Part shown: positions 1-64,000 of the stretch, piece after piece
How positions within the stretch are numbered: position 1 is the stretch's first letter
Layout of the letters: every line of letters starts with the position of its first letter
DNA from: Karstenula rhodostoma CBS 690.94
Taxonomy: Eukaryota > Ascomycota > Dothideomycetes > Pleosporales > Didymosphaeriaceae
Reading direction: 5' to 3'
DNA: 64,000 nt
Assembly (NCBI GenBank): GCA_010093485.1
Contig: MU001505.1
Location: 399,375 to 463,374 of the forward strand
Program-made: the position numbers and the translations under genes
The notes under the pieces: generated by a model
Databases searched by the model: none
What the model was told of the DNA's origin: nothing
The model's input: the letters and a program-made list of their open reading frames with translations, nothing else

Positions 1-35
1 CCCCTTGCCCCTCCCTCGTTCACCGCAGGCACGGG

Positions 36-56
36 CAGGCAGGCAGGCAGGCAGCT
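36..56. repeat. GGCA microsatellite
   Basis: Short run of GGCA tetranucleotides near the left edge, inside a pyrimidine-rich stretch that looks like a promoter or 5' leader rather than coding sequence. No function is inferred. Confidence 0.7.
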
Positions 57-923
57 CAACAAGACCTACAAGACTCTGCCTGCCCCTCTCCGACCTCCAT
101 CTCCTCAACTTCATACTTTTTTCAACTTCATGCTCTTCTCAACTTCACACTCTCCTCCTCTTTGAGTCGGGTTTCGCGCCCGCCGGCCTGTCCTCCACCA
201 CCTTTGCGAGCTCGGCTGAGCCCTTTAGCATCCTGGAGACCTCCTCCTGCTCGCTGCGTTGCCACGGTGCTTCTTGCAGTCACCGACAGTGACAGGCGAC
301 TCGGCGCTCGCGTCGAGGGCCTTGAGCACCAACACCAACCCCGTAAGTAGCACCCGCCTGCCCTTTCCCTAGCTCTTGCAGTATCTCGAGCGGGGCGCTA
401 ACAGCTCGATCCTCCCAGACACCGCACAACATCACGGCTCTGCCTGCCCAACTCCTCAGCCAGGTCAAGGCAGGCCAGTAAACCAACAAAGCACCTTCGA
501 TGAGATTGGCAATGCCGACGACGTCGATGCGGCGACACGCGCAGCAGGGCAACTATCTATGCTCGCTCACTCGACTGAGTCCTCTCCGCTCGGAGCTTGG
601 CCTGGCCGGCCAACACATGACACACCGAGATAAGATCGTCAAGAGCTTCAACGTCCGTAGCACAATCACGCTGCGCTCCATGTTCAAAGAGGTCGAGCGG
701 GTAAGTTGACTCTCTGCACACCTTGGTCTCGCTGACGTTGTTTCGAAAGAGTCGCAATCGACCCGGATAGAGGGGGTTTACTCTTCGGCCGCACTTTCTT
801 CTCATAAGATGCTGCTGTGTTAACAAATACCCCTCCATGATTGCCGTCGACGACTGGAGGTACAGGCAGCTCTTGTCGTCGATGGTCTCGAATTGATGTT
901 CACCCTCGATAACATTCCTTCGG

Positions 924-937
924 GTAGACATCTATTA
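924..937 (+). repeat. junction motif GTAGACATCTATTA, copy A
   Basis: First of three copies of GTAGACATCTATTA (also at 1335-1348 and 1704-1717). This copy and the third share extra flanking sequence: CCTTCGG before, and an AGGCTGG-containing tail after. The motif falls between recognisable gene fragments. Confidence 0.7.
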
Positions 938-1334
938 CCAGCCCAGGCTGGCTGGCTTCTCTTCTGCAGCTTTGGAGCTGCACCATTTGACGGCTTCGAT
1001 CCGGACATGATGGCTGCTATGGTAAGCCTCAACCTTAGGGGAGCTGGAAATGCCGCCGGAAATGCAAACCTCCGATGCAGATGCTGTACTCTCCGTCCCA
1101 CAACCAGTTCTCCAACACCCCGCTTCTCTTCGCGTGGCACCGACAACCGATGCTCAGCATGTCGGCCATCAATCATGACTTGACCACCCCTCGCGGCAGT
1201 GTGCAGACAAGCTCATCGTTGGGAAATACTTGTTCTGCTATTGTCATTTGGACAATGACACCTTTTCCTTCAAGTAAGTCGTACATCGATTTGTGCTTCG
1301 TGCTCCTGTTTCTGACCTCCAATGAAGCCTCCTG

Positions 1335-1348
1335 GTAGACATCTATTA
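1335..1348 (+). repeat. junction motif GTAGACATCTATTA, copy B
   Basis: Second copy. It is followed at about 1370 by a CTTGACCACC(G/C)CTCGCGGCAGT block that also occurs near 1180, and it lies just upstream of the Dbp5-like fragment. Confidence 0.7.
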
Positions 1349-1423
1349 TCATTTCGGGCATCAAACCCGACTTGACCACCGCTCGCGGCAGTCGCGCCGG
1401 CCCTCAGATCACTTCGCCGTGTG

Positions 1424-1660
1424 CTCCTCAAGTTCTACGGTCTCATGTCCCAGGTCTCCTCGATCATCTTCGCGCCGAAGAAGCAGACCGCAGCAGAGCC
1501 TAAGGCACGCATGGCGACGGACGGACACAAGGTTGCTCAGCTTAGTAGCAACCTGGAGGGAGATGCCCGAGATAGATTTATCGACGCATTGAGTTCGGGC
1601 GAGGCCAAGGTCCTGATCACTACTAAGGCCCTTGCTCGTGGTATCGATGTCCAGTTCAAG
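1424..1660 (+). pseudogene. Dbp5-like DEAD-box helicase fragment
   Basis: About 80 codons in one frame read like the helicase C-terminal domain of the mRNA-export helicase Dbp5. Visible marks are a region like YGLMSQVSSIIFA, then DGHKVAQLSSNLEGDARDRF, and the motif V/VI region KVLITTKALARGIDV. The intact family has the N-terminal Q motif, the DEAD box and the rest of the C-terminal RecA domain; none is found nearby. The flanks change abruptly, with the repeated GTAGACATCTATTA module within about 100 bp on both sides. It is therefore an isolated exon-sized fragment and not a gene. The family call is good; assignment to Dbp5 over a close DEAD-box relative is an inference. Confidence 0.7.
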
Positions 1661-1703
1661 ATCCAAGCCAGAGGCACCCATATTGTCCAGTTGAAGCCTT
1701 CGG

Positions 1704-1717
1704 GTAGACATCTATTA
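1704..1717 (+). repeat. junction motif GTAGACATCTATTA, copy C
   Basis: Third copy, directly after the Dbp5-like fragment. A block at about 1735-1760 (CGCGG.AG.CGCGCCGG) also follows copy B near 1383. Confidence 0.7.
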
Positions 1718-2031
1718 CTAGTCTAGGCTGGTAGCTCCTCGCGGTAGCCGCGCCGGTTGCCATTGGTAACCTGGAGATGCCTGGGGAAAGGTCATCGACG
1801 CAACTCTAGTGCGACCTGGATACAACAGGCTGGCCGGCAACTCTACAATAGACGACAGCGTTAGCGGTACCGAAGCAGAGTTTCGGGTAGAGCTGTCCGC
1901 ATCAAGATCAGCAACACAGCCCGACAGAGGATAGCATCCCCACCATCCTGAGCCCCATGTCCACCACCAGCTCCGAGAAGACGACAACGATGGGTTCGGG
2001 AGCGGCAGAACAACATTGATTAGGAACACGG

Positions 2032-2090
2032 CTGCAGATCAGCTAGCCGACGTCCAGGAGCAGCATCCGGAAGATCTTTTCAATCTTATG
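2032..2090 (+). repeat. dispersed repeat of about 58 bp, copy 1
   Basis: Begins near CTGCAGATCAGCTAGC and runs through AGCAGCATCCGGAAGAT. A diverged second copy sits at about 2446-2504. Both are followed further on by a shared TTCATCCAAAGCCTATG block (about 2232 and 2519), so a larger segment may have been duplicated. Confidence 0.65.
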
Positions 2091-2445
2091 CTGGAGACCA
2101 GCTATTGCCGGAGTATCAGAAAGAGATAACTCTCGGCTTTCGACGATAGAATCGAGGGCAAGAGTCGCAGTACGATTGTACTGGTATGCAGTCCTCCTGG
2201 TGTGGGCAGGGCTCTTGCCGTACCGTTCCATCATTCATCCAAAGCCTATGTCGACGGGCTTTCCGGGTAGCCGGAAAGTATGCCGATTGGGGGGAACTGC
2301 TTTCGGAACCGGGGTACTCAACGTATCTATTCCCTACTACTGTGGAACACGACCGATAACCCAACTCCGAGCGTTCCCCCTTCACACCACCTTAAAGTGG
2401 AGGAAGTCAAGGAGAGGCTCACCGAGCGGGGAGCACTTGGAACGC

Positions 2446-2504
2446 GACTGCAGATCAGCTAGCAAACGTCCAGAAGCAGCATCCGGAAGATTTGTTCAAT
2501 TTTT
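2446..2504 (+). repeat. dispersed repeat of about 58 bp, copy 2
   Basis: Diverged copy of the repeat at about 2032-2090, with mostly single-base differences. It has the same relation to the downstream TTCATCCAAAGCCTATG block. Confidence 0.65.
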
Positions 2505-2979
2505 CGGCTGTGCGTTGTTCATCCAAAGCCTATGAAGTCTTTGCAGTGGGATGTACAGAAGTACCACCTACTCTCTGGACGCGAGCCCAATCGGTATTGA
2601 GGCTGTGCGGCTAGAGAGTACAGAATAAGCTGCAGCAAGATGGTCGCGCGAAGATTAGCCACAATCTGGGTTGTCAACTATCTTGGGGTCTGCCACTTCT
2701 TCCGAGTGAGGCCCAGCACACGGCGAGTCCGCCCGGCAATGTGGAGATGCCTCCACCTCTCCAGCTCGAGGTGCGAGATGTGGCGCTTCACCGTTCGAAC
2801 ACAACCTCAACTTGTCTCAGCCTAGTATGGCTACTCGCGAAGATCTTCCTGATGTTCATGGCCATTCTCCGAGAGATCTGAGCCCCATCGGTATCCTCAA
2901 GACTGGAGTAGAGGTCAAGCTGCCACACCGTGACAGATGGTCTAAGTTCTAACGTTCGATCGACGGGCGTAGGGCCGGG

Positions 2980-3112
2980 TGGAGTCGACTCCTGTCGGTG
3001 TCATTGTTGGCCTCTTCTCGGCCATCTCACAACCTGCAGTGCAAAAGTTCTGCAACGACATGGAGTCGACTCCCGTCGGTGTCATTGTTGGTTTTTTGTC
3101 GGTCATCTCACC
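2980..3112 (+). repeat. tandem repeat, about 83-bp period
   Basis: GGAGTCGACTCC(T/C)GTCGGTG and the following 30 or so bases occur at about 2980 and again at about 3062. A shorter echo of GCCGTCGGTGTCA appears near 3577. Both copies sit in the degenerate region, and no coding meaning is assigned. Confidence 0.65.
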
Positions 3113-3639
3113 CGGGTTATCAACTACCCCAATCACCTCTCCTCCGAGTCCCGGCCGAATTGCGCTCATCGTCGCGTGTTTTGGGGAAACAACAGATGTC
3201 TCTCGATGAAATTTTCGCTCCAGCTGCGAGCCAAAAGACCAGTGGGTAACAAAGCTGGTGCAACACCTACGCCTACACCAATAGCGCTCAAACCAGCTAG
3301 ACGCACGCAACACAGCTGCGTAAGCTACTATAAGAAGCAAAACAGCACAAAGTACTGTTCTTGGTGGTGTACTTGCAAGTTTTTCCATCGCCTGAATGCC
3401 GCAAACTCTACAGATATCGAAGCCCACGGATGGCTAGCCACCAATAGCTTCTTGGCCAGAAAGATTGCTGGCCAGGGCCATCGCCCAGAAGGACGCGAAG
3501 TAGGTCGTCGCTGGGCAGGGGCTGATACAGCAATGGAGATGACTGCCCGCGGACCTACCAAACCGACGAAACTCGCTGCCGTCGGTGTCAATAGGTTTGC
3601 AAGCGACTACACCGAGGAAGATTCCGGGTGCCGCAAAAC

Positions 3640-3957
3640 TCTAAAAAACTTCAACTCAGTGTTGCAGATGATCGTCCTAGGTTCAAGAAGACCAACATGG
3701 AGGATCTCTCCGATGTCGGGGACAACGTTCTCTTGCAACCTGACCTCTTCTCTCCACGTTCCCCCAGTCCCATCAGGGCGTATATGGATGGCGAAAAGAC
3801 CGATGAGGACATCGACCTGGAACAGAGCAATGAAACCCATGGCTGGGGTGGCTCCATCCCACGCTTCAACACAGAAGCTCTGAGCCGCCGGCATTCTATT
3901 GCCCACTACGGCAGCAACCTTGCGTCTACCTTCTCCCAACCCTCCCTCGGCAATATG
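3640..3957 (+). other. unidentified exon-like open stretch
   Basis: About 105 codons without a stop. The translation is protein-like: charged, with DLSDVGDNVLLQPDLFSPRS, SPSPIRAYMDGEKTDEDID and RFNTEALSRRHS segments. It looks like part of a regulatory or linker region of a larger conserved protein. I do not recognise the family. The flanks do not continue the frame convincingly. I read it as another captured fragment, with low certainty. Confidence 0.35.
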
Positions 3958-4099
3958 TGAGCAACAGTCTTTCAGCTATTTGCGCATCGGAGTTATAAAA
4001 TATAGCCTGGTTGCATCATTCCGAGAAATCTGTCGTAAAGCCTCACCGAGGCGCTGGGCCGCCTGTCAGCCCTGTGGAAAGGTTCTACCCCAGTTGCAG

Positions 4100-4318
4100 A
4101 CTTTGGCCTCTTTAGTCGACGTATCATCAACACGTTACGTTGATGAAAAACCGCGTATCAAAATGTACGAGGACGATAATGGCGAATTGAGGGGCAATGT
4201 GCTCGTCATCTACTTCAAGAAGGAGTCCATTCAGCAAGCCGTGATGCGTATCGACGGTTGTCTACCGCGAGACCAGCTCATCCTGATCAACAGAACCTGT
4301 CGTCGAATACAGTCATGA
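4100..4318 (+). pseudogene. Cus2/HTATSF1-like RNA-binding fragment
   Basis: One frame contains KPRIKMYEDDNGELRGNVLV followed by IYFKKESIQQAVMRIDG. This matches the RRM pattern of the U2 snRNP assembly factor Cus2 (human HTATSF1): G-P-RIK-Y-D, G-KGDALV-YFK-ESV and so on. The match ends in stops at about 4318, and neither the first RRM nor the UHM end is present. It is a fragment of a splicing-factor gene among unrelated fragments. The family match is by motif only. Confidence 0.55.
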
Positions 4319-4406
4319 CCTCAACTTCCCATGGAGGACATTGTTGACCCAGGACCACCTCCTGCCCAAGCACCTCGAGGATGAGGAAGATGGTGGCAAA
4401 GACGAA

Positions 4407-4463
4407 AATGGCGACCAGCTAGAAGACGTGATGTGGCAGCGAATCCTCTAGCTGGTCGCCATT
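4407..4463. repeat. 17-bp perfect inverted repeat
   Basis: AATGGCGACCAGCTAGA at 4407-4423 is repeated in reverse complement at 4447-4463 with a 23-bp spacer. It could form a hairpin or mark a local inversion at a fragment junction. It lies just after the Cus2-like fragment. Confidence 0.75.
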
Positions 4464-5189
4464 CTCAGCCATGTTGATCCAGCGCGCAGGGCAATGCTGG
4501 AGAGCGTCGATCCAGATGAGCGAGAGGATGCACTGGTGCAGTTGCAGGTCGAACTTATCGACCAAGTGGGATCTTCGCGCCTAAGATCTCCGCGTCCAGT
4601 CCGGGACTGGATGTCCCTGAAGACATTCCTGGATCGCGTGTGCTTCGGAACCTACGACTTCATTTACCTCCGGGTTGACTTCAGATCCGGATGTCGGGTT
4701 GTCTTCTCAAGAATTATATCCCCCTTAATGTGGCATTGGGCCAAGCTCAATCCGACCCAATACCATATCGATGTCAGTAATTTCAACGACTTGATGAACC
4801 GATGAAATCCCTTCGGGGCCAGCAAATACGACCCCTTCTCGCATCAACTCTCTGGTTTCCCCGTCCAGAATCCCTATCAGATGCAGCAATGGGAACAGCA
4901 GTACCTGAACTCGGAGACTTGGAACCGGTCTTCATCCACCAACGCCGACGTCGGTTACTGGAGGCTTGAAGCGCAAGGCGGAAGTTTTGGATGAAGCTGT
5001 CGAAGGCAGCCAGAGTCCCAAGAAACAAATGCGATTCCGCATTGGAGGCCCTGTTGCGTTTGGAGGGCGATCAGGACCATAAAGTAGTGTCTAACGCGTG
5101 GGGTCCTGGGGGACAGAGCACCCCTTGAAGAGGATGGTCTTCGGGTCTCCGATTGTTGTAATGCCAGGTCTCCACCATCGGTCATCCAA

Positions 5190-5335
5190 AGCAACCGCTC
5201 TGCGGGCCTCGAGTCTGCAGTTCGACAACACACGCATCGTTAGCGGTGGGTCCGACGGCCGTGTGTTTGCAATTCGACAACACACGCATCGTTAACGGCG
5301 GTCGGAGTGCTCGACTCTGGAATGTTGGAAGTATC
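5190..5335 (+). pseudogene. Cdc4-like WD-repeat fragments
   Basis: Two tandem stretches read LQFDNTRIVSGGSDGRV and LQFDNTRIVNGG followed by ARLWNVGS. This is the characteristic start of WD40 blades in the F-box/WD protein family (Cdc4, MetR/SconB: LQFDD-KIVSGS-D-V-VW). The DNA repeats CGACAACACACGCATCGTTA twice, about 65 bp apart. Frame shifts lie between the pieces, and no propeller or F-box is present. It is a remnant of a WD gene. Confidence 0.55.
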
Positions 5336-5429
5336 AGCATCCATGCCTGCTGGACTTGTTCTTCGGCAGGTTCGAGCCACTCATTCACCGATGGGCGGAG
5401 CTGCAGATTGCTATTCCAAGGTCGGAGAT

Positions 5430-6002
5430 GCGACTGAGGAGGATCTGACCACCAAGGAGCATGATAGTCCCCTGTTGGACATCGTTGTCAAAGAGATCAA
5501 AGATCTCATTGACACGTCGCAACTCATCATAGACAAGCGCGTCATGCGTCGCCACAGAGATGAAGGTGTCCTTTTATATTATGGGCTCGTCCAAGATGAG
5601 TTCGGTACAGTGGTTACTACGAAAGAAGTATCTTCACAGCACCTTGCTAAATTGCAAGGAAAAGTGTGGCACGAGCTTCCATTGATGGTGGCAATGACTG
5701 CTAAAGGAGTAGACGGCGAAGCCACAAATCCTGGACACGTGTACGGGGTGGAGATCAATTATGTTGCTGTGCAGTCCTCCAGATGTGGGCAAGACGCTCG
5801 CTGCGAGGGCGACGCAGCTCAGTCCGAAGAGCCCGAGGACCCATGCGAGCCGGGCATGAAGACGGGAATCGAGGATTTATATTCCGGCAAAGAAGATAAA
5901 GGGCCTGTACACTGGCAAATAAGACAAAAAGGACCGTTATCAATGGCAAGATGCCATCCCGGACGATTTGGGTGTCGCGGTGGAGAAGGAAACCACCGAT
6001 GA
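5430..6002 (+). other. unidentified exon-like open stretch
   Basis: A long open frame whose first 110 codons look like real protein, with segments such as LLDIVVKEIKDLIDTSQLII and LQGKVWHELPLMVAMTAKG, then a less protein-like tail. No start, intron or family can be recognised. It follows the WD fragments directly, so it is probably another fragment of the mosaic. Confidence 0.35.
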
Positions 6003-6259
6003 CGATAATCAAGCGGTCCAGGTTCCACGAGATGGATCCGGTATTAAGGTCTGGGAGGTCCCTTTGGAGTGTGTTTTGCTATGAATGACCGAGGAAGACG
6101 GGAGTCTGTTGGGCTGGGTAACCCGAGGAGCCGGCTCTGTACAGGAGCGGCGTGATATTCCGAGGAAAACGATGTGCAAAAAGCTCTAGCTCTTGAAATG
6201 TATCGTATATCTCTAGCCCCGGGCTTCCGGTGTGCCTTGCAATCGTGATGGTGATGTCG

Positions 6260-6540
6260 CGCTAGATGAGCTTGGTGCCATTGAGGTAAGTTTGTTGAGA
6301 GGAGCCATCATCCGTAAGCATGCTGACTTGAGGCATCCGAGGGCCTCTGGTTGTATTCATACCACCCGCAGTCTTCAATGGAGTTCTGGAGGTGCTTGAG
6401 GGAAGCTGGATTGATCGATTCGACGCCGAATTCTCATGCAAGGTCCAGTCCCTACATCCTTGCGCCACCAAATTACGACCCGGACGATCCGCGTTCCCGG
6501 AACTTTAATCGGACATCGTTCTCTTCGCCTCCAGATGTAT
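6260..6540 (+). other. unidentified exon-like remnant
   Basis: One frame contains SSMEFWRCLREAGLIDSTP and PNYDPDDPRSRNFNRTSFSS, which look like conserved protein, preceded by a possible GTAAGT...AG intron at about 6280-6333. The frame cannot be extended to a gene on either side. No family recognised. Confidence 0.3.
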
Positions 6541-6700
6541 GTATAGCTTCCACCGAGGGCTTCACGGCTACCAGGACAAACCCAGCAGGCCTAGCCCACC
6601 CTGCTTCTGTACGATATCGCGTTGAGGGGCTTTCCGATGGGCGCATGAGAACCCGCAAGCTCCCTTGCCTGCTGTGGGGTCATATAAGACTCTTATATTG

Positions 6701-7965
6701 CGCTCTAAGGCAGGTCTGCTGCTCTCGGTGTGTGTTTGTCGTGCTCGACAGGCGGCGGAGGGAGAGGCGGTGAGGGGCGACGAGAGAGGACGGATCGGCG
6801 ATGACGCTGGCACTCTTGCGCAACACCGCAAAGCGGCTGTTGTGGTCGAAAGTTCGTTCTGGATGTCGAGGAAAAGCTGAGAGTGGTGTTCCCGATTGGC
6901 GGTGTGGAGGGGCTGCTGTGAGGAAGTCAGTCAAACTTGAAAGGGGGGTAGCAAGCCGCGCAGCAAACCGAAGGCCGAGATTGTAGTAGCGGAGCCGAAG
7001 AGATGAACAGCCACGGTACAATCGCCGCCGCCGGACTATTGCTCTGGTGGTCACGGATGTTGCTGCTATGAAACGCCTTGCACGCCTTGTTCCGCGGTTT
7101 CGATTGAAAAGGCAGAAAACGTACTCGGAGGTGCGGCGAGGAGCTCAGGCCAGAAAGAAGATAAGAAGGAAAAGATAAGGAAGAGACAGGGCGGAACAGC
7201 TTTGACGTGCCTCCTAGTTCGTGGGTGGCGTGCAGCTGATGAGCACGTAGAGGCTTCGGCCGTGGTCACGCAAACGGTTTGTTGCGGGACTCGGCCACCC
7301 ACGTCGAATGAACAGGCCTGCCACCGGCTGCCGGAGCATACAAAGGCCAGCCATAATAGACCCGCCGCTTTTATTGACTAGGCAAAGAAACGGGAAAAAG
7401 CTTGATGAAGGTTATGCTACCCTCGATCTAAGATTGACGCCCCAGTACCTACTCCCACGCAATGCCACCGCAATGGCGTGGTCGAAGAAGGTCCAAGAAG
7501 ACCCACTGGGATGACTCGATGCTTGGATTCGGTCATTTTCTCAAAGTTCCCTTTTGATATATCCTAAAAGAGCTACAAACAGGTGTACAACAGGTCTCCT
7601 TGCTCATCAACGCTCCCTCTTCATCCCACCAACACTCCGTAGTATCCCCTGAGTTACCACTCGACTTGTTGTACTTATACGTGCTGTTATAACCTCTTGA
7701 GCCTCCGCTGGGTATCCTTGAGCGTATGGAGAGCAAGAGCTATTGCAACCAGCGCTGGCTGGGCTACAGGAGAGTGGTGAAGGCCAGAAGGCAGGCAGCG
7801 ACTCTCACTTTTCGTCCGTGCCCTCATATCCCGTGGCTATCGTACAAATACTAAGCTTTTACGACTCTTCCCCCCTCAGGACACCATCACCACAGTCCAC
7901 TCATCGTCTATCGGCCACAACCAGCAACACCACCACAACCACCAACCGCCTCCGACATCGCCAAG
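6701..7965. other. stretch without a supported gene
   Basis: No family match, no convincing exon chain and no repeat above background. The last 250 bp are C/A-rich (ACCACCACAACC-type) and probably form the promoter and leader of the small gene that starts at 7966. Confidence 0.5.
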
Positions 7966-8244
7966 ATGTCTTCCGCACCCGCACCCGCTCGCTCCGCCGC
8001 CGCCGCACCGCCTCCAGCGCTCCCCGCGCGCCCATCCCCACTCACCCGCCAGCAAGAGCGGGAGGGCCTGCTTCGCCGCGCCAACGCGGTCTTCCAAGAC
8101 TATGTGATGGCCTGGGGGGCCATTCCCCCTCCTGAGGACCTCTACCTCGCCCGCGTACGTACCTCCTCTGATTAGCGCTACAAAACAGCTTCACTAACCC
8201 CACTTTGCAATTTCTAGATCCACGAGCTCGTAGTACCGCCGTAG
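7966..8244 (+). CDS. small hypothetical protein, 71 aa, one intron
   Basis: Exons 7966-8154 and 8218-8244, joined across a 63-bp GTACGT...TTTCTAG intron, encode 71 residues. The N-terminus is Ala/Pro-rich (residues 1-27) and is followed by a charged, probably helical segment with REGLLRRANAVFQDYVMAWG and an ending IHELVVPP. The start has a good context (CCAAGATGTC) after a CAACACCACCACAACC leader. There is no signal peptide or membrane segment. I do not recognise the family. The splice site removes a nearby stop and yields a compact helix, so a real micro-protein is plausible. Confidence 0.5.
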
Positions 8245-9171
8245 GTGCTGTTCTCGCGCCTGGCTCCTGCGCAAGAAAGCGTCACCGCATTCAATTTTTC
8301 CCTGGAAAAGGGTGGGCGCAACAAGAATCCTCTTTCTGGGACTGCGGTGGGGCTTGTTGGGACGCATCCGTAGGAGTTCGACTTCTAATAGCGTTTGGGC
8401 TTGTGTTTTGGAGTTTGCGGAGGGGAGGGGAGTTCTTCTGCGTTGGATGAATACCCCGAATATCAGTGCCTGTTTGGCTTTATTCCTCTGCTTAGTTCGT
8501 CTTCGTTGATGTGTTTCGCTCTCACTGTTTGATTTGGTACCGTTTCTCGTATAAGATGTTTTCCAGAGCGGGTTTCGGTCCAGCCTACTCATGGGGAGTT
8601 TTTGTTTTGGACATGGCGGATATGCACGTCATTGTTGCTTTCTGTCACTGGAAAACAGTCGCCTCGCATCTATCTAGCTACTAGATCGTTGCAGTTACGC
8701 ACTAGTTGTCCCTGTGTGACAGCGACTCTCATGGAAACAAGTTGGCCATTCCTTCTACAGACCGCAAGCACCTCCACAGGGTCTTGTAAAGAGACAGGGT
8801 AGGCAGAAGCCATACGGATCAAGTATCGTAAATCATATTGAACTGATTCTGGATAATACAGTAGGAAACAATTACGACGTTGGGACCAATCCACAGCTTC
8901 ACCATTGGGCTTCCGGCGTTCGGTTGCTGGAGGCTTTCTTTTGTCGCATTCTCATCAGGGACTGGCTAAACTGCTTCAAGCTTCGGAATGTTTATACTTT
9001 TTATTCGTCACACAATCACTTCGAGAGGGCACTTAGTCTTCTCTTGCTCAGCTAGCATTCAAATTTTCTATCTATGTATACACGGGCATGTAAAGACACC
9101 AAGCCGAAAAAAACTCTTTCAGTACATGCTATTTTACCGACAGCCACCATATACCATCCAATGCACCCCTC
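8245..9171. other. stretch without a supported gene
   Basis: Probably the 3' UTR of the small upstream gene and the 3' UTR of the minus-strand UstYa-like gene. No exon chain, tRNA or repeat seen. Confidence 0.5.
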
Positions 9172-10059
9172 TCAAACCTCAGGATCTTCATTCGGGACAC
9201 CAACCTCGTCATGATAGACCAGCTTGTCCCTGCGCCTCCATTGACCATACTTGTCCATAATATGTTGAAGTCTGGTGTGGTCCCGACAGGTGCGTACATC
9301 CCACTGACCCTCGATGATAGAGCCCCATGGGTGTCCAGAGCGGTTCCGTGGGACTTCGAAAGTATCTATATTCACGTGGTCAGCCAACACACATCTAGAC
9401 CTTTGGTAGCCGGAACACTCACCATCCGCCGTGCAAAGTACCACGTTCCTCATATAATCAAAGCAATGCGCCACGTGATCCCCGTGCTGCAGCTGTTCCA
9501 ACGTCACGGAGCTCTCGTTCATCTTCTGGAGCGCCGTGCGCATGGAGGCGAGGCAGTGGAACGCGTGAAACATGCCGATACCGCCTTCGTCGTGTACGGG
9601 ATCCTTGCTGTACAAGCCCGCCGCATCTTTGAACGGCGGCAGAGCGATGAGGCCCCAGCTCTCGGTGAAGGCGTCGCTCCAGAGGTAGTCGTATTTATGG
9701 TTGAAGGACATGTAGCGCGGGTCGGAGCCGTACATCATGTGTTTGTTCGCGGGACCAGACGATACGCGGGGGTCGGGGCCGGTCACGGGCTGGGAGTAGT
9801 TGAGCAGCATAAGGAAGTTGGAGAGTAGCAGTAGAAGGCCGACGATCTCAAGCACGAGGCGCAGCCATTTCCACACGCGACCCCATTTGCTGGGCGAGCG
9901 GGTGGCGAGGCCGGGGTGCAGTAGCTTCTCGTCTTCGCCTTGGAATTCGTGGGACGAGGCGAGCGGGGAGTAGTTACTAGGTTTGGGGGTAGACGGGCGA
10001 TCTTCATATAGTGACATTGTTGGGTAGGGATTGGCGATCCGCTGGGGAGGGTGAGACAT
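9172..10059 (-). CDS. UstYa-like (DUF3328) membrane oxidase
   Basis: Exons 10059-9423 and 9365-9172, joined across a 57-bp GTGAGT...ATAG intron, give 276 aa. Splicing restores the reading C-T-A-D-D-T-F-E, typical of the family. A single membrane helix lies at about residues 62-88 after a cytosolic tail. Both hallmark HxxHC motifs are intact: HAFHC and HVAHC. UstYa-type proteins catalyse oxidative cyclisation, halogenation or related steps in fungal secondary metabolism, notably on ribosomal peptides (ustiloxin, cyclochlorotine-type pathways). No precursor peptide, UstYb partner or other pathway enzyme is visible nearby, so the substrate is unknown. The start could instead be the second Met (10017). 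Confidence 0.88.
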   Translation of the reverse strand: MSHPPQRIANPYPTMSLYEDRPSTPKPSNYSPLASSHEFQGEDEKLLHPGLATRSPSKWGRVWKWLRLVLEIVGLLLLLSNFLMLLNYSQPVTGPDPRVSSGPANKHMMYGSDPRYMSFNHKYDYLWSDAFTESWGLIALPPFKDAAGLYSKDPVHDEGGIGMFHAFHCLASMRTALQKMNESSVTLEQLQHGDHVAHCFDYMRNVVLCTADGECSGYQRSRCVLADHVNIDTFEVPRNRSGHPWGSIIEGQWDVRTCRDHTRLQHIMDKYGQWRRRDKLVYHDEVGVPNEDPEV

Positions 10060-11047
10060 TATCTCCCGTGATGGTTGTCTGATATGTAAGTGACTGTATT
10101 GTTGACTGTTTAGGGTCTAGTGCGCCTTCCTCGTGGGGTCGGCTGGGGAACCAACGGTGAAGTCTTTGTTTGATCGCTCGTATTTGCAGGATCGAGACCG
10201 CATGATAGGGGAAAATCTAGATCTTGGAATCAGATGTTTGTGGAAAGATACGTTCTGGAATCGGACGAGGTGGGTAGAAGTCAGGGTTTGGTCTAGTCCT
10301 AGAAAGGTAATAGCTGGCCAAAAGGGACACAGACGTGGGGAAGAACGACGCCGCATTGCGGTTGTATCCGATAGATATTTCGGAAAAGGAACAAATGATT
10401 GAATGGACGAGGTCCCCATCAGAGCCATCGGAAAATGTACAAATGCCATTATCCCGCAAAGTAACCCGGCGGGCGGAGAAACATCGATGCCCAGATATTC
10501 ACGAGCACTGGAAAAACGGCACTCAGGTGCAAAGCAAGTTAGGCTGGCCCGCATTACATTATCTAATAAGATAACCGGCGAATTCACCGGCCCGATGGTA
10601 CATCCGCTGTTGTTTCGCCATCAGACTTGAATCTCCCAATACCCCAGGTCATCCAATATCCGGCTAATGAGGACTGCATCTACATCGAATCTGCAAACTC
10701 GCGTGTACACGTAGATTGCGGGGAAACTAATATGAACGTTTTCCTCGTTTCGGCACTCGTATCCATGAGTCTGGCCAAGCCAATTGGATCCAAACCGCTG
10801 CGATCAAATGGCGCGCCCGGTCTTTTCCATCTAAGTGGTCGAGTTCAGATGCAATCAAACAAAACCACCATTGATTATGTTATGTAACCCTGGAGCGGAA
10901 TTGCGTGTGTTTGATTGTCTTGGAAGCATTGGCATATGTGTGGGGATGAAAGCCCCGGGACGAGGCAAGTATAAGATCTGGGATCTGGCCTTAGTCGAGC
11001 TCGACTGATCCACGCCGCACTTCCGTCGCAGATCCAGGTCTACCACA
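10060..11047. other. stretch without a supported gene
   Basis: Divergent intergenic region between the UstYa-like gene (minus) and the secreted protein gene (plus). It probably holds both promoters. No exon chain or repeat found. Confidence 0.5.
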
Positions 11048-11627
11048 ATGAACGCCCAAACCGTTTTCTTGGGCGCACTAGCTCTCTTGCCTTTGCTGGC
11101 TTCAGCAGCACCAGTCGAGACGCTGGGCTCGAAACACACAGCTTTCCTTGCGAGCTGCACGTCGACAGAGTGTCCTCTAGGCCTGTGCGATCCCGATGAT
11201 TGTGAGTGAGCCCTCAGCAAATTCCATCGCGATTGAAATTTACGGCCGTACTAATTCTCTCCAAGACAACATCTCCGGCGCCGCATACTTTGTAAACGGC
11301 CCGCCAACCGGCACGACCGCATCCGCAACCGCATTCGCTGTCACTTCAAACTCACGCTGGGAGGGTGTCACACGCAGCGTCACTTGGTCGCGGTACGGCA
11401 GCTTCAAGATTAACATTGACGCCAAAGCGGCGAGCTTGCCAAAGGGAGAAATCGCTGGCCAGGCCACATTGACGGCGACCGGCGCTGCAGACGAGCTGTT
11501 CCTTTGCTTCAAGGAGGGAAACACGAAGTTCAGGACGAATTACCAAGGCGACGCCTATAGCTGTACGGCGGCATACTACTGCCCGAGTATCCAAACGGGG
11601 ACTTTGACGCCGACAACGCCTGCATAG
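11048..11627 (+). CDS. small secreted cysteine-containing protein, 171 aa
   Basis: Exons 11048-11201 and 11266-11627, with a 64-bp GTGAGT...CTAAT...CCAAG intron, encode 171 aa. Residues 1-20 form a signal peptide ending LLASA before APVETLG. The mature chain has six cysteines: three at about residues 37-47 and three near the C-terminus, in C-F-K-E-G and Y-S-C...Y-Y-C contexts. This pattern is common in fungal apoplastic small secreted proteins. No enzyme motif or internal repeat is seen, and there are no Kex2-type KR repeats, so it is not an evident RiPP precursor. A role as an effector or cell-wall protein is possible but not shown. Confidence 0.8.
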
Positions 11628-11740
11628 GAGGGGAGAGCTAGGTCCACAGTCGAGGTGAGGATTTGATGTACATGTAAATATTCTGGAATTATCATCTATG
11701 ATTGTTGCCCCTTCTTGAAACTCTGCGAAAGGGCCGGCGA

Positions 11741-14700
11741 CTAGTTCATCAGTACTTCTCCCTCTTCTGCAATCTCAATCCCCCATCTCATTCTCCCATC
11801 ATCGGTGCGGAACCATCCCAACCGCGTCTTCACATCGCTCTTGAGCAGTCCTTCGACCCCGTACTTCTCGACCGCAGCGAGCAATCTCTCACTTCCAGCC
11901 ACAAGGACCAGCACATCCGCAATGGACTCCACATTGCGACGCAGATCGCCGAAGAACCATCTTTGGAACGCGCAAACAACGATGGTGGTGAGAGCGAGCC
12001 AGATGAGCAAGGCCACGCACAGCCACACCGCCTTCGGGTTCATGTGCAGAACCTCCACGCGTGTCGACATTGTTGCGCTGGCCGTGCGATTCGTGTTCGG
12101 TGCGGGAAGCTCGCTGACCTTCTTGGCACGTGTTCCATCGGGATTGAACTGGGGGAACGTCTCGTTTGCGGCACCAAGGCCGTCTTGGTTTGCGCCGATG
12201 TGTTGATATGCCCAGCCGCCTGTCTTGAGCGAGTAGGTGCTGCTCACGTAGTGTTGAAAGAAGAGCGTGAAGATCTTCTGCGTGCTCTCCAGCATGTAGT
12301 CTAAATCGAGTAGTGCTGTCGGGTCTCTGTCTGCTTGGACGTACGCGGCGTATGACATGAAGTCGAGGTTGAGCCCAGTTACATTGTCTGCGATGTTGAA
12401 CACCATATCGGTAAATCCATTAACTAATGGTGGGCCGTGATTGGCGCCGGAATTGGAGAGACTCGCCAAACGTGAGGCTCGGAGTAGCGAATTCATGAAG
12501 AGGACACCATAACTAACGTACGGTTAGCGGATAAATTCTTGGGGATGGGGAAACGTAGAATATTACCTGGTTGTGAGATTTTGCATCACCATGGGTGGGC
12601 AGGGGTATTTCGGATTGCACAAGTTGCTGGTGTCCTTGATTTCCTTCTTCACTGCTGGATCATTCGAATCAGACAAGTCATGGAGAACGAACGCGTCACT
12701 CCAAGCGCTATCGTCGGGAGTAGGTTCTCCCAATATGTGATATGACAGGACACGGCCAGCCTGTTTGCTGATCACGATATTTGCTTCGGCCTTCTCAAAA
12801 ACCGGCATGCACTTTACTGCTTGGATCTTCGGGATCTTCGGGAAGTAAAGGGTGCTTTGCTCACTCATGAGGCCGTCCTGGGGGGCGCCATCTCCTGTTA
12901 TCCATTTTACAGTGAAGTTGTTAAGGGATGCGGATACGTATTCAGACGTATTCGCAAAATCTTGCGTCCAGAAGCCAAAGGCTAACGGCTGGGGGACAGT
13001 GTCGTTGAGTGAAGAGTCCGTGTGGTTGTAACAACAGGTGACATATCTAGAATCTGGCATCGCCGGACCTCCGAGCATTCTGGTGTTCAGCGTGTTGACT
13101 TCACTAGTCTTATTTGTCCTAGAATCAGTCCACGTCGTGTTAGAGTTCCAATCGGTGCTGCCGTTTCTGATCTCTTCTGGTTGATAGCACTCAACTCTTC
13201 CGCGGATGGCGGGGGTTGTCAGTGTGATATTGATTAGCGAGCCATTTGCGTCCAGTTGGTCGGAGTGAGTTTCATTAGTGGTCGTCTGTCTGTTCTTGAG
13301 CTTTGATAGATCGACCGGGACGAAACTCCAACCATCCTTGCTCCAGTTCGGCTCGGATCCATTCAATGTAGCTTGGATCACGCCCGAGTAAAGCCAGTTG
13401 TTCGTCAAATTGCCGAAGAGATCCTCGAGTACTGTGCCTACATATTCGTATCCATAGGCTCCGCGAGATCCACCGTATGTTGGAGGATACGACTCGTTTA
13501 CCATTCGAAGGTAGGGGACTTGTCGTAGCTCGAGGCTCCTATTCAAATCGACAGCATCGTTTATGACACCAGTGGTTTGCTCGAACAGGGCGGACGTGGC
13601 AATGGTAACTATCGAAAGACATATTAGCTATGAGTTAGAAGCTCTCCTTTGACAAGACTCACATGCTTGTGCTAGGAACGTTCCAAGCGTTACGAGCGAC
13701 AGCAGCCAGTGTTTGTTCTTCGCGGCCTTTCCCGTGGCCCACAGCCAGTACGTTGACTGGTACGAAACGTATGCGCCCCGGGAGATCTCTCTAGGAGCTT
13801 GTGACATGGAAACATAGGGCTGTAGAGATCTGAATGTGACGTCCAACGCATTCCACCAAAGACCGAGAAGAACGGCCAAGGTAGTTGGAATGATCGAAAA
13901 GGGGGTAAAGCTGCCCAAGCGACCCAGGGCGTTGATGTTGAGCTGATAGGTAAAAAACCCTTTTTTCAAATCTGAGTCGCTCGCGAATCTGTGAACGACC
14001 GTAATCGCCATTATCAGAAGTGTGATGAACAGGATTAGGCCTAGTAGAGCTCGTATCTTTATCCAAAAAGGCGACTCCTTATCCGCTAGGGTGGGAATTC
14101 TGGGTGCGGGGTCTATAAAAATTAGATTGCGAAGCTGGAGGGGTGAAGCGTTGAGCATTACCGGATGATTCGGGCTGCCCATGCTTGGAGACTTCCTGCA
14201 GGTGTCCGTGAGAGGTCGAAAAAAATCGACCTTTCAAGACCGATCTCAGCTCTGCTGTTGATGCTTGATCTAGGTCACGAAGCGAAGCCAAGATTGAAGG
14301 ACTTGATGAGACAAGAGATACGGTACCCAATACTGTTGCGGGTTCGTGAGTCAGATGTAGCGGCCTTCGCCTGATTGTGGAGAGCCAGATTACTCCTAGC
14401 ATGGTGAAGAAGCAGAAGGCAAAAAGAGCCACTAGAGCAGCAGCAGCTTCCATACGTACTGTGATTCTTCGTTCTGATGCCATCGCACTACCTGTGACCC
14501 CTTCGCTCTGGGATGCACCACGAACGTCAAGAGAAGTTCGGAGGAGTTCACCAAAATGGCGTCTTTGTACTCGTGCAGCTAGTTCCGGCAACTTCGTATC
14601 ATTCATCATCTTGTAAAAGTCGAATTCATACTGTGTAGCGAGCAATGCCATAGCTCCAGAGGAGACGGCCGGGCCCATGTTCAGCTTCGGGATGACCATA

Positions 14701-16204
14701 TCCCAGTATGGGTCGGTATATGCCTTGATGAAGTTCGACGTTTTCAAGACACTTGGTGGGACTTCTTGCTGTGCTTTCTGGAACGCGCCAGTATCGAAAT
14801 TGATGTGGAAGTCGCTGGCGGACGTCGAAACACGAACTGGGATGCTCGCCATTGTGTGTCTCGATTCGCACAGATAACTTGACACAGTGAGATTGGGCAA
14901 AAACTTTACCGTTGAGTTCGAGAACGAATCAAAGCCGGGCTTGATCCACTGGCTGCTCATGAACATGATTTCATCGCCTAAGCATTTGTCGTTGTGGATC
15001 GGTTTCCATGGTTTCCCATTGTAATCATAGTTTGAGGAAGTGTGAGCATACTCATTTTTGTAAACAAAGGTGTCCAGATCGGACCATGACCCGAGTTCCC
15101 AAGCATTGAAAGCGCTGGAGTCACTGGCGTTGAAGGTCATGTTGTACTTGCAACCTTCGTCGTTTTCCAGGCGTATGGATAGACGATACTCATGAACAGA
15201 CATGTTGTAATAGTCGTATGTGTAGTCCCACATGTTGGTGGCGGCGAGCGTCATTGGGGAGCACTGTAAGTTGTTTCGGAACACAGTGGTTTCAGCTTCC
15301 CAAGTCTGGGGCGTGGAGATGTATTGAGCTTCCCAAGGCTCTGCTGCAGATCCATCGGGCCAGAAAGGGAGAACTGCATACTCATCAGAGATCCAAGGCG
15401 ATGTGGTCACGTCTTGCAGAATGGCCCCAGTAGTCCGAAAATACGTGTCGCGTTTCACAGACGGCTCCAGAGCTGAATCTTTGTCGGGGATCATTCTCTT
15501 CATCTCCAGTGGCTGCCATATCTTAGTCTCCTCAGAAGCGAGGAGCGCAGAAGACAAAGAGATAATGACGGAAGATAGGACGAGCACGACTGAAGCCCAA
15601 ATGACGATCCAGCTTCTTTTCCCTCCGTTGTGCTTCTTGTTGAAGGCATGAGCGAAAGCAGTCCAGACTTGCCGTGGACCCTCCAAGATGGTTCTTGATG
15701 CGGGTGGGACGGCTCCAGGAGGCCGTGCGAGGCGTGCGAAAGGTTCAGTGCGCTGGATGTCGTTGAACAGCATCGTGATGAGCTGGGCCCACAAAACCGC
15801 TACGAGCGTAGGAGCGAACCGCCAGCCGACCACGGCAGACGATTCCGAACAAAGTCCATTATTCTTGTGAGACCTCCAATAGAGAAGACCAACAACAATT
15901 CCGAGGATCAGAGAGGTTGCGGTGGGGATCCAGACCAAAGACCAACGCAAAGTGTACGGGCGCCATTCTGCAGCTGCATACAATTAGCGTGCCCAAGGGC
16001 TTGAAGTGGATTCTTACAAGTGGGAGTCTTAGATGTGCCGCTGCTCGCAAGGGATCTGTCGACTGAAGCTACTGAGTGTGCTGCGATTTTCGCACTCTTT
16101 TCGTTGTTGGGATCGAGAGCATCGCTTTCCTTGGGGTAAGTCGGCGGTGAGATTCGGGAGATTCGGATATCTTCAGGCCGGTGCCTTGCGTCTGCCATCT
16201 CCAT
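11741..16204 (-). CDS. double DUF3433 multi-pass membrane protein, 1420 aa
   Basis: Five exons (16204-16018, 15973-14162, 14112-13663, 13608-12567, 12512-11741) join in frame to 1420 aa. All four introns are 44-54 bp with GTAAG/GTGAG/GTAAT donors. After a cytosolic N-terminus (about 60 aa), two DUF3433-type modules follow. One starts at AEWRPYTLRW, the other near residue 680; each has paired membrane helices and a conserved PF-LA or LQPYVSMS segment. Each module is followed by a large region rich in N-x-S/T sequons (extracellular or lumenal) and another helix; the last helix is near residue 1335. The family is fungal, often expanded, and of unknown function. The 49-bp intron at 14161-14113 is needed to fuse the halves. 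Confidence 0.88.
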
Positions 16205-17560
16205 AGCAGGACCGTCTTCCCGTCGCGTCGCCGAGTGTTTAGTATGTGAATTGTAGGCGCCTGAAATTCTTATTGAAATTAAGATGTCGAGATAAGCGCC
16301 AAGGTCAGGCCAACCGCCTCATCGTTGGACTCTGGACTCTCTAACGCTTGACTAGCAGGGAATGGGGGCGCGTTTCAGCCCTCTCAACTCGCACGAAAGC
16401 GGAGCAGTGGACCATCAACACTGCCCATTATTTGCCACCACACGGCAGCCGCACGAAAGCGTATCCAATTAGCTCACGAGTACCTTGGACTTGCGCGAAG
16501 AGGTGGGAATGGAGCATGTATCTAAAATGTTACAGTTCTCGCGAAAATCCTCCTACCTCATGCGCTCAGAGGTTGAAACTGGGGCGGCGATACAATCGTC
16601 CGATCTTAAGATACCACAAACGCAGACATCGTTGCACCCGCCTCCGGCTCTGGGGCGAATGCTTACTGCGCAACATACCTTAACCGCAACGTCTACTGCA
16701 CGGCAATCTCATTGCTGGCATGTGAACATAGTGTTTATGGTTGTCGCGGTACGATGCAAGAGGTTTGGACCGTGAGCCAGGGTCGGCCCCATCACTCGGT
16801 CAACGAACGCGAATCGCGAACCAATCTCATGAGTGTTCCGGTATAGCCATAACTACGCATAACACGATAATCGAGATGAGGTCAGCCAGGACCGGGCAGA
16901 GAGAGATGGAACCTTGAACCTACAGATCACGTGATGAAACCTCGGGCGCTCATTCCGAGCGACCCAACTGACAAAGAAAAGGCGACTAGGAACTTAACAA
17001 CTGTATCATCGATCCAGTTCTCAGTTCTGACACCACACTATAATTTTTGGCACCCTCCTGAGTTCTTGTACTGCGTTGTTGGCGTTTTGCCGCGGCTTGC
17101 AAAAGCGCGTGCAGTGTCACATTCGACACCACACTATCCCTGCATTCGAAAGTGGATCGACATCTCAATAGTTTTCACTGGTAGTCTTGGTTCGGGACCA
17201 ACTCACTGTATTTGGTTCCAAACGACATAGGCTCACTACACATAAGGACTTGGTTGGCGTTGCTGGCCCTGCCATGAGGTTTTGACCTGGTCACGAGATC
17301 CCTCACATGTATTGGGTCCCCTCGTATGTGACTACTGACTAAACATAGCACTAGAAACAAATATCAAGCGAAGCTGCAAGGAAGCCCAGTGCGCATCGCA
17401 TTTCTCAGGCTTCCCAGAGGTGGGTCGTACCACTGTCTGCAGACTTGCATCTAGTAACCAACCACCACACAACTTTGTAACTTCATCTATAACTATATTT
17501 TGCCTACCCTGCTGGAAAAACACAGGCGTCGCTTTTTAGTCTTCGTCGCAGTCCACAAAT
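16205..17560. other. stretch without a supported gene
   Basis: Upstream region of the DUF3433 gene followed by about 1 kb with no family match, no exon chain and no obvious repeat. Confidence 0.5.
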
Positions 17561-17609
17561 CCAAAGACGGAGTGGTCCCCAAACTGCACCCATCGCCCTT
17601 CGGTACGAG

Positions 17610-18650
17610 CCACCAAGACCCCCATCGTTAGAAGCGCTTCAAAGACATCACTCTGCTGCACGTTTCCCACCAGATACGCCAGGACTTCGGGCCAATCTAT
17701 TTGCAAACACCGCTACACATCGACCTCGGCCATGCCACGACTTACCTGCAAGCTTTCTACTCCCTCCAGCGCTCCTCGGACGCCGACTCCACAGCACTAA
17801 AATGCCGCATAGCCACCAACACGAGCGCATACATCCCCTCCACAGGAGCTGCCACGCCAGCCTTCGACATCAAGCCTTTGCCCCACCACCTCTATGGTCG
17901 TCTTTACATGCACAATACTAATCACGCTAGACTGCATCTCCCCGCACGTACTCATCTGACTGGACTGTTCCACGGAACCTCCAATCCTTCCATCTGGATT
18001 ACGAACCATCCGCAACCTCGAAAACCAGCTACCCCCGTAGACACCCACAATGCTCCACAAAATCGCTCTAGAAAGAACCTAGAACTTCCCCTCAGGCGAG
18101 GCACTAGGCGCATTCCGCGCCTCCGCCATCGCCCCGAAAGGGGTGATAGGCGGATACCTCAGCGGTAATGTTCTCGACGTCCACGGCGGACAGCTCCGCC
18201 AAATAGACGCCGACGGCGTGGAATTCATGGCGCTCTCCCTCGTCTCCGCCGGCCCCTAGCACGGGGGCCGAGAACCTCGTCCGAAGCGACTAACGCGCTG
18301 AGCGATGCGGTGACGAAGAACGCGTAGCGCTACGGCGGTGCTTCACCCAGCTGGAGTGCTTCATCGGGTGCATATTGCACGACTTCCAAGCCGCCGGCGC
18401 AGACGGCAACACGGTGCTCTTCTACAACGCCACTGCCTTCTGAACCGCCGCCGAAGAGTTACCCTAGCCCATCTATCTCCCACGACGCAACCCCAAGATC
18501 ATAAAGAAGCTATATAACCCCCACGAGCGACCACCTCTTCAGCGCGCTGGGCATCGTCACCGGGCGTCCTACCGTTTCCCGGGTGAACTTCGTCATCGGC
18601 CACATGATCCCCTACCTACGATATCTACCGCGACCACAGCGCAATGTTCC
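17610..18650 (+). pseudogene. degenerate unidentified protein gene
   Basis: Protein-like stretches continue across shifting frames: PIYLQTPLHIDLGHATTYLQ at about 17.69 kb, APKGVIGGYLSGNVLDVHGG near 18.13 kb, LECFIGCILHDFQAAGADGN near 18.36 kb, and VNFVIGHMIPYL near 18.59 kb. Each break is a stop or a frame change, and no intron signal bridges them. The order and spacing suggest one gene of about 330 codons that has decayed by small indels and nonsense changes. I do not recognise the family. Confidence 0.5.
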
Positions 18651-19093
18651 CCGGCAGTAGGGAGGCTGGTGCGCGACGACTGCATGCTGAAGATAGTTAT
18701 GCCGAACGAAAGAACGCGCTGTTTGCTGTGTGCGATGGTTGTGGGCGTCGACTACTCGTTTGAAAGCATGGCTAATGCGTGTGTGTGGTTGGGTTGTTGG
18801 GGCGAGCGTGGGACGGGGCGGGGGAATGCGGTAGGGGTGGTTGAGGGGGTGTGTGAGAGGGAGGGGGAAGTGCGTAAGGTAAGTGGGTGGGGAGTATGTG
18901 CTGTACAACAAAAACTTCGAGGAGAAGGAGAGGAGTGTAGTGTAAGAACGTACGCACGTGTGCAAGGGGCTGTCAAGGCATCGAGCACGGGGTAGCCACT
19001 CCTACTGCAAAGGAAACATGTGGGTAAGTGCCAGGTTCAAAGATTCCAAGTCCCTCAAGTATGTATCTATCCTTCCACAATCCCCATCCCCCT
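18651..19093. other. G-rich stretch without a supported gene
   Basis: The plus strand is rich in GGGT/GTGT runs (about 18780-18900). It is probably 3'-flanking sequence of the minus-strand gene that ends at 19094. Confidence 0.45.
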
Positions 19094-20113
19094 CTAACCC
19101 TGCCACACCAAAACCCAAACCAATACCCCCCCACCCCCCACAATAACAACCACAAACACCACAAACAAATACCCCAATAACCACGCATCCCCCGCTCTGA
19201 ACCTGCTATCCTCCCACACCTCCCTTCCCCCGCCGAGATCCCACCGCCGCCGCGCCCGACGCGACCCATACACGTCGAGTCCCTCGAATTCAGCATCGCT
19301 GTCTGATTCCGGCCCGGGCTCGAGATCGGGGAACGGCTCGGGGGCGTGTTTGTAGCGCGGGGAGAAGAATGACGGGGTGGGCGCGAGGGGGGAGACGATG
19401 GGGGAGATGGTGGAGGGGAGGAGGGGGGTGCGTTCGTCTGCGGGATGGCGGCGACGGTGTGTGTGCTGTGAAGCGTTCTCCAGGTTTTCTGCGCGCGGGG
19501 ACGGACTGGCGGGTATAGCTTGCGCGGCGACTGTTTGCGGTGCTGGAGACACGGGCGGAGAAAGCTGCTCGTCGCGTTGCGCAGTGCGGGAGGTGTAGAT
19601 GTGGTGGATAGCTTCGAGGGCCGCGCGGGCGTGGTGAGTGCCGTTGTTCGAGTCGGTGCTCGAGGAGCTGCTGGACGAGGGACTGCAGTTCTGCGACATG
19701 GCTGCTTGGACTAGCGTTGTGGAGGCGCTGGGTGCTGGGTTCGGTGGGAATATGGGATGCGGGTGGTGGTGGGGCGGAGGTGTAGCGTTGGCTGCGCGGT
19801 TGGGAGCTTGTCCGTTGTTCATGAGGAGATGGACAGGCTGCTGAGGGTGACGCTGGCTCTGTGCATTGAACCGCTCTGGGTTTTCGTGGAAAGTGGAACG
19901 CGTGGGATTGTTGCGGTGACGGCGCGGGGGTGACGGTGAAGCGTGGCCACGCTGTGGCAAACGTGGTGACGGGCCTGGGACTGGGCTGTAGTTTTCTTGC
20001 GCGGGAATGTTCTCATGATAGGGTATTAGGTATGGTTGATTCCCTGGTGCGAAGGGGGTCCAGTTCGCGGAGAGGCTGTCCCAAAAGTTCTTCAGTGAGT
20101 TGAAGCTCGGCAT
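19094..20113 (-). CDS. proline/serine-rich tail-anchored membrane protein
   Basis: A single open frame of 339 aa from the Met at 20113 (MPSFNSLKNFWDSL). The frame stays open to 20311 (405 aa), but the internal start is preferred because the upstream part is not protein-like in composition. Residues are rich in Pro, Ser, His and Asn, with a poly-Ser run, a DERTPLLPS sequence resembling a dileucine sorting signal, and an acidic DLEPGPESDSDAEFEG stretch. One strongly hydrophobic helix lies at the very C-terminus (AWLLGYLFVVFVVVIV onward), so the protein is probably tail-anchored with a disordered cytosolic region. Family not recognised. Confidence 0.6.
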   Translation of the reverse strand: MPSFNSLKNFWDSLSANWTPFAPGNQPYLIPYHENIPAQENYSPVPGPSPRLPQRGHASPSPPRRHRNNPTRSTFHENPERFNAQSQRHPQQPVHLLMNNGQAPNRAANATPPPHHHPHPIFPPNPAPSASTTLVQAAMSQNCSPSSSSSSSTDSNNGTHHARAALEAIHHIYTSRTAQRDEQLSPPVSPAPQTVAAQAIPASPSPRAENLENASQHTHRRRHPADERTPLLPSTISPIVSPLAPTPSFFSPRYKHAPEPFPDLEPGPESDSDAEFEGLDVYGSRRARRRWDLGGGREVWEDSRFRAGDAWLLGYLFVVFVVVIVGGGGVLVWVLVWQG

Positions 20114-20466
20114 GGGATTGAATTGTTGGAGTGAGAGAGCGTTGCGATCAACAGTTTTGCGTAGCGCAAGAAGAGAAGCTGTCGTGTTGGTTCGGTGTTC
20201 GCGGATCCCAGTAGGTTGGAGCAGGTTGAAGCAGTGCGTAGCGCTGGAATTGAAGTTATTTGCCAGGATCACCGCAAACCACAAAGAAACGTGACAGCGC
20301 AGATTGTTCAACTATGGAGAGTTCATGGTAGCAAAATGACTATGTATCTGTCACAACCCCCATCGTAATATCGTCAGATGCTCAGCTCAGACTCACTATA
20401 ACTTACAACAACTCGTGTCTATACAGGTACAAGTCGAGCTCTAGACATACAACATATGGCCAAAAT

Positions 20467-22287
20467 CTATCGTACATCCCCCCTTCTCCCGTCAAAGAAC
20501 CCCTTCGGCCGGACCAAGTGCCTAAGCGTCTTCGTCACGTCTTCCTTCTCCTCCGCGCTCGGAAGCCATATTTCCTTGATTTCTTTCCAGACTTCCAACG
20601 TCCTCTCCACATCCGCGCACTTCCTAAACGCCTTGAGCGCCGCAATTGCGCTCGTTTGGTTGATCCACGTGCGATCCAGCCTGTCATCGAGGGCTTGCAG
20701 GTACTCGGTCCAGGTCTGCTCGAGCTTCGCGCGGGTCCAGGACGAGTAGCGTACGCCGCCGAATTGGGCAAAGCCGTGGAAAACGACGACGAAGATGGAG
20801 CCCTCGAGCGGCACGGCGTTGTAGCCCATCTCCCGGAGCAGCTCGTTGACGCGGTCGATGTTGCCCTCTACGGTGGCTTGGTGCCGGATGAGGAGGCTGT
20901 ACGTTCGCGAGTTTGGTGCGATGGGTGCCCAATCCTGGAGGTCTTTTAGCGCCTCCGCATCGCGCTCGCGCAGATGGCGTCCCCCGTAGGTAAGTTGCAG
21001 CCCGAGCTTGCGGGTGCCGCGCCATGAGCGGTCAGACTTGACGACGGTGGGACCACCCGGGATGGTATAAGAGGCGCTTCCGTTCACGGCAGCCGCTGCG
21101 AGCCGCTTCATGCGCTCGAAGACGTGCTCTGCGGCGGAGGGCTCACCGGCGCGGATCAGAGCAGCGATGACGGCGTTCATAACGACGACGTCGATGACGT
21201 CGCCGTGTTTGATCATGTCTTGGTAGACGCGTCTGACACCGCTTCCGTTCTGCATCACACCGTAGTAGTATAGCAAGGATACGCGGAAGTGGCGGTGGAA
21301 TTTCAGACGTCGGGCCTTCATCTCTTTCAGGAAGAGCTCGGCGAGAGTGAACTTCCCGGCTTTGACAGCGATATTGAAGAGGACGTTGAAGGTGACGGTA
21401 CTGCCTCTGAGGTTGGCGCGTTGTTCCATGTCGCGCCAGAGGTAGAGGGCGGACTGAAGGTCTTCGGTGGACACAATGCCTCTGGAGCGGCCTGCAAAAT
21501 GGGCGGCAGCGGTCCACTCGTTGAGTTTGATGTGGATGTGTGCGTGCTTCATGTCGTCGAGGATGGACAGGTAGCGTTGCATGGCATCGAGTCCAGGGCG
21601 TTCCACGATGGACAGGTGGTGGAGCACATCATGTATGGTTCGGCGGGGCAGGTAGACTATTCGCGGCTCCGACAGGCGTCTGTAAGCATCCCATAGATGG
21701 TCGTGTGAGGGTTCCTCGAGCTTGACGAGAGCACAGAGCTTCTCCACGAGCTGTGCATCCTCTGGTGTCTTGGGCGGCCATTTTTCGTGCTGGTCGCCCA
21801 CATTCCAGACCAGCGAGCCATGGTCCTCTATGTCTGCCTCCTCGCCTGGTGCAAGCTGCATTTCGAGGCCATAATAGTCGACCAGCGCTTTCAATTCCTT
21901 CTCAGCAAATGTTTTGGCTATCCTGAACGGCCCCTTCCTGGAAGGCTTGCCCGATGTATACTCCCGCCTCGCGATGGCGTCCACACTCTTCCGGCGCTTC
22001 TTGTAGTGCGGTGCGACAAAAGGCAGTCGGTCCCGCAGCGTGGATATCTGCTTTGCGTGTTCCGAACAGGATCCCGCCCGCGCCAACGCCTGGATGAAGA
22101 GCTTCTCCGTGAGCCCCCCACCGGCCGCTCTGACCCTCGACGGGCGGGTTACTGCGCTCTTGTTGAAGCTTCTCTTCGGGGCGGTATTGTGCAAGACGGG
22201 ACATAGGAAGGTGAGGGACGGGCGGATGGGGATGGGGTGCGGGCATGAGACGGCGGAGGTCCTATCGAGGGTGCGGAGGAGGGACAT
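20467..22287 (-). CDS. mitochondrial pentatricopeptide repeat protein
   Basis: An intronless frame of 606 aa. The N-terminus is basic and Ser/Arg-rich, consistent with a mitochondrial presequence. The central part holds PPR-type helical pairs, for example TVTFNVLFNIAVKAGKFTLA with ELFLKEMKAR, VVVMNAVIAALIRAGEPSAA with EHVFERMK, and RTYSLLIRHQATVEGNIDRV with NELLREM. PPR proteins of fungi bind mitochondrial transcripts and act in RNA stability, processing or translation. The gene is head-to-head with mitoribosomal protein mS23, 357 bp apart, which fits a shared role in mitochondrial expression. The RNA target cannot be read from the sequence. Confidence 0.85.
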   Translation of the reverse strand: MSLLRTLDRTSAVSCPHPIPIRPSLTFLCPVLHNTAPKRSFNKSAVTRPSRVRAAGGGLTEKLFIQALARAGSCSEHAKQISTLRDRLPFVAPHYKKRRKSVDAIARREYTSGKPSRKGPFRIAKTFAEKELKALVDYYGLEMQLAPGEEADIEDHGSLVWNVGDQHEKWPPKTPEDAQLVEKLCALVKLEEPSHDHLWDAYRRLSEPRIVYLPRRTIHDVLHHLSIVERPGLDAMQRYLSILDDMKHAHIHIKLNEWTAAAHFAGRSRGIVSTEDLQSALYLWRDMEQRANLRGSTVTFNVLFNIAVKAGKFTLAELFLKEMKARRLKFHRHFRVSLLYYYGVMQNGSGVRRVYQDMIKHGDVIDVVVMNAVIAALIRAGEPSAAEHVFERMKRLAAAAVNGSASYTIPGGPTVVKSDRSWRGTRKLGLQLTYGGRHLRERDAEALKDLQDWAPIAPNSRTYSLLIRHQATVEGNIDRVNELLREMGYNAVPLEGSIFVVVFHGFAQFGGVRYSSWTRAKLEQTWTEYLQALDDRLDRTWINQTSAIAALKAFRKCADVERTLEVWKEIKEIWLPSAEEKEDVTKTLRHLVRPKGFFDGRRGDVR

Positions 22288-22644
22288 GAGAGGGCGGGCA
22301 TCGTGTCAGCGGCGGGCGGATCCAGAAGTGTGCATTGACGGCGCGGCGATGCGGGCTCAGGCGTGCGCCATTGGCAGTCACAGTCAGGGAGGCTGTCGAG
22401 GGTTCCAGGTGCTCTCGTCGCGTCGTCGCCAACATTTTGCTAGCTCGCGTCTGCGTCCCGAGCTCCCACGGCAACTTCCGCCTCCGATCTTTTCTCCGCG
22501 TCCTCTCGGCCACGCCAGGGCACCGCAACACCAAACCGCCCATTGCACGCACACGCTCCGTCGCCCGCTCTCGCCTCGCCCCGATTGCGCAGTTGGATGC
22601 GATAGCCCTGCTCCCGTAGCTGGCACACACCCTCCTCGCCCGCC
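22288..22644. promoter_or_regulatory. divergent promoter, PPR protein / mS23
   Basis: 357 bp separate the two start codons of a mitochondrial PPR protein and mitoribosomal protein mS23. The region is GC-rich, and no TATA box is evident. Shared regulation is an inference from the layout. Confidence 0.5.
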
Positions 22645-23460
22645 ATGGGCCGCTACGACTTCCGCCCAATGCGCGTGCGCCAGACGGCAAAGGCCCTCTT
22701 CGACGCCAGACGCAACGACAGCCTGCCGCAATGGTACAACATCATCGGCGACATCCCCCCCAGCGAGACGCTTGCCCGGCCCCTGCAGCGCGCCCCCACG
22801 ACCAAGAAAGCACGCAAGCCCAGCAGGATGTTCCAGCCGCTGCCCATCGCATATCCAGAAGACAAGCTGCGCTCCGAGTTCTTCGGCGACCACCCGTGGG
22901 AGCTGGCCCGGCCCAGGATAATAGTCGAGGACAGCGGCAACGACGCAAAGCACTACGACTGGAGCAACATTGTGCAGCCGGGGAAGCAGCTGGACGGAGA
23001 GAGGTACTGCCACCCCTCATGCACCGGCGAGGGGGGATGCTAACCATGCGACAGCGTCGTCCAGCGCCAAATGTGGCTCATGAAGCACCGCGCCATGTCC
23101 AAGCCCATGGCCTACGACGTCGCCCGCCGCGAATTCTACTTCCACCGCCACCGCGAAGACATCCGCCGCCGCGTCGCCCAAGAGGAGGCTCTGTACGTCG
23201 GTGCCTACTTTGGCAAGGGCCCGATGGAGATCGGCATGGAGCTCGAAGACCGCACCTGGGAGGGCTGGAAGAGGTGGGCTCGCGAGCAGCTCGACGACGA
23301 GGAGGCCGCCCGCGCCCAGCTGTTCTCGGCCGCCCCGTCGACCGAGTCCACGGCCTTGGAGGGCGAAGAGTTTGAGGCGGCACTGGAGGAGGTACAGTCC
23401 TCGGTACCGCAGAGCAAAGCGGGACAGCCTGCGCTGGGCGGCGCGGCCATCCACCCGTGA
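22645..23460 (+). CDS. RSM25: mitochondrial small-subunit ribosomal protein mS23 (Rsm25)
   Basis: Exons 22645-23003 and 23055-23460, with a 51-bp GTACTG...CTAAC...CAG intron, encode 254 aa. The N-terminus MGRYDFRPMRVRQTAKALF and the WYNIIGDIPPSETLARP motif are diagnostic of the fungal Rsm25/mS23 family. The central segment MKHRAMSKPMAYDVARREFY and the long charged C-terminal helix also fit. The protein is part of the mitochondrial 37S ribosomal subunit. The length is close to the family norm. The start is set by the conserved MGRYDF and a strong CCGCCATGG context. The gene is transcribed divergently from a PPR gene. Confidence 0.95.
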
Positions 23461-23870
23461 GCGCGGACGCGTGTTGTACGATAGTGTAACATTCGTGTAG
23501 ACTTGTACATGATACATTCAATAAAGATACCTGGAGCTTCAACAATGAACTGCGCAACCACTTGACCTGTGCGTAGACGCTCAACATGGGACTGTTGTGC
23601 TTGTTCGAAATCGCAAAGGCACGAAGATAACTCGGCCCCCTAGGTGTGCACACATGTCACTTGCACAGAGCCGTCGCGGTTTCGCGTAGAATACGTATAC
23701 TATCCCATTCATTGCTGCGCCTATTCCTACAGCTCTCCTCTCTTGACCTCTTCGACGACTCCGAAAAGTACTCACCTTCAAGCTCTCAGACATTCCCGAT
23801 ATCACAAGTCCATTCGTGAATCAGTCCTGAACGAAGTTCTCATGCGTTACTTGAAGCTACAAACGCTTCC
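23461..23870. other. convergent 3' region
   Basis: Tail-to-tail spacer between mS23 (plus) and the prenyltransferase-alpha-like gene (minus). An AATAAA-like ATTCAATAAAG signal at about 23516-23526 may serve as poly(A) signal for mS23. Nothing else seen. Confidence 0.5.
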
Positions 23871-24905
23871 TCAAGTCCTCGGGGTATCATGTCCCACCTC
23901 GTTCCTCGCAATCCACTCCAGCGTCTCCCCCAGCTTATCTCTAAACTGCGACGCATCCCCCGTCCTATCCAGCTCTTGCCTGCAATCATCCATCTCTCTC
24001 AGCAACTCCATCCTCCCCCCCTCTTCCACCAGTCCACTCGCCATCGCCATCCGCACAAACGTCCACGGCGACTCATTCGCCAGTCTTACATCCATCACAT
24101 ACCTGACCATCTCTCTCACTACCCTCGCCCTCTCGCCCGGTGCACCCACAAGCCCCAGCACCCACACCAAGAACGAAAACCCCGAAATGTCTCCCACATG
24201 CAGCATACACCACACCTTCACCTTCTGCGCACAAGTGCCAAGGAAATCCTCCCACTCCGCGCCACCCAGCGATTCCCGCCTCTTCCTCACCACCCTCCGC
24301 GCATACAGCCACGCGTAGTAGTTCTTCGGATGCCGCTCCCCGGCTTTGATCGCAGCGTCCAGCTCCCCCGCGAACAAGGCAGGGACATGGTGCGCGGAAA
24401 CAAGCAGGACCGGCATGCTCAGGTCCAGCCACCAGGCTCGGTGCGCCCACAGCGTCGGCGACTTGGACTGCCGGTGCAACGGCGACGTGAGGATGCTGTC
24501 CATGAAGCGGCGCTCGGCCCACACTGCGTCGACGAGGGCTTCGCTGTCGCCGCAGCTCTTCAAGTTGAGCAGGTGCCGCTTCCGGTGGTTCGCGGCTGTC
24601 ATATGCTCCGGGTCGAACAACAGCATGATGCGCGTCGCTTCGTGCGCTTTGGTTCGCTCTTCTTCGACATCTGACGTGTGGCGTGTGAAGAATAGGTGTC
24701 GAGCGTGGACGAATGCTAGCGCGAGGATCTTCTTTGGGACGCCGAGATTTGCGCCGTCTTCGAGGAGGAGGGCATCGTTGGGCTCGAAGGCTGGCGGGAG
24801 GACCTCGATTTCTGGGGTGAGGTGGGAGTGGGTGGTGAAGTAGGTGGTTAGGGCGTTGTAGGCGAGGAGTTGCAGCTGGGCGTGCTGCGTGGGTGGAGGG
24901 GACAT
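23871..24905 (-). CDS. PTAR1-like prenyltransferase alpha-subunit repeat protein
   Basis: An intronless frame of 344 aa with several PPTA repeats, seen as HRKRHLLNLKS, SPTLWAHRAWWLD, HPKNYYAWLYARRVV and GFSFLVWVLGLVG. These Trp-containing helical pairs are the hallmark of protein prenyltransferase alpha subunits. The divergence of the repeats and the size point to the PTAR1-type subgroup rather than the canonical farnesyl/geranylgeranyl-I alpha (Ram2) or Rab GGTase alpha (Bet4). Human PTAR1 pairs with RabGGTB to form GGTase-III; that role here is extrapolated. The gene is divergent from GET1 with 249 bp between starts. Confidence 0.82.
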   Translation of the reverse strand: MSPPPTQHAQLQLLAYNALTTYFTTHSHLTPEIEVLPPAFEPNDALLLEDGANLGVPKKILALAFVHARHLFFTRHTSDVEEERTKAHEATRIMLLFDPEHMTAANHRKRHLLNLKSCGDSEALVDAVWAERRFMDSILTSPLHRQSKSPTLWAHRAWWLDLSMPVLLVSAHHVPALFAGELDAAIKAGERHPKNYYAWLYARRVVRKRRESLGGAEWEDFLGTCAQKVKVWCMLHVGDISGFSFLVWVLGLVGAPGERARVVREMVRYVMDVRLANESPWTFVRMAMASGLVEEGGRMELLREMDDCRQELDRTGDASQFRDKLGETLEWIARNEVGHDTPRT

Positions 24906-25154
24906 TGTGGCATTTTGCTATCACCGGCCTAGACTTTCTCTTTCAAGCGGGAAGCTTTGGATTTGGGTGCAGTGGGATCCGTCTCATGTTTGCTGGGTGG
25001 ATGGAAAGCGTAGCTACGAGGGGAGGTATGGTAAGCGCACGGGCCCGCGACACCACCGCGCGGTGAAATTCAGCATGACGCACCGCGCCCTCCTCCCTCA
25101 GCGTGTCCTTCAAGCCCGCGCTCGACAACGGCGAACAGCCCCCTACCACCCACG
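24906..25154. promoter_or_regulatory. divergent promoter, PTAR1-like / GET1
   Basis: 249 bp between two start codons on opposite strands. Both products act on membrane targeting or modification of proteins. No specific factor site is recognised. Confidence 0.45.
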
Positions 25155-25901
25155 ATGCCGTCTCTCCTCTTGGTCATGTTCGTCCTGCAGACGGTGCTGC
25201 ACATCATCAACACCGTGGGCGCCAACACGATCACCGAGCTGGTATGCAGTGCCCCGCCTTACGGAAGGTGGCAGGACATCCGCTGACAAGGCCACAGCTC
25301 TGGGTCCTCTACAACAAGCTGCCCACGCCGACGTCGTCCTCGGCGCAGCGCGTGCAGGTGCTCAAGCGCGAAATCGTCCGTCTGAAGCGCGAGCTCGCCG
25401 CCACGTCGCCGCAGGACAACTTCTCCGGCTGGGCGAAGCTGGACAGACAGCACAACAAAGCGACCGCCGAGTACCAGAAGCTCGGTACGCCTCCTCCTCC
25501 CACCAGCTACATCTACCCCCGCTAACCTACACCCCCCAGACGCCTCCCTCCGCACGCATCAAACCACCTTCACCAGCACCATCTCCACGCTCCGCTGGCT
25601 CGGCACACAGGGCGCGCGCTTCCTCCTGCAGATGTACTTCGCGAAGACGCCCATGTTCTGGATCCCCACGGGCTGGGTGCCGTACTACGTCGAGTGGATA
25701 CTGTCGTTCCCGCGGGCGCCGCTGGGCAGCGTGAGCATCAACGTGTGGGGGATTGCGTGCGCGAGCATGCTGGCGCTGGTGTCGGAGGCAGTCGCCGCGA
25801 GCTACGTCCTTGCGACGAAGAAGGCTGTGCCCGTCGGAGAGAAAGCGCAGCCCATGGCTTTCGAGGCGAGGCCGGGCGCGCCGAGGGAGAAGGAGCTGTG
25901 A
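25155..25901 (+). CDS. GET1: GET complex subunit Get1 (WRB/CHD5 family)
   Basis: Three exons (25155-25241, 25298-25484, 25540-25901) join in frame to 211 aa. The first membrane helix is residues 3-20. Then comes the cytosolic coiled coil, about residues 42-100, with SSAQRVQVLKREIVRLKREL and the conserved DNFSGWAKLDRQHNKATAEY. Two more helices follow in the second half around the PMFWIPTGWVPYYVEWILSF block, with ISINVWGIA-type sequence after. Get1 with Get2 is the ER receptor for Get3 and inserts tail-anchored proteins. Length and layout match fungal orthologues. Introns of 56 and 55 bp have good signals. Confidence 0.95.
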
Positions 25902-27281
25902 TTGATTGTGATTCTCGCTCATACATAGCATAGCATAGCATCACATAAATAGCATCCATCACACACACCACTACTCCCCACACAGCAATACCACCGTGCA
26001 AGAAGTCTCTCACCCTCTCTCCGTCACACACCCATCACAAACATACATCTCACTCTACATAATGTTTCCCAAGCAATAGACGCAAAACCGTCCTGGGCGC
26101 CGCAGTCTCCCGCGGCCCTCAGATCCTGCAACACGAGAGGGATAGACCTTGGCAGGTCGTGTGATTTCTTCTAGGCCACCAATTTTGAACTCGTGATTGT
26201 AGGGAAAGCGAAATCGCCGAGTCTTCGAATGGGCCGTGCCGTCCTCCTCCGCTGTCTTTCCTCTACCGTGGTGGCGTGTCTACGGCGGTTGTCTACTACG
26301 CGACAGGTACGCGACGGGGTAGGGGCAGTGGGTAGTGTGCATTGTACTGCGTGTGGGTGTTGTGAGGGAGGGGATGGTGGATGGATGGGTGGAGGGGTGG
26401 GAAGAAAAGGAAAAGGAAGGGGAAAAGGAAAGGCGCTAGGTGCCAAGGTCGGGCCGGCGTTTGTTGCTTCCGGCGAGGTGCGTGCGGGTCCGGGTCCGTG
26501 GGGCGCCGCTTCTCATGTGTGTGATGGCTTGCTTGGTATTTTCTAGTAGGGAGGTTTTTTACTAGTGATGGTGCGCTGGACAATGTCGCACTGCACTGCA
26601 GTGCAGTGTATAGTTTCTTCTCGCGCTGCATTCCCATCTTCGGCGCTTTGTTCTGCTGCAGAGGGACGGACACTGGCTCTTCGATTCTATATTTGTCGAT
26701 TGTTTTATGGAACGCTACTTCGTAGTTTGTGTCGACGATTAGAAAACTACAGGGTGTTTTGAAGTTAGCATTCGCTTCTTATAAGGCTAGTATGTATCGC
26801 GCGTTGGACGATGTTATGCGCTTGTGGTTTTCTGATTGTTGACTCAAACTACAAAGTAGTGTCCCGTAAAGTGATACAAAAGGAAGCGTTGTGAGTAGAT
26901 AAACAAGGTTAGATAAGTAAGCAAGGCTTGGCGGCCCGCCATAAAACCTCAGTCAGGAAACGATCGCTTTTTTTTGTTGGGACAGTATATGTGTCGTTAT
27001 GCGCTTAGATGAAGACATCTGGCTCAGCATTTATTTAGGGCATTTCGAAGTTTGGTATTCGAGTGTGCCAGAGGCCAGCACACGGAGGTCGGTAAAACAT
27101 CCTCTCATTGACGGGGTATATAAACAGTGATGGCCCACAAGCGCATCTGGTATCGTAATTCCTCCATCCATCCCCTCGCACCACGCCAGCCATCCCCCCT
27201 CCAATCCCACACGTTCTTGGCAAGCCACCCGCCGTTGGCGCGCACAAAAGCTTAGCCCAACACCCATCCCACCCTTTGCAT
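25902..27281. other. stretch without a supported gene
   Basis: 3' flanks of GET1 (plus) and the MFS gene (minus). A GGAAAAGGAA-rich stretch lies at 26400-26435, and an ACTGCACTGCAGTGCAGTG palindrome near 26590-26608. No exon chain, tRNA or transposon found. Confidence 0.5.
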
Positions 27282-29166
27282 CTACAACGTCTGCTTGCCC
27301 TGCGTCTCAATCGGCAGGAAAATCATGCTCACAAACGCCGCCAAGATCAGCCCGCCCGACGCATAGATAGGCGCCTTGGGGTTCGCGGTGCCCGCGTTGA
27401 CGGCGACGATGGGCGCGCAAAGCCCCGCGAGGCGGTTCAGCGTGCTCGCGATGCCCGAGCCGGTCCCGCGGTTGGGTGCGGGGATGACCTCGGGCGTGTA
27501 GGCGAACAGCACACCGTACATGACCTGCTGGAAGCAGGCTTCGAGACACGAGAAGGCGAGCTGGAAGTCTGGGTCGCCGGAGATGGTGAAGAGGAAGACG
27601 AAGACGCCCGTGAGCGCCGTGCCGACGACCATGGTCTTCTTGCGGCCGAGAAACGGGATGTTGACGAGGTAGTAGGCGAGGAAGGAGCCGGGGACGCCGC
27701 AGATGGAGGTGATGGCGTAGTTGCGGTAGGTGACGGAGACAGCCGTGGGCTGCGCGCTGCCGGAGTTGGCGAGGTACTGCGGGAGGAAGGCGTTGAAGAG
27801 CGGGTAGCCCATGCCGATGGTCGTCCACTGGAACCAGAGCAGGACCATGGTGAGGCCGAGTTTCTTGTCCTTGAAGAGAGGGCTGACCCGCTGGGTGGAG
27901 AACTTGCCCATCGAGTTCTTCACGATTTGGATGGTGCTTAGTTTCGTGGTGACGACCTCGTCTGAGATGCCGCCGACCTGGTCGAGAATGTCTTCGGTGA
28001 GCCAGGTCTTGGTCTTGTTGAAGTAGGCCATGCCGTGGACGACGGCTACAGCCTCGCGTTGCTTGCCGCGAGAAAGCAGGTACTTGGGCGATTCGAAGAG
28101 GTGGAAGAGGAAGAAGCGGCACAAGAACATGACGAAGGTGATGGCGCCCAGGGTAAGGACCAGATACCGCCAGCCCCAGTTCTGGGCCTTTGTGCAAGGG
28201 TTTGCATCGGCCGGGCAAGAAAAGTTGGGGATGAAAGCCCAAGCCAAGAGCGAGGCAATCAGTTGGCCGAACGACCAGAAAGCAGAAAGCAGCGTCAGGA
28301 GATTGTTGTTAGCGCCGGGAAGGAACTCGAGGAACAGGGCACCGTCGACGGGAAGATTGCCACCAACTCCAAGACCCAAGCAGGCGTACAGTGCGCAAAC
28401 TCCATACCAGCTAGGGCCACCGCCAGCGGCGAGTCCAAAGATGCCTGCGAACATCAAGGTGAAGTTGAAAGCCAGGCGGCGACCAACAACATCGGATGCA
28501 ACTCCCCAAAAGCTCGCTCCGATGCAGAGCCCCAAGAAAAGAGCCAGGGTCGTGTAACGGACTTCGTTCTCACTGACGCCGAACTCTGCAGAGAGCGACG
28601 GGAGCGTCAGAGCAACGCCTTGGAGCCAGAGGCTAAGACATATTAGCGCAAAGGACAAGAGGGGGCAGAGTCGGTGCACTCACTTGTCTGCCATCCAGCC
28701 GCAGCCGCATAGGGCGAAAAGCTGCCATTGGTATCTTCCCATGCCCATGTCGGCAATGGCTCGGTTGATGACCTTGGATTTCTCTGTACTAGAAGTAAGC
28801 ATCCACGACAAACGGTGCCCACCACGACCGGTCGCGAGACTTACTATCGTAAATCGACTGGCTATCGTTGGCGCCAACGTCAAGGTCGACTTCTTCGCGC
28901 AGTTCGGCTACCGTCAGTCCCCTGGTGGTGCCAGCGCGAATGCTGGCACCGCCGCTGTGAGTGTCACTCCCTTTACCTGATTCAGGGCCATCTTTCTCAG
29001 CATTGGCCTGCGGGTTCACCGGTTTGTGACGTGCATCTACTATCGAGTTTGCATCTGCAAGGTCGATGTGGGTGTTTGGGAAATCCGAAGCATCGTGATT
29101 CTTGAACGGGTTCAGGAAAAACATATTGGCGCGAGGGAGGTTGTTGCTAGGGAGATAGCAGGACAC
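27282..29166 (-). CDS. SV2/SVOP-like major facilitator transporter
   Basis: Exons 29166-28845, 28783-28684 and 28632-27282 encode 590 aa (576 from the Met at 29124, MFFLNPF, which is equally likely). The cytosolic N-terminus of about 120 aa is followed by INRAIADMGMGRYQWQLFAL, GCGWMADNLWLQGVALTLPS and the MFS signature region GVASDVVGRRLAFN. About 12 membrane helices follow, with a second signature at LGRKKTMVVG. This subgroup resembles SV2/SVOP and sugar or organic-acid transporters. The substrate cannot be deduced. The first intron uses the TACAG acceptor five bases after a TAG acceptor; only the former keeps the conserved frame. Confidence 0.9.
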
Positions 29167-31177
29167 GGTACAGTTGCTGCAGTGGGGTTTGTTGCTAGGG
29201 ACGTCGAGCCTGCGTGGGCAATTGTTGCTTGGAGATTTGCTGGAGAGTCGCTCGGGTATCGGACCTTCACTGGGTCACTGCAAAAAGATGCTTGTGAAGA
29301 CGTGAGGGTTGGTGAAGCTTGGTACAGCTTGTATTTGGTGAGGTATGGGCACGCACAATTGAATGTGCAGTGCTGGTGGGGAGATGGTGGGAAACGCGCG
29401 AGACGATGGCACTGGGAGACTTCGGGCTATTGATATAGTGTCGAGGCACGTCGCCAGGCGATGGGTAGCAACCGCGGGCATGTCGAAGAGTGGGGAACCT
29501 GAATCGAGTGTAGCGGGTGTGGCGGGTGTGGCAGGCCTTGCCAAGACGAGGACGGCCATGACGTCGATCGCCCGCACCGGTGGAAAAGAGCCTTCGTGCA
29601 GGGCTTTCGTGCAGGTGCGCGGTAGACCAGCACGGTTTGCCGGCGCAAAACACTGCGGGCTCCTCCGTTTTGCTGCAGTTCCCATTCGCCGGGCGGAATC
29701 TGTCACCATCTCGAGTGTGGCGGCGGAACATGGCGAGTGCGTTAACCTCTTTCCGGTCCAGCTTCTTCCGCCAACGCTACGAGCGGGCACTGACGCTGGG
29801 CACCGCACTGGCAACTCTGATCTGATATGAACCTGAACCGCCATGATGGTGCTGGACCGGACTGCCTTGCCGGGCGCTTTTCTCTCAAGCACGGTTCTAG
29901 ACGGTTGCTTTTGCCGCTAGTTGCTCACTCTCCAGGCCGTGTAAAATTTGCAGAGGCAACGTTCCCACCGGCCTGTCCCACCCATTACGTTTCCGATGCC
30001 GACGAGTGGGTGTAGACCGGAACATCCGACGTACCCCAGGACTCTGCAAGCCTTCCGTGCATTTCAGCCGCAAGCCTGCAATGCTACTTCCATCATCGCC
30101 ACTACCCTGCATACGACACTGCATGTCACCAATGTAAACGTTCGTGGAGAGTTGAAGTGGACCCTGGCAACATCGTCCGAGATTCTCTCACTGGGGCCAT
30201 TCTCACGCAATACCGCCACGCGATGCCCACTCTCCAATACTCGCTCCCACTGCCGATTGGACATCAACACCATGCAGATGCGATGCTTCATCTCCTAGCA
30301 AAACCTCCCGAGTGGCGCTTGCTGCTAATGACAGCTACTCCGACTTTCTGACAGGGTAGTAGATTACGGCATCGGAATAGCAAGAGGTGAACGTAGATGC
30401 ACGTGCCGAGTATCCGAGCCCGGGGGCCTTGTAGATGACAAAGAGGCCCGCCTCCACGGCCCTAACGCTGTGGGCCAACCCACCCCACGACGCCAAAACA
30501 AACCTGAGCCCGAGACCGCTGTGCAACTTCTACCCACACTCGAGCCCGAGACCCTGATGCAAGTATGTATTCTACCTACTCCTTCGCCCGCGGCCGAATC
30601 CAAGCCATGCTTCCCGCAGACCCATACCTACTCCCTTCTGCCAAAAGTGCACAACCAAAGAATCCCCCATTAAATACCAAATCACCAACAAGCTGGCTCG
30701 TAGCAAACCACTTTTCAATTAATCCAAAGCAGCAATCTTCCCACAAGCCCGCTCGTAGCAAAACAAAAACACCTCTTAATCTACCCACCAATGCCCACCT
30801 CCACACCCCTACTTAACCATACCAAATTTGATACTTCGCGCGCTCGGGCAAGCCGCGGCAAAACACAGTAAATAAACTCGGTGGACTTAACCATCCCATC
30901 CCATACCTAAAAAACTCCCACACCGCACCGCACCGCACGCCCCTCGTTCGTTTCCCCCCACCCACCCCACCACAGCCTCCAGCCAATAAAAACACCCCGC
31001 ACACCGCCTCCTTCCCTCCTCAGCTCAGCTCAGCTCAGCCCCAACCCAGCCCCAACCCACGCACGCGAGCATGACTCACACCGTGCCACCCCTCTCCCCC
31101 AACCCATCCTCCCCCATTTTCTCTCCCGGTATATATGCTTTTCAAAATTGGCATTACATAATACACCCCCAAAACCC
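29167..31177. other. long stretch without a supported protein gene
   Basis: Upstream region of the MFS gene, then about 1.5 kb with no family match. From about 30640 to 31060 the plus strand is unusually C/A-rich (CCCACAAGCC, CACCGCACCGCAC, CAGCTCAGCTCAGC) and leads into the tRNA genes. No repeat family or exon chain found. Confidence 0.5.
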
Positions 31178-31325
31178 GGCTTCATGGTCTAGTGGTGTAA
31201 GTTTGCCCTCCTCGCCTCGCTAGCTAGCTACAACGAATGTAAAACTAATATGCACAGATGATTCCTGCTTTGGGTTGTTAAACACAAAGTGCAGGAGGCC
31301 CCGCGTTCGAATCGCGGTGGAGCCC
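31178..31325 (+). tRNA. tRNA-Pro(UGG) with a D-loop GT-AG insertion plus the usual anticodon intron
   Basis: Acceptor stem GGCTTCA (31178-31184) pairs with TGGAGCC (31318-31324). The A box TGGTCTAGTGG is intact at 31185-31195. The anticodon stem CCTGC/GCAGG encloses TTTGGG with anticodon TGG (31271-31273). A 15-nt intron at 31275-31289 sits at the canonical 37/38 site. The T arm is CCGCG-TTCGAAT-CGCGG. A further 61 bp (31197-31257) splits the D-loop after AGTGGT. It starts GTAAGT, carries CTAAT at 31245-31249 and ends CACAG. Removing it restores AGTGGT-ATGATT, identical to the D arm of other fungal tRNA-Pro genes. Both insertions removed, the tRNA is 72 nt. Nine Ts follow as Pol III terminator. 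Confidence 0.85.
31197..31257 (+). other. spliceosomal-type intron-like insertion in tRNA D-loop
   Basis: 61 bp with donor GTAAGT, branch-like ACTAAT eight bases before the acceptor, and acceptor CACAG. This is the same architecture and length class as the protein-gene introns in this window. It leaves the A box intact and only widens the spacing to the B box to about 110 bp. Confidence 0.75.
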
Positions 31326-31328
31326 GTC

Positions 31329-31337
31329 TTTTTTTTT
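31329..31337 (+). terminator. Pol III terminator of tRNA-Pro
   Basis: Run of nine Ts three bases after the tRNA discriminator, as expected for RNA polymerase III termination. Confidence 0.85.
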
Positions 31338-31638
31338 CCTTCTTGTTGCGTTTTTATCTCATTAAGAGTGTGATTCTTTTTGATTTGATGCATATGTCCT
31401 ATGCCGTGCTGTGTGGAGAAGTTGGTTGGTTACATAGTAGGTAGGTAATACCAAATGCGTACTTTTCTCGACCGAAAAAGATAGCCTAGGGCAGGTAGCC
31501 TGTGTGTCTAATTGGGTGGACGCCGACTCCACTTCTGTACGTTTTAACGACCTAGCGTTGGAAATTCCTCGCATAGAAGAATTGATATATGTAATTTGCC
31601 TTGCCAAAAATATCATCCCGTTACCTCTGGAAAGGATC
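31338..31638. other. spacer between the two tRNA genes
   Basis: No gene seen. A short GTAGGTAGGTA run lies at about 31437-31447. Confidence 0.5.
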
Positions 31639-31723
31639 GGGGGATTGGCGCAATGGTAGCGCGTTAGTTTTCGGTTCTTCTGAAATACACTAAAGGTTGT
31701 GGGTTCGAGCCCCATGTCCCTCG
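31639..31723 (+). tRNA. tRNA-Arg(UCG) with anticodon intron
   Basis: Acceptor GGGGGAT pairs with GTCCCTC (31716-31722) using two G-U pairs. The D arm is GCGC-AATGGTA-GCGC, the anticodon stem TTAGT/ACTAA and the T arm GTGGG-TTCGAGC-CCCAT. The loop reads TTTCGG then a 13-nt intron (TTCTTCTGAAATA) and C, giving anticodon TCG. A and B boxes are intact, and TTTTT at 31725-31729 serves as terminator. The fold is clear; the isoacceptor call depends on placing the intron at 37/38. Confidence 0.8.
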
Positions 31724-31776
31724 CTTTTTGCTCAGACGAATGAACGCATTTGATTCCTGCTCTTTTCTTTTTGCTG

Positions 31777-31817
31777 CTACCTACCTACCTACCTACCTAC
31801 CTACCTACCTACCTACC
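31777..31817 (+). repeat. CTAC microsatellite
   Basis: About ten tandem CTAC units just downstream of the tRNA-Arg gene. Confidence 0.9.
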
Positions 31818-31912
31818 CTCTTTATCTCCAGCTCCAATATCACTTATCCCCTCCATGCATTTCTCTCTCAACCCATACCCACCCCTCCCTCTCCCCCATA
31901 TCACACATCTAT

Positions 31913-32155
31913 CTACACCCCCAACCCCTCCCCAAAGAACCCCACCGACCTCGGCCTCGTAGCACCCAAACCATCATACAGGTCAATTTGCCTCTTCCCC
32001 TCCACAACGTACAGCTCCTTCGGCTCGCCCGCCCGCTCGACAGCCCTCTCGCTGAAGTACCTCGTGTCCGCCTCCCCGCCCACAACCATCAGCAGCGACC
32101 GTGGCGAGATCATGTCAATGAAACGGTAGGCGTCAAAATTCGCGCACAGATCCAT
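31913..32155 (-). pseudogene. C-terminal remnant of an alpha/beta hydrolase
   Basis: About 80 codons match the C-terminal third of fungal alpha/beta hydrolases of the dienelactone-hydrolase/X-Pro-peptidase-like type: DAYRFIDMISPRSLLMVVGG with the acid-residue loop (GEADTRYF), then EPKELYVVEGKRQIDLYDG. Relatives usually read G-A-T-H-I-D-L-Y-D at the end; here the catalytic His position is Gln. No N-terminal half or nucleophile (GxSxG) is found upstream. The copy is truncated and probably catalytically dead. Confidence 0.6.
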
Positions 32156-32704
32156 GCTCCGCGCAACCCAAGTCCTCGGTTTCTGGGGCTGCTAGGTGGC
32201 CATATGTTGCGGTTTCTCTTGCTGTAGTATGGCTCTGCATGGCTGTTGCTGTAGATGGCGAGTCGTATATGCAACGGTATATAAGGGCATCGATGGAGCG
32301 AAGCGGCATTCCCATGAGTCTACCTGCGTCAGTTCTCCGTCGGACAACTACTGGATGATCATCTTCTTTTTCCTGTCCCTACGATCGCAAAGAAGAGGTG
32401 CTGGCGACATCCGGGTTTTGTCCTTGGGTCCATAGGGGCAGTTCCATCGAGCTCATATGAAAACTGTCCGACGTTAATTGTGATTGGTCGGATTTTGCAT
32501 CTGTGATCGTGAAGGAGAATGTGAACGATCAACCAGAGAGCCGCACACGTAGTCGAGAAGGAGTGGATATCAGATTCTTTTCAGGTACACGGGTTAGAAG
32601 CAGACTCCAATGTACACTACATAAGGTTTTGCCGTTCTTCTGAGGACGTAGACACTATGAGCGCATTGATCGATGCATTGGATGTCAAGGACAGGAACCC
32701 GTGA
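32156..32704. other. stretch without a supported gene
   Basis: Between two degraded hydrolase genes. No motif or repeat recognised. Confidence 0.5.
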
Positions 32705-34307
32705 TCATTCGCAGCGATAGCTTTACCAGTCGTTAGCATTGTCGCCGATCAAATGTGCCGTCTGCGGCCAAAGACAGAGTTTCCTTATTCGATTGCTCTT
32801 ATCCGGAGGGTTTAACGAGAGAAGCTGCACTGGGGGTATGCCGGCCTCGACCCATTTAATGAGAGGGTCAAGATATTGATACTCGGCCGGGACATCTGAC
32901 GAGTATTGCGCTGCACCGCAGTGGCCACCTCCGGGAACCATGAACAATCGGTAGAAGTCGCCGACATCACCACCCAATAGTGCTTGGATGTCCTCCAAAT
33001 GCGATACAGGTAGCTCACCGGCGTTATACGAGTCGCCCCAGCCCTGCAAGGTAAGGAATTTGCCGCCCGTTCGTCTATAAGATTTCAGGTCTGCACTAGT
33101 TTCATCGATCAAGACCGAAGCGCGAGAATTGACGAGGTCGACATCTGTGGACCAGTTGAACGTTGCAGGATCCCAATTCAGATCGTCGAAAACCATGTTT
33201 CGCAATAACGGCACAGCCTATGCGTTTCCTAGTTCACCCTCTTGCAGCAGCCATTCTCTCTCACTGCCGAAGCTGAAGCCTGGGTAGAGGCTTGCTCCGT
33301 TGTCGGCTCGGTGCGGTCCAGCATAAATCTCCTTTACGGCCTCGATCTGATCAGGCGTGAGGCATCGCTGAGGGTCAGAGGATCCTCCACAAGCTAACGA
33401 ATCGACGTCAAAATTGCACCGCAACGGATCTTCGATCAACCCTTCTTGAACACCGTCCAATGCATCACAGACGTCTAGAACTGCCTGGGCGGTGAAGTTC
33501 AGTTGCGCTTGAGTTAGTTTGGTCGCCGTCGTCTGTTGGGTTATCAGCCTTCAGACTTGGAAAGGGGTCACAAACTACTCATATTTGTCTTCTGTAAGTT
33601 CCACAGAAACGACAGCACCAGGTGGCTGTACCAGAATCTGGGGGAGCCAGCATATATGCCATCGAATAAATGGGGATGATACTGCGCCAGTGCATATCCC
33701 TGAGCACCACCTGTAGAGCATCCAACATAATAGGACTTTTTTGCTACAGTCCCATGATATGCGAAGACTACCTTTTTTGCTGCGTCCGTGAAAAGGCTGA
33801 TACCATCATGGATCCAAGCGCGAATCTGGTCTGGATTGTGCATGAAGGGGAGATAACCATCTCCAGTGTTTCCTGCAGCTTCATGACCACCGTTTCCTCC
33901 AGCCGCAGCGAGCCCTAGACCGGCGTTGGATTGCTTCAGCATCGTTACTGTGTCGATGGATCCTGCGAAACCGCCATTGCCAACGGCTAAGAACCGATGT
34001 CGGTAGTCGCACTCGTCCGGCAGCCATACGACAAACGAGAGCGAGTTGTTTGCCCATACGAGACCTGTGCCTGGACTTCACACACGGGGATGTTGTTGAA
34101 CGTGTCGGAAAGGTTGAGCGAGTTGGTTGCATGGTATGTTGCGTTGACGATGGAGGCGTTGAACTGATGGAGAGAAAGGGACACCAATGCGGCACAGTGT
34201 GCAGTCGAGGAAGATGCTGGGGCGGCAATCGCTACGGTTGTTTGAACCAGCAAAATGGTTGCAAGACGACCGAGAAGAGTCATAATATTGTATCGTGAGT
34301 TGTTCAC
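32705..34307 (-). pseudogene. tannase/feruloyl esterase family pseudogene
   Basis: Most of a secreted esterase is readable: a signal-peptide-like start at 34307 or a nearby Met, the nucleophile motif YYVGCSTGGAQGYALAQYHP, the QGWGDSYNAGELPV segment with the acid, and PGGGHCG with the catalytic His. The family hydrolyses gallate or hydroxycinnamate esters of plant material. At least three lesions break it. There is a one-base loss at about 34050 (the frame changes between QAQVSYG and NNSLSFVVWLPDECDY). A would-be intron at 33582-33533 starts AT instead of GT. An in-frame TAG lies at 33218-33220, before AVPLLRN. The last stop may also be premature, since codons for SYRCE follow it. Confidence 0.85.
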
Positions 34308-35047
34308 GCCCTTGCGTCGGACGAAGGATATAGGCCAAAGCGTCCATTAAATAGACTTTCCTCCATTGCACGGCTCGGCATGGTGCTGGCTGAACATTTC
34401 CCCATCATGTTATTTCCCCGGCATTATGTCCGGGGATCCTTGCAGATCGAAGGTTGTTAGTTAGACGTGTCGTCGACGGGTCTCAAGCCGGCTTCGGAGC
34501 TGCCCTCTACACAGCAAAGCGCGGATGGGGAACATGGACATCAACGCGGATGTCATCAGAGACTCGTTGAGCGACAGTGGAGTCGAGGGCACGAGTCATG
34601 GCAAGGCCGTCTTGATCCGTCCTGAGCGAACTCTCATTTACACTGCTACGTCGAATTCACATGTGGCGTGGTCGTAGAAGGCAGTGAAGCCATCGTTGCG
34701 TTGTTGATGAGTACGTCATTTCTACCGCAGCGGCAGACGTGGTAGCCAATTCGCACTGGAGGCAGCGACACAGGTGTCATGCGGATGCGACATGGACGCT
34801 GGAAACGATCAAAAACGTAGCCCGGTCGAGACACTTGCAGGCACATGCATTGCGAAGTGTAGGTATAAAAAGGCCGTTGGAGGGTTGGAAGCTGAGGAGC
34901 CTCGGCGTGGGGGCACTTCGGACACGCTTGCCCTTTCCTTTTATAGCTAGCGAGAACGGGGATGCTCTTTCTGAATTCGAGGCCGCATTTGCTGACAGCT
35001 GGACACACGACGTCTGGACTCTACTCGCCTTTCCTTACGATGCCACG
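34308..35047. other. stretch without a supported gene
   Basis: Divergent spacer between the esterase pseudogene and the amino-acid transporter; presumably the promoter of the latter in its right part. No specific site recognised. Confidence 0.5.
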
Positions 35048-36882
35048 ATGAGCGAGTCGCAGAAGCTCCTGTACGAGCACCACGACGAATCCGACTCGGA
35101 CCCCGGCCACGACATACACCCCTTCCCAACCCGCCGCCGCCCGTCTCCCGCGAGCGCATCACGGTCGCGCTCACGCCAGTCATCCGCCTCGCCAGCGCCG
35201 GGCGCCGAACCCAATGGCCGCTTCGGCTCGCTGATGCGCCAGTCGTCCTTTGCGCAGCCCCGGCCAGACGGCGCACCACGCACGCCGAACCGCGTGCGCT
35301 TCGAGGAGCCCCGGCGGAGCATGAATGGAGATGCCCAGGGCGGGCAGTGGGTGGAGCTGGAGGAGGACGACTATCTCGAAGCCGGAGAGCAGGGGAGGGA
35401 ACGGACACAGCGCTTGCCACTGCTCACAGGCATCGAGGCCCCGAGCGTGACGGTCGCGACGGAGGCGTTCAATCCCGAGGACCACCTGGAGAGCGCACGC
35501 CCGAGGAGTAACATGCGGAGCGCCTTCGTGAACATGGCGAACAGTATCATGTGAGTGCAACGGCCCCGGAAGGTGCACTGCAATCAGCCGTGGCTCGGAT
35601 GGGGCGCTGACCATACGCAGAGGCGCAGGCATCATAGGCCAGCCCTATGCTTTCCACAACGCGGGCCTCGTCACAGGCACCCTCCTTCTCGTCGGCCTCA
35701 CCATAACCGTCGACTGGACTATACAGCTGATAGTCATCAACTCGAAGCTCAGCGGCACCGACTCGTTCCAGGCCACCGTCGAACACTGCTTTGGGAAGTC
35801 GGGGCTGGTGGCCATTTCGTTGGCGCAATGGATTTTGTATGTGTCTCAAAGCGACCGATGTGAGGCGGGCACTGACTCTACAGCGCATTCGGTGGCATGA
35901 TGGCGTTTTGCGTCATTGTAGGAGATACCATACCAAAGGTGATGGACGCTATGTTCCCTTCTCTGTCCGACACGTCGTTCTTGTGGCTCCTCACCAACCG
36001 TCGGGCCATCATCATTCTCTTGGTTCTCGGAATTTCGTACCCCCTGTCCCTTTACCGGGACATCGCAAAGGTGAATTGCTACCATTCGACGTGCTGCTCT
36101 AGACTAACAACCTGCAGCTCGCCAAAGCCAGTGGTCTTGCCATGATCAGCATGGCCATAATCATCGTCACCGTCATCACGCAATCTTTCCGCATCCCTCC
36201 CGAGTCCCGCGGCAAAATAGAAGGTTCAGTCCTAATTCGTCCAGGCATCTTTGAAGCCGTAGGCGTGATATCCTTTGCCTTTGTCTGCCACCACAACTCT
36301 CTCCTCATCTACGGCTCCCTGCGCACACCCACCATCGACCGCTTCGCCCGCGTTACGCACTACAGTACTGGCATATCTCTCATCGCATGCCTCGTCATGG
36401 CGTACTTTGGCTACCTTACCTTCGGCGACAAAACCCAAGGCAACGTTCTCAATAACTTTCCCAACGACAACATTTTCGTTAACATCGCGCGCTTCTGCTT
36501 CGGGCTGAACATGTTGACTACCCTCCCGCTCGAGGCTTTTGTCTGCCGGGAGGTGATGAACAATTACTGGTTCCCCGATGAGCCGTACCAACCAAATCGC
36601 CACATGATCTTCACTACCGCGCTCGTTGTATCTGCCATGGTACTTTCTCTTCTTACCTGCGACCTGGGCGTCATTTTTGAACTTTTTGGTGCCACCTCTG
36701 CCTGTGCCCTGGCGTACATACTACCGCCACTTTGCTACATCAAGCTGAGCAAGAAGCGCAACTCGCAGACCTATATCGCGATGGTGGTTATGGCGTTCGG
36801 TTGCGCTGTTATGGCCATTTCCTTGGTCAAGACGATGGGGAAGATGTCGAACGGCACGGAAAGCCAGGCGCAGTGTTCGTAA
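35048..36882 (+). CDS. AVT-type (vacuolar) amino-acid transporter
   Basis: Four exons (35048-35550, 35621-35836, 35884-36070, 36118-36882) join to 556 aa with introns of 70, 47 and 47 bp. Residues 1-165 are a hydrophilic, Ser/Arg/Pro-rich cytosolic tail. The Aa_trans (SLC32/36/38) domain begins with the diagnostic NSIIGAGIIGQPYAFHNAGL spanning the first splice. About 11 helices follow, including the CHHNSLLIYGSLRTPTIDRF loop, close to the yeast Avt2 and SLC38 subgroup. Such carriers move neutral amino acids across the vacuolar or ER membrane by proton exchange. The exact substrate and organelle are not readable. The ATG at 35048 has a good CACGATGAGC context. Confidence 0.9.
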
Positions 36883-37627
36883 AGACCGCATCTTGTCGTT
36901 TCTTTGGGTGTTGCATACATCGGCGCTTTGGGAACAATACATGGCATTGTACGTGTTGGCATATTTATACACTGGGGATTTGCGGGTGTTTTATCACATG
37001 GTGAACACGATGTAGTATGTACGATACTTTAGCGAGTGAACGCCCTTTGTGAGCGATGCGCGCATGTCAGTCATTTGTTTCGCACTGTGATGTTGAAGGC
37101 CGCCCTACGAACCTTCACTGCCGCAGACCCTCACACGTTAAGTGACAGTTGGAACACCAAGTATCTCCACTCGGAACTCGGCGCGGTACCCTGTGCCAGA
37201 TGTGCAAATAAGCTACACTAGCTCTCGCCCACTTCCTGGTTCGCTGGACCCTTTCTTACAACCGACCCACATGGCCCTGCATCGCGATATCAGCATCTAC
37301 ACAATGTAAAATCGTTCCAGTCATTTAAGATGGATCATCCGCGCAGCAAAACGATGCTTCAACGGTGCGACAATGACCTCAGTGATGCCGCTGATCACTG
37401 ACGTCACACACCGATCCCACCACCGTGAACCTGCTTTCGCCAGCGCACCATCACAGGCGTCATGCTCATTACCAACTCTCCTCTTCCACATATATAAACA
37501 TGGAATGTTGGAACCCTTGACGGCCATCTTCAAGAACCAATCCAACTCCACATCCATTCGCGATCCACCGCTTCTAGCACCTCTACTCCAAACCACCCAC
37601 GTCAACTACCATCTCAACACCATTACA
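36883..37627. other. stretch without a supported gene
   Basis: 3' flank of the transporter and promoter of the next gene. The last 100 bp are a C/A-rich leader (CCACCCACGTCAACTACC), typical of well-expressed fungal genes. TATATAAA at about 37491-37498 may be a TATA box for the gene starting at 37628. Confidence 0.5.
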
Positions 37628-38165
37628 ATGCCTCTCTTCGGATCCCACCGCGAGCCTGCCCCCGAGCCTGCCCCCGCGCAGACTCGCTCCTCAGGTTTCT
37701 TCTCCAGCCACAAGACGGCCTCCCCCCAACCCACCACCACCACCTCACCCCCAGCCCGCAACCGCTCCCTGTTCAACCGCCGGCGCTCCTCCTCGCCGTC
37801 CCTCAACGGCACCCACACTCACACAACCACCTCCCCGCACAAGCGGAACTCCCTCCTCCACAAGACGGGCTCCGAAGACGCCAGCATCGTGTCCGCCCGC
37901 GAGCGCGTCATGAGCGCCGAAGCCGCAGAGCGCGAGGCAGACCGCGCGCTGTTTGCGGCGAAGGCGGCGGTTAGGGACGCCCGGGAGCACGTCAAGGCGC
38001 TTGAGCGGGAGGCTGGGGAGCAAGCGAGGCTGGCCAAGGCGAAGCAGCATGCGGCGAAGGGGCTGGGGAAGAGGGGGAAGGCGCTTGGTCGTAAGTGATC
38101 TCTAACTTTGGGTTTCGATTGACGTGGGCGAGTGCTAACTGTGTACAGGACACGACCACATTTAG
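37628..38165 (+). CDS. conserved small coiled-coil protein, 159 aa
   Basis: Exons 37628-38090 and 38149-38165, with a 58-bp GTAAGT...GCTAAC...TACAG intron, encode 159 aa ending in LGRHDHI; without splicing the frame ends within the intron. Residues 1-85 are disordered (Pro/Ser/Thr/Arg-rich). Residues 90-145 form a charged helix with SIVSARERVMSAEAAEREAD and alternating Ala/Arg/Glu. I have the impression of a conserved filamentous-fungal family with the same ending, of unknown function. A TATATAAA box 130 bp upstream suggests strong or inducible expression. Confidence 0.75.
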
Positions 38166-39355
38166 GAGATGTGGAGGGCTTGACGGCTGGCGTGTAGAGC
38201 TGGGTAGGGGGAAGGAGAGGTTACGGTTATGACACGATGAGGTCTGTACGATTAGCGAGTGTTTTCCTTGAGCGTTGTTCTGAGATACTAGCAAATACCC
38301 AATTGATCTGTTCATGCATATATTCTCACCGTTCCAATCCAGACTATATTCCCCTCCACGTAGCCTTGCTTCTTACCTCGCACATCCTCTCCCAGTGTCT
38401 AAAGCCACGCTTACGCACCTCCCCACCCCACCCACGCTCATTCTCCATCCCCATTCTCGTACCACCCACGTCATAGCCAAGAGATTCTCCTTCCTCTCAC
38501 CACCGCCGATACATCCGCACTCCCAGACTCTGCCGGTGCGGAATCGGGAGCCTTGTCCGCCAGCCAGACCGGCATCATGGCGAGGGTGTTGTCGTCCTTT
38601 GTCAGGGACGGAGCATGGTCTCCTGCAGCGAAGTACGCCACCGCAAGTGCATCTCCGTCGTTTGCAGCATCGCGGGCGGGGTGGTAGGTGTGCGGGTGCG
38701 GCGCTGGTGCGGCGTTGGCTGTGGCGTGTAGTAATAGCAGAGCGGAGAGCGAGGGTGCGATTTGGGACTGCGGGTGGAAATGTGGGATGTGTGCGTATGT
38801 CGTCCCATGGTCGTCATGACCACACCGGACAAAACAGCGCCTCGCGCCTCAACACACGACGACATTGCATACTCGCCGCCGGTTGATCACGGCACTGTAA
38901 CTTCCTGACATCACCGTGGCAGACAAATACTGCTGTATCTGACAAGTCAGTGGACAAAGGATTATCTTCAACAGGATATACTCAATGACGCGGACACTCC
39001 AAGTCCAATTGAATGAATAATTCATGGCGAGATTGAGCAGAAATGGCAAACAGTTGGTGATAAGGTTGAGATGGAGAAAGTGACATTCGCCAGTAACGCG
39101 AAACTGACGCGCCAGGTCGCGCTAACAGCGCATTATCGCATGTAGTCTAGCATGTTGCCTGGATTTCTTAGGCATCAAAGCCTGGATTAGGTATAGCGTC
39201 TGTTGTTGACTGAAGGATCCAGGTAGAACCTAGCATTTTACCATCTGACCGCAACATCAATGATTTCTCTGAGGTATAAAATCCGCATTTTTCCCTTCTC
39301 GCTGCAGCTAAGACGCCTAACCTACCCATCCAGCGGCCGACGAGCATACAGCATC
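38166..39355. other. stretch without a supported gene
   Basis: Near 38490-38690 one frame reads like a Ser/Ala-rich C-terminal tail (ADTSALPDSAGAESGALSAS), possibly a remnant of a secreted or anchored protein, but it cannot be extended. The remainder shows nothing. Confidence 0.4.
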
Positions 39356-40735
39356 ATGTCATCGCAACCCCGCCCCGAGCTCCTTGGTCTCGCACCAGAG
39401 ATGGTGGAGAACGTGATCAAGCAAGTCAGCGAGAGGAGAGACTTATCCAATGTGCGGCTGGCTTGCAAGACACTAGAGAGACACGCCGCGAACGAACTCT
39501 TCAGAGACGTGCTCATCTCCCCGTTGGATCAGCACATAAGCTCTTGGAACTCTATAAGCCAGCAAGATGATATTCGGCAGATACCTCGTCATGCGATCAT
39601 TCACACGCAGTCAGATATCGAGGACCACGGCCTCGGCAACTATAGAGAGAGCGAGGAGGTTAGTGAGGACTTTGAGGGTGCCGTCGCTGCATTATCAAGG
39701 TTTCCTAACTTGGACTCAGTGGAGATTGGTTTCACTCCAGAATGCGTGGGTGCAGACGAACAATTGTACCAGGAGGTGACGGAGAGTGCATCGGAGCGCG
39801 AGGACATGTTGGAGCTCATCTTCCGAGCTATTAAAGACAGAGCGGAAGACAAGAAGAACAGGAAGATCCGCAAGTTGACCATCATCAACCTTCAGAACTA
39901 TCCCCTCCGAGATTTCACCTCCTCCGATCTCTTCCGCGACGTCATGGGCCAGATACAAGAGCTACATATATCCATGACCCAGGAATACAACGAGCACGGG
40001 CCTGACCATGACTACACCAAGATCGAGTTGCAGACCTTCCCGGCGTACCTCTGTTCGGACTGGCTGGCACCCATTTCCGCCAACCTGAAGGTATTGTCTA
40101 TCTATCACAGAACAGACAACTGGGGCCCCTTCCCCGGCTACTTCGACCCCAGCGGTATCTCCTTCCCGCAGCTCGAGACACTGGCCCTCGGCTACTACAC
40201 GCTTGCGCATGACAACGATATTGACTGGATTCTTGCCATCAAGTCCCTGCGAAAGCTTATCTTGCACAATTGCATGATTGCCTCCTGGCTATGCATCGAC
40301 TCCGAAAACATGGCTGCGTGGAAGCCCCGGACGCATGACTGGACCAAGATGCCCGACCAGGACGAAAGAAGCTGGGGCGAGAAATTCCTGTACCATGGGA
40401 AGTGGAGCCAAAATCTGGACCGCATCGCGGGATCCTTGCCAAATCTCGTCGACTTCCGGTTCCATTCAGGTTCGATGGACGAGGATACGTACGGTGTAGA
40501 AAACCGCGACCGCTGTGGCGTTCAGATCTTCCCCCAGAGATACGTCTGCTTTGATAACGGGATCCTGCCGACGCACTGGATGGAAGCGGATGATGCTGGC
40601 GAGGTAGAGGGCTGGATGGTAGAGCTCGCGGAAGAGCTCGAGGAGAAGCTAGTGCTCAACAAGCACGAGGAGAACTTCGAGGCTGACCAGAATAGCCTGG
40701 ATGCACTATTGGAAAGGCTGAAGTCGAGGAAGTAA
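39356..40735 (+). CDS. F-box protein
   Basis: An intronless frame of 459 aa from the Met at 39356. The frame is open from 39260, but the extra 32 residues are not needed for the domain. Residues 6-55 form an F-box: LLGLAPEMVENVIKQVSERR, then LSNVRLACKTLERHAANELF. A leucine-rich, repeat-like body with many aromatic residues follows (FPQLETLALGYYTL, SLRKLILHNCMIASWLC), and the C-terminus is acidic and coiled (AEELEEKLVLNKHEENFEAD). F-box proteins recruit substrates to SCF ubiquitin ligases. The target is unknown. This is a common, fast-evolving fungal family. Confidence 0.8.
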   Translation: MSSQPRPELLGLAPEMVENVIKQVSERRDLSNVRLACKTLERHAANELFRDVLISPLDQHISSWNSISQQDDIRQIPRHAIIHTQSDIEDHGLGNYRESEEVSEDFEGAVAALSRFPNLDSVEIGFTPECVGADEQLYQEVTESASEREDMLELIFRAIKDRAEDKKNRKIRKLTIINLQNYPLRDFTSSDLFRDVMGQIQELHISMTQEYNEHGPDHDYTKIELQTFPAYLCSDWLAPISANLKVLSIYHRTDNWGPFPGYFDPSGISFPQLETLALGYYTLAHDNDIDWILAIKSLRKLILHNCMIASWLCIDSENMAAWKPRTHDWTKMPDQDERSWGEKFLYHGKWSQNLDRIAGSLPNLVDFRFHSGSMDEDTYGVENRDRCGVQIFPQRYVCFDNGILPTHWMEADDAGEVEGWMVELAEELEEKLVLNKHEENFEADQNSLDALLERLKSRK

Positions 40736-41373
40736 GCGGGCCAAAGTGGAGCTGCCTAGTGTCGTTTAGTATCAGGTACATCGCATCTCAAAATGCGGAT
40801 TTTTGGACGAAGGATCGATTTTTGGACGGCGTCACCGTAAGTGGGAAAAGGTTGTGCTACCGCTATCTATACGGATTTACCCCACTTACGTGCATACGAG
40901 TAGTTCACGGCTTATCAGTGATGTGCTCCTGTCATCTTTTTCTCCACCGAAAACTGGCACGAGCGCTGGATGATTCCCGTCTTTATTAGCGGTTCTTATC
41001 GTCTAGACACCGGTTCGATATCTTGCGTCCGCGTAAACAGCCTCTTGAAGCCCCAAGCAGATGCTGGAATGATTTCGATGAGATTTTGAGAAGGGATATT
41101 TGAAATTCACTCCAGGTTGGACCCATGGACAGAGGTTCTTCACGATCCGTTGGTTTACTGACGTTCGGTTCGCTACTGCCTGCTTCATCGGCCTCAAACC
41201 GCCCCGGTCGCGCTTTGCTCAGCCGTTCCCATATCCTCGCTTAAAAGCAGTTCCTGTTTCATCTCTGTTCAATACGACAGCCACCTTATGAGATCGGCAT
41301 GAAAGCTACCAAATCGCGTAAGAGGTGCCGCTAACGCGCGCCCGCACTCTCCCGACTGGCGGGCCCTCTGAGA
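40736..41373. other. stretch without a supported gene; short hairpin
   Basis: Contains CGTAAGTGGG at 40836-40845 and its reverse complement CCCACTTACG at 40881-40890, and a direct repeat GATTTTTGGACG at about 40798 and 40818. It could be the remnant of a small transposable element. No gene found. Confidence 0.45.
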
Positions 41374-42090
41374 ATGGAAGGAGAAATTTTAGCGCTACTG
41401 TGGTACTCCTATGAACCGCTGAAATGCTCCACCGAGATTCGCGTGATTTCTCTGCTACCAGCGCCGAAATTTGACAGTAACCTGGAAATTCGACTCCCAC
41501 ATATTGATCACACTTCAATGTTTGTAAGCAATGCCCATCCCTCGTTTTACAAATCTATATCGTACTGTTGGGGTGAGCTGAACTTTTCGCATGCGTTGAT
41601 GTGCGACGGCCAGAGGACCCTGAGTATTACTGCAAACGTCTATGCAATGCTACGACTTTTTCGGAGGCCACACAAAATTCGCTACCTTTGGATCGATGCT
41701 ATATGCCTAAATCAGCAGGATGATGTGGAGAAACAGTGTTCAAGTGGCCTTATGGGAAATATCTTCCACGAAGCAGAGAAGGTGCACGTCTAGCTTAACG
41801 AAGGTGGAGACGATGCAACCAAGTTTTTACGCCTATGAGGCGTTTCGAGGTTGCAGCGAAGCTCGCAACGCATCTTTGCCCGTTCTACCCGGTGACTATA
41901 GAACTCGAGCCCCAAACAGTGTGTGTGTGGGCACGACTACGTTCGGATGCTCGGAGCCTTCTTCTCACGTCCTAGGTTCGCCAGGTGATGGCTCGGTTGC
42001 AGCAAGACTGTTCGATGCGGACTTGTTCAAGCAGCCCATGAACCCTCATCATCCCCTTCGTCGTATCCAGGAATGGAGATCGGGTTCAAG
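41374..42090 (+). pseudogene. truncated HET-domain gene
   Basis: The frame from 41374 reads the N-terminal half of a heterokaryon-incompatibility (HET) domain: YKSISYCWGELNFSHALMCD, LSITANVYAMLRLFRR, LWIDAICLNQQDDVEKQC and the LMGNIFHEAEKVHV segment. The next codon is TAG at 41791, where the family has Trp of the V-W-L-G motif (TGG to TAG), and LNEGGDDATKF continues after it. Beyond about 41.85 kb no HET sequence can be followed. In intact relatives the domain triggers cell death on non-self fusion. This copy is dead. Confidence 0.75.
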
Positions 42091-42365
42091 GTAACACTAA
42101 ATCATATTGTTTATACAAATTGGCAGAAGAGAACGACATGCTTGCTTTCCTGTGGGATTTCGACGATGCTCCCCGAGGATTCTGCCAGCAGCCACATGTA
42201 TTATTTCAACAGTGTATTCGGACCTATGAGAGCACACTCGTGTAAAACCCGGCATGCGACGGTTTATCGAAGTCTAACCATTAACAAACTGTAGTGTCCG
42301 ACCCCCATTCATCCGAGAGCGCTATTGCACATCATATCATGCCTTTCGCGTGACTTCCCAAAACT

Positions 42366-43418
42366 CTATACCTCCTCTGATTTTGACTCATCCCTGTACT
42401 CTACAGAATCGTGTGAGCTGGAGTGGCGGCCGCTCGACCCGCCAAGGAGGGGCTTGAGACCGGGGAGCGCGACGACGATGATGGAGAGCGCCATTTCGAG
42501 CATACTGAGAGGATCTGTGGAAAGGCCTTGTCAGCTGGTGTCCTCAATGGAAAGCTGTTTTGCCACATCGATAACTTACAAACAAGGTTCTCCTGGCCAG
42601 TGCCCACTTTGAGAGTGACAAAGCGCACGATGCTGGAGGCGATGGTGAGACCTCCAAAGAAAAAGGTGAGGGTAACGCCCTTGGAAGACCTGAGAGTGCC
42701 CTGAGAAAGCAAGATCAAGGGAATGGCGTAGACCACGAGGTAGCATGCCAGATTGAGGGTGAAGTTCAGGATAAATGGCTCAGGTGCGTAGAAAACAGAG
42801 CATGCATCCTCTTCCTGGGACCATTGCACTGAAACGGGTGTGCCGCAGAAGAAGGTATCGTCGAAAAGGATCGTCAGATAGCAAATGACGACAAAGCCAG
42901 TAAAGCCCCAAAGCATCTTTCGCATCGCCGGCCTGGCGTGGAAGTCGAAGAACGCCCAGTAGAATGCCAGCATACTGAGCTTAGGGAAGCCCATTCCGAA
43001 GTCATAGAAGTAGTTGGACGCGAACGAGATCTACAAAGTGCGGTTGTAAGTTATATGTCGCTTGATAATGTTTCGAGACATCTCAATCTGAAAAAGTACG
43101 GAAGGGCAGATCTTACCTTAGAGAGCTTGACTGAGGTTTCATATTCGTCCAGCACACCCATCTGGTAGGTGAGAGTGTCGCATATAATCAGAGCCAAAGC
43201 ATCGATTGCGGAGGCAATTAACAGCCAATCTGCCCAGTTCAGCTTCTCACGGAGCCGGATCAGACGCGTGTAGATGCGCGCGGCGACAAAAGCGTAGGCG
43301 AGGATCAATAGGATCCATTCCGAGATCTAATACAATGTATTGTTAGGGGTGAACTTGTCGCTACAGTACGCATGAAGTTGCTTACCATGCAGTCCTTGCC
43401 GTCAATGAAGTAAGCCAT
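42366..43418 (-). CDS. fungal rhodopsin-like integral membrane protein, 280 aa
   Basis: Four exons (43418-43386, 43326-43117, 43030-42580, 42514-42366) join to 280 aa. Short first exon MAYFIDGKDCM, then helices at ISEWILLILAYAFVAARIYT and LNWADWLLIASAIDALALII, the FASNYFYDFGMGFPKLSMLA helix, and others up to SMLEMALSIIVVALPGLKPL. The order, the Asp/Trp-rich loops and the C-F-C-G...EDAC cysteine pair fit the large fungal 'rhodopsin domain' family (formerly within DUF families; Cys-paired 7-TM). These are not retinal opsins: no Lys-retinal motif is seen. They may be receptor-like. A paralogue lies 1.2 kb away on the same strand. Confidence 0.85.
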
Positions 43419-44606
43419 CTTGACCACACGGTTGGTTTGCGTAGAAAAGGACGGAAGAATGGAAAACAAAGATTGAGAACGGAACTACGATGGCTTGCTT
43501 TTAGCCGGAGTGCGGCTGTACGACCGTATTGTAGGGACACTCAGTCTTTACATGCCCTGGACGATACCATGCTCAACCAAGAGCAGTCATACGAGCCCGG
43601 GAACACCCAACCGACCCTGCATGGAACAGGGCTAATTTAAACGCACAATGAAAATATTTCCACGGGAACTCCTCCCTCATTCGAACGCTTGCATGGACAA
43701 TATGCTGCATGAACTATACCGTAATGGGTGTTTTATCTTGCGACACGCGCGGGGGCAGTTCACAGGAATGTGTTGTGTTCCAATGAGACCTTTGCTTGCT
43801 CGTTTAGGCGGGTGAGCCACACTGCTGGACCATCTGTAATACGTGCGGTAATTACCATTAACTTGGCAGGTGTCTTACGCCCCTCGCGTTTGAATATCGT
43901 CCCAGCTCTGCAACGCGATAGTAAGGATATAAATTAATGAAGAACTACCCGTCAATCCTCGGTGGTTGCTCTCGGTCGGTGCATATCAAGATAGCCAGAT
44001 ATTCGAGGAGCGTAGGATACGAGGACCCTATGCCCAGAGCGCCAATGCTTATCATTGTGTTGGAAAGGATGATTCAACAGGATCACTCCGCGGAGCACTA
44101 AGCGCGGGACGGACGGGTCGCTTACCTTGCGCCTAATCTCAGTTGCGCTGTGCAGTGGGACCACATCGGTACTAACACTGATCCTGCCGTGCGGCGTAGC
44201 GGGATGAGCGGCCCTCAGTAACCGAATGCGCTTGGATTGGGTGAGCGTTCCTTGACCTGTCACTACCCTGGGCTTTCGTGCTTTTGGAAGAAGCCTACCT
44301 CTTCGTTCAGACACCGCACGTGCATGGTATGTGCGCTCTTCGACAAAGGAACAATTTTTTATTTTACATCACGCTCTGATTAGATTACCACGAGTATCTA
44401 GAATCAAGCGAACTCTCCTCACAACGACCAAACTTTTGAGTACGTGGTGCTTCGCAAATCCTCCCCAGCTCATTGTCTGCCTGATGCTACACATTAAGTC
44501 TTGCGATCTGGAGGACCTGCCCCAGATCCATCCAGGGCCATAGGAGGTGCTTCCGATTTAGAACCTCGAGGCCAGGTCAGGTTGATGCTGTACGTCTCCT
44601 GAACCG
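43419..44606. other. spacer between two rhodopsin-like paralogues
   Basis: Presumably the promoter of the left gene and the 3' flank of the right one. No gene, tRNA or repeat recognised. Confidence 0.5.
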
Positions 44607-45874
44607 TCATGGATTCCTTGCCTTCGAAAAATCGGGCTCATCCAGCGAGTTCGAGAACTGCACGCTGACCTGTTTCGTCTCATAGATGACATCTTTTCTT
44701 GTTATTGTATTGAGCTCCACCTCGCTTCCTGAGTCGTCCAATATGTCGTCCGTCTGCGGTTTCCTTCTTCCTGCAGTTCCGAAAGTCACTATCGGTGTTT
44801 GAACTCCGTATCCTGTTCGTGAACTCGAGGAGCCGTATGTCTTCCTGGAAGAAAATAGGGAACCGCGGCGGAGGAAAGATCTCATCGATGGCAGTGCTAC
44901 TATCATGATGGAAACGGACATTTCGGCCATGGAAAGTACAACTGCACAAGCGTCAATGCTGTTCTCCACACATACGTTACTTGGTATGTTGACTCACAAA
45001 CATTCGTCCAAGCGTGTATCACCTCTATGGTTGCAAACCGCACAATGCTCACAGACACAGTAATAACACCGAGCCCAAATGTTACTACGAGACCCCAGAT
45101 CTGGCGCCGATTAAGCTGTAGTTTGTGGAGAAGTGGGAAGGGAAGCGTAAAAACTGTAATCGCTTCAGTGTGGCTCGCAACTCAATAACTGGGAGACTCA
45201 CTCAATAAGTCTGAAAAGACATTGAGTGCCCAATCCGTCCGAAATACCTCTTTCGAGCTAAAAGTATTGCATGCCTCTTCGTCGGCGGACCAATTCAAAG
45301 ACACTTGACTGCCACACCAGAATGTGTCCAGGAGGCAAGTCGTCACCATAGCTGCTCCTACGAAGGCGCTCACTATGTAAAGGGCTTTCCGCAACCAGGG
45401 CATGGTAGGTGGAATCAGTCTGTAGTATAGTGCTACTATCGCTAACTTGGGGATATAAATTCCAGTGTCGTAGAAATAGTTCCCGGCGAACTGGACCTGA
45501 AGTACCAGCCGTCAGCATGCTTTTGCCCTTTCTTGGAGATCATAGTATATCGTACTTTCTTGAGCTTGATCAGGTCGGCCTCTGAGGGCTCAGAGTCAGA
45601 CATGCCACCCAATTGGTAGGTCATAGTATCGGTTATGAAGAGTGCAAGCATATTGAAGATCGATGCGATCAAAAAGCTGTCACTTGGGGTCGGATATATA
45701 CGTTGTAAAGCGCGTGGGACAAGACGTCCAGAAGCTATTACTATAGCCAAAGCCATCAGGGTGGCTTCAATGGGCTTTGCGGTCAAATGTCAGCACCAAA
45801 CCCTGGAGCGACGACCTGCGTCTCATGGATAGGATACATACAATAACGGCCTCCGGCGCTGCACCTTGTGCCAT
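44607..45874 (-). CDS. fungal rhodopsin-like integral membrane protein, 345 aa
   Basis: Five exons (45874-45842, 45774-45556, 45496-45202, 45153-44998, 44941-44607) join to 345 aa. As in the neighbour, the first exon is 33 nt (MAQGAAPEAVI), and introns interrupt the same places: before the first helix, before V-Q-F-A-G-N-Y-F-Y-D, and before L-S-M-A-E-M. This gene has one extra intron, in the middle of the neighbour's third exon. Cys-containing loops (LLDTFWCGSQVSLNWSADEE) match. The C-terminal tail is longer, with Ser/Arg and acidic stretches. It is a membrane protein of unknown ligand. The duplicate pair probably arose by tandem duplication. Confidence 0.85.
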
Positions 45875-47166
45875 GGCTGAGAGTCAGTTGTGAACAAAAT
45901 GGTCGGTGCAGTACCTGATCGCCGACGATGAAATTCCAAACCAAGTATGAGAATGAAACGAGTAGGGAAAGCTTCAGTGATGATCTCCTAGTACCTGGCA
46001 AGCCTTCGTACGGCGGGCGAAACCACTTCAAGGTATAGCAGACTAGGGGAGGGGCACGTATGGCGAGGCAAGATTCGTTCATTTGGATGATGTGACACTA
46101 TCGGTTTGGATGCATCGCCAGCCCGCTCTGGCGGGTAAACCCTGTGTCGTATTTGCTTGCCACCAACACGATACATGCAGGTACCCAATCTCGGCGAGTT
46201 TTGCTATCGGCCGAACTCCCTTCGACAGCGTATCGTTAACCGAGACCCAAGTTGCTGTGTTTTAGCCTAGTGACGAGCTAGATTTCTGACTGGAGATCCA
46301 GATACGGTTTAATATACATGAAAGTGGCGTTATGTAGAAGAAGCGCATGATTTCAAACCCTTGCACGCCCACGCCGCACCGCATACATGTCGGGATCCGG
46401 GAGCCGAGAAAGACTATCGGAAAGCGCATACAACATGCCATAATAAGATTATTTCCACGCGCGAACCATGGCTCCGGCACCTCAACAACCATCCCTCGTC
46501 ATATCACATCATCTCCCATAGCGTAGCCTAATCGCGCGCCAAGAAGCCCGGAAGAACATACAAGAGACAGAGACTGATGTCCGGCCTGTTACCTGCCGGA
46601 TGAGGCAATTTTCGCGCCGTCAGCACAAACTCGATGTCTGCCGTGCACGCCGGTCGGCTGCCCAAGGGTCACGTAATAGACACTTACTTGATCGCTCTAT
46701 GCTTTCGCGTCGTAAGTCATTACGTATGGTTCGCACGGGCATATCCTTCTGTTATAAGGTCAGTTCCAGTGCGCTCCGCTGCGAGCGAAAGGGACGAGTG
46801 CATACCCGTCACAACGATGAGCTGCCAAACGGGTCGTGTTCTTCGTTAAGAAGGTCGCAGGATCGCAATGCCTTCCTTCGAACTTCTGTCCCGTGCGACA
46901 CCTGCAAGGAGTCCAATGAAGCCGAAAATTAATGCAGGATTGCATTACATCAGACGTCGCAGGATTTAGGCACAGCTTACGGTCCTTCTAGGCCCAGTCT
47001 AACAAAACCACCGCACTGTCTGTGCATGCGGTTTTCACCCCACACTAGAGGCACACGTCCCTCGTATCAAGACAGTGGGCAGCCACAAGACAACCAGCCA
47101 TCAAAACGTCGGCAGCACGCGTAAAGTAGTGCGAAAAAAACACCAGTGGCTCTGATCAATGCAGGC
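45875..47166. other. stretch without a supported gene
   Basis: Upstream of the rhodopsin-like gene and downstream of the next minus-strand gene. No exon chain or repeat family recognised. Confidence 0.5.
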
Positions 47167-47925
47167 CTACTCAATAATACCAATCTCGCAACTCCCCCCG
47201 CCTTCTTCAACTTCAAATACCAATTGCGCCCTGTTCTCACCGAAAACCCATCCCTTCTTCTCGAGCTTTCCGATGTCCGATTCTTCTCCGCCCCAACGCC
47301 CTATTGTTTTTTTCGTGGACGGGTGAAGTTTTTTATTTTTCAACTCATCCTCCAAGCCACCCCAACGCCACCACGTTGCCCCCACGTACCCATCGCTTAA
47401 GTGCGCTTTGTACCGTTCCCCCACCAGCAGATCATCGACATTCCTCCCATCAGCGTACGCGAACAACCGCTCCGAAGTCAAGGTATGTTTGACTACGACC
47501 TCGTCTCCAGTATCCTGAGCTGGAATGGTAAGAAATGCGGCATCTGGCCTGTCGCGGAGGTCAAGAGCGTTGCCATTGTCCTGACGTGCACGGTGTATCT
47601 TGAAATATCCAAAGGAAATGCGCTTTAAACCAGCTTCCGTGGCGCAAGTCAGACCCCCACCAAGCATTCCGAGAGCCAGGTTGTCCATGTGTCCATCCTC
47701 TGGCCGGTGACTGTCGTCGAAGATCGTGCCCTGGGTGGATATGGTGATTGGGCGCGTTGGCTGCTTGGACGAATTACAGCGGATATAGATGTGGAATTCG
47801 AGGATTGGCTCTGAGCTGGAAGTTCTGAGTGAAGAGAGTGAGACGGTGGGACTAGCAGTGGTTAGGCGGACGGTTAGTGTTGCTTGCACGTCTTGTGGTG
47901 CGCATATCTTTTTGATTAGAACCAT
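47167..47925 (-). CDS. hypothetical protein, 252 aa
   Basis: An intronless frame. The Met at 47925 (MVLIKKICAPQDVQATLTVR) is preferred; the frame is open to 48012. The first half looks like an immunoglobulin-like beta sandwich: alternating strands such as ATLTVRLTTASPTVSLSSLR, EFHIYIRCNSS, RPITISTQGTIFD. The second half has ISFGYFKIHRARQDNGNALD, LTSERLFAYADGRNVDDLLV and a Trp-rich YVGATWWRWGG segment. There is no signal peptide or membrane helix. I believe it belongs to a family of fungal unknowns, but I cannot name it. Confidence 0.6.
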   Translation of the reverse strand: MVLIKKICAPQDVQATLTVRLTTASPTVSLSSLRTSSSEPILEFHIYIRCNSSKQPTRPITISTQGTIFDDSHRPEDGHMDNLALGMLGGGLTCATEAGLKRISFGYFKIHRARQDNGNALDLRDRPDAAFLTIPAQDTGDEVVVKHTLTSERLFAYADGRNVDDLLVGERYKAHLSDGYVGATWWRWGGLEDELKNKKLHPSTKKTIGRWGGEESDIGKLEKKGWVFGENRAQLVFEVEEGGGSCEIGIIE

Positions 47926-48075
47926 CGCATATGCAAAGAAGTAGCCGATGTGCCTAGAAGGCGCCCTGCGGACGTTCAATGACTGAACAGGTGTCGCTCT
48001 TGCATTAGGCAACCACTCGTGACGTCACTATGCTTGGTATCCAGAAGGACTAGCACCACAGGTACAGTGGTGAGC

Positions 48076-48299
48076 TACTGTGGTTGCAGCCCTAAGTAGT
48101 GGCAGTGGGGACTTCTTGGCCCGAATGCAAAGGCATTCTATTAGAGATCTATCTATACTTAAAAGAGCTTAAGCTAATCTAAAAAGGCTAGATATCTTCC
48201 TCTTATAGTATATATTATTATATTAAGGAGATTTCCTAATACTATAGAATCCCTGCTCTGGAGGACCTACTGCCACTACTTATGGCTGCAACCACAGTA
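48076..48299. mobile_element. MITE-like element with 31-bp terminal inverted repeats
   Basis: The left end (48076-48106), starting TACTGTGGTTGCAGCC, is repeated in reverse complement at 48269-48299 with one mismatch in 31. The 162-bp centre is A/T-rich and has no coding capacity. Similarity continues weakly for some bases outside the 31 bp, so true termini may lie up to 12 bp further out. Target-site duplication not resolved. The size and structure are those of a non-autonomous DNA transposon. Confidence 0.8.
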
Positions 48300-49067
48300 C
48301 CCTACTAAACCATTTGGTGATAGGTTGTGTGAGCTTGGTGTGTTACGTTTCTCTCATTTTTTGATTTAATGAGGCATCCTGGTAAGACTCTGCGACCTCT
48401 TCCTTTCTTCAAAACTTCTGTACGACATCGACCAGATCAGTGACGAATATGAATGTCTGCCTTCACGAAGCACACGCACGGAGAGCAAATACCTGATGGA
48501 GTCGGAAGCTTCTCAAAATCGATGCCTTCACTTAGCTCAAGGTGCCTAGACAAGAGTCATTACAGTAGTGTTGTTTCGTGCAAGCGTACGTGTTCATTGA
48601 TTACGTAGATTTGTATGCAGAGATAGTATCGCATCATGCGGTGAAAACGCTTTCGAATCCTGTGGTTATGCGTGTTACCTAATATCATGCTGGATTCTCG
48701 AAGGAAATATGTGCAAAAAATATTATGCACCATCTATAGTCTTATGTAGCATTTTTATTCGCTTCAAGACCGCTTTATTTCACGAGTGACCCTCTATGCC
48801 AATGTTGAGTGGATGGACACATACATTAGACGGATGTAATCATGCACAGCATGTTACAACACAAACATTATCTGTCGCACTTGACGGACACGCCAGATCA
48901 CCTGATAAAATCTTGGCTAGATGACTTACCTTAGAATTACATTCTCTCCTAATCGCTAGATACTGCTACTATCTCTAGGAAATACATCGCAGCTACGTAC
49001 AAAGAAGCATCGCATTCGCACACACTACTACCGCCGCAGACACCACAGTGACACGACCGGTATCCTT
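48300..49067. other. stretch without a supported gene
   Basis: A/T-richer than average. Presumably the promoter of the HET gene on its right. No exon chain recognised. Confidence 0.5.
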
Positions 49068-51239
49068 ATGAACACTGCAAGTTCTGTTAGCACAAAAACG
49101 CAAGATCTAAAACCTTTCATCTACCAACCATTGCTTGCGACATGCGAAATTCGTATTCTTGTGCTACACCCTGCCGGCTCTTTTGACAATCCATTAGAAG
49201 CGCATCTCCAGAGTCGGTCATTACCTCAAAACTATGGAGAGATAGTAAACCTCAAAGAGTTCCCCGGGCCGTATGAGGCTATTAATTATGTCTGGGGCGC
49301 TGCAGATCGAACTTTTGACCTGATATGCGAGGGCCGATTGCTCAAAGTGACTCGCAGTGTGGACACAGTGCTACGTCATCTCAGAAAAGAACGACAAAGT
49401 CGAAGACTATGGATAGATGCCTCCGATCGCCAAGCCCTGAGACGCCAAGCCCTACACAACAACCCCAGTTCGAATCCCACTCTGATCTTTACCTTTTTTT
49501 TATAATCTTTTTTTAAATATACTTATTTTTAAGCTATTAGCTAGGGGAAGCACCTTTTTGTCAATATTTTTGTCTACACACTCGATAACTCGATCTTTTT
49601 GTTATTATTTCCCTCCTGATGGATAGATGCAGTATGTAACAATCAAGATGATATGGTGGGGAAAGGCCCACAAATTACCCCCATGGATCGCATCTATGGA
49701 AGAGCAGTGGAAGTTCATGCATGGCTGGGAGAAGCTACTCCAGAGGACGACATCCCGAGTCTCTTTTCTTGCATCGTCAACTTGGTCTGTTTAGGTAATC
49801 ATGTCAACAAAATGAATGAAGAATGGGAGAATGATCCGTTCGAAGAAGAGGAATACACAGAGGCAGAGACTTGGGATGGAAGTGAGCTCGCGAAACAGTT
49901 CAGTGGTATCGATAGCCACGATTCGAATACGAAGAATGATGGGAAAGAAGAGAATGCATTGCCTGGACTCGAAGAAAAGAGTTCGTCACAACCAGTCGGT
50001 CTTATGAGGATGATACGTCCGTACATCCATCTTTTTCATCGAATGTTGTCTCGTCCATGGTTCCGGCAGCGCTGGATACTCCAGGAGATTGTACTAGCGC
50101 AGAAAATTACAGTCAGATGTAGCTCAAATGAGCTATCCTGGGTATGGTTGGAAAAGGGACTGAAGTTGTATCAACGCATTACACCATATCTCCCAAACAT
50201 TGATTCCGACATGCAGCAAGAGTCGCTCAAAATCCTAGACATCACGGTTGATTTGACCAAAAAGGACTTTTCCATACTGGAGCTCTTATGGAAATGCCAC
50301 GCCAGTGCGTGCAAAGAGCCTCATGATAGGACTGTAGCCCTGCTCGCTATGGTGCAGAAGATAGTTCCTCTATATGGCGTCAGACCTCCCCACAAGGCTG
50401 AGGTTCTTAGCACAAAACTTGCACCGAGCTATTCCGATTCCTGGGTCAAATCTTATGCCAGTATTGCAAGGGTGTATATGGAACAAGGCCATGTTCTTGA
50501 AATAGTAAGACATCTCTACGCATTTGGTTCACTTTGTGAGCAGGATCCCATCTGGCCTCCTTGGGTTCCAAGCTGGAATATGGAGCGGTCCATCCACAAT
50601 CAGATCACAGGCAAGGTATCTGGAAATTCTGATATGTACGAAGCAGCACCCTTGACTTCACCGGAATGGCATCGACTGTTGTGGGTTGGCCCAGCCCACG
50701 AGGAACCAATGCTTCTTTATAGGCCAATTCGGTCGGTCGCAAAGGACGGCGAGAAATGTCATCTAAAAAACATGAGCACTTTCCAGGACATCTATTCGCT
50801 ATGCTCACGTGCATCAGCCACTTCTTTCAAATCAAATCATCCGAATTTACAACTGTCCCGAGCACACCAGTTAGGAAAGATCACGTTGGACATTGCTTGC
50901 ACATCGGACACGTCAATATCCAATACCATCCGTAGCTGGGATCAAGGAAATCCATTTCAAGACCTTAATGTCGTAGCTCAGGACATTTCCAACGAGGCGA
51001 ATCGGCGAGAGAATCAAAGCTTCGAGATTGGAGATATGCCAGTCGCAGGTAACGAGCTTAGGCGAGGACAGCTATCTGCAGCTCTTGAACACTTTCGATT
51101 GTTGCTTTTCGAAAGGGAAGGGCTTGGAAACCATGTAATGCCTTGCATCGTACCGGCAGAAGGCCACCCAGAGGTCCTGCATATCCGCAACTTCCGTAAA
51201 GAAAATTCAAACCAGACGCACATTGGAAGGAAGGAATGA
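49068..51239 (+). pseudogene. HET-domain gene interrupted by a SINE-like insertion
   Basis: Coding parts 49068-49420 and 49631-51239 would make an uninterrupted 653-aa protein (1962 nt) if the 210 bp between them were absent. The insertion splits the HET domain between L-W-I-D and the rest of the A-V-C-N-N-Q-D-D motif. Other HET marks are YEAINYVWGAADRTFDLICE, then MDRIYGRAVEVHAWLGEATP and, later, MLSRPWFRQRWILQEIVLAQ. The rest of the frame carries no stop, so loss is recent, or limited to this insertion allele. The family mediates non-self recognition and cell death after hyphal fusion. The insert brings stops in the continuing frame (first at 49503) and has no splice sites at its edges. Confidence 0.85.
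49421..49618 (+). mobile_element. SINE-like retroelement insertion, 12-bp target-site duplication
   Basis: 198 bp bounded by ATGGATAGATGC at 49409-49420 and 49619-49630. Near its left end is a B-box-like GTTCGAATCC (49468-49477) followed by CACTCTGATC, as in a tRNA T arm, but the 5' half of that stem no longer pairs and no A box is present. CGCCAAGCCCT is repeated twice at the left. The right two thirds are T/A-rich. Size, a tRNA-related head, an A/T-rich body and a target duplication of this length fit a (5'-truncated) SINE. Confidence 0.7.
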
Positions 51240-51385
51240 ATGGACTTCCGACGGTAGGAATAAGGAATAGGACTTTGGATATTCGAACTAATAAGAGTTT
51301 AGATCGCAAAATGAATGTACTTCTGATGGTAGGAATAAGGAGCAGGACTTCGGATGTTCAGACTGGTAGGTTAGATCACGAGGTA
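51236..51385 (+). repeat. tandem duplication, 75-bp period
   Basis: The unit starting ATGAATG(G/T)ACTTC and running through GGTAGGAATAAGGA to GGAT.TTC occurs at 51236 and 51311. The first copy overlaps the stop of the HET gene. Confidence 0.75.
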
Positions 51386-51581
51386 GCCTAGTAGTACTTT
51401 AAATATGTTGAGTTGAGAGGATGAAGAGCGAATTCGATGGCGAGGGTAGACTTGTCGAGCAAAAGAAAAAACGAGAGCGTGAATAGACTTGACACGTCAA
51501 TTCAACTTGAAGGTAGGAGCGTGACCGTACTTGACAATCACTTCATATTGAATACAACATCCCCATTGAGAAAGGCACCTA

Positions 51582-53914
51582 TCACACAAAATCAAACACA
51601 TCACCCTTGTCCATCACCATCTTCCCCACCCTCTTCGCGCCCACCACCCTCTCCAACTCCAGCCTCTCCCACTTCGAAAAGACAACGCGCACATTCGCCT
51701 CGCTCTTCGATATCTCCCCACGCTCAACCGTCTTCCCCACGAACCCGACGATCTCCTCGTAGAACTTCGGGTTCTCAGGCACGCCGTAGAACACGACTCG
51801 CTTCACGCCGCGGATGGTGTACCTATGGAAGTGGTGCGCGCGCCCCGTGTAAAGCAGCAGCGAATGCCGCCCGCTCATAAAGTGCGACCGCGCGCGCCGC
51901 ACGTCCGTGGTGTCCGTGTACTCTGATATCGACGCGTACGAAATGTCGATGTCGACCAGGGCGTTGCGCACGCGGACGAAGTCGAGGTACGACGGGATGA
52001 AGAGCAGGACGCCGATGCCGCCTTCCGGGGGTTTCGGCGTTTTCAGTACCTTGGGGAGGACGCTGGAGGTGAAGTACTTGAAGCGGGCGTCGGGGTCGGT
52101 GATGTACGAGGGGGAGTCGAAACGCGAGAAGGTCTGCTTGATGCCGTAGGGGAGCGTTTCGATGATGCCAGCGTCGTACGAGGGCGTGTATTTGAGGCGG
52201 CCCGCAAAGTTGCGCATGTGCTTGTTGTAGAGGGTGTTTATCTTTGGGGCGAGGTACGCGGAGAGGACGACGGTCTGGCGAATGTGCGGCGCGTGGCCAT
52301 CGAGGTACCAGGAGCGCACGCGGGAAAAGTCGCAGCCGTGGGTTTCCTTGGGCTGGAGGTTGAGGTGCTGGAATACGAATTCGGCGTGTTCCCAGTTTTG
52401 CATAAGGGTGGCGTCGGCTTGCTCCATGATGACCATCTCGATGGAAGAGAGGAAGTCGTAGTCTTTTTTCTTCTTCTCGTTGGATTCGATGGCGCGGCGC
52501 AGACCGAGCGTGGACGCGAAGATGATGTCTGAGGCGTAGAACTTGGAGAAGTACTTCATTGTCTTGCGGGTCAGCTTCACGCCTATGCGGAACTCGTTCT
52601 CGTCGTTGCCTTCGAAGAGCTCTCGGAAGTCTTCGGGCTTGTCGTCTGAGAAGATGTGGTCGCTTGCGGAGAAGTTTTCGATGAAGCGCTTCTTGTTTTC
52701 TTGTTGCTCGAACTGGTGGAGCTTGGTGAGGGAGTCAAGCACGCGGACGCATGCTTCCTTGGTCTCGAGTAGGAATAATACCTTCGGACGTGTGAAGCCT
52801 TGGTCGCGGTACTCTGCATCGTCGTTGTCTGACGCCGCCAACTTGGAGTTGTTCTTCAATATGCGATCCCTGGTCTTCAGAATGTGATTCAGCGCATGCA
52901 GACAGCACATGTCGCGTATTCTCCCAGCGTTTTGCACTGTCCTTGCGCCAAAAAGAACATCCTGGTAGTCGAAAAGGGAAGGCGCAATGGCTTGCTCGAC
53001 AGCGTTGAAGTTTCCTAGAGCGCTCTCTGCGTTGGCCACGAGTCGCCCCTTGAGTCGTAAATCTCGGACGCTCTTTACTTTTCGTCTTGTTGCCGTCTCT
53101 TCTGTCGCGCCCGGTATCTGCAATGAACCTTTGCCTCCATCTTTAGTATCCAGCTTCTTCGTGGTCCATTGATTTGCTGATATGGCCTTTGTGCGCATCG
53201 CTAACTCGGCATTATCCGGTCGATCAAAATGAACGTCGAAAGAATCGACTTCGCCACCCTCCGTGTCTTGTTCATCATCCGAATCCTCTTCGGGTGGCCC
53301 AGATTCCACGTCCGATTCGTCCGATTCCGCCTCTTCGAGCTTGTCGAAGCCCACGACGGAGCCGGCATCAATAGGGACCTCGGACTCCTGGTGGTGCTTC
53401 GTTTCTTTATCTTCCTTTGTAACAAATGCGTTTGGTTCTGCAGGGTCCTTGGCCAAGCTTATGCTATGATCGAGCTTCCTTCGTTTCCTCTGTGGTTCTT
53501 CTTGGCGTGTTTTCACGTTCTTCGCGACGAAGGAGGCCATTAGGGAGTGGTAGGCATTCGATACGGGTTGCGCTTCTTCCTCTTCTTCGCTGGAGGAAGC
53601 CTCGCTGTATTCGGGCTCGCTTTCGGATTCAGAACTGGGGACTTGCTCGTTTCTGTGGCAATCAGTAGAGCTCTCATTTCTAGTACGTTCCGTTCTTACC
53701 CATCTGCAACTGGATCATGCACTCTTGCAGCGACAAAGTCGTTTCTCTTTCCGCCTCTTGCGCCGCCTCGCCCACCTCTTCCACCACGTCCGCCTCTCGA
53801 ACCGCCCCGGTCGCCTCTCGAACCGCCGCGGCCGCCTCTTGAACCGCCCCGACCGCCTCTGAAACCACCGCGGCTCTGACCGCGCATTCCACCTCTTCCA
53901 CGGAAGGGCGCCAT
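51582..53914 (-). CDS. UTP25: U3 snoRNP-associated protein Utp25 (DIEXF family)
   Basis: Exons 53914-53700 and 53652-51582, across a 47-bp GTAAGA...CCACAG intron, encode 761 aa. Residues 1-58 are an RGG-rich box, followed by VHDPVADG and, after the splice, acidic runs (SSESESEPEYSEASSSEEEE, then a second around residues 170-200). The C-terminal two thirds carry the family core: LFDYQDVLFGARTVQNAGRI, LLFIPSYLDFVRVRNALVDI, LLLYTGRAHHFHRYTIRGVK and VVFYGVPENPKFYEEIVGF. Utp25 is a helicase-like SSU processome component needed for 18S rRNA maturation; it lacks catalytic helicase motifs. The first exon is included because the splice is exact and it yields the basic N-terminus usual for the family. 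Confidence 0.93.
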
Positions 53915-54131
53915 ATTCTGGATATACTTGGAGTTGTTATGGTTCAGATTTGCAGCTGTCCAGGAAATAATTCACAGCGGCCCGTGCGCAGGCGAGCGCC
54001 CACCGAAATCTTGGCCCTAGAACAAATTGTTCGCAGCCCCGCCAAACCTTCGCTTCGACACCCCACGGCCACACTCAGCACCGCTACAAGACTCCTCCCG
54101 CGCCCCGACCGCCCGCATCGCTGCCACCAAC
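53915..54131. promoter_or_regulatory. divergent promoter, UTP25 / eIF3f
   Basis: 217 bp between start codons of a ribosome-biogenesis gene and a translation-initiation gene. Shared control is plausible from the layout alone; no site is recognised with confidence. Confidence 0.5.
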
Positions 54132-55184
54132 ATGGCAGACAAAGAGTCCTTCCTCCACTTGGCCCGCCCGCTTGGCCCTGCGCCCCTGGGAGCCCAGCCG
54201 TCGACGGCTCCGCTCAACGTCGTCGTCCAACCGCAGGCCATCTTCTCAATTCTCGACCACGCACTCCGCCGGCCCGCCGACCAGGAACGCGTCATCGGCA
54301 CTCTCCTGGGCACCCGGAGCGAGGACGGCACCGAAGTTGAGATCCGCAACTGCTATGCCGTCCCGCACACCGAAACCGCCGAGCAAGTCGAGGTCGACAT
54401 GGACTACCAGAAGCAGATGCTCCAGCTCCACCTGCGCGCGAACCCTAGGGAGGTCCTCGTTGGCTGGTACGCTACGAGCAGCGACCTGAACACCTTCTCT
54501 GCCCTCATCCAGAACTTCTACGGCCAGCAGGGCGACGGCACCTGGCCGCACCCCGCCGTCCACCTCACAGTCAGCACCGACCCCGGCAAGGAGATCGAGA
54601 GCAGGACATACATCAGCGCACCCATCGGTGTCACGGCAGAGCGTGCCGCAGACTCATGTCTGTTCATCCCTGTGCCGCACGAGCTCAAGTACGGCGAGGC
54701 GGAGAAGTCTGGTCTCGAGCTCATCTCGTCGGCCAAGGACCGCGAGGACCGCTCGCAGCCCATCATCACCGACCTCGAGGCCCTCGAGCGGGCCATCACG
54801 CACGTCCTCGAGATGCTCGACCGCGTGTCCACGTACGTTAACAACGTGCTGGACGAGGAGGCCGAGCCCTCGTCGGCGCTGGGCCAGTACCTCATGAACG
54901 CGCTGAGCCTCGCGCCCAAGGTCGACGCCGCCGACATCGAGCGCGACTTCAACAACCACATCCAGGACGTCCTCGTCGTCTCCTACCTCGCCAACACCAT
55001 CCGCACACAGATCGACCTCTCCAACCGCCTCGCTACCGCCGCGCTTACCCTCGGCACCGGCGACGCCATCACGGGTGACGGCGAGCAACAGCAGCGCGGC
55101 GGCGACAGGCAAAGGGGCGGACGCGGTGGCCGCGGTGGACGCGGTGGAGGCCAAGGTAGGCAGCAAAGAGAACAAGAAGCATGA
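54132..55184 (+). CDS. translation initiation factor eIF3 subunit F
   Basis: An intronless frame of 350 aa. The start (AACATGGC) is preferred to an upstream in-frame ATG at 54027. The MPN domain spans about residues 25-165, beginning [20 protein letters not shown] and including [20 protein letters not shown] and [20 protein letters not shown]. It is a non-catalytic MPN as in other eIF3f. The C-terminal helical part ([38 protein letters not shown]) is followed by an RGG-rich tail. The protein is part of the eIF3 octamer core on the 40S subunit. An alternative 3' splice from 55155 (GTAGGC) to 55274 would replace the last residues by a Gly-rich tail. Confidence 0.95.
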
Positions 55185-55966
55185 ATTGCCCACGATTCGT
55201 ATTCTTGATGCTGCCCTACTTTTACCTCCCGCTGCTCTACTGTTTGGTGTTTGACTAATGCATTTTGTGATAGGGACGAGTGCAAAGAAAGGGGCGATGA
55301 AAAAGTGGACGGGTGCGACGCTGGTCGAGGGGAAGACAGGCATGGGCGGTGGCGGTGGCGGTAGCAGGAGCGGGGGCACGTCGTCGCCCGACAAGCAGAG
55401 CGAGATGGCGGACAGCTGGCGACACGAGGGATGAGGCACGCAGGGCATGAATATCACGACATGAGAGGGATGCGGTTTTAACATCGAGTTGCCCCCAAAA
55501 AGCCGCAGGATACCCCATCAGGGTGCCACTTTTGTGGCCATTGTTCGATTAGCTCAATGAAGTTACCATGAAACCCACTGCCAACGCCTGTCCGTATTGC
55601 TGCCCGTGAATCCCTAATGCCCAGTCATTGTGGGGAAGATCTATTGTTCCCCCAGACGCCGTTTCCATGCCAGATTGAATGCGAGTCCGTCCGAGCTCCG
55701 AGTCATGTTCGCGAATGTTCCGATACGAAAGCCAAGGAGAATTCCGAACAGATGAGAATTGTTGTTCCTGTTGCAGTCCATAAGAGCGGATAAGTGGAGG
55801 TGCAGATGCTCTCAACAGCATCCTCGCGCGTCAAAGGGATCCAGTACGAAAGCCGCTGACAGAGAGAGAGAGAGAGAGCAATGTAACAGCGCGCAGCCGA
55901 CGATGCTTCATCCGCTGCGAACAATTGCCCTCGGCCGTCCAGCATCGCGTCACGCCTTCCTCCCGC
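55185..55966. other. spacer, with AG dinucleotide run
   Basis: 3' flank of eIF3f, including the possible alternative 3' exon at 55275-55434, and 3' flank of TAF13. An (AG)9 run sits at 55861-55878. Nothing else. Confidence 0.5.
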
Positions 55967-56497
55967 TCACCCACTAACGACCGTACCCGCATCCTCCGCC
56001 TTAACCTTCTTCTTCCTCTTCTTCTTCCGCTCGCCCTCCTCCCCCTCCCCCTTCCCCCTCTTCCCCTTCTCCCCAGGCACCTCCTCAACCGTATCCACAA
56101 CCGCGCCCTCATCGGTATCAAACGCCTTCCGCTTCCGCTTGAGCTCCTTATCCGTCTCGAGCAGCTCGCTCACGCGGCCCAGCTTCGCCGTATCGCGGCG
56201 CAGCATGAACTTGAAGTCGTCGAGTTTGATTTTCTGGCGGCGGGCGTGCGTAGCCACCGCCGCGGCCTCGTGGCACGTTTCGATGATGTAGTCTGTGATG
56301 ATTTCGTCGAGGGTGAGGACGGTGGCTTTGAGCGGGGGCGCGGTGTCGCCGTAGGCGACGAGGAAGGATTCTACTAGGGCGGCGTCAGAGGCGGTGAAGG
56401 GGTAGGCGGGGTCGCGGGAGCGGTCGGGGGCTCGTGGGGGAGGGACGCGCGGGAGGATGCGGTGGCGGGTGCGGAGGGGAGCTGGGTTGGTGGCCAT
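55967..56497 (-). CDS. TAF13: TFIID subunit TAF13
   Basis: An intronless frame of 176 aa from the Met at 56497; the frame is open to 56644 but the extra residues are not needed. After a short basic N-terminus (ILPRVPPPRAPDRSRDPAYP) the histone fold spans about residues 35-110: FLVAYGDTAPPLKATVLTLD, EIITDYIIETCHEAAAVATH and ARRQKIKLDDFKFMLRRDTA. This is the TAF13/TFIID-18-type histone fold, which pairs with TAF11. The C-terminus is a very basic and acidic low-complexity tail (KRGKGEGEEGERKKKRKKKV). Length and motifs are as expected. Confidence 0.92.
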   Translation of the reverse strand: MATNPAPLRTRHRILPRVPPPRAPDRSRDPAYPFTASDAALVESFLVAYGDTAPPLKATVLTLDEIITDYIIETCHEAAAVATHARRQKIKLDDFKFMLRRDTAKLGRVSELLETDKELKRKRKAFDTDEGAVVDTVEEVPGEKGKRGKGEGEEGERKKKRKKKVKAEDAGTVVSG

Positions 56498-57203
56498 GGT
56501 GGGCTGTGTGTGGTCGTGGAGAGAGGCGGGCATGCAGACGAGGGGGTTTGTGTACGGCGTGCCTGCTAAGGTGGGGGAGAAGGGAAGGTGCGCGCGCGCA
56601 GGGCAGCCGCGAGGTGAAGTTGAAGGTGAAGTTGAATGCGACAAGGCGCGTACTCACAGTCTCGCTGCTCCCACTGCGGGCCCTTGCCGCGCTGCCTCAT
56701 GCGCGGTTCCGTCATGCTGTGCCCGTTCTATGCGTCTATCCGCTTTCTTTGTTCCGTGTAGGGCGACAAGTAGGCCTGCTCCTGCTCCTGCTCCTGCGCG
56801 CTCCCGCTGTGTTTGCGCCACGGGCGGCCGTGATAGATGCTCGTGATATGTAAAGCGCGCGATAGGATGTCTCGAGAATCGATGATGAGTAAAATACCCT
56901 GGGAACGGTATCAGTACCTATATGATGGCAGGGGATTGTCGTAGTCGTCGGAGGTCAGCCTCAGTCTCCCAGCGAGCGGGACGATCTCCCTCCCACCGAC
57001 CCTGCACCCAGCACGGACACATGCGCATGCGCTTGCGCACCGCACCGCACCCCAACGAACGTCAACACACCCTCCAGAATTTCAAACAACCACTCTGTCC
57101 CTCCCAACACCCGCCTCAAGGCACCCACAACCCCCTAGGCACCCACCCCTACAAATTAAATCCCCCACCACCCCCCAAAACAACTTCCCGACTCCACCTA
57201 ACC
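56498..57203. other. divergent spacer TAF13 / KSH1
   Basis: Probably both promoters. Towards KSH1 the strand is C/A-rich (CCCACCCCTACAAATTAAA), with a possible TATA-like AAATTAAAT at about 57153. No gene found. Confidence 0.5.
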
Positions 57204-57540
57204 ATGGTACCCTCCACCTCCACCCCCACCACCACCCCCTCGCAGCTAGACAGCTAACGCCATCCAGTCCGCCCTCTTCGACTTCCAAAAACTCGTCGTT
57301 GTCATCCTCCTCCTCGTCTGCACCTGCACCTACGCCCACCACTACTTCCCCGGCTTCATGGATCGCAACAGACACAACTACGTCATGGGTATCTTCTGGA
57401 AGTGCGCGCGCATCGGCGAGAGGATGAGTCCGTATATTGCGCTGGGGCTTGTTTTTATGGCGGTGAGTTTGGTGTAGGCTGTGTGAAGAGGGTGTGCGGC
57501 TGATGAGGGGACGGGCAGGTTATGCAGGTTTGGGGTTAGG
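57204..57540 (+). CDS. KSH1: Kish (Ksh1/TMEM167) secretory-pathway membrane protein
   Basis: The first exon is the ATG alone (57204-57206), directly followed by a GT donor. Intron 57207-57267 ends CATCCAG; exon 2 starts SALFDFQKLVVVILLLVCTC. The protein is very like yeast Ksh1 and human TMEM167A: FMDRNRHNYVMGIFWKCARI then GERMSPYIALGLVFMA. Splicing a further 57-bp intron (57463-57519, GTGAGT...CTGAT...GGCAG) gives an end of V-M-Q-V-W-G and exactly 72 aa, the family length; without it the chain is 70 aa ending MAVSLV at 57477. Two helices. The protein is needed early in the secretory pathway at the Golgi. Too short and split for simple ORF calling. Confidence 0.9.
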
Positions 57541-58419
57541 GAGGGATTGCATGGTTCGAGCATCTGTTTTGGGTCGGGGATGCGCTTGGGAGTTGGGGTG
57601 CGGGCGTTTTGCGGTGGCTTTGGCGTGTTTGGTGGATAAGGGCGGTTTGGGTGGCATTTCGTGGCATGCGCCGTCAGGGCGTGGCGGCTCTATATTGTTT
57701 CAAGTCCACTCACGATACCATTTTATTTACTCGAGATTTGCATGCAACACACAATCAGGTGTGTCAGGATAACTTTGACATCGGGATGGTCGGTTCGGGT
57801 AGCATTCATGGCATCTTGGTCAGGGCATGTTCAAGTCCACTCACAATACCTTTTCACCTACTCAAGATCCGCATGAAACAATCAGAAGCACATGTCGCTA
57901 GCATTAAAATATATACAGCAGGCCCAGCCGCCCGCCATTTTTGGTCTTTGCCCCTAAATCCAGATCCAGAGCCCAAGCAAACGCAGGCTCCAACCCAGAC
58001 ACCGCGCCCAACCGTATCCCGTCTACCCCCGCTATCCAAAACAAGCCCACCCAATCCGTTCCATACAAGGTAAAATACACAGACGAACCCAGCGCCTAGG
58101 GGGTGGGAGCCACCGTGTAAGGCGCGCATTCATGAGTAGTTTTGAGAAGAGATTCTGCGAAGTAGCAGGGCCAGGATCAGTGACCACATGAAAATGAGAC
58201 AGTGGAAATGCGCGCAAAAAAAGATGAGAGCCCGTCCAGCAAACCGTCCGACCCATTGCTGGCAATCGTGTATATCCGTCCCCGAAACACATCTCTGTTG
58301 AAGGACCAATGAAAGGCAGGAAAAACTACGACATCGAGGTAGGGATAGGATAAATAAGGAAAGCAAAACACATTCTTTTCAGAAAGGTGACGAAGAGCCC
58401 GACTTAACTGGCCCTCGGT
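57541..58419. other. spacer with a diverged tandem repeat
   Basis: A block containing CAAGTCCACTCAC(G/A)ATACC occurs at about 57701 and 57832, with similar flanking sequence (GTGGCATT / GTAGCATT) about 50 and 33 bp before. The unit is about 130 bp and diverged. No gene seen. Confidence 0.6.
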
Positions 58420-60342
58420 CTAATGCTTGCGGCTTCCTTCTCCCTTGGCGAAACAGCAGCTGTCCAGACCTTGTCGTGATCCGGTACGCTCCGCACCCTC
58501 GACGTCGCTGGCATCCTCGACCATCACATCGTCGTTCAAGATGAAGTCTGGCTGGCTGTGCGCGTCGTCGGCATCCTCGTCGTCATCATCATCGTGGTCT
58601 GATACTAAACCCGGGTTAGACTCAACTGCATGTGGGCTGAGCTCTACCGGAGAAAGTGGCATGTGATGATTGTGACCATGAGTGACGTGCGTTGAGAAAG
58701 TCAGCGGCAGGCGTGCGTGGCCGTTGGGGTGCCCCTTCTTGCTGCCTGGTCGGCCGGACGAAACCTTGCTTGCGGGGGCTGAGTGAGGAGCGCTGACCGG
58801 AAGTCGCACCAGCTGGTTCGGCTTGGCAACGATGGGTGTTTGAACGGCACTGTCAGGAAGGTCGTCGTCCGAGGCCTCTATAACGTCCAGATCCACCTTG
58901 GAGCGTGCAGTGTCGACCAGACCCTTGAGATCGCCGTTGAAACCGCGCTGTTGCAGTAAAGCAGTCAGATGCGGTGTCGATGCCGATGTGGTCATGTTGG
59001 ATTTGGCCGGTGGCGCTGTCTTCACTGCGTCACGTGGCGTGCTGAAGTCGCGGTACACATCCTTGGCCAGCTCGGGAGGGTTGGAGCGGACAAGCGGATG
59101 CACGTTCCCGGGGTTCATGCTCACCGGAAAGCTAACTGTCGGTGTGGCAGCTGGGGTGTTCGTTGGCTCAGTGGCAGGGACAGGGTTGCCACCTTCACTA
59201 GTATCAACAGGAACACCGCAAGCGATGGCAGCAGCATCGTGACTCTTGAAAACCTGGTTATGCTTGATGCGGCAGTGGTTGAGGAAACCTTGCGTGTTCG
59301 AGAAGTTGCTGTGTCCGCACGCTGCGCAGTATAGCCGGACCCACTGGCCGTTGTCGGAGCGCTTGTGCAGCAGAGGATCGATCTTTGGTGCGGGGGCTGG
59401 GTTTTCACCAAGGGCCGGGAGCTTCAACGTTCCAGTTGAAGTTCGCGACGTGCGCGCCTTGCCAGTTGCACCGAACTCGGCAAAGCTGCCGCGCGTCGCT
59501 CGGCCTTCACCCATACCAAAGTAACCATGAGCTTGCTGCGCCAGAGCGCGTTCCGACACGGAGTCGAACTTGACATCCGAGATCAACCACTTCGCGTAAT
59601 GGCGAGTGTATGGACCGTCGGTGACTCCCCATGGGGCGGCAGACTGGGGTTCCGTGTAGCCTGCGTGCGGTTGCAGAGCAGCTCCCACACCCATGCTGAG
59701 GCTTTCCGAGGGTCCATCGGTACCCGGAAAAGGGATCTGGGAACAGCGCCTCAGCTGCTCTAGCGACACCTGGCACTTTGCCAACTCCTGCTCGATCAGG
59801 CGCAGCTCGTTGTGCTTGAGCAGGATTTCGTAGTTGATTTGCGCTTCAATCGACTGCTGCAGCGCCGACAAGCTGGAGGCCATGGTGGGAGCAGGAACTG
59901 GGGTGGAAGAAGGCTCGATTTTGACGGTTGGTTTTTGGGCTTTGCTCTTGCTCGCGCCGTCTCTTTTCACAGGCTGCGCCTTTGGCCGCGCATCCAAAAC
60001 CTCTGCAGTCGCGGTCCTCGGTCCTTGCTGCGACTCCACCGGTGGCTGGACTACTGCTCCGTCGGCAAAGTTGGATGGGTCCACGTTTCTATCGATCCCT
60101 TGTGCATCCTTCCACTTCTTCAACACATGCGCTGGCGCCGGTTCAGGGCTATCCGTCCTCTTCCGCTTGATTTGCTTTAGGAAAGAAGGGATCTCCACGA
60201 CAGGCATCGGTTTTGACTTGTGCAGTGCCGACTTCTCCATGATCTTGTCGCACGGGGTTTCCGTGCTCCATGATGCGAGGCGGAACATGGACTGCATTGC
60301 GATAGAAGGTCTAGCACAAACAGCGTTCATCTGTCGTGGCAA
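58420..60342 (-). CDS. AHC1-like ADA histone-acetyltransferase complex subunit
   Basis: An intronless frame of 640 aa; the actual start may be an inner Met (60294 or 60240, MEKSALHKSKPMPVVEIPSF). A coiled coil lies at about residues 155-200 (LSALQQSIEAQINYEILLKH). The conserved block YAKWLISDVKFDSVSERALA is at about 249-270. A single C2H2-type finger at about 339-361 reads C-A-A-C-G-H-S-N-F-S-N-T-Q-G-F-L-N-H-C-R-I-K-H, followed by FKSHDAAAIACGVPV. This combination is the AHC1/YEATS-associated zinc-finger signature of fungal ADA HAT complex proteins. The remainder is disordered, with an acidic D-rich run near the end. It is a nuclear protein in Gcn5-dependent histone acetylation. Assignment rests on the finger block. 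Confidence 0.75.
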   Translation of the reverse strand: MPRQMNAVCARPSIAMQSMFRLASWSTETPCDKIMEKSALHKSKPMPVVEIPSFLKQIKRKRTDSPEPAPAHVLKKWKDAQGIDRNVDPSNFADGAVVQPPVESQQGPRTATAEVLDARPKAQPVKRDGASKSKAQKPTVKIEPSSTPVPAPTMASSLSALQQSIEAQINYEILLKHNELRLIEQELAKCQVSLEQLRRCSQIPFPGTDGPSESLSMGVGAALQPHAGYTEPQSAAPWGVTDGPYTRHYAKWLISDVKFDSVSERALAQQAHGYFGMGEGRATRGSFAEFGATGKARTSRTSTGTLKLPALGENPAPAPKIDPLLHKRSDNGQWVRLYCAACGHSNFSNTQGFLNHCRIKHNQVFKSHDAAAIACGVPVDTSEGGNPVPATEPTNTPAATPTVSFPVSMNPGNVHPLVRSNPPELAKDVYRDFSTPRDAVKTAPPAKSNMTTSASTPHLTALLQQRGFNGDLKGLVDTARSKVDLDVIEASDDDLPDSAVQTPIVAKPNQLVRLPVSAPHSAPASKVSSGRPGSKKGHPNGHARLPLTFSTHVTHGHNHHMPLSPVELSPHAVESNPGLVSDHDDDDDEDADDAHSQPDFILNDDVMVEDASDVEGAERTGSRQGLDSCCFAKGEGSRKH

Positions 60343-61943
60343 AGGTGCTGCGCATCCAAGTGCAGAAGCTGAGAGGCGGCGGGATGACGTCGCAGGGGGA
60401 GTGCGAGCAGACCAGCGTGGGCGGCAAGAATTACAGAGGCGAAAAAGTGCAAAAATTACAAAGTATAGGGGTATAAGTGGTGCGCGAGGGAGTGAAAGAA
60501 GGGAAGCTACCTAGGGTAGAGTGGTGACGTGGTGGGAGGTGTGCAAGGTGTCCGCGAAGATGGGCCGAGGCGCGCCAGTAACTGCAAGCACAGGCGCTGT
60601 CGGGCAAAACACAAAACACGGACGGGTAAATACAAAGGAGACGGCGGCGCAGCAGAGTGCAGCGCAAAGAAACCGGGTCCTGGGCGTGGTGTGGTGGAGA
60701 GGCGGGTGTTGAGAGGATGTTGTTGGTGATGTTGCGAGCGAAGGCAGCAGCGGGCGGAAGTTTGGGGGGAGTCGTGCCTTCCTGAGAAGCTCCGACCCAA
60801 CTTGACGGGGCAGCGGCCAGCAGCACTAGCCTGGATGCGAGCCACAATCTCGCGCAGCAGGCAAGAGCGACCGGGGGGGTGGCCGCGTCGACGCCAATCA
60901 GGGGCGGCGTGGCATGCTCGACTGCTCATTGCTCGCACCCAGCTGCGCGCCGCGTTATGCTCTCGTCGGTCATGCTGGAAAAGCAGCGGAATGCACCTTG
61001 GCGCGGCGCTCCCGCAGAACCTTGGGCGCTTTGTTGAACAAACAAGACGTCTTCAGCGCCCGGTGCGACGGAGCGATGCCGGCCTCCGCGAGCACTACGC
61101 CTCCAAGTCTCCCTGCGCATCGTCATAAGTGGGCCGCGCCGAGTGATGGCTGCGATAGCTCGCGCCTCGCTCCCACTTTAACCCCAGCATACCAGCATAG
61201 CTGTCCTCTCGGATGCTCCCCTGGACCGCGCAGCCTGTCTCACCATCTTGTATCAAGCTGTCGCGGGGCTTCCCTTCGATGAACCACCCCGCGCACGTAC
61301 ACAGTATCACCTTGACGACCGTCGACCCGCCCACGCACATCCGTGGAGGACGTGGGTGCGTGTGTGCGCCGGCCAAGCCCAGTGTGCCACGACGCCTCTG
61401 CCTCTGGGCCGGCTCCTCTCCTGCGGGCCCACGCAAGCGGCAAGCCACCGCCCGCCGCCGCCTGAAAGCGTGAAACATCGCGAACAGTCAACACCATGAT
61501 GGACTCGCTCCAGCCTCGTATACGCCCACGTGACGTCTGTCGCCGCCGTGGCCAGAGTGGCGAGCGAGCCCTCTGGAAACACTGTGTGCGTCACTTGACC
61601 GTGTGCTCTCCATGAGTCATGGCATTTGGAATATTGGAATAATATTCTATTGGGAGAGGTGGTCATCGATCGAATTCGAATGCCAGACCACATCCGATGC
61701 TGCCGAGGAAAACGAAGCTTGCCATCCGAAAACTCCCGATGAAAAAAACATAAACACCGCAAACACCGCCAATATGCCTCCTAGACCCGGAAGTTGCAAA
61801 GTCCCATCTCCGTCAACATTAGAAAAGCAATAGCTCGTGCTTACTCCCCAGTATAAACTCGCATAGCGTATGCACTCCAGATTCTATCCATCTGGCCGCA
61901 GATCTACCCCTGCGCTACTGTGTAGCCTACGCACTGCCTACCA
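60343..61943. other. stretch without a supported gene
   Basis: Promoter and leader of the AHC1-like gene and 3' flank of the protoglobin gene. The frames seen here have no family match. No tRNA or repeat recognised. Confidence 0.5.
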
Positions 61944-62992
61944 CTACGCACTCCCTGGAACCGGTCGCGGAATCGCGCTCGGCGATATCGTCGGCGACAC
62001 TGGCGGAATGGGGCTCGGTGAAAGGCGACTCTCCGCAGGCTCGGTCTTCGGTGTGCTCGCGGGCTCGTCATTCAAGTTCATGCCCTCGAGGTGCGAACTC
62101 AGCGGGCTCTTGGGCGCTACCCTTGGCCCACTCGCCACAGGCGTGACCAAGTTCTTGAACGGACAACTCCCCGTCGCCATGTCCGCATCTTCGATCTCGC
62201 CCTCGCTGTCGCTGCCACTCCGCAGTATCTTCTTCCCGTGCAGATAGCCCTCAGGCTCGATCTCGGGCACCAGTCGCTCCTCGAGAAACTCATCTCCGTC
62301 GCGCACATACCACTTCGCAAAGAGGTCGTTCTGGATCCAGATGACCTTGGACAGCGCCTTGACGAGGGCGATCTTGCGGTCCATCTTCAGCCGCGGGTGC
62401 GAGAGGATAGCCTCCATAAGGACGTCCTGGATGAAGGAGAGCGTGACGCCGATGTGGATGTACTCAACGTGCAGCGGGTGTACGCGGCCCTGCCCGACGT
62501 GCATCATGCCCACCTTGTCGAGATACTCCCAGTACTCCCTGTCATCCGTTAGTATAGACGTTCAGACATAGCCGTGACAAACGTACATCTTGCTGGGATC
62601 GCTACACAGCTTCGTCAAATACGCCCGCAGAAACATCTTCCGATGCATTATCTGCGGCGATGTCTCGTTCAAGTTCATATCCACAGGCCCTTCGTACGAC
62701 GTCGACCGCGTCTCGAAGGCGCGCGCTGTGATGTCGTATTGTAGCAGCTTCTTGTACACTATGTTGACGAGCGCGGGAATGAGCGCTTTGATGTATTTCG
62801 CGCCCGATATCAGCGCCTCGATGTCGCCTGCTCACGTTAGCCATCGCTCCCCCTCAAAAAAACGCAGCTGCCAACAAACATACGGCTACTAAAGTCGAGA
62901 AACGAGTGCAAATACCGCACCCGCGTCTCCAGGTCGGTATACAGCTCCCGCCTGTCAAAATGCATCATCGGTGGGCGGTAGAACTGAGCCAT
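61944..62992 (-). CDS. protoglobin-domain protein, 314 aa
   Basis: Exons 62992-62884, 62827-62587 and 62538-61944 join to 314 aa with introns of 56 and 48 bp. Residues 1-37 (MAQFYRPPMMHFDRRELYTD and the R-Y-L-H-S-F-L-D-F segment) lead into a helical domain: DIEALISGAKYIKALIPALV, IMHRKMFLRAYLTKLCSDPS, then EYWEYLDKVGMMHVGQGRVH and YIHIGVTLSFIQDVLMEAIL. This is the fungal protoglobin (globin-sensor-like) family, a heme-binding fold. His in VGMMHVG is a candidate proximal ligand. Residues 205-314 are a disordered Ser/Pro tail with acidic clusters. The role (gas sensing or other) is unknown in fungi. Confidence 0.85.
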
Positions 62993-64000
62993 TTTTTTCG
63001 TATCCTGGTAACTTTTGTCTTTGAAAAAAATTAAATTATCCCTTTAAAGTCGTTGTTGTTGTTGTCCGTCTAAACAGTTTGGTCTTTCTCGTCTGCGCTC
63101 AAGTAGAATACAGAAAACCAACAACGCCCCTCCCGCACGCTTATAGCCCTCACCACCTCCCCAAGGCGTCCACGCCTCCACCGCCCGCCCGCACCCTCGT
63201 GAGATGAGCATGGCGTGACACCCACCCCGTCCGCAGTGTCACCACCATCGTACCACCAGCTAGGATCGCGCTTGGCCCGGTACGCACTAGCGCGGCACCT
63301 GATTCGACGAGAGCGATGCAGCGGGTGTCCTCCTGTCGTCGATGGGGTTGGGGGTTGCCGGTTGGGGAAGTTTGGACTAGCAGCCTTGTAGGGGCGTGGG
63401 GTGATGTCGCTTAGGCTTGGGTGGTGGTGGTGGTCACTTGTCTGAGACGAGTGTATTGCTTACGAAGGGTTGTGGACAGGTGAGGGTGAGCTCTCGATCG
63501 TATGGGGCGGCGAGGGCGATGCTGTGAGTGGGGAGTGGATACGGGATGAGAGGAGATGAGATGAGATGAGATGAGATGGTGGTGAAGATGGGATGGGATG
63601 GGATGGTGAGGGGACCGTGTATTTGCCCTCTGGTAGGTAGGTAGGTAAGCGTACTAGCCCTAGCCCCCTCTGAATCAATCGCCAACTCTTCGCAAAGTTG
63701 TGCAAGCCGCTGCAAAACGCAGTACATATGTAGGGTGCCAAAACAGAAAAAAGCTCAGACACCTCGGCCACGATGGATAGCTATACAACACGCCACACCT
63801 ACCACGCCTTCACCCAGCCATGCACGAGTAGATAACCCAGCACAGCGACAACTACCACGGCCGGTCGCGCAACAGCCGTCAAACTAAACTTTTTTACAAG
63901 CTGCCTCCCCGCGAACTGCGTATTGCGATGGTGCTCCACACATGGTTGAGCCGTTGGTCCAGCCACAGACCAGACATCCCCCTCCCAACCTGGCAGCGCC
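62993..64000. other. promoter region and unassigned right edge
   Basis: Upstream of the protoglobin gene. Contains GATGA-type short tandem repeats at about 63555-63577 followed by GATGG units, and a GGTAGGTAGGTA run near 63632. No gene could be supported to the window end. Confidence 0.5.
63555..63577 (+). repeat. GATGA microsatellite
   Basis: Four to five tandem GATGA units, continued after a short gap by GATGG units to about 63606. Confidence 0.85.

Follow-up and report, generated by a model that had tools for sequence, protein, structure and literature searches.

A GT-AG, spliceosomal-type intron in the D loop of a tRNA-Pro(UGG) gene, one of at least 12 such interrupted tRNA genes in Karstenula rhodostoma

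Eukaryotic tRNA and mRNA splicing are taught as separate processes, nuclear tRNA introns lying at 37/38 and being removed by a protein endonuclease. A tRNA-Pro(UGG) gene of the ascomycete Karstenula rhodostoma CBS 690.94 raises the question of whether this separation holds, for its D loop is divided by a segment with the outward features of an mRNA intron. The gene lies in a stretch of 64,000 nucleotides (the window; contig MU001505.1 of GCA_010093485.1, here C14:399375-463374), and the search was extended to the whole 44.3-Mb assembly of 29 contigs. Utp25, the single protein of the window used for placement, has its nearest match (of the 120 rows listed, counting those with a named source) in Paraphaeosphaeria minitans (85%), followed by Bimuria, Kalmusia and further Pleosporales, which puts the fungus in or near Didymosphaeriaceae.

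Read directly, the gene occupies 31178-31325 of the window (+ strand throughout). Exon 1 (tRNA positions 1-20; 31178..31196) is the same as in an intact paralogue on contig C3 and holds an intact A box, TGGTCTAGTGG (31185..31195), which abuts the GT-AG intron on its 5' side. This spliceosomal-type intron, GTAAGT...ACTAATATGCACAG, spans 61 nt (31197..31257) at 20/21 in the D loop, with a 5' splice site GTAAGT at 31197..31202, a branch-point element CTAAT at 31245..31249, the branch A of which (31248) is 9 nt before the last intron base, and a 3' splice site CAG at 31255..31257. Exon 2 (positions 21-37, anticodon TGG; 31258..31274) is followed by the ordinary 37/38 tRNA intron TTGTTAAACACAAAG (15 nt; 31275..31289) and by exon 3 (position 38 to the discriminator; 31290..31325), in which the B box region CGTTCGAATCG (31304..31314) is intact. 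The Pol III terminator is a T9 run at 31329..31337, and a TATA-like stretch, tatatatg, ~41-48 nt 5' of the tRNA (31130..31137), may be an upstream Pol III element. An earlier note on this DNA had described the 61-nt D-loop segment, the 15-nt 37/38 intron and the motifs GTAAGT, ACTAAT and CACAG correctly, and its claim that the A box, B box and T9 run are intact agrees with our reading. The neighbouring tRNA-Arg(UCG) gene (31639-31723), 313 bases from tRNA-Pro, is ordinary, with a 13-nt anticodon intron; farther away, an open frame with a UstYa domain (by name a mycotoxin biosynthesis family) at 9175-10116 (-) looks like a sign of a secondary-metabolite gene.

The exons of the window gene and the intact C3 paralogue (L002) are the same in 71/71 bases, and the comparison permits a single placement of the insert, from GT to AG; the standard D arm is regenerated by that removal, as the earlier note had stated. 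Annotation programs misread the gene: ARAGORN labels it tRNA-Phe(AAA) with a 73-nt intron, and Rfam, run on the whole window at the gathering threshold and on the gene's surroundings at E up to 1, detects only the tRNA-Arg. When the tRNA-Pro(UGG) genes of the assembly are counted and aligned, a check suggested with the original observation, those found are the window gene (split at 20/21), the intact C3 gene and a second C3 copy (split at 53/54). The earlier note had also named an intact tRNA-Pro(UGG) elsewhere, coupled with no transcript from this locus, as grounds for rejecting its reading; the first half of that condition holds, as the intact gene is present on C3, so the window copy may be dispensable.

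The window gene is not alone. At least 12 tRNA genes, on eight contigs, carry GT-AG introns of 49-67 nt at six positions: Pro(UGG) twice, Pro(AGG) twice, His three times, initiator Met twice, Ala(CGC) twice and Leu(CAG) once. The search tool itself describes its gene counts as lower bounds; 12 is thus a minimum, and on the same footing the interrupted genes make up 3/3 of the His, 2/3 of the initiator Met, 2/2 of the Ala(CGC) and 1/1 of the Leu(CAG) genes found. The insertion site is 10/11 in Leu(CAG), 20/21 in three Pro genes, 25/26 in both Ala(CGC) genes, 38/39 in one initiator Met gene and 45/46 in another, and 53/54 in the three His genes and one Pro(UGG) gene.

Seven Pro genes were recovered with a T-arm pattern, some intact at 20/21 (UGG on C3, AGG on C13, CGG on C14 and C18) and the others split there (UGG in the window, AGG on C12 and C5, the two AGG introns being 51 nt each and reading GTAAGT...CTAAT...ACAG). 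The eighth, a UGG gene on C3 ~0.76 kb from the intact copy, escaped this pattern, its T arm being interrupted at 53/54 by an intron GTACGC...CTAAC...CAG. In all three tRNA-His(GUG) genes found the break lies at 53/54, and the introns, 67, 62 and 55 nt long, read GTAGGT...CTGAC...ACAG; these introns (L011, L015, L020) have in common a hairpin, CCTCT..AGAGG, shortly after the donor, the remainder varying in length. No intact tRNA-His was seen when the letters of the 60 best Rfam tRNA places were read, and, the counts being lower bounds, one could have escaped detection. The three initiator Met genes are intact on C2, split at 38/39 on C5 (53 nt) and split at 45/46 on C8 (49 nt). The single Leu(CAG) gene found, with a 50-nt intron, was recognized by its acceptor end, and its donor and upstream exon were then found where this reading demanded them. 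Ordinary 37/38 introns are also present in 9/12 interrupted genes, and Leu(CAG) appears to have a second intron near the anticodon; most of the interrupted genes would therefore need two splicing systems.

This inventory was assembled from overlapping searches. In the Rfam tRNA search of the genome, 62 of 1177 candidates were scored and 60 places listed, all of which were read; they include 7/12 interrupted genes, the remaining five having been missed by Rfam. Exon queries for 13 tRNAs returned 35 matches with no extra ectopic intron save that of the Leu gene (judged mostly by match extent only), and queries for 11 more tRNAs returned 13 matches with no ectopic intron by match extent. Five of these 11 queries, with tRNA sequences of other fungi (Phe, elongator Met, Arg-ACG, Leu-AAG and Tyr), matched nothing; these families thus lie outside the survey, and further interrupted genes may exist. 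At ~1.05-1.09 Mb of C9 (L016, L017) lie several tRNA-like sequences whose acceptor and T arms are good but which have insertions of ~70-126 nt near the anticodon and, by reading, no T at position 33; they are possibly a tRNA-derived repeat or unusual tRNAs.

Pattern searches built on the introns themselves were set aside. The D-loop donor pattern TRGTNTAGTGGTGTAAGT, with up to 2 mismatches, occurs at 24 places vs 19 in the reversed control, its zero-mismatch places being the three known Pro genes only; a gapped version picked up 2, its gap limit of 50 excluding the window gene. The T-arm intron pattern YAGTTCGANNCC occurs at 106 places vs 202 in the reversed control, and among the 46/106 places examined, namely 40 fetched for the purpose, one in the window and five in loci covered before, only the four known genes pass as tRNA. 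A multi-copy element in the window (49410-49510), ending caaccccagTTCGAATCCCACYCTGATCTTTACC and followed by long T runs, has close copies at 6/40 T-arm-pattern places fetched (C1, C2, C17, C18 and C20 twice) and resembles a SINE of the Pol III type that has a B box.

The intron ends are uniform. All 12 begin with GT and end with AG (12/12 each), with donors of the form GTANGN and acceptors YAG in 12/12, and a CTRAN element is present in 12/12, its A lying 9-13 nt before the last intron base; the stricter CTRAY is found in 11/12, the Leu element being CTAAG, and three donors (GTACGC, GTAAGC, GTAAGG) are weaker than GTANGT. The donor and branch-point consensus is also seen in 27 mRNA-type intron candidates that were chosen partly by these signals. 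Those candidates, 27 in the same DNA vs 5 in a reversed control, have similar donors, and, with length quartiles of 51, 56 and 84 nt, they cover a range into which the 49-67 nt of the tRNA-gene introns fall; the likeness in signals and size to mRNA introns, claimed earlier for the window gene, extends to this comparison. By ends, by donor and branch point, and by length, the segments thus qualify, as sequence, as U2-type spliceosomal introns. The 41 distinct canonical-position tRNA introns among the called sequences are 6-38 nt long and, within three bases of register, have GT..AG in 2/41, neither with CTRAY, the branch-point check having been applied to these 2. All 12 segments sit away from 37/38, the one at 38/39 being one base off the canonical site.

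Intact paralogues fix the boundaries. For the five genes compared with such a paralogue, the number of possible insert placements is 1, 1, 1, 1 and 2, and GT..AG is among them in 5/5; the chance of this is ~2e-12 under uniform bases and independence, or ~1e-7 when only three sites are counted, as the two AGG genes are not independent. We also scanned the window and the fetched loci for GTANGN..YAG segments of 45-75 nt with a branch point, removed each one and called tRNAs. Of 177 distinct GT-AG candidates, 12 yield a junction-spanning tRNA, and these are exactly the 12 genes; three other dinucleotide sets in the same DNA gave 0/129, 0/97 and 0/182 (0/408 total). These figures are to be read with the facts that the donor and branch-point limits were fixed after the 12 were known and that most loci had been fetched for tRNA-like matches. 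Removal from GT to AG gives an ARAGORN tRNA call in 12/12 and the expected anticodon in 11/12; in the junction scan, Leu(CAG) was called as Leu(CAG) with its own intron, and the Pro gene split at 53/54 was called Ser. A deletion scan with ARAGORN was rejected as a means of fixing boundaries, being so tolerant that deletions several bases off were also called. Avoidance of TTTT was likewise rejected as a Pol III signature: 0/12 introns contain TTTT, yet its absence is not diagnostic, because only 2/27 mRNA-type introns contain it. No group I or group II ribozyme core was found in the segments of 49-67 nt, with Rfam (E up to 1, applied to the window gene only) returning the tRNA-Arg alone.

The insertions are compatible with the internal promoter, its boxes being judged by eye against the consensus. 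Introns at 20/21, 25/26, 38/39 and 45/46 fall outside the A and B boxes. Those at 53/54 lie inside the B box; there the final intron G replaces G53, and AG joined to TTCGANTCC still reads GTTCGANTC. The A box is interrupted by the 10/11 intron, whose CAG end replaces TGG before CCGAGCGG. At these two sites the boxes survive because the intron's own AG supplies box bases, which suggests that only insertions sparing Pol III initiation survive. A T run of at least 4 occurs within 60 nt 3' of 11/12 genes, the first (T4) of the Pro(UGG) copy split at 53/54 being 41 nt downstream; the short flank examined 3' of the Leu gene has none.

Exons and introns have fared differently within each family. The exons of Pro(AGG) are the same across C12, C5 and C13, those of the three His genes agree at 71/71 each and those of the two Ala(CGC) genes at 72/72. 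The Pro(AGG) D-loop introns, by comparison, match at 43/51, the His introns at 52 to 56 of 55 to 62 with 5 to 12 gap columns, and the Ala(CGC) introns at 28/43 aligned columns with 13 gap columns, while 100-base flanks in the Pro and His families are alignable only with 18-44 gap columns. The simple reading of the exon identity is that selection acts on the exons, exon-limited gene conversion being the alternative.

These data bear on whether the interrupted copies might be dead, having arisen by insertion into spare tRNA genes and been retained by chance. Pro(UGG), Pro(AGG) and initiator Met do have intact paralogues, and truncated tRNA pseudogenes occur in the genome: L158 (Val, C4:727068) and L159 (Glu, C1:284215-284254), both with changes in their remaining parts, give a picture of dead tRNA copies, and L111 (the start of an Ala-UGC gene) resembles a truncated pseudogene as well. 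The interrupted genes do not share that appearance; their exons are unchanged where introns and flanks have diverged, tRNA-His (3), Ala(CGC) (2) and Leu(CAG) (1) have no uninterrupted copy among those found, and GT..AG with a branch point 12 times over is not expected of random insertions, all of which makes this account very improbable. Misassembly or misreading of one locus has next to no standing as an explanation of twelve loci on eight contigs with six sites, whose introns have no detectable similarity between sites, and as a general explanation it is already refuted.

A more specific alternative is that the tRNA splicing endonuclease cuts these segments, which would then be ectopic tRNA introns in the style of Cyanidioschyzon merolae or archaea, with coincidental GT..AG ends. 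One paper (PMC3978253) describes ectopic nuclear introns in the D, anticodon and T loops of C. merolae tRNAs and lists 20/21 as a junction of its permuted tRNA genes, and canonical tRNA introns are numerous in the present fungus. Such a substrate would be expected to show the bulge-helix-bulge motif. At the exact junctions, however, the outer 5-bp helix is complete in 0/12, compared with 14/16 picked anticodon-intron controls, in which the anticodon stem serves as that helix. Pairs in the 4-bp central helix total 15 for the 12 introns, about the chance level, and 33 for the 16 controls, ~1.5 each being expected by chance; a one-base slip in register raises 7/12 introns to as many as 3/4 central pairs (2-4 in controls). 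Endonuclease cutting would also leave GT..AG plus branch point unexplained in 12/12, a combination seen in 0/41 canonical introns, and we regard it as very unlikely. The last alternative concerns origin and not removal, namely that a single mobile introner family spread into tRNAs by reverse splicing and left these introns as its copies. Introner-like elements have been described in Dothideomycetes (PMC4457414), the class of this fungus, and the two Pro(AGG) D-loop introns are related. Nine introns tested against the fetched DNA (E 0.05) nevertheless had no copy outside their own tRNA families save one 15-base match, between a His intron and DNA beside tRNA-Pro(CGG); the Ala introns did not match even each other in that comparison, and when the Pro and His introns, the only ones so queried, were part of searches across the whole genome, they matched tRNA paralogues alone. 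A single family is a doubtful source, though a less remote prospect than the other alternatives.

Based on these results, we propose, with a probability of about 0.9, that the window tRNA-Pro(UGG) is a working nuclear gene, that its 20/21 intron is genuinely spliceosomal, of U2 type, and that it belongs to a set of at least 12 such tRNA genes. Pol III would start from the intact A and B boxes and transcribe as far as the T run; the GT-AG intron would then be excised by the nuclear spliceosome, completing the tRNA fold; and the tRNA splicing endonuclease and ligase would next remove the 37/38 intron, where present. The spliceosomal step is placed first because the D or T arms cannot close beforehand. 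Removal by the spliceosome, as the earlier note had suggested for the window gene, is supported on the evidence of sequence, far better than a single locus would allow, by the six sites, GT..AG in 12/12, CTRAN in 12/12 and the lack of a bulge-helix-bulge at the junctions, and further by the interruption of every tRNA-His gene found; we infer that it is obligatory. The introns themselves were probably gained by insertion of mRNA-type introns; reverse splicing of one into the tRNA, the other suggestion of the earlier note, may have been the route.

The closest precedents are mRNA-type introns in U6 and rDNA. Ribosomal RNA comes from a large Pol I precursor, whereas the hosts here are small tRNA genes that Pol III would read from internal promoters, most also needing the tRNA endonuclease. 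Spliceosomal introns in the nuclear rDNA (18S genes) of ascomycetes (Cubero 2000 and Bhattacharya 2000, as cited in PMC11889510) resemble the present ones in type and in their hosts, which are likewise non-coding RNA genes of an ascomycete. The U6 snRNA genes of fission yeast have mRNA-type introns (Tani and Ohshima, cited in PMC10484740), for which that source gives reverse splicing as the proposed origin; these are spliceosomal introns in a fungal Pol III non-coding RNA gene, with removal needed for a working RNA. The U6 host RNA, in contrast, lies inside the spliceosome, and the host here is a tRNA. Neither of the two U6 genes matched in the present genome has an intron, both covering the full length of the model.

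With C. merolae and archaea the present genes share interruption in the D loop, the T loop and elsewhere and several introns per gene, but the ectopic introns there are linked to a bulge-helix-bulge and the tRNA endonuclease (PMC3978253), a motif absent at the exact junctions here, where the ends are GT..AG with a branch point. Canonical 37/38 introns share nine of the 12 genes with the GT-AG introns, yet are 6-38 nt long and not GT..AG with a branch point. The earlier note knew of no described fungal case, and among the matches listed in an open-access collection, which lacks most subscription journals, we found none that reports nuclear tRNA genes with spliceosomal introns. Searches with the introns gave 0 and 0 matches in bacterial and archaeal genome contigs and 0, 2, 0 and 0 in viral contigs, the two viral matches not looking like tRNAs; because none of these collections is fungal, they are uninformative on relatives.

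Eukaryotic tRNA annotation appears to be blind to this class of genes. With long introns allowed, ARAGORN miscalled four interrupted genes as Phe, Leu, Pyl and Ser, and tRNAscan-SE 2.0 is described as looking for introns outside the usual position in archaea (PMC8450103).

Single tRNA precursors in this fungus appear to need both splicing systems. If confirmed, this shows that short Pol III transcripts can be productive substrates of the spliceosome, down to a case in which the intron is preceded by no more than 10 nt of tRNA and the leader. Because each insertion site is pinned to a single base by the tRNA, these genes would also offer a natural system for the study of intron gain. We consider it likely, somewhat less firmly than the reading of the window gene itself, that the spliceosome is an obligatory tRNA maturation enzyme in this lineage, with repeated intron gains where the internal promoter survives. 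Because all tRNA-His genes and 2/3 initiator genes found are interrupted, along with several other tRNAs, histidine decoding and part of translation initiation would then depend directly on splicing capacity and, if this is confirmed, translation is coupled to splicing.
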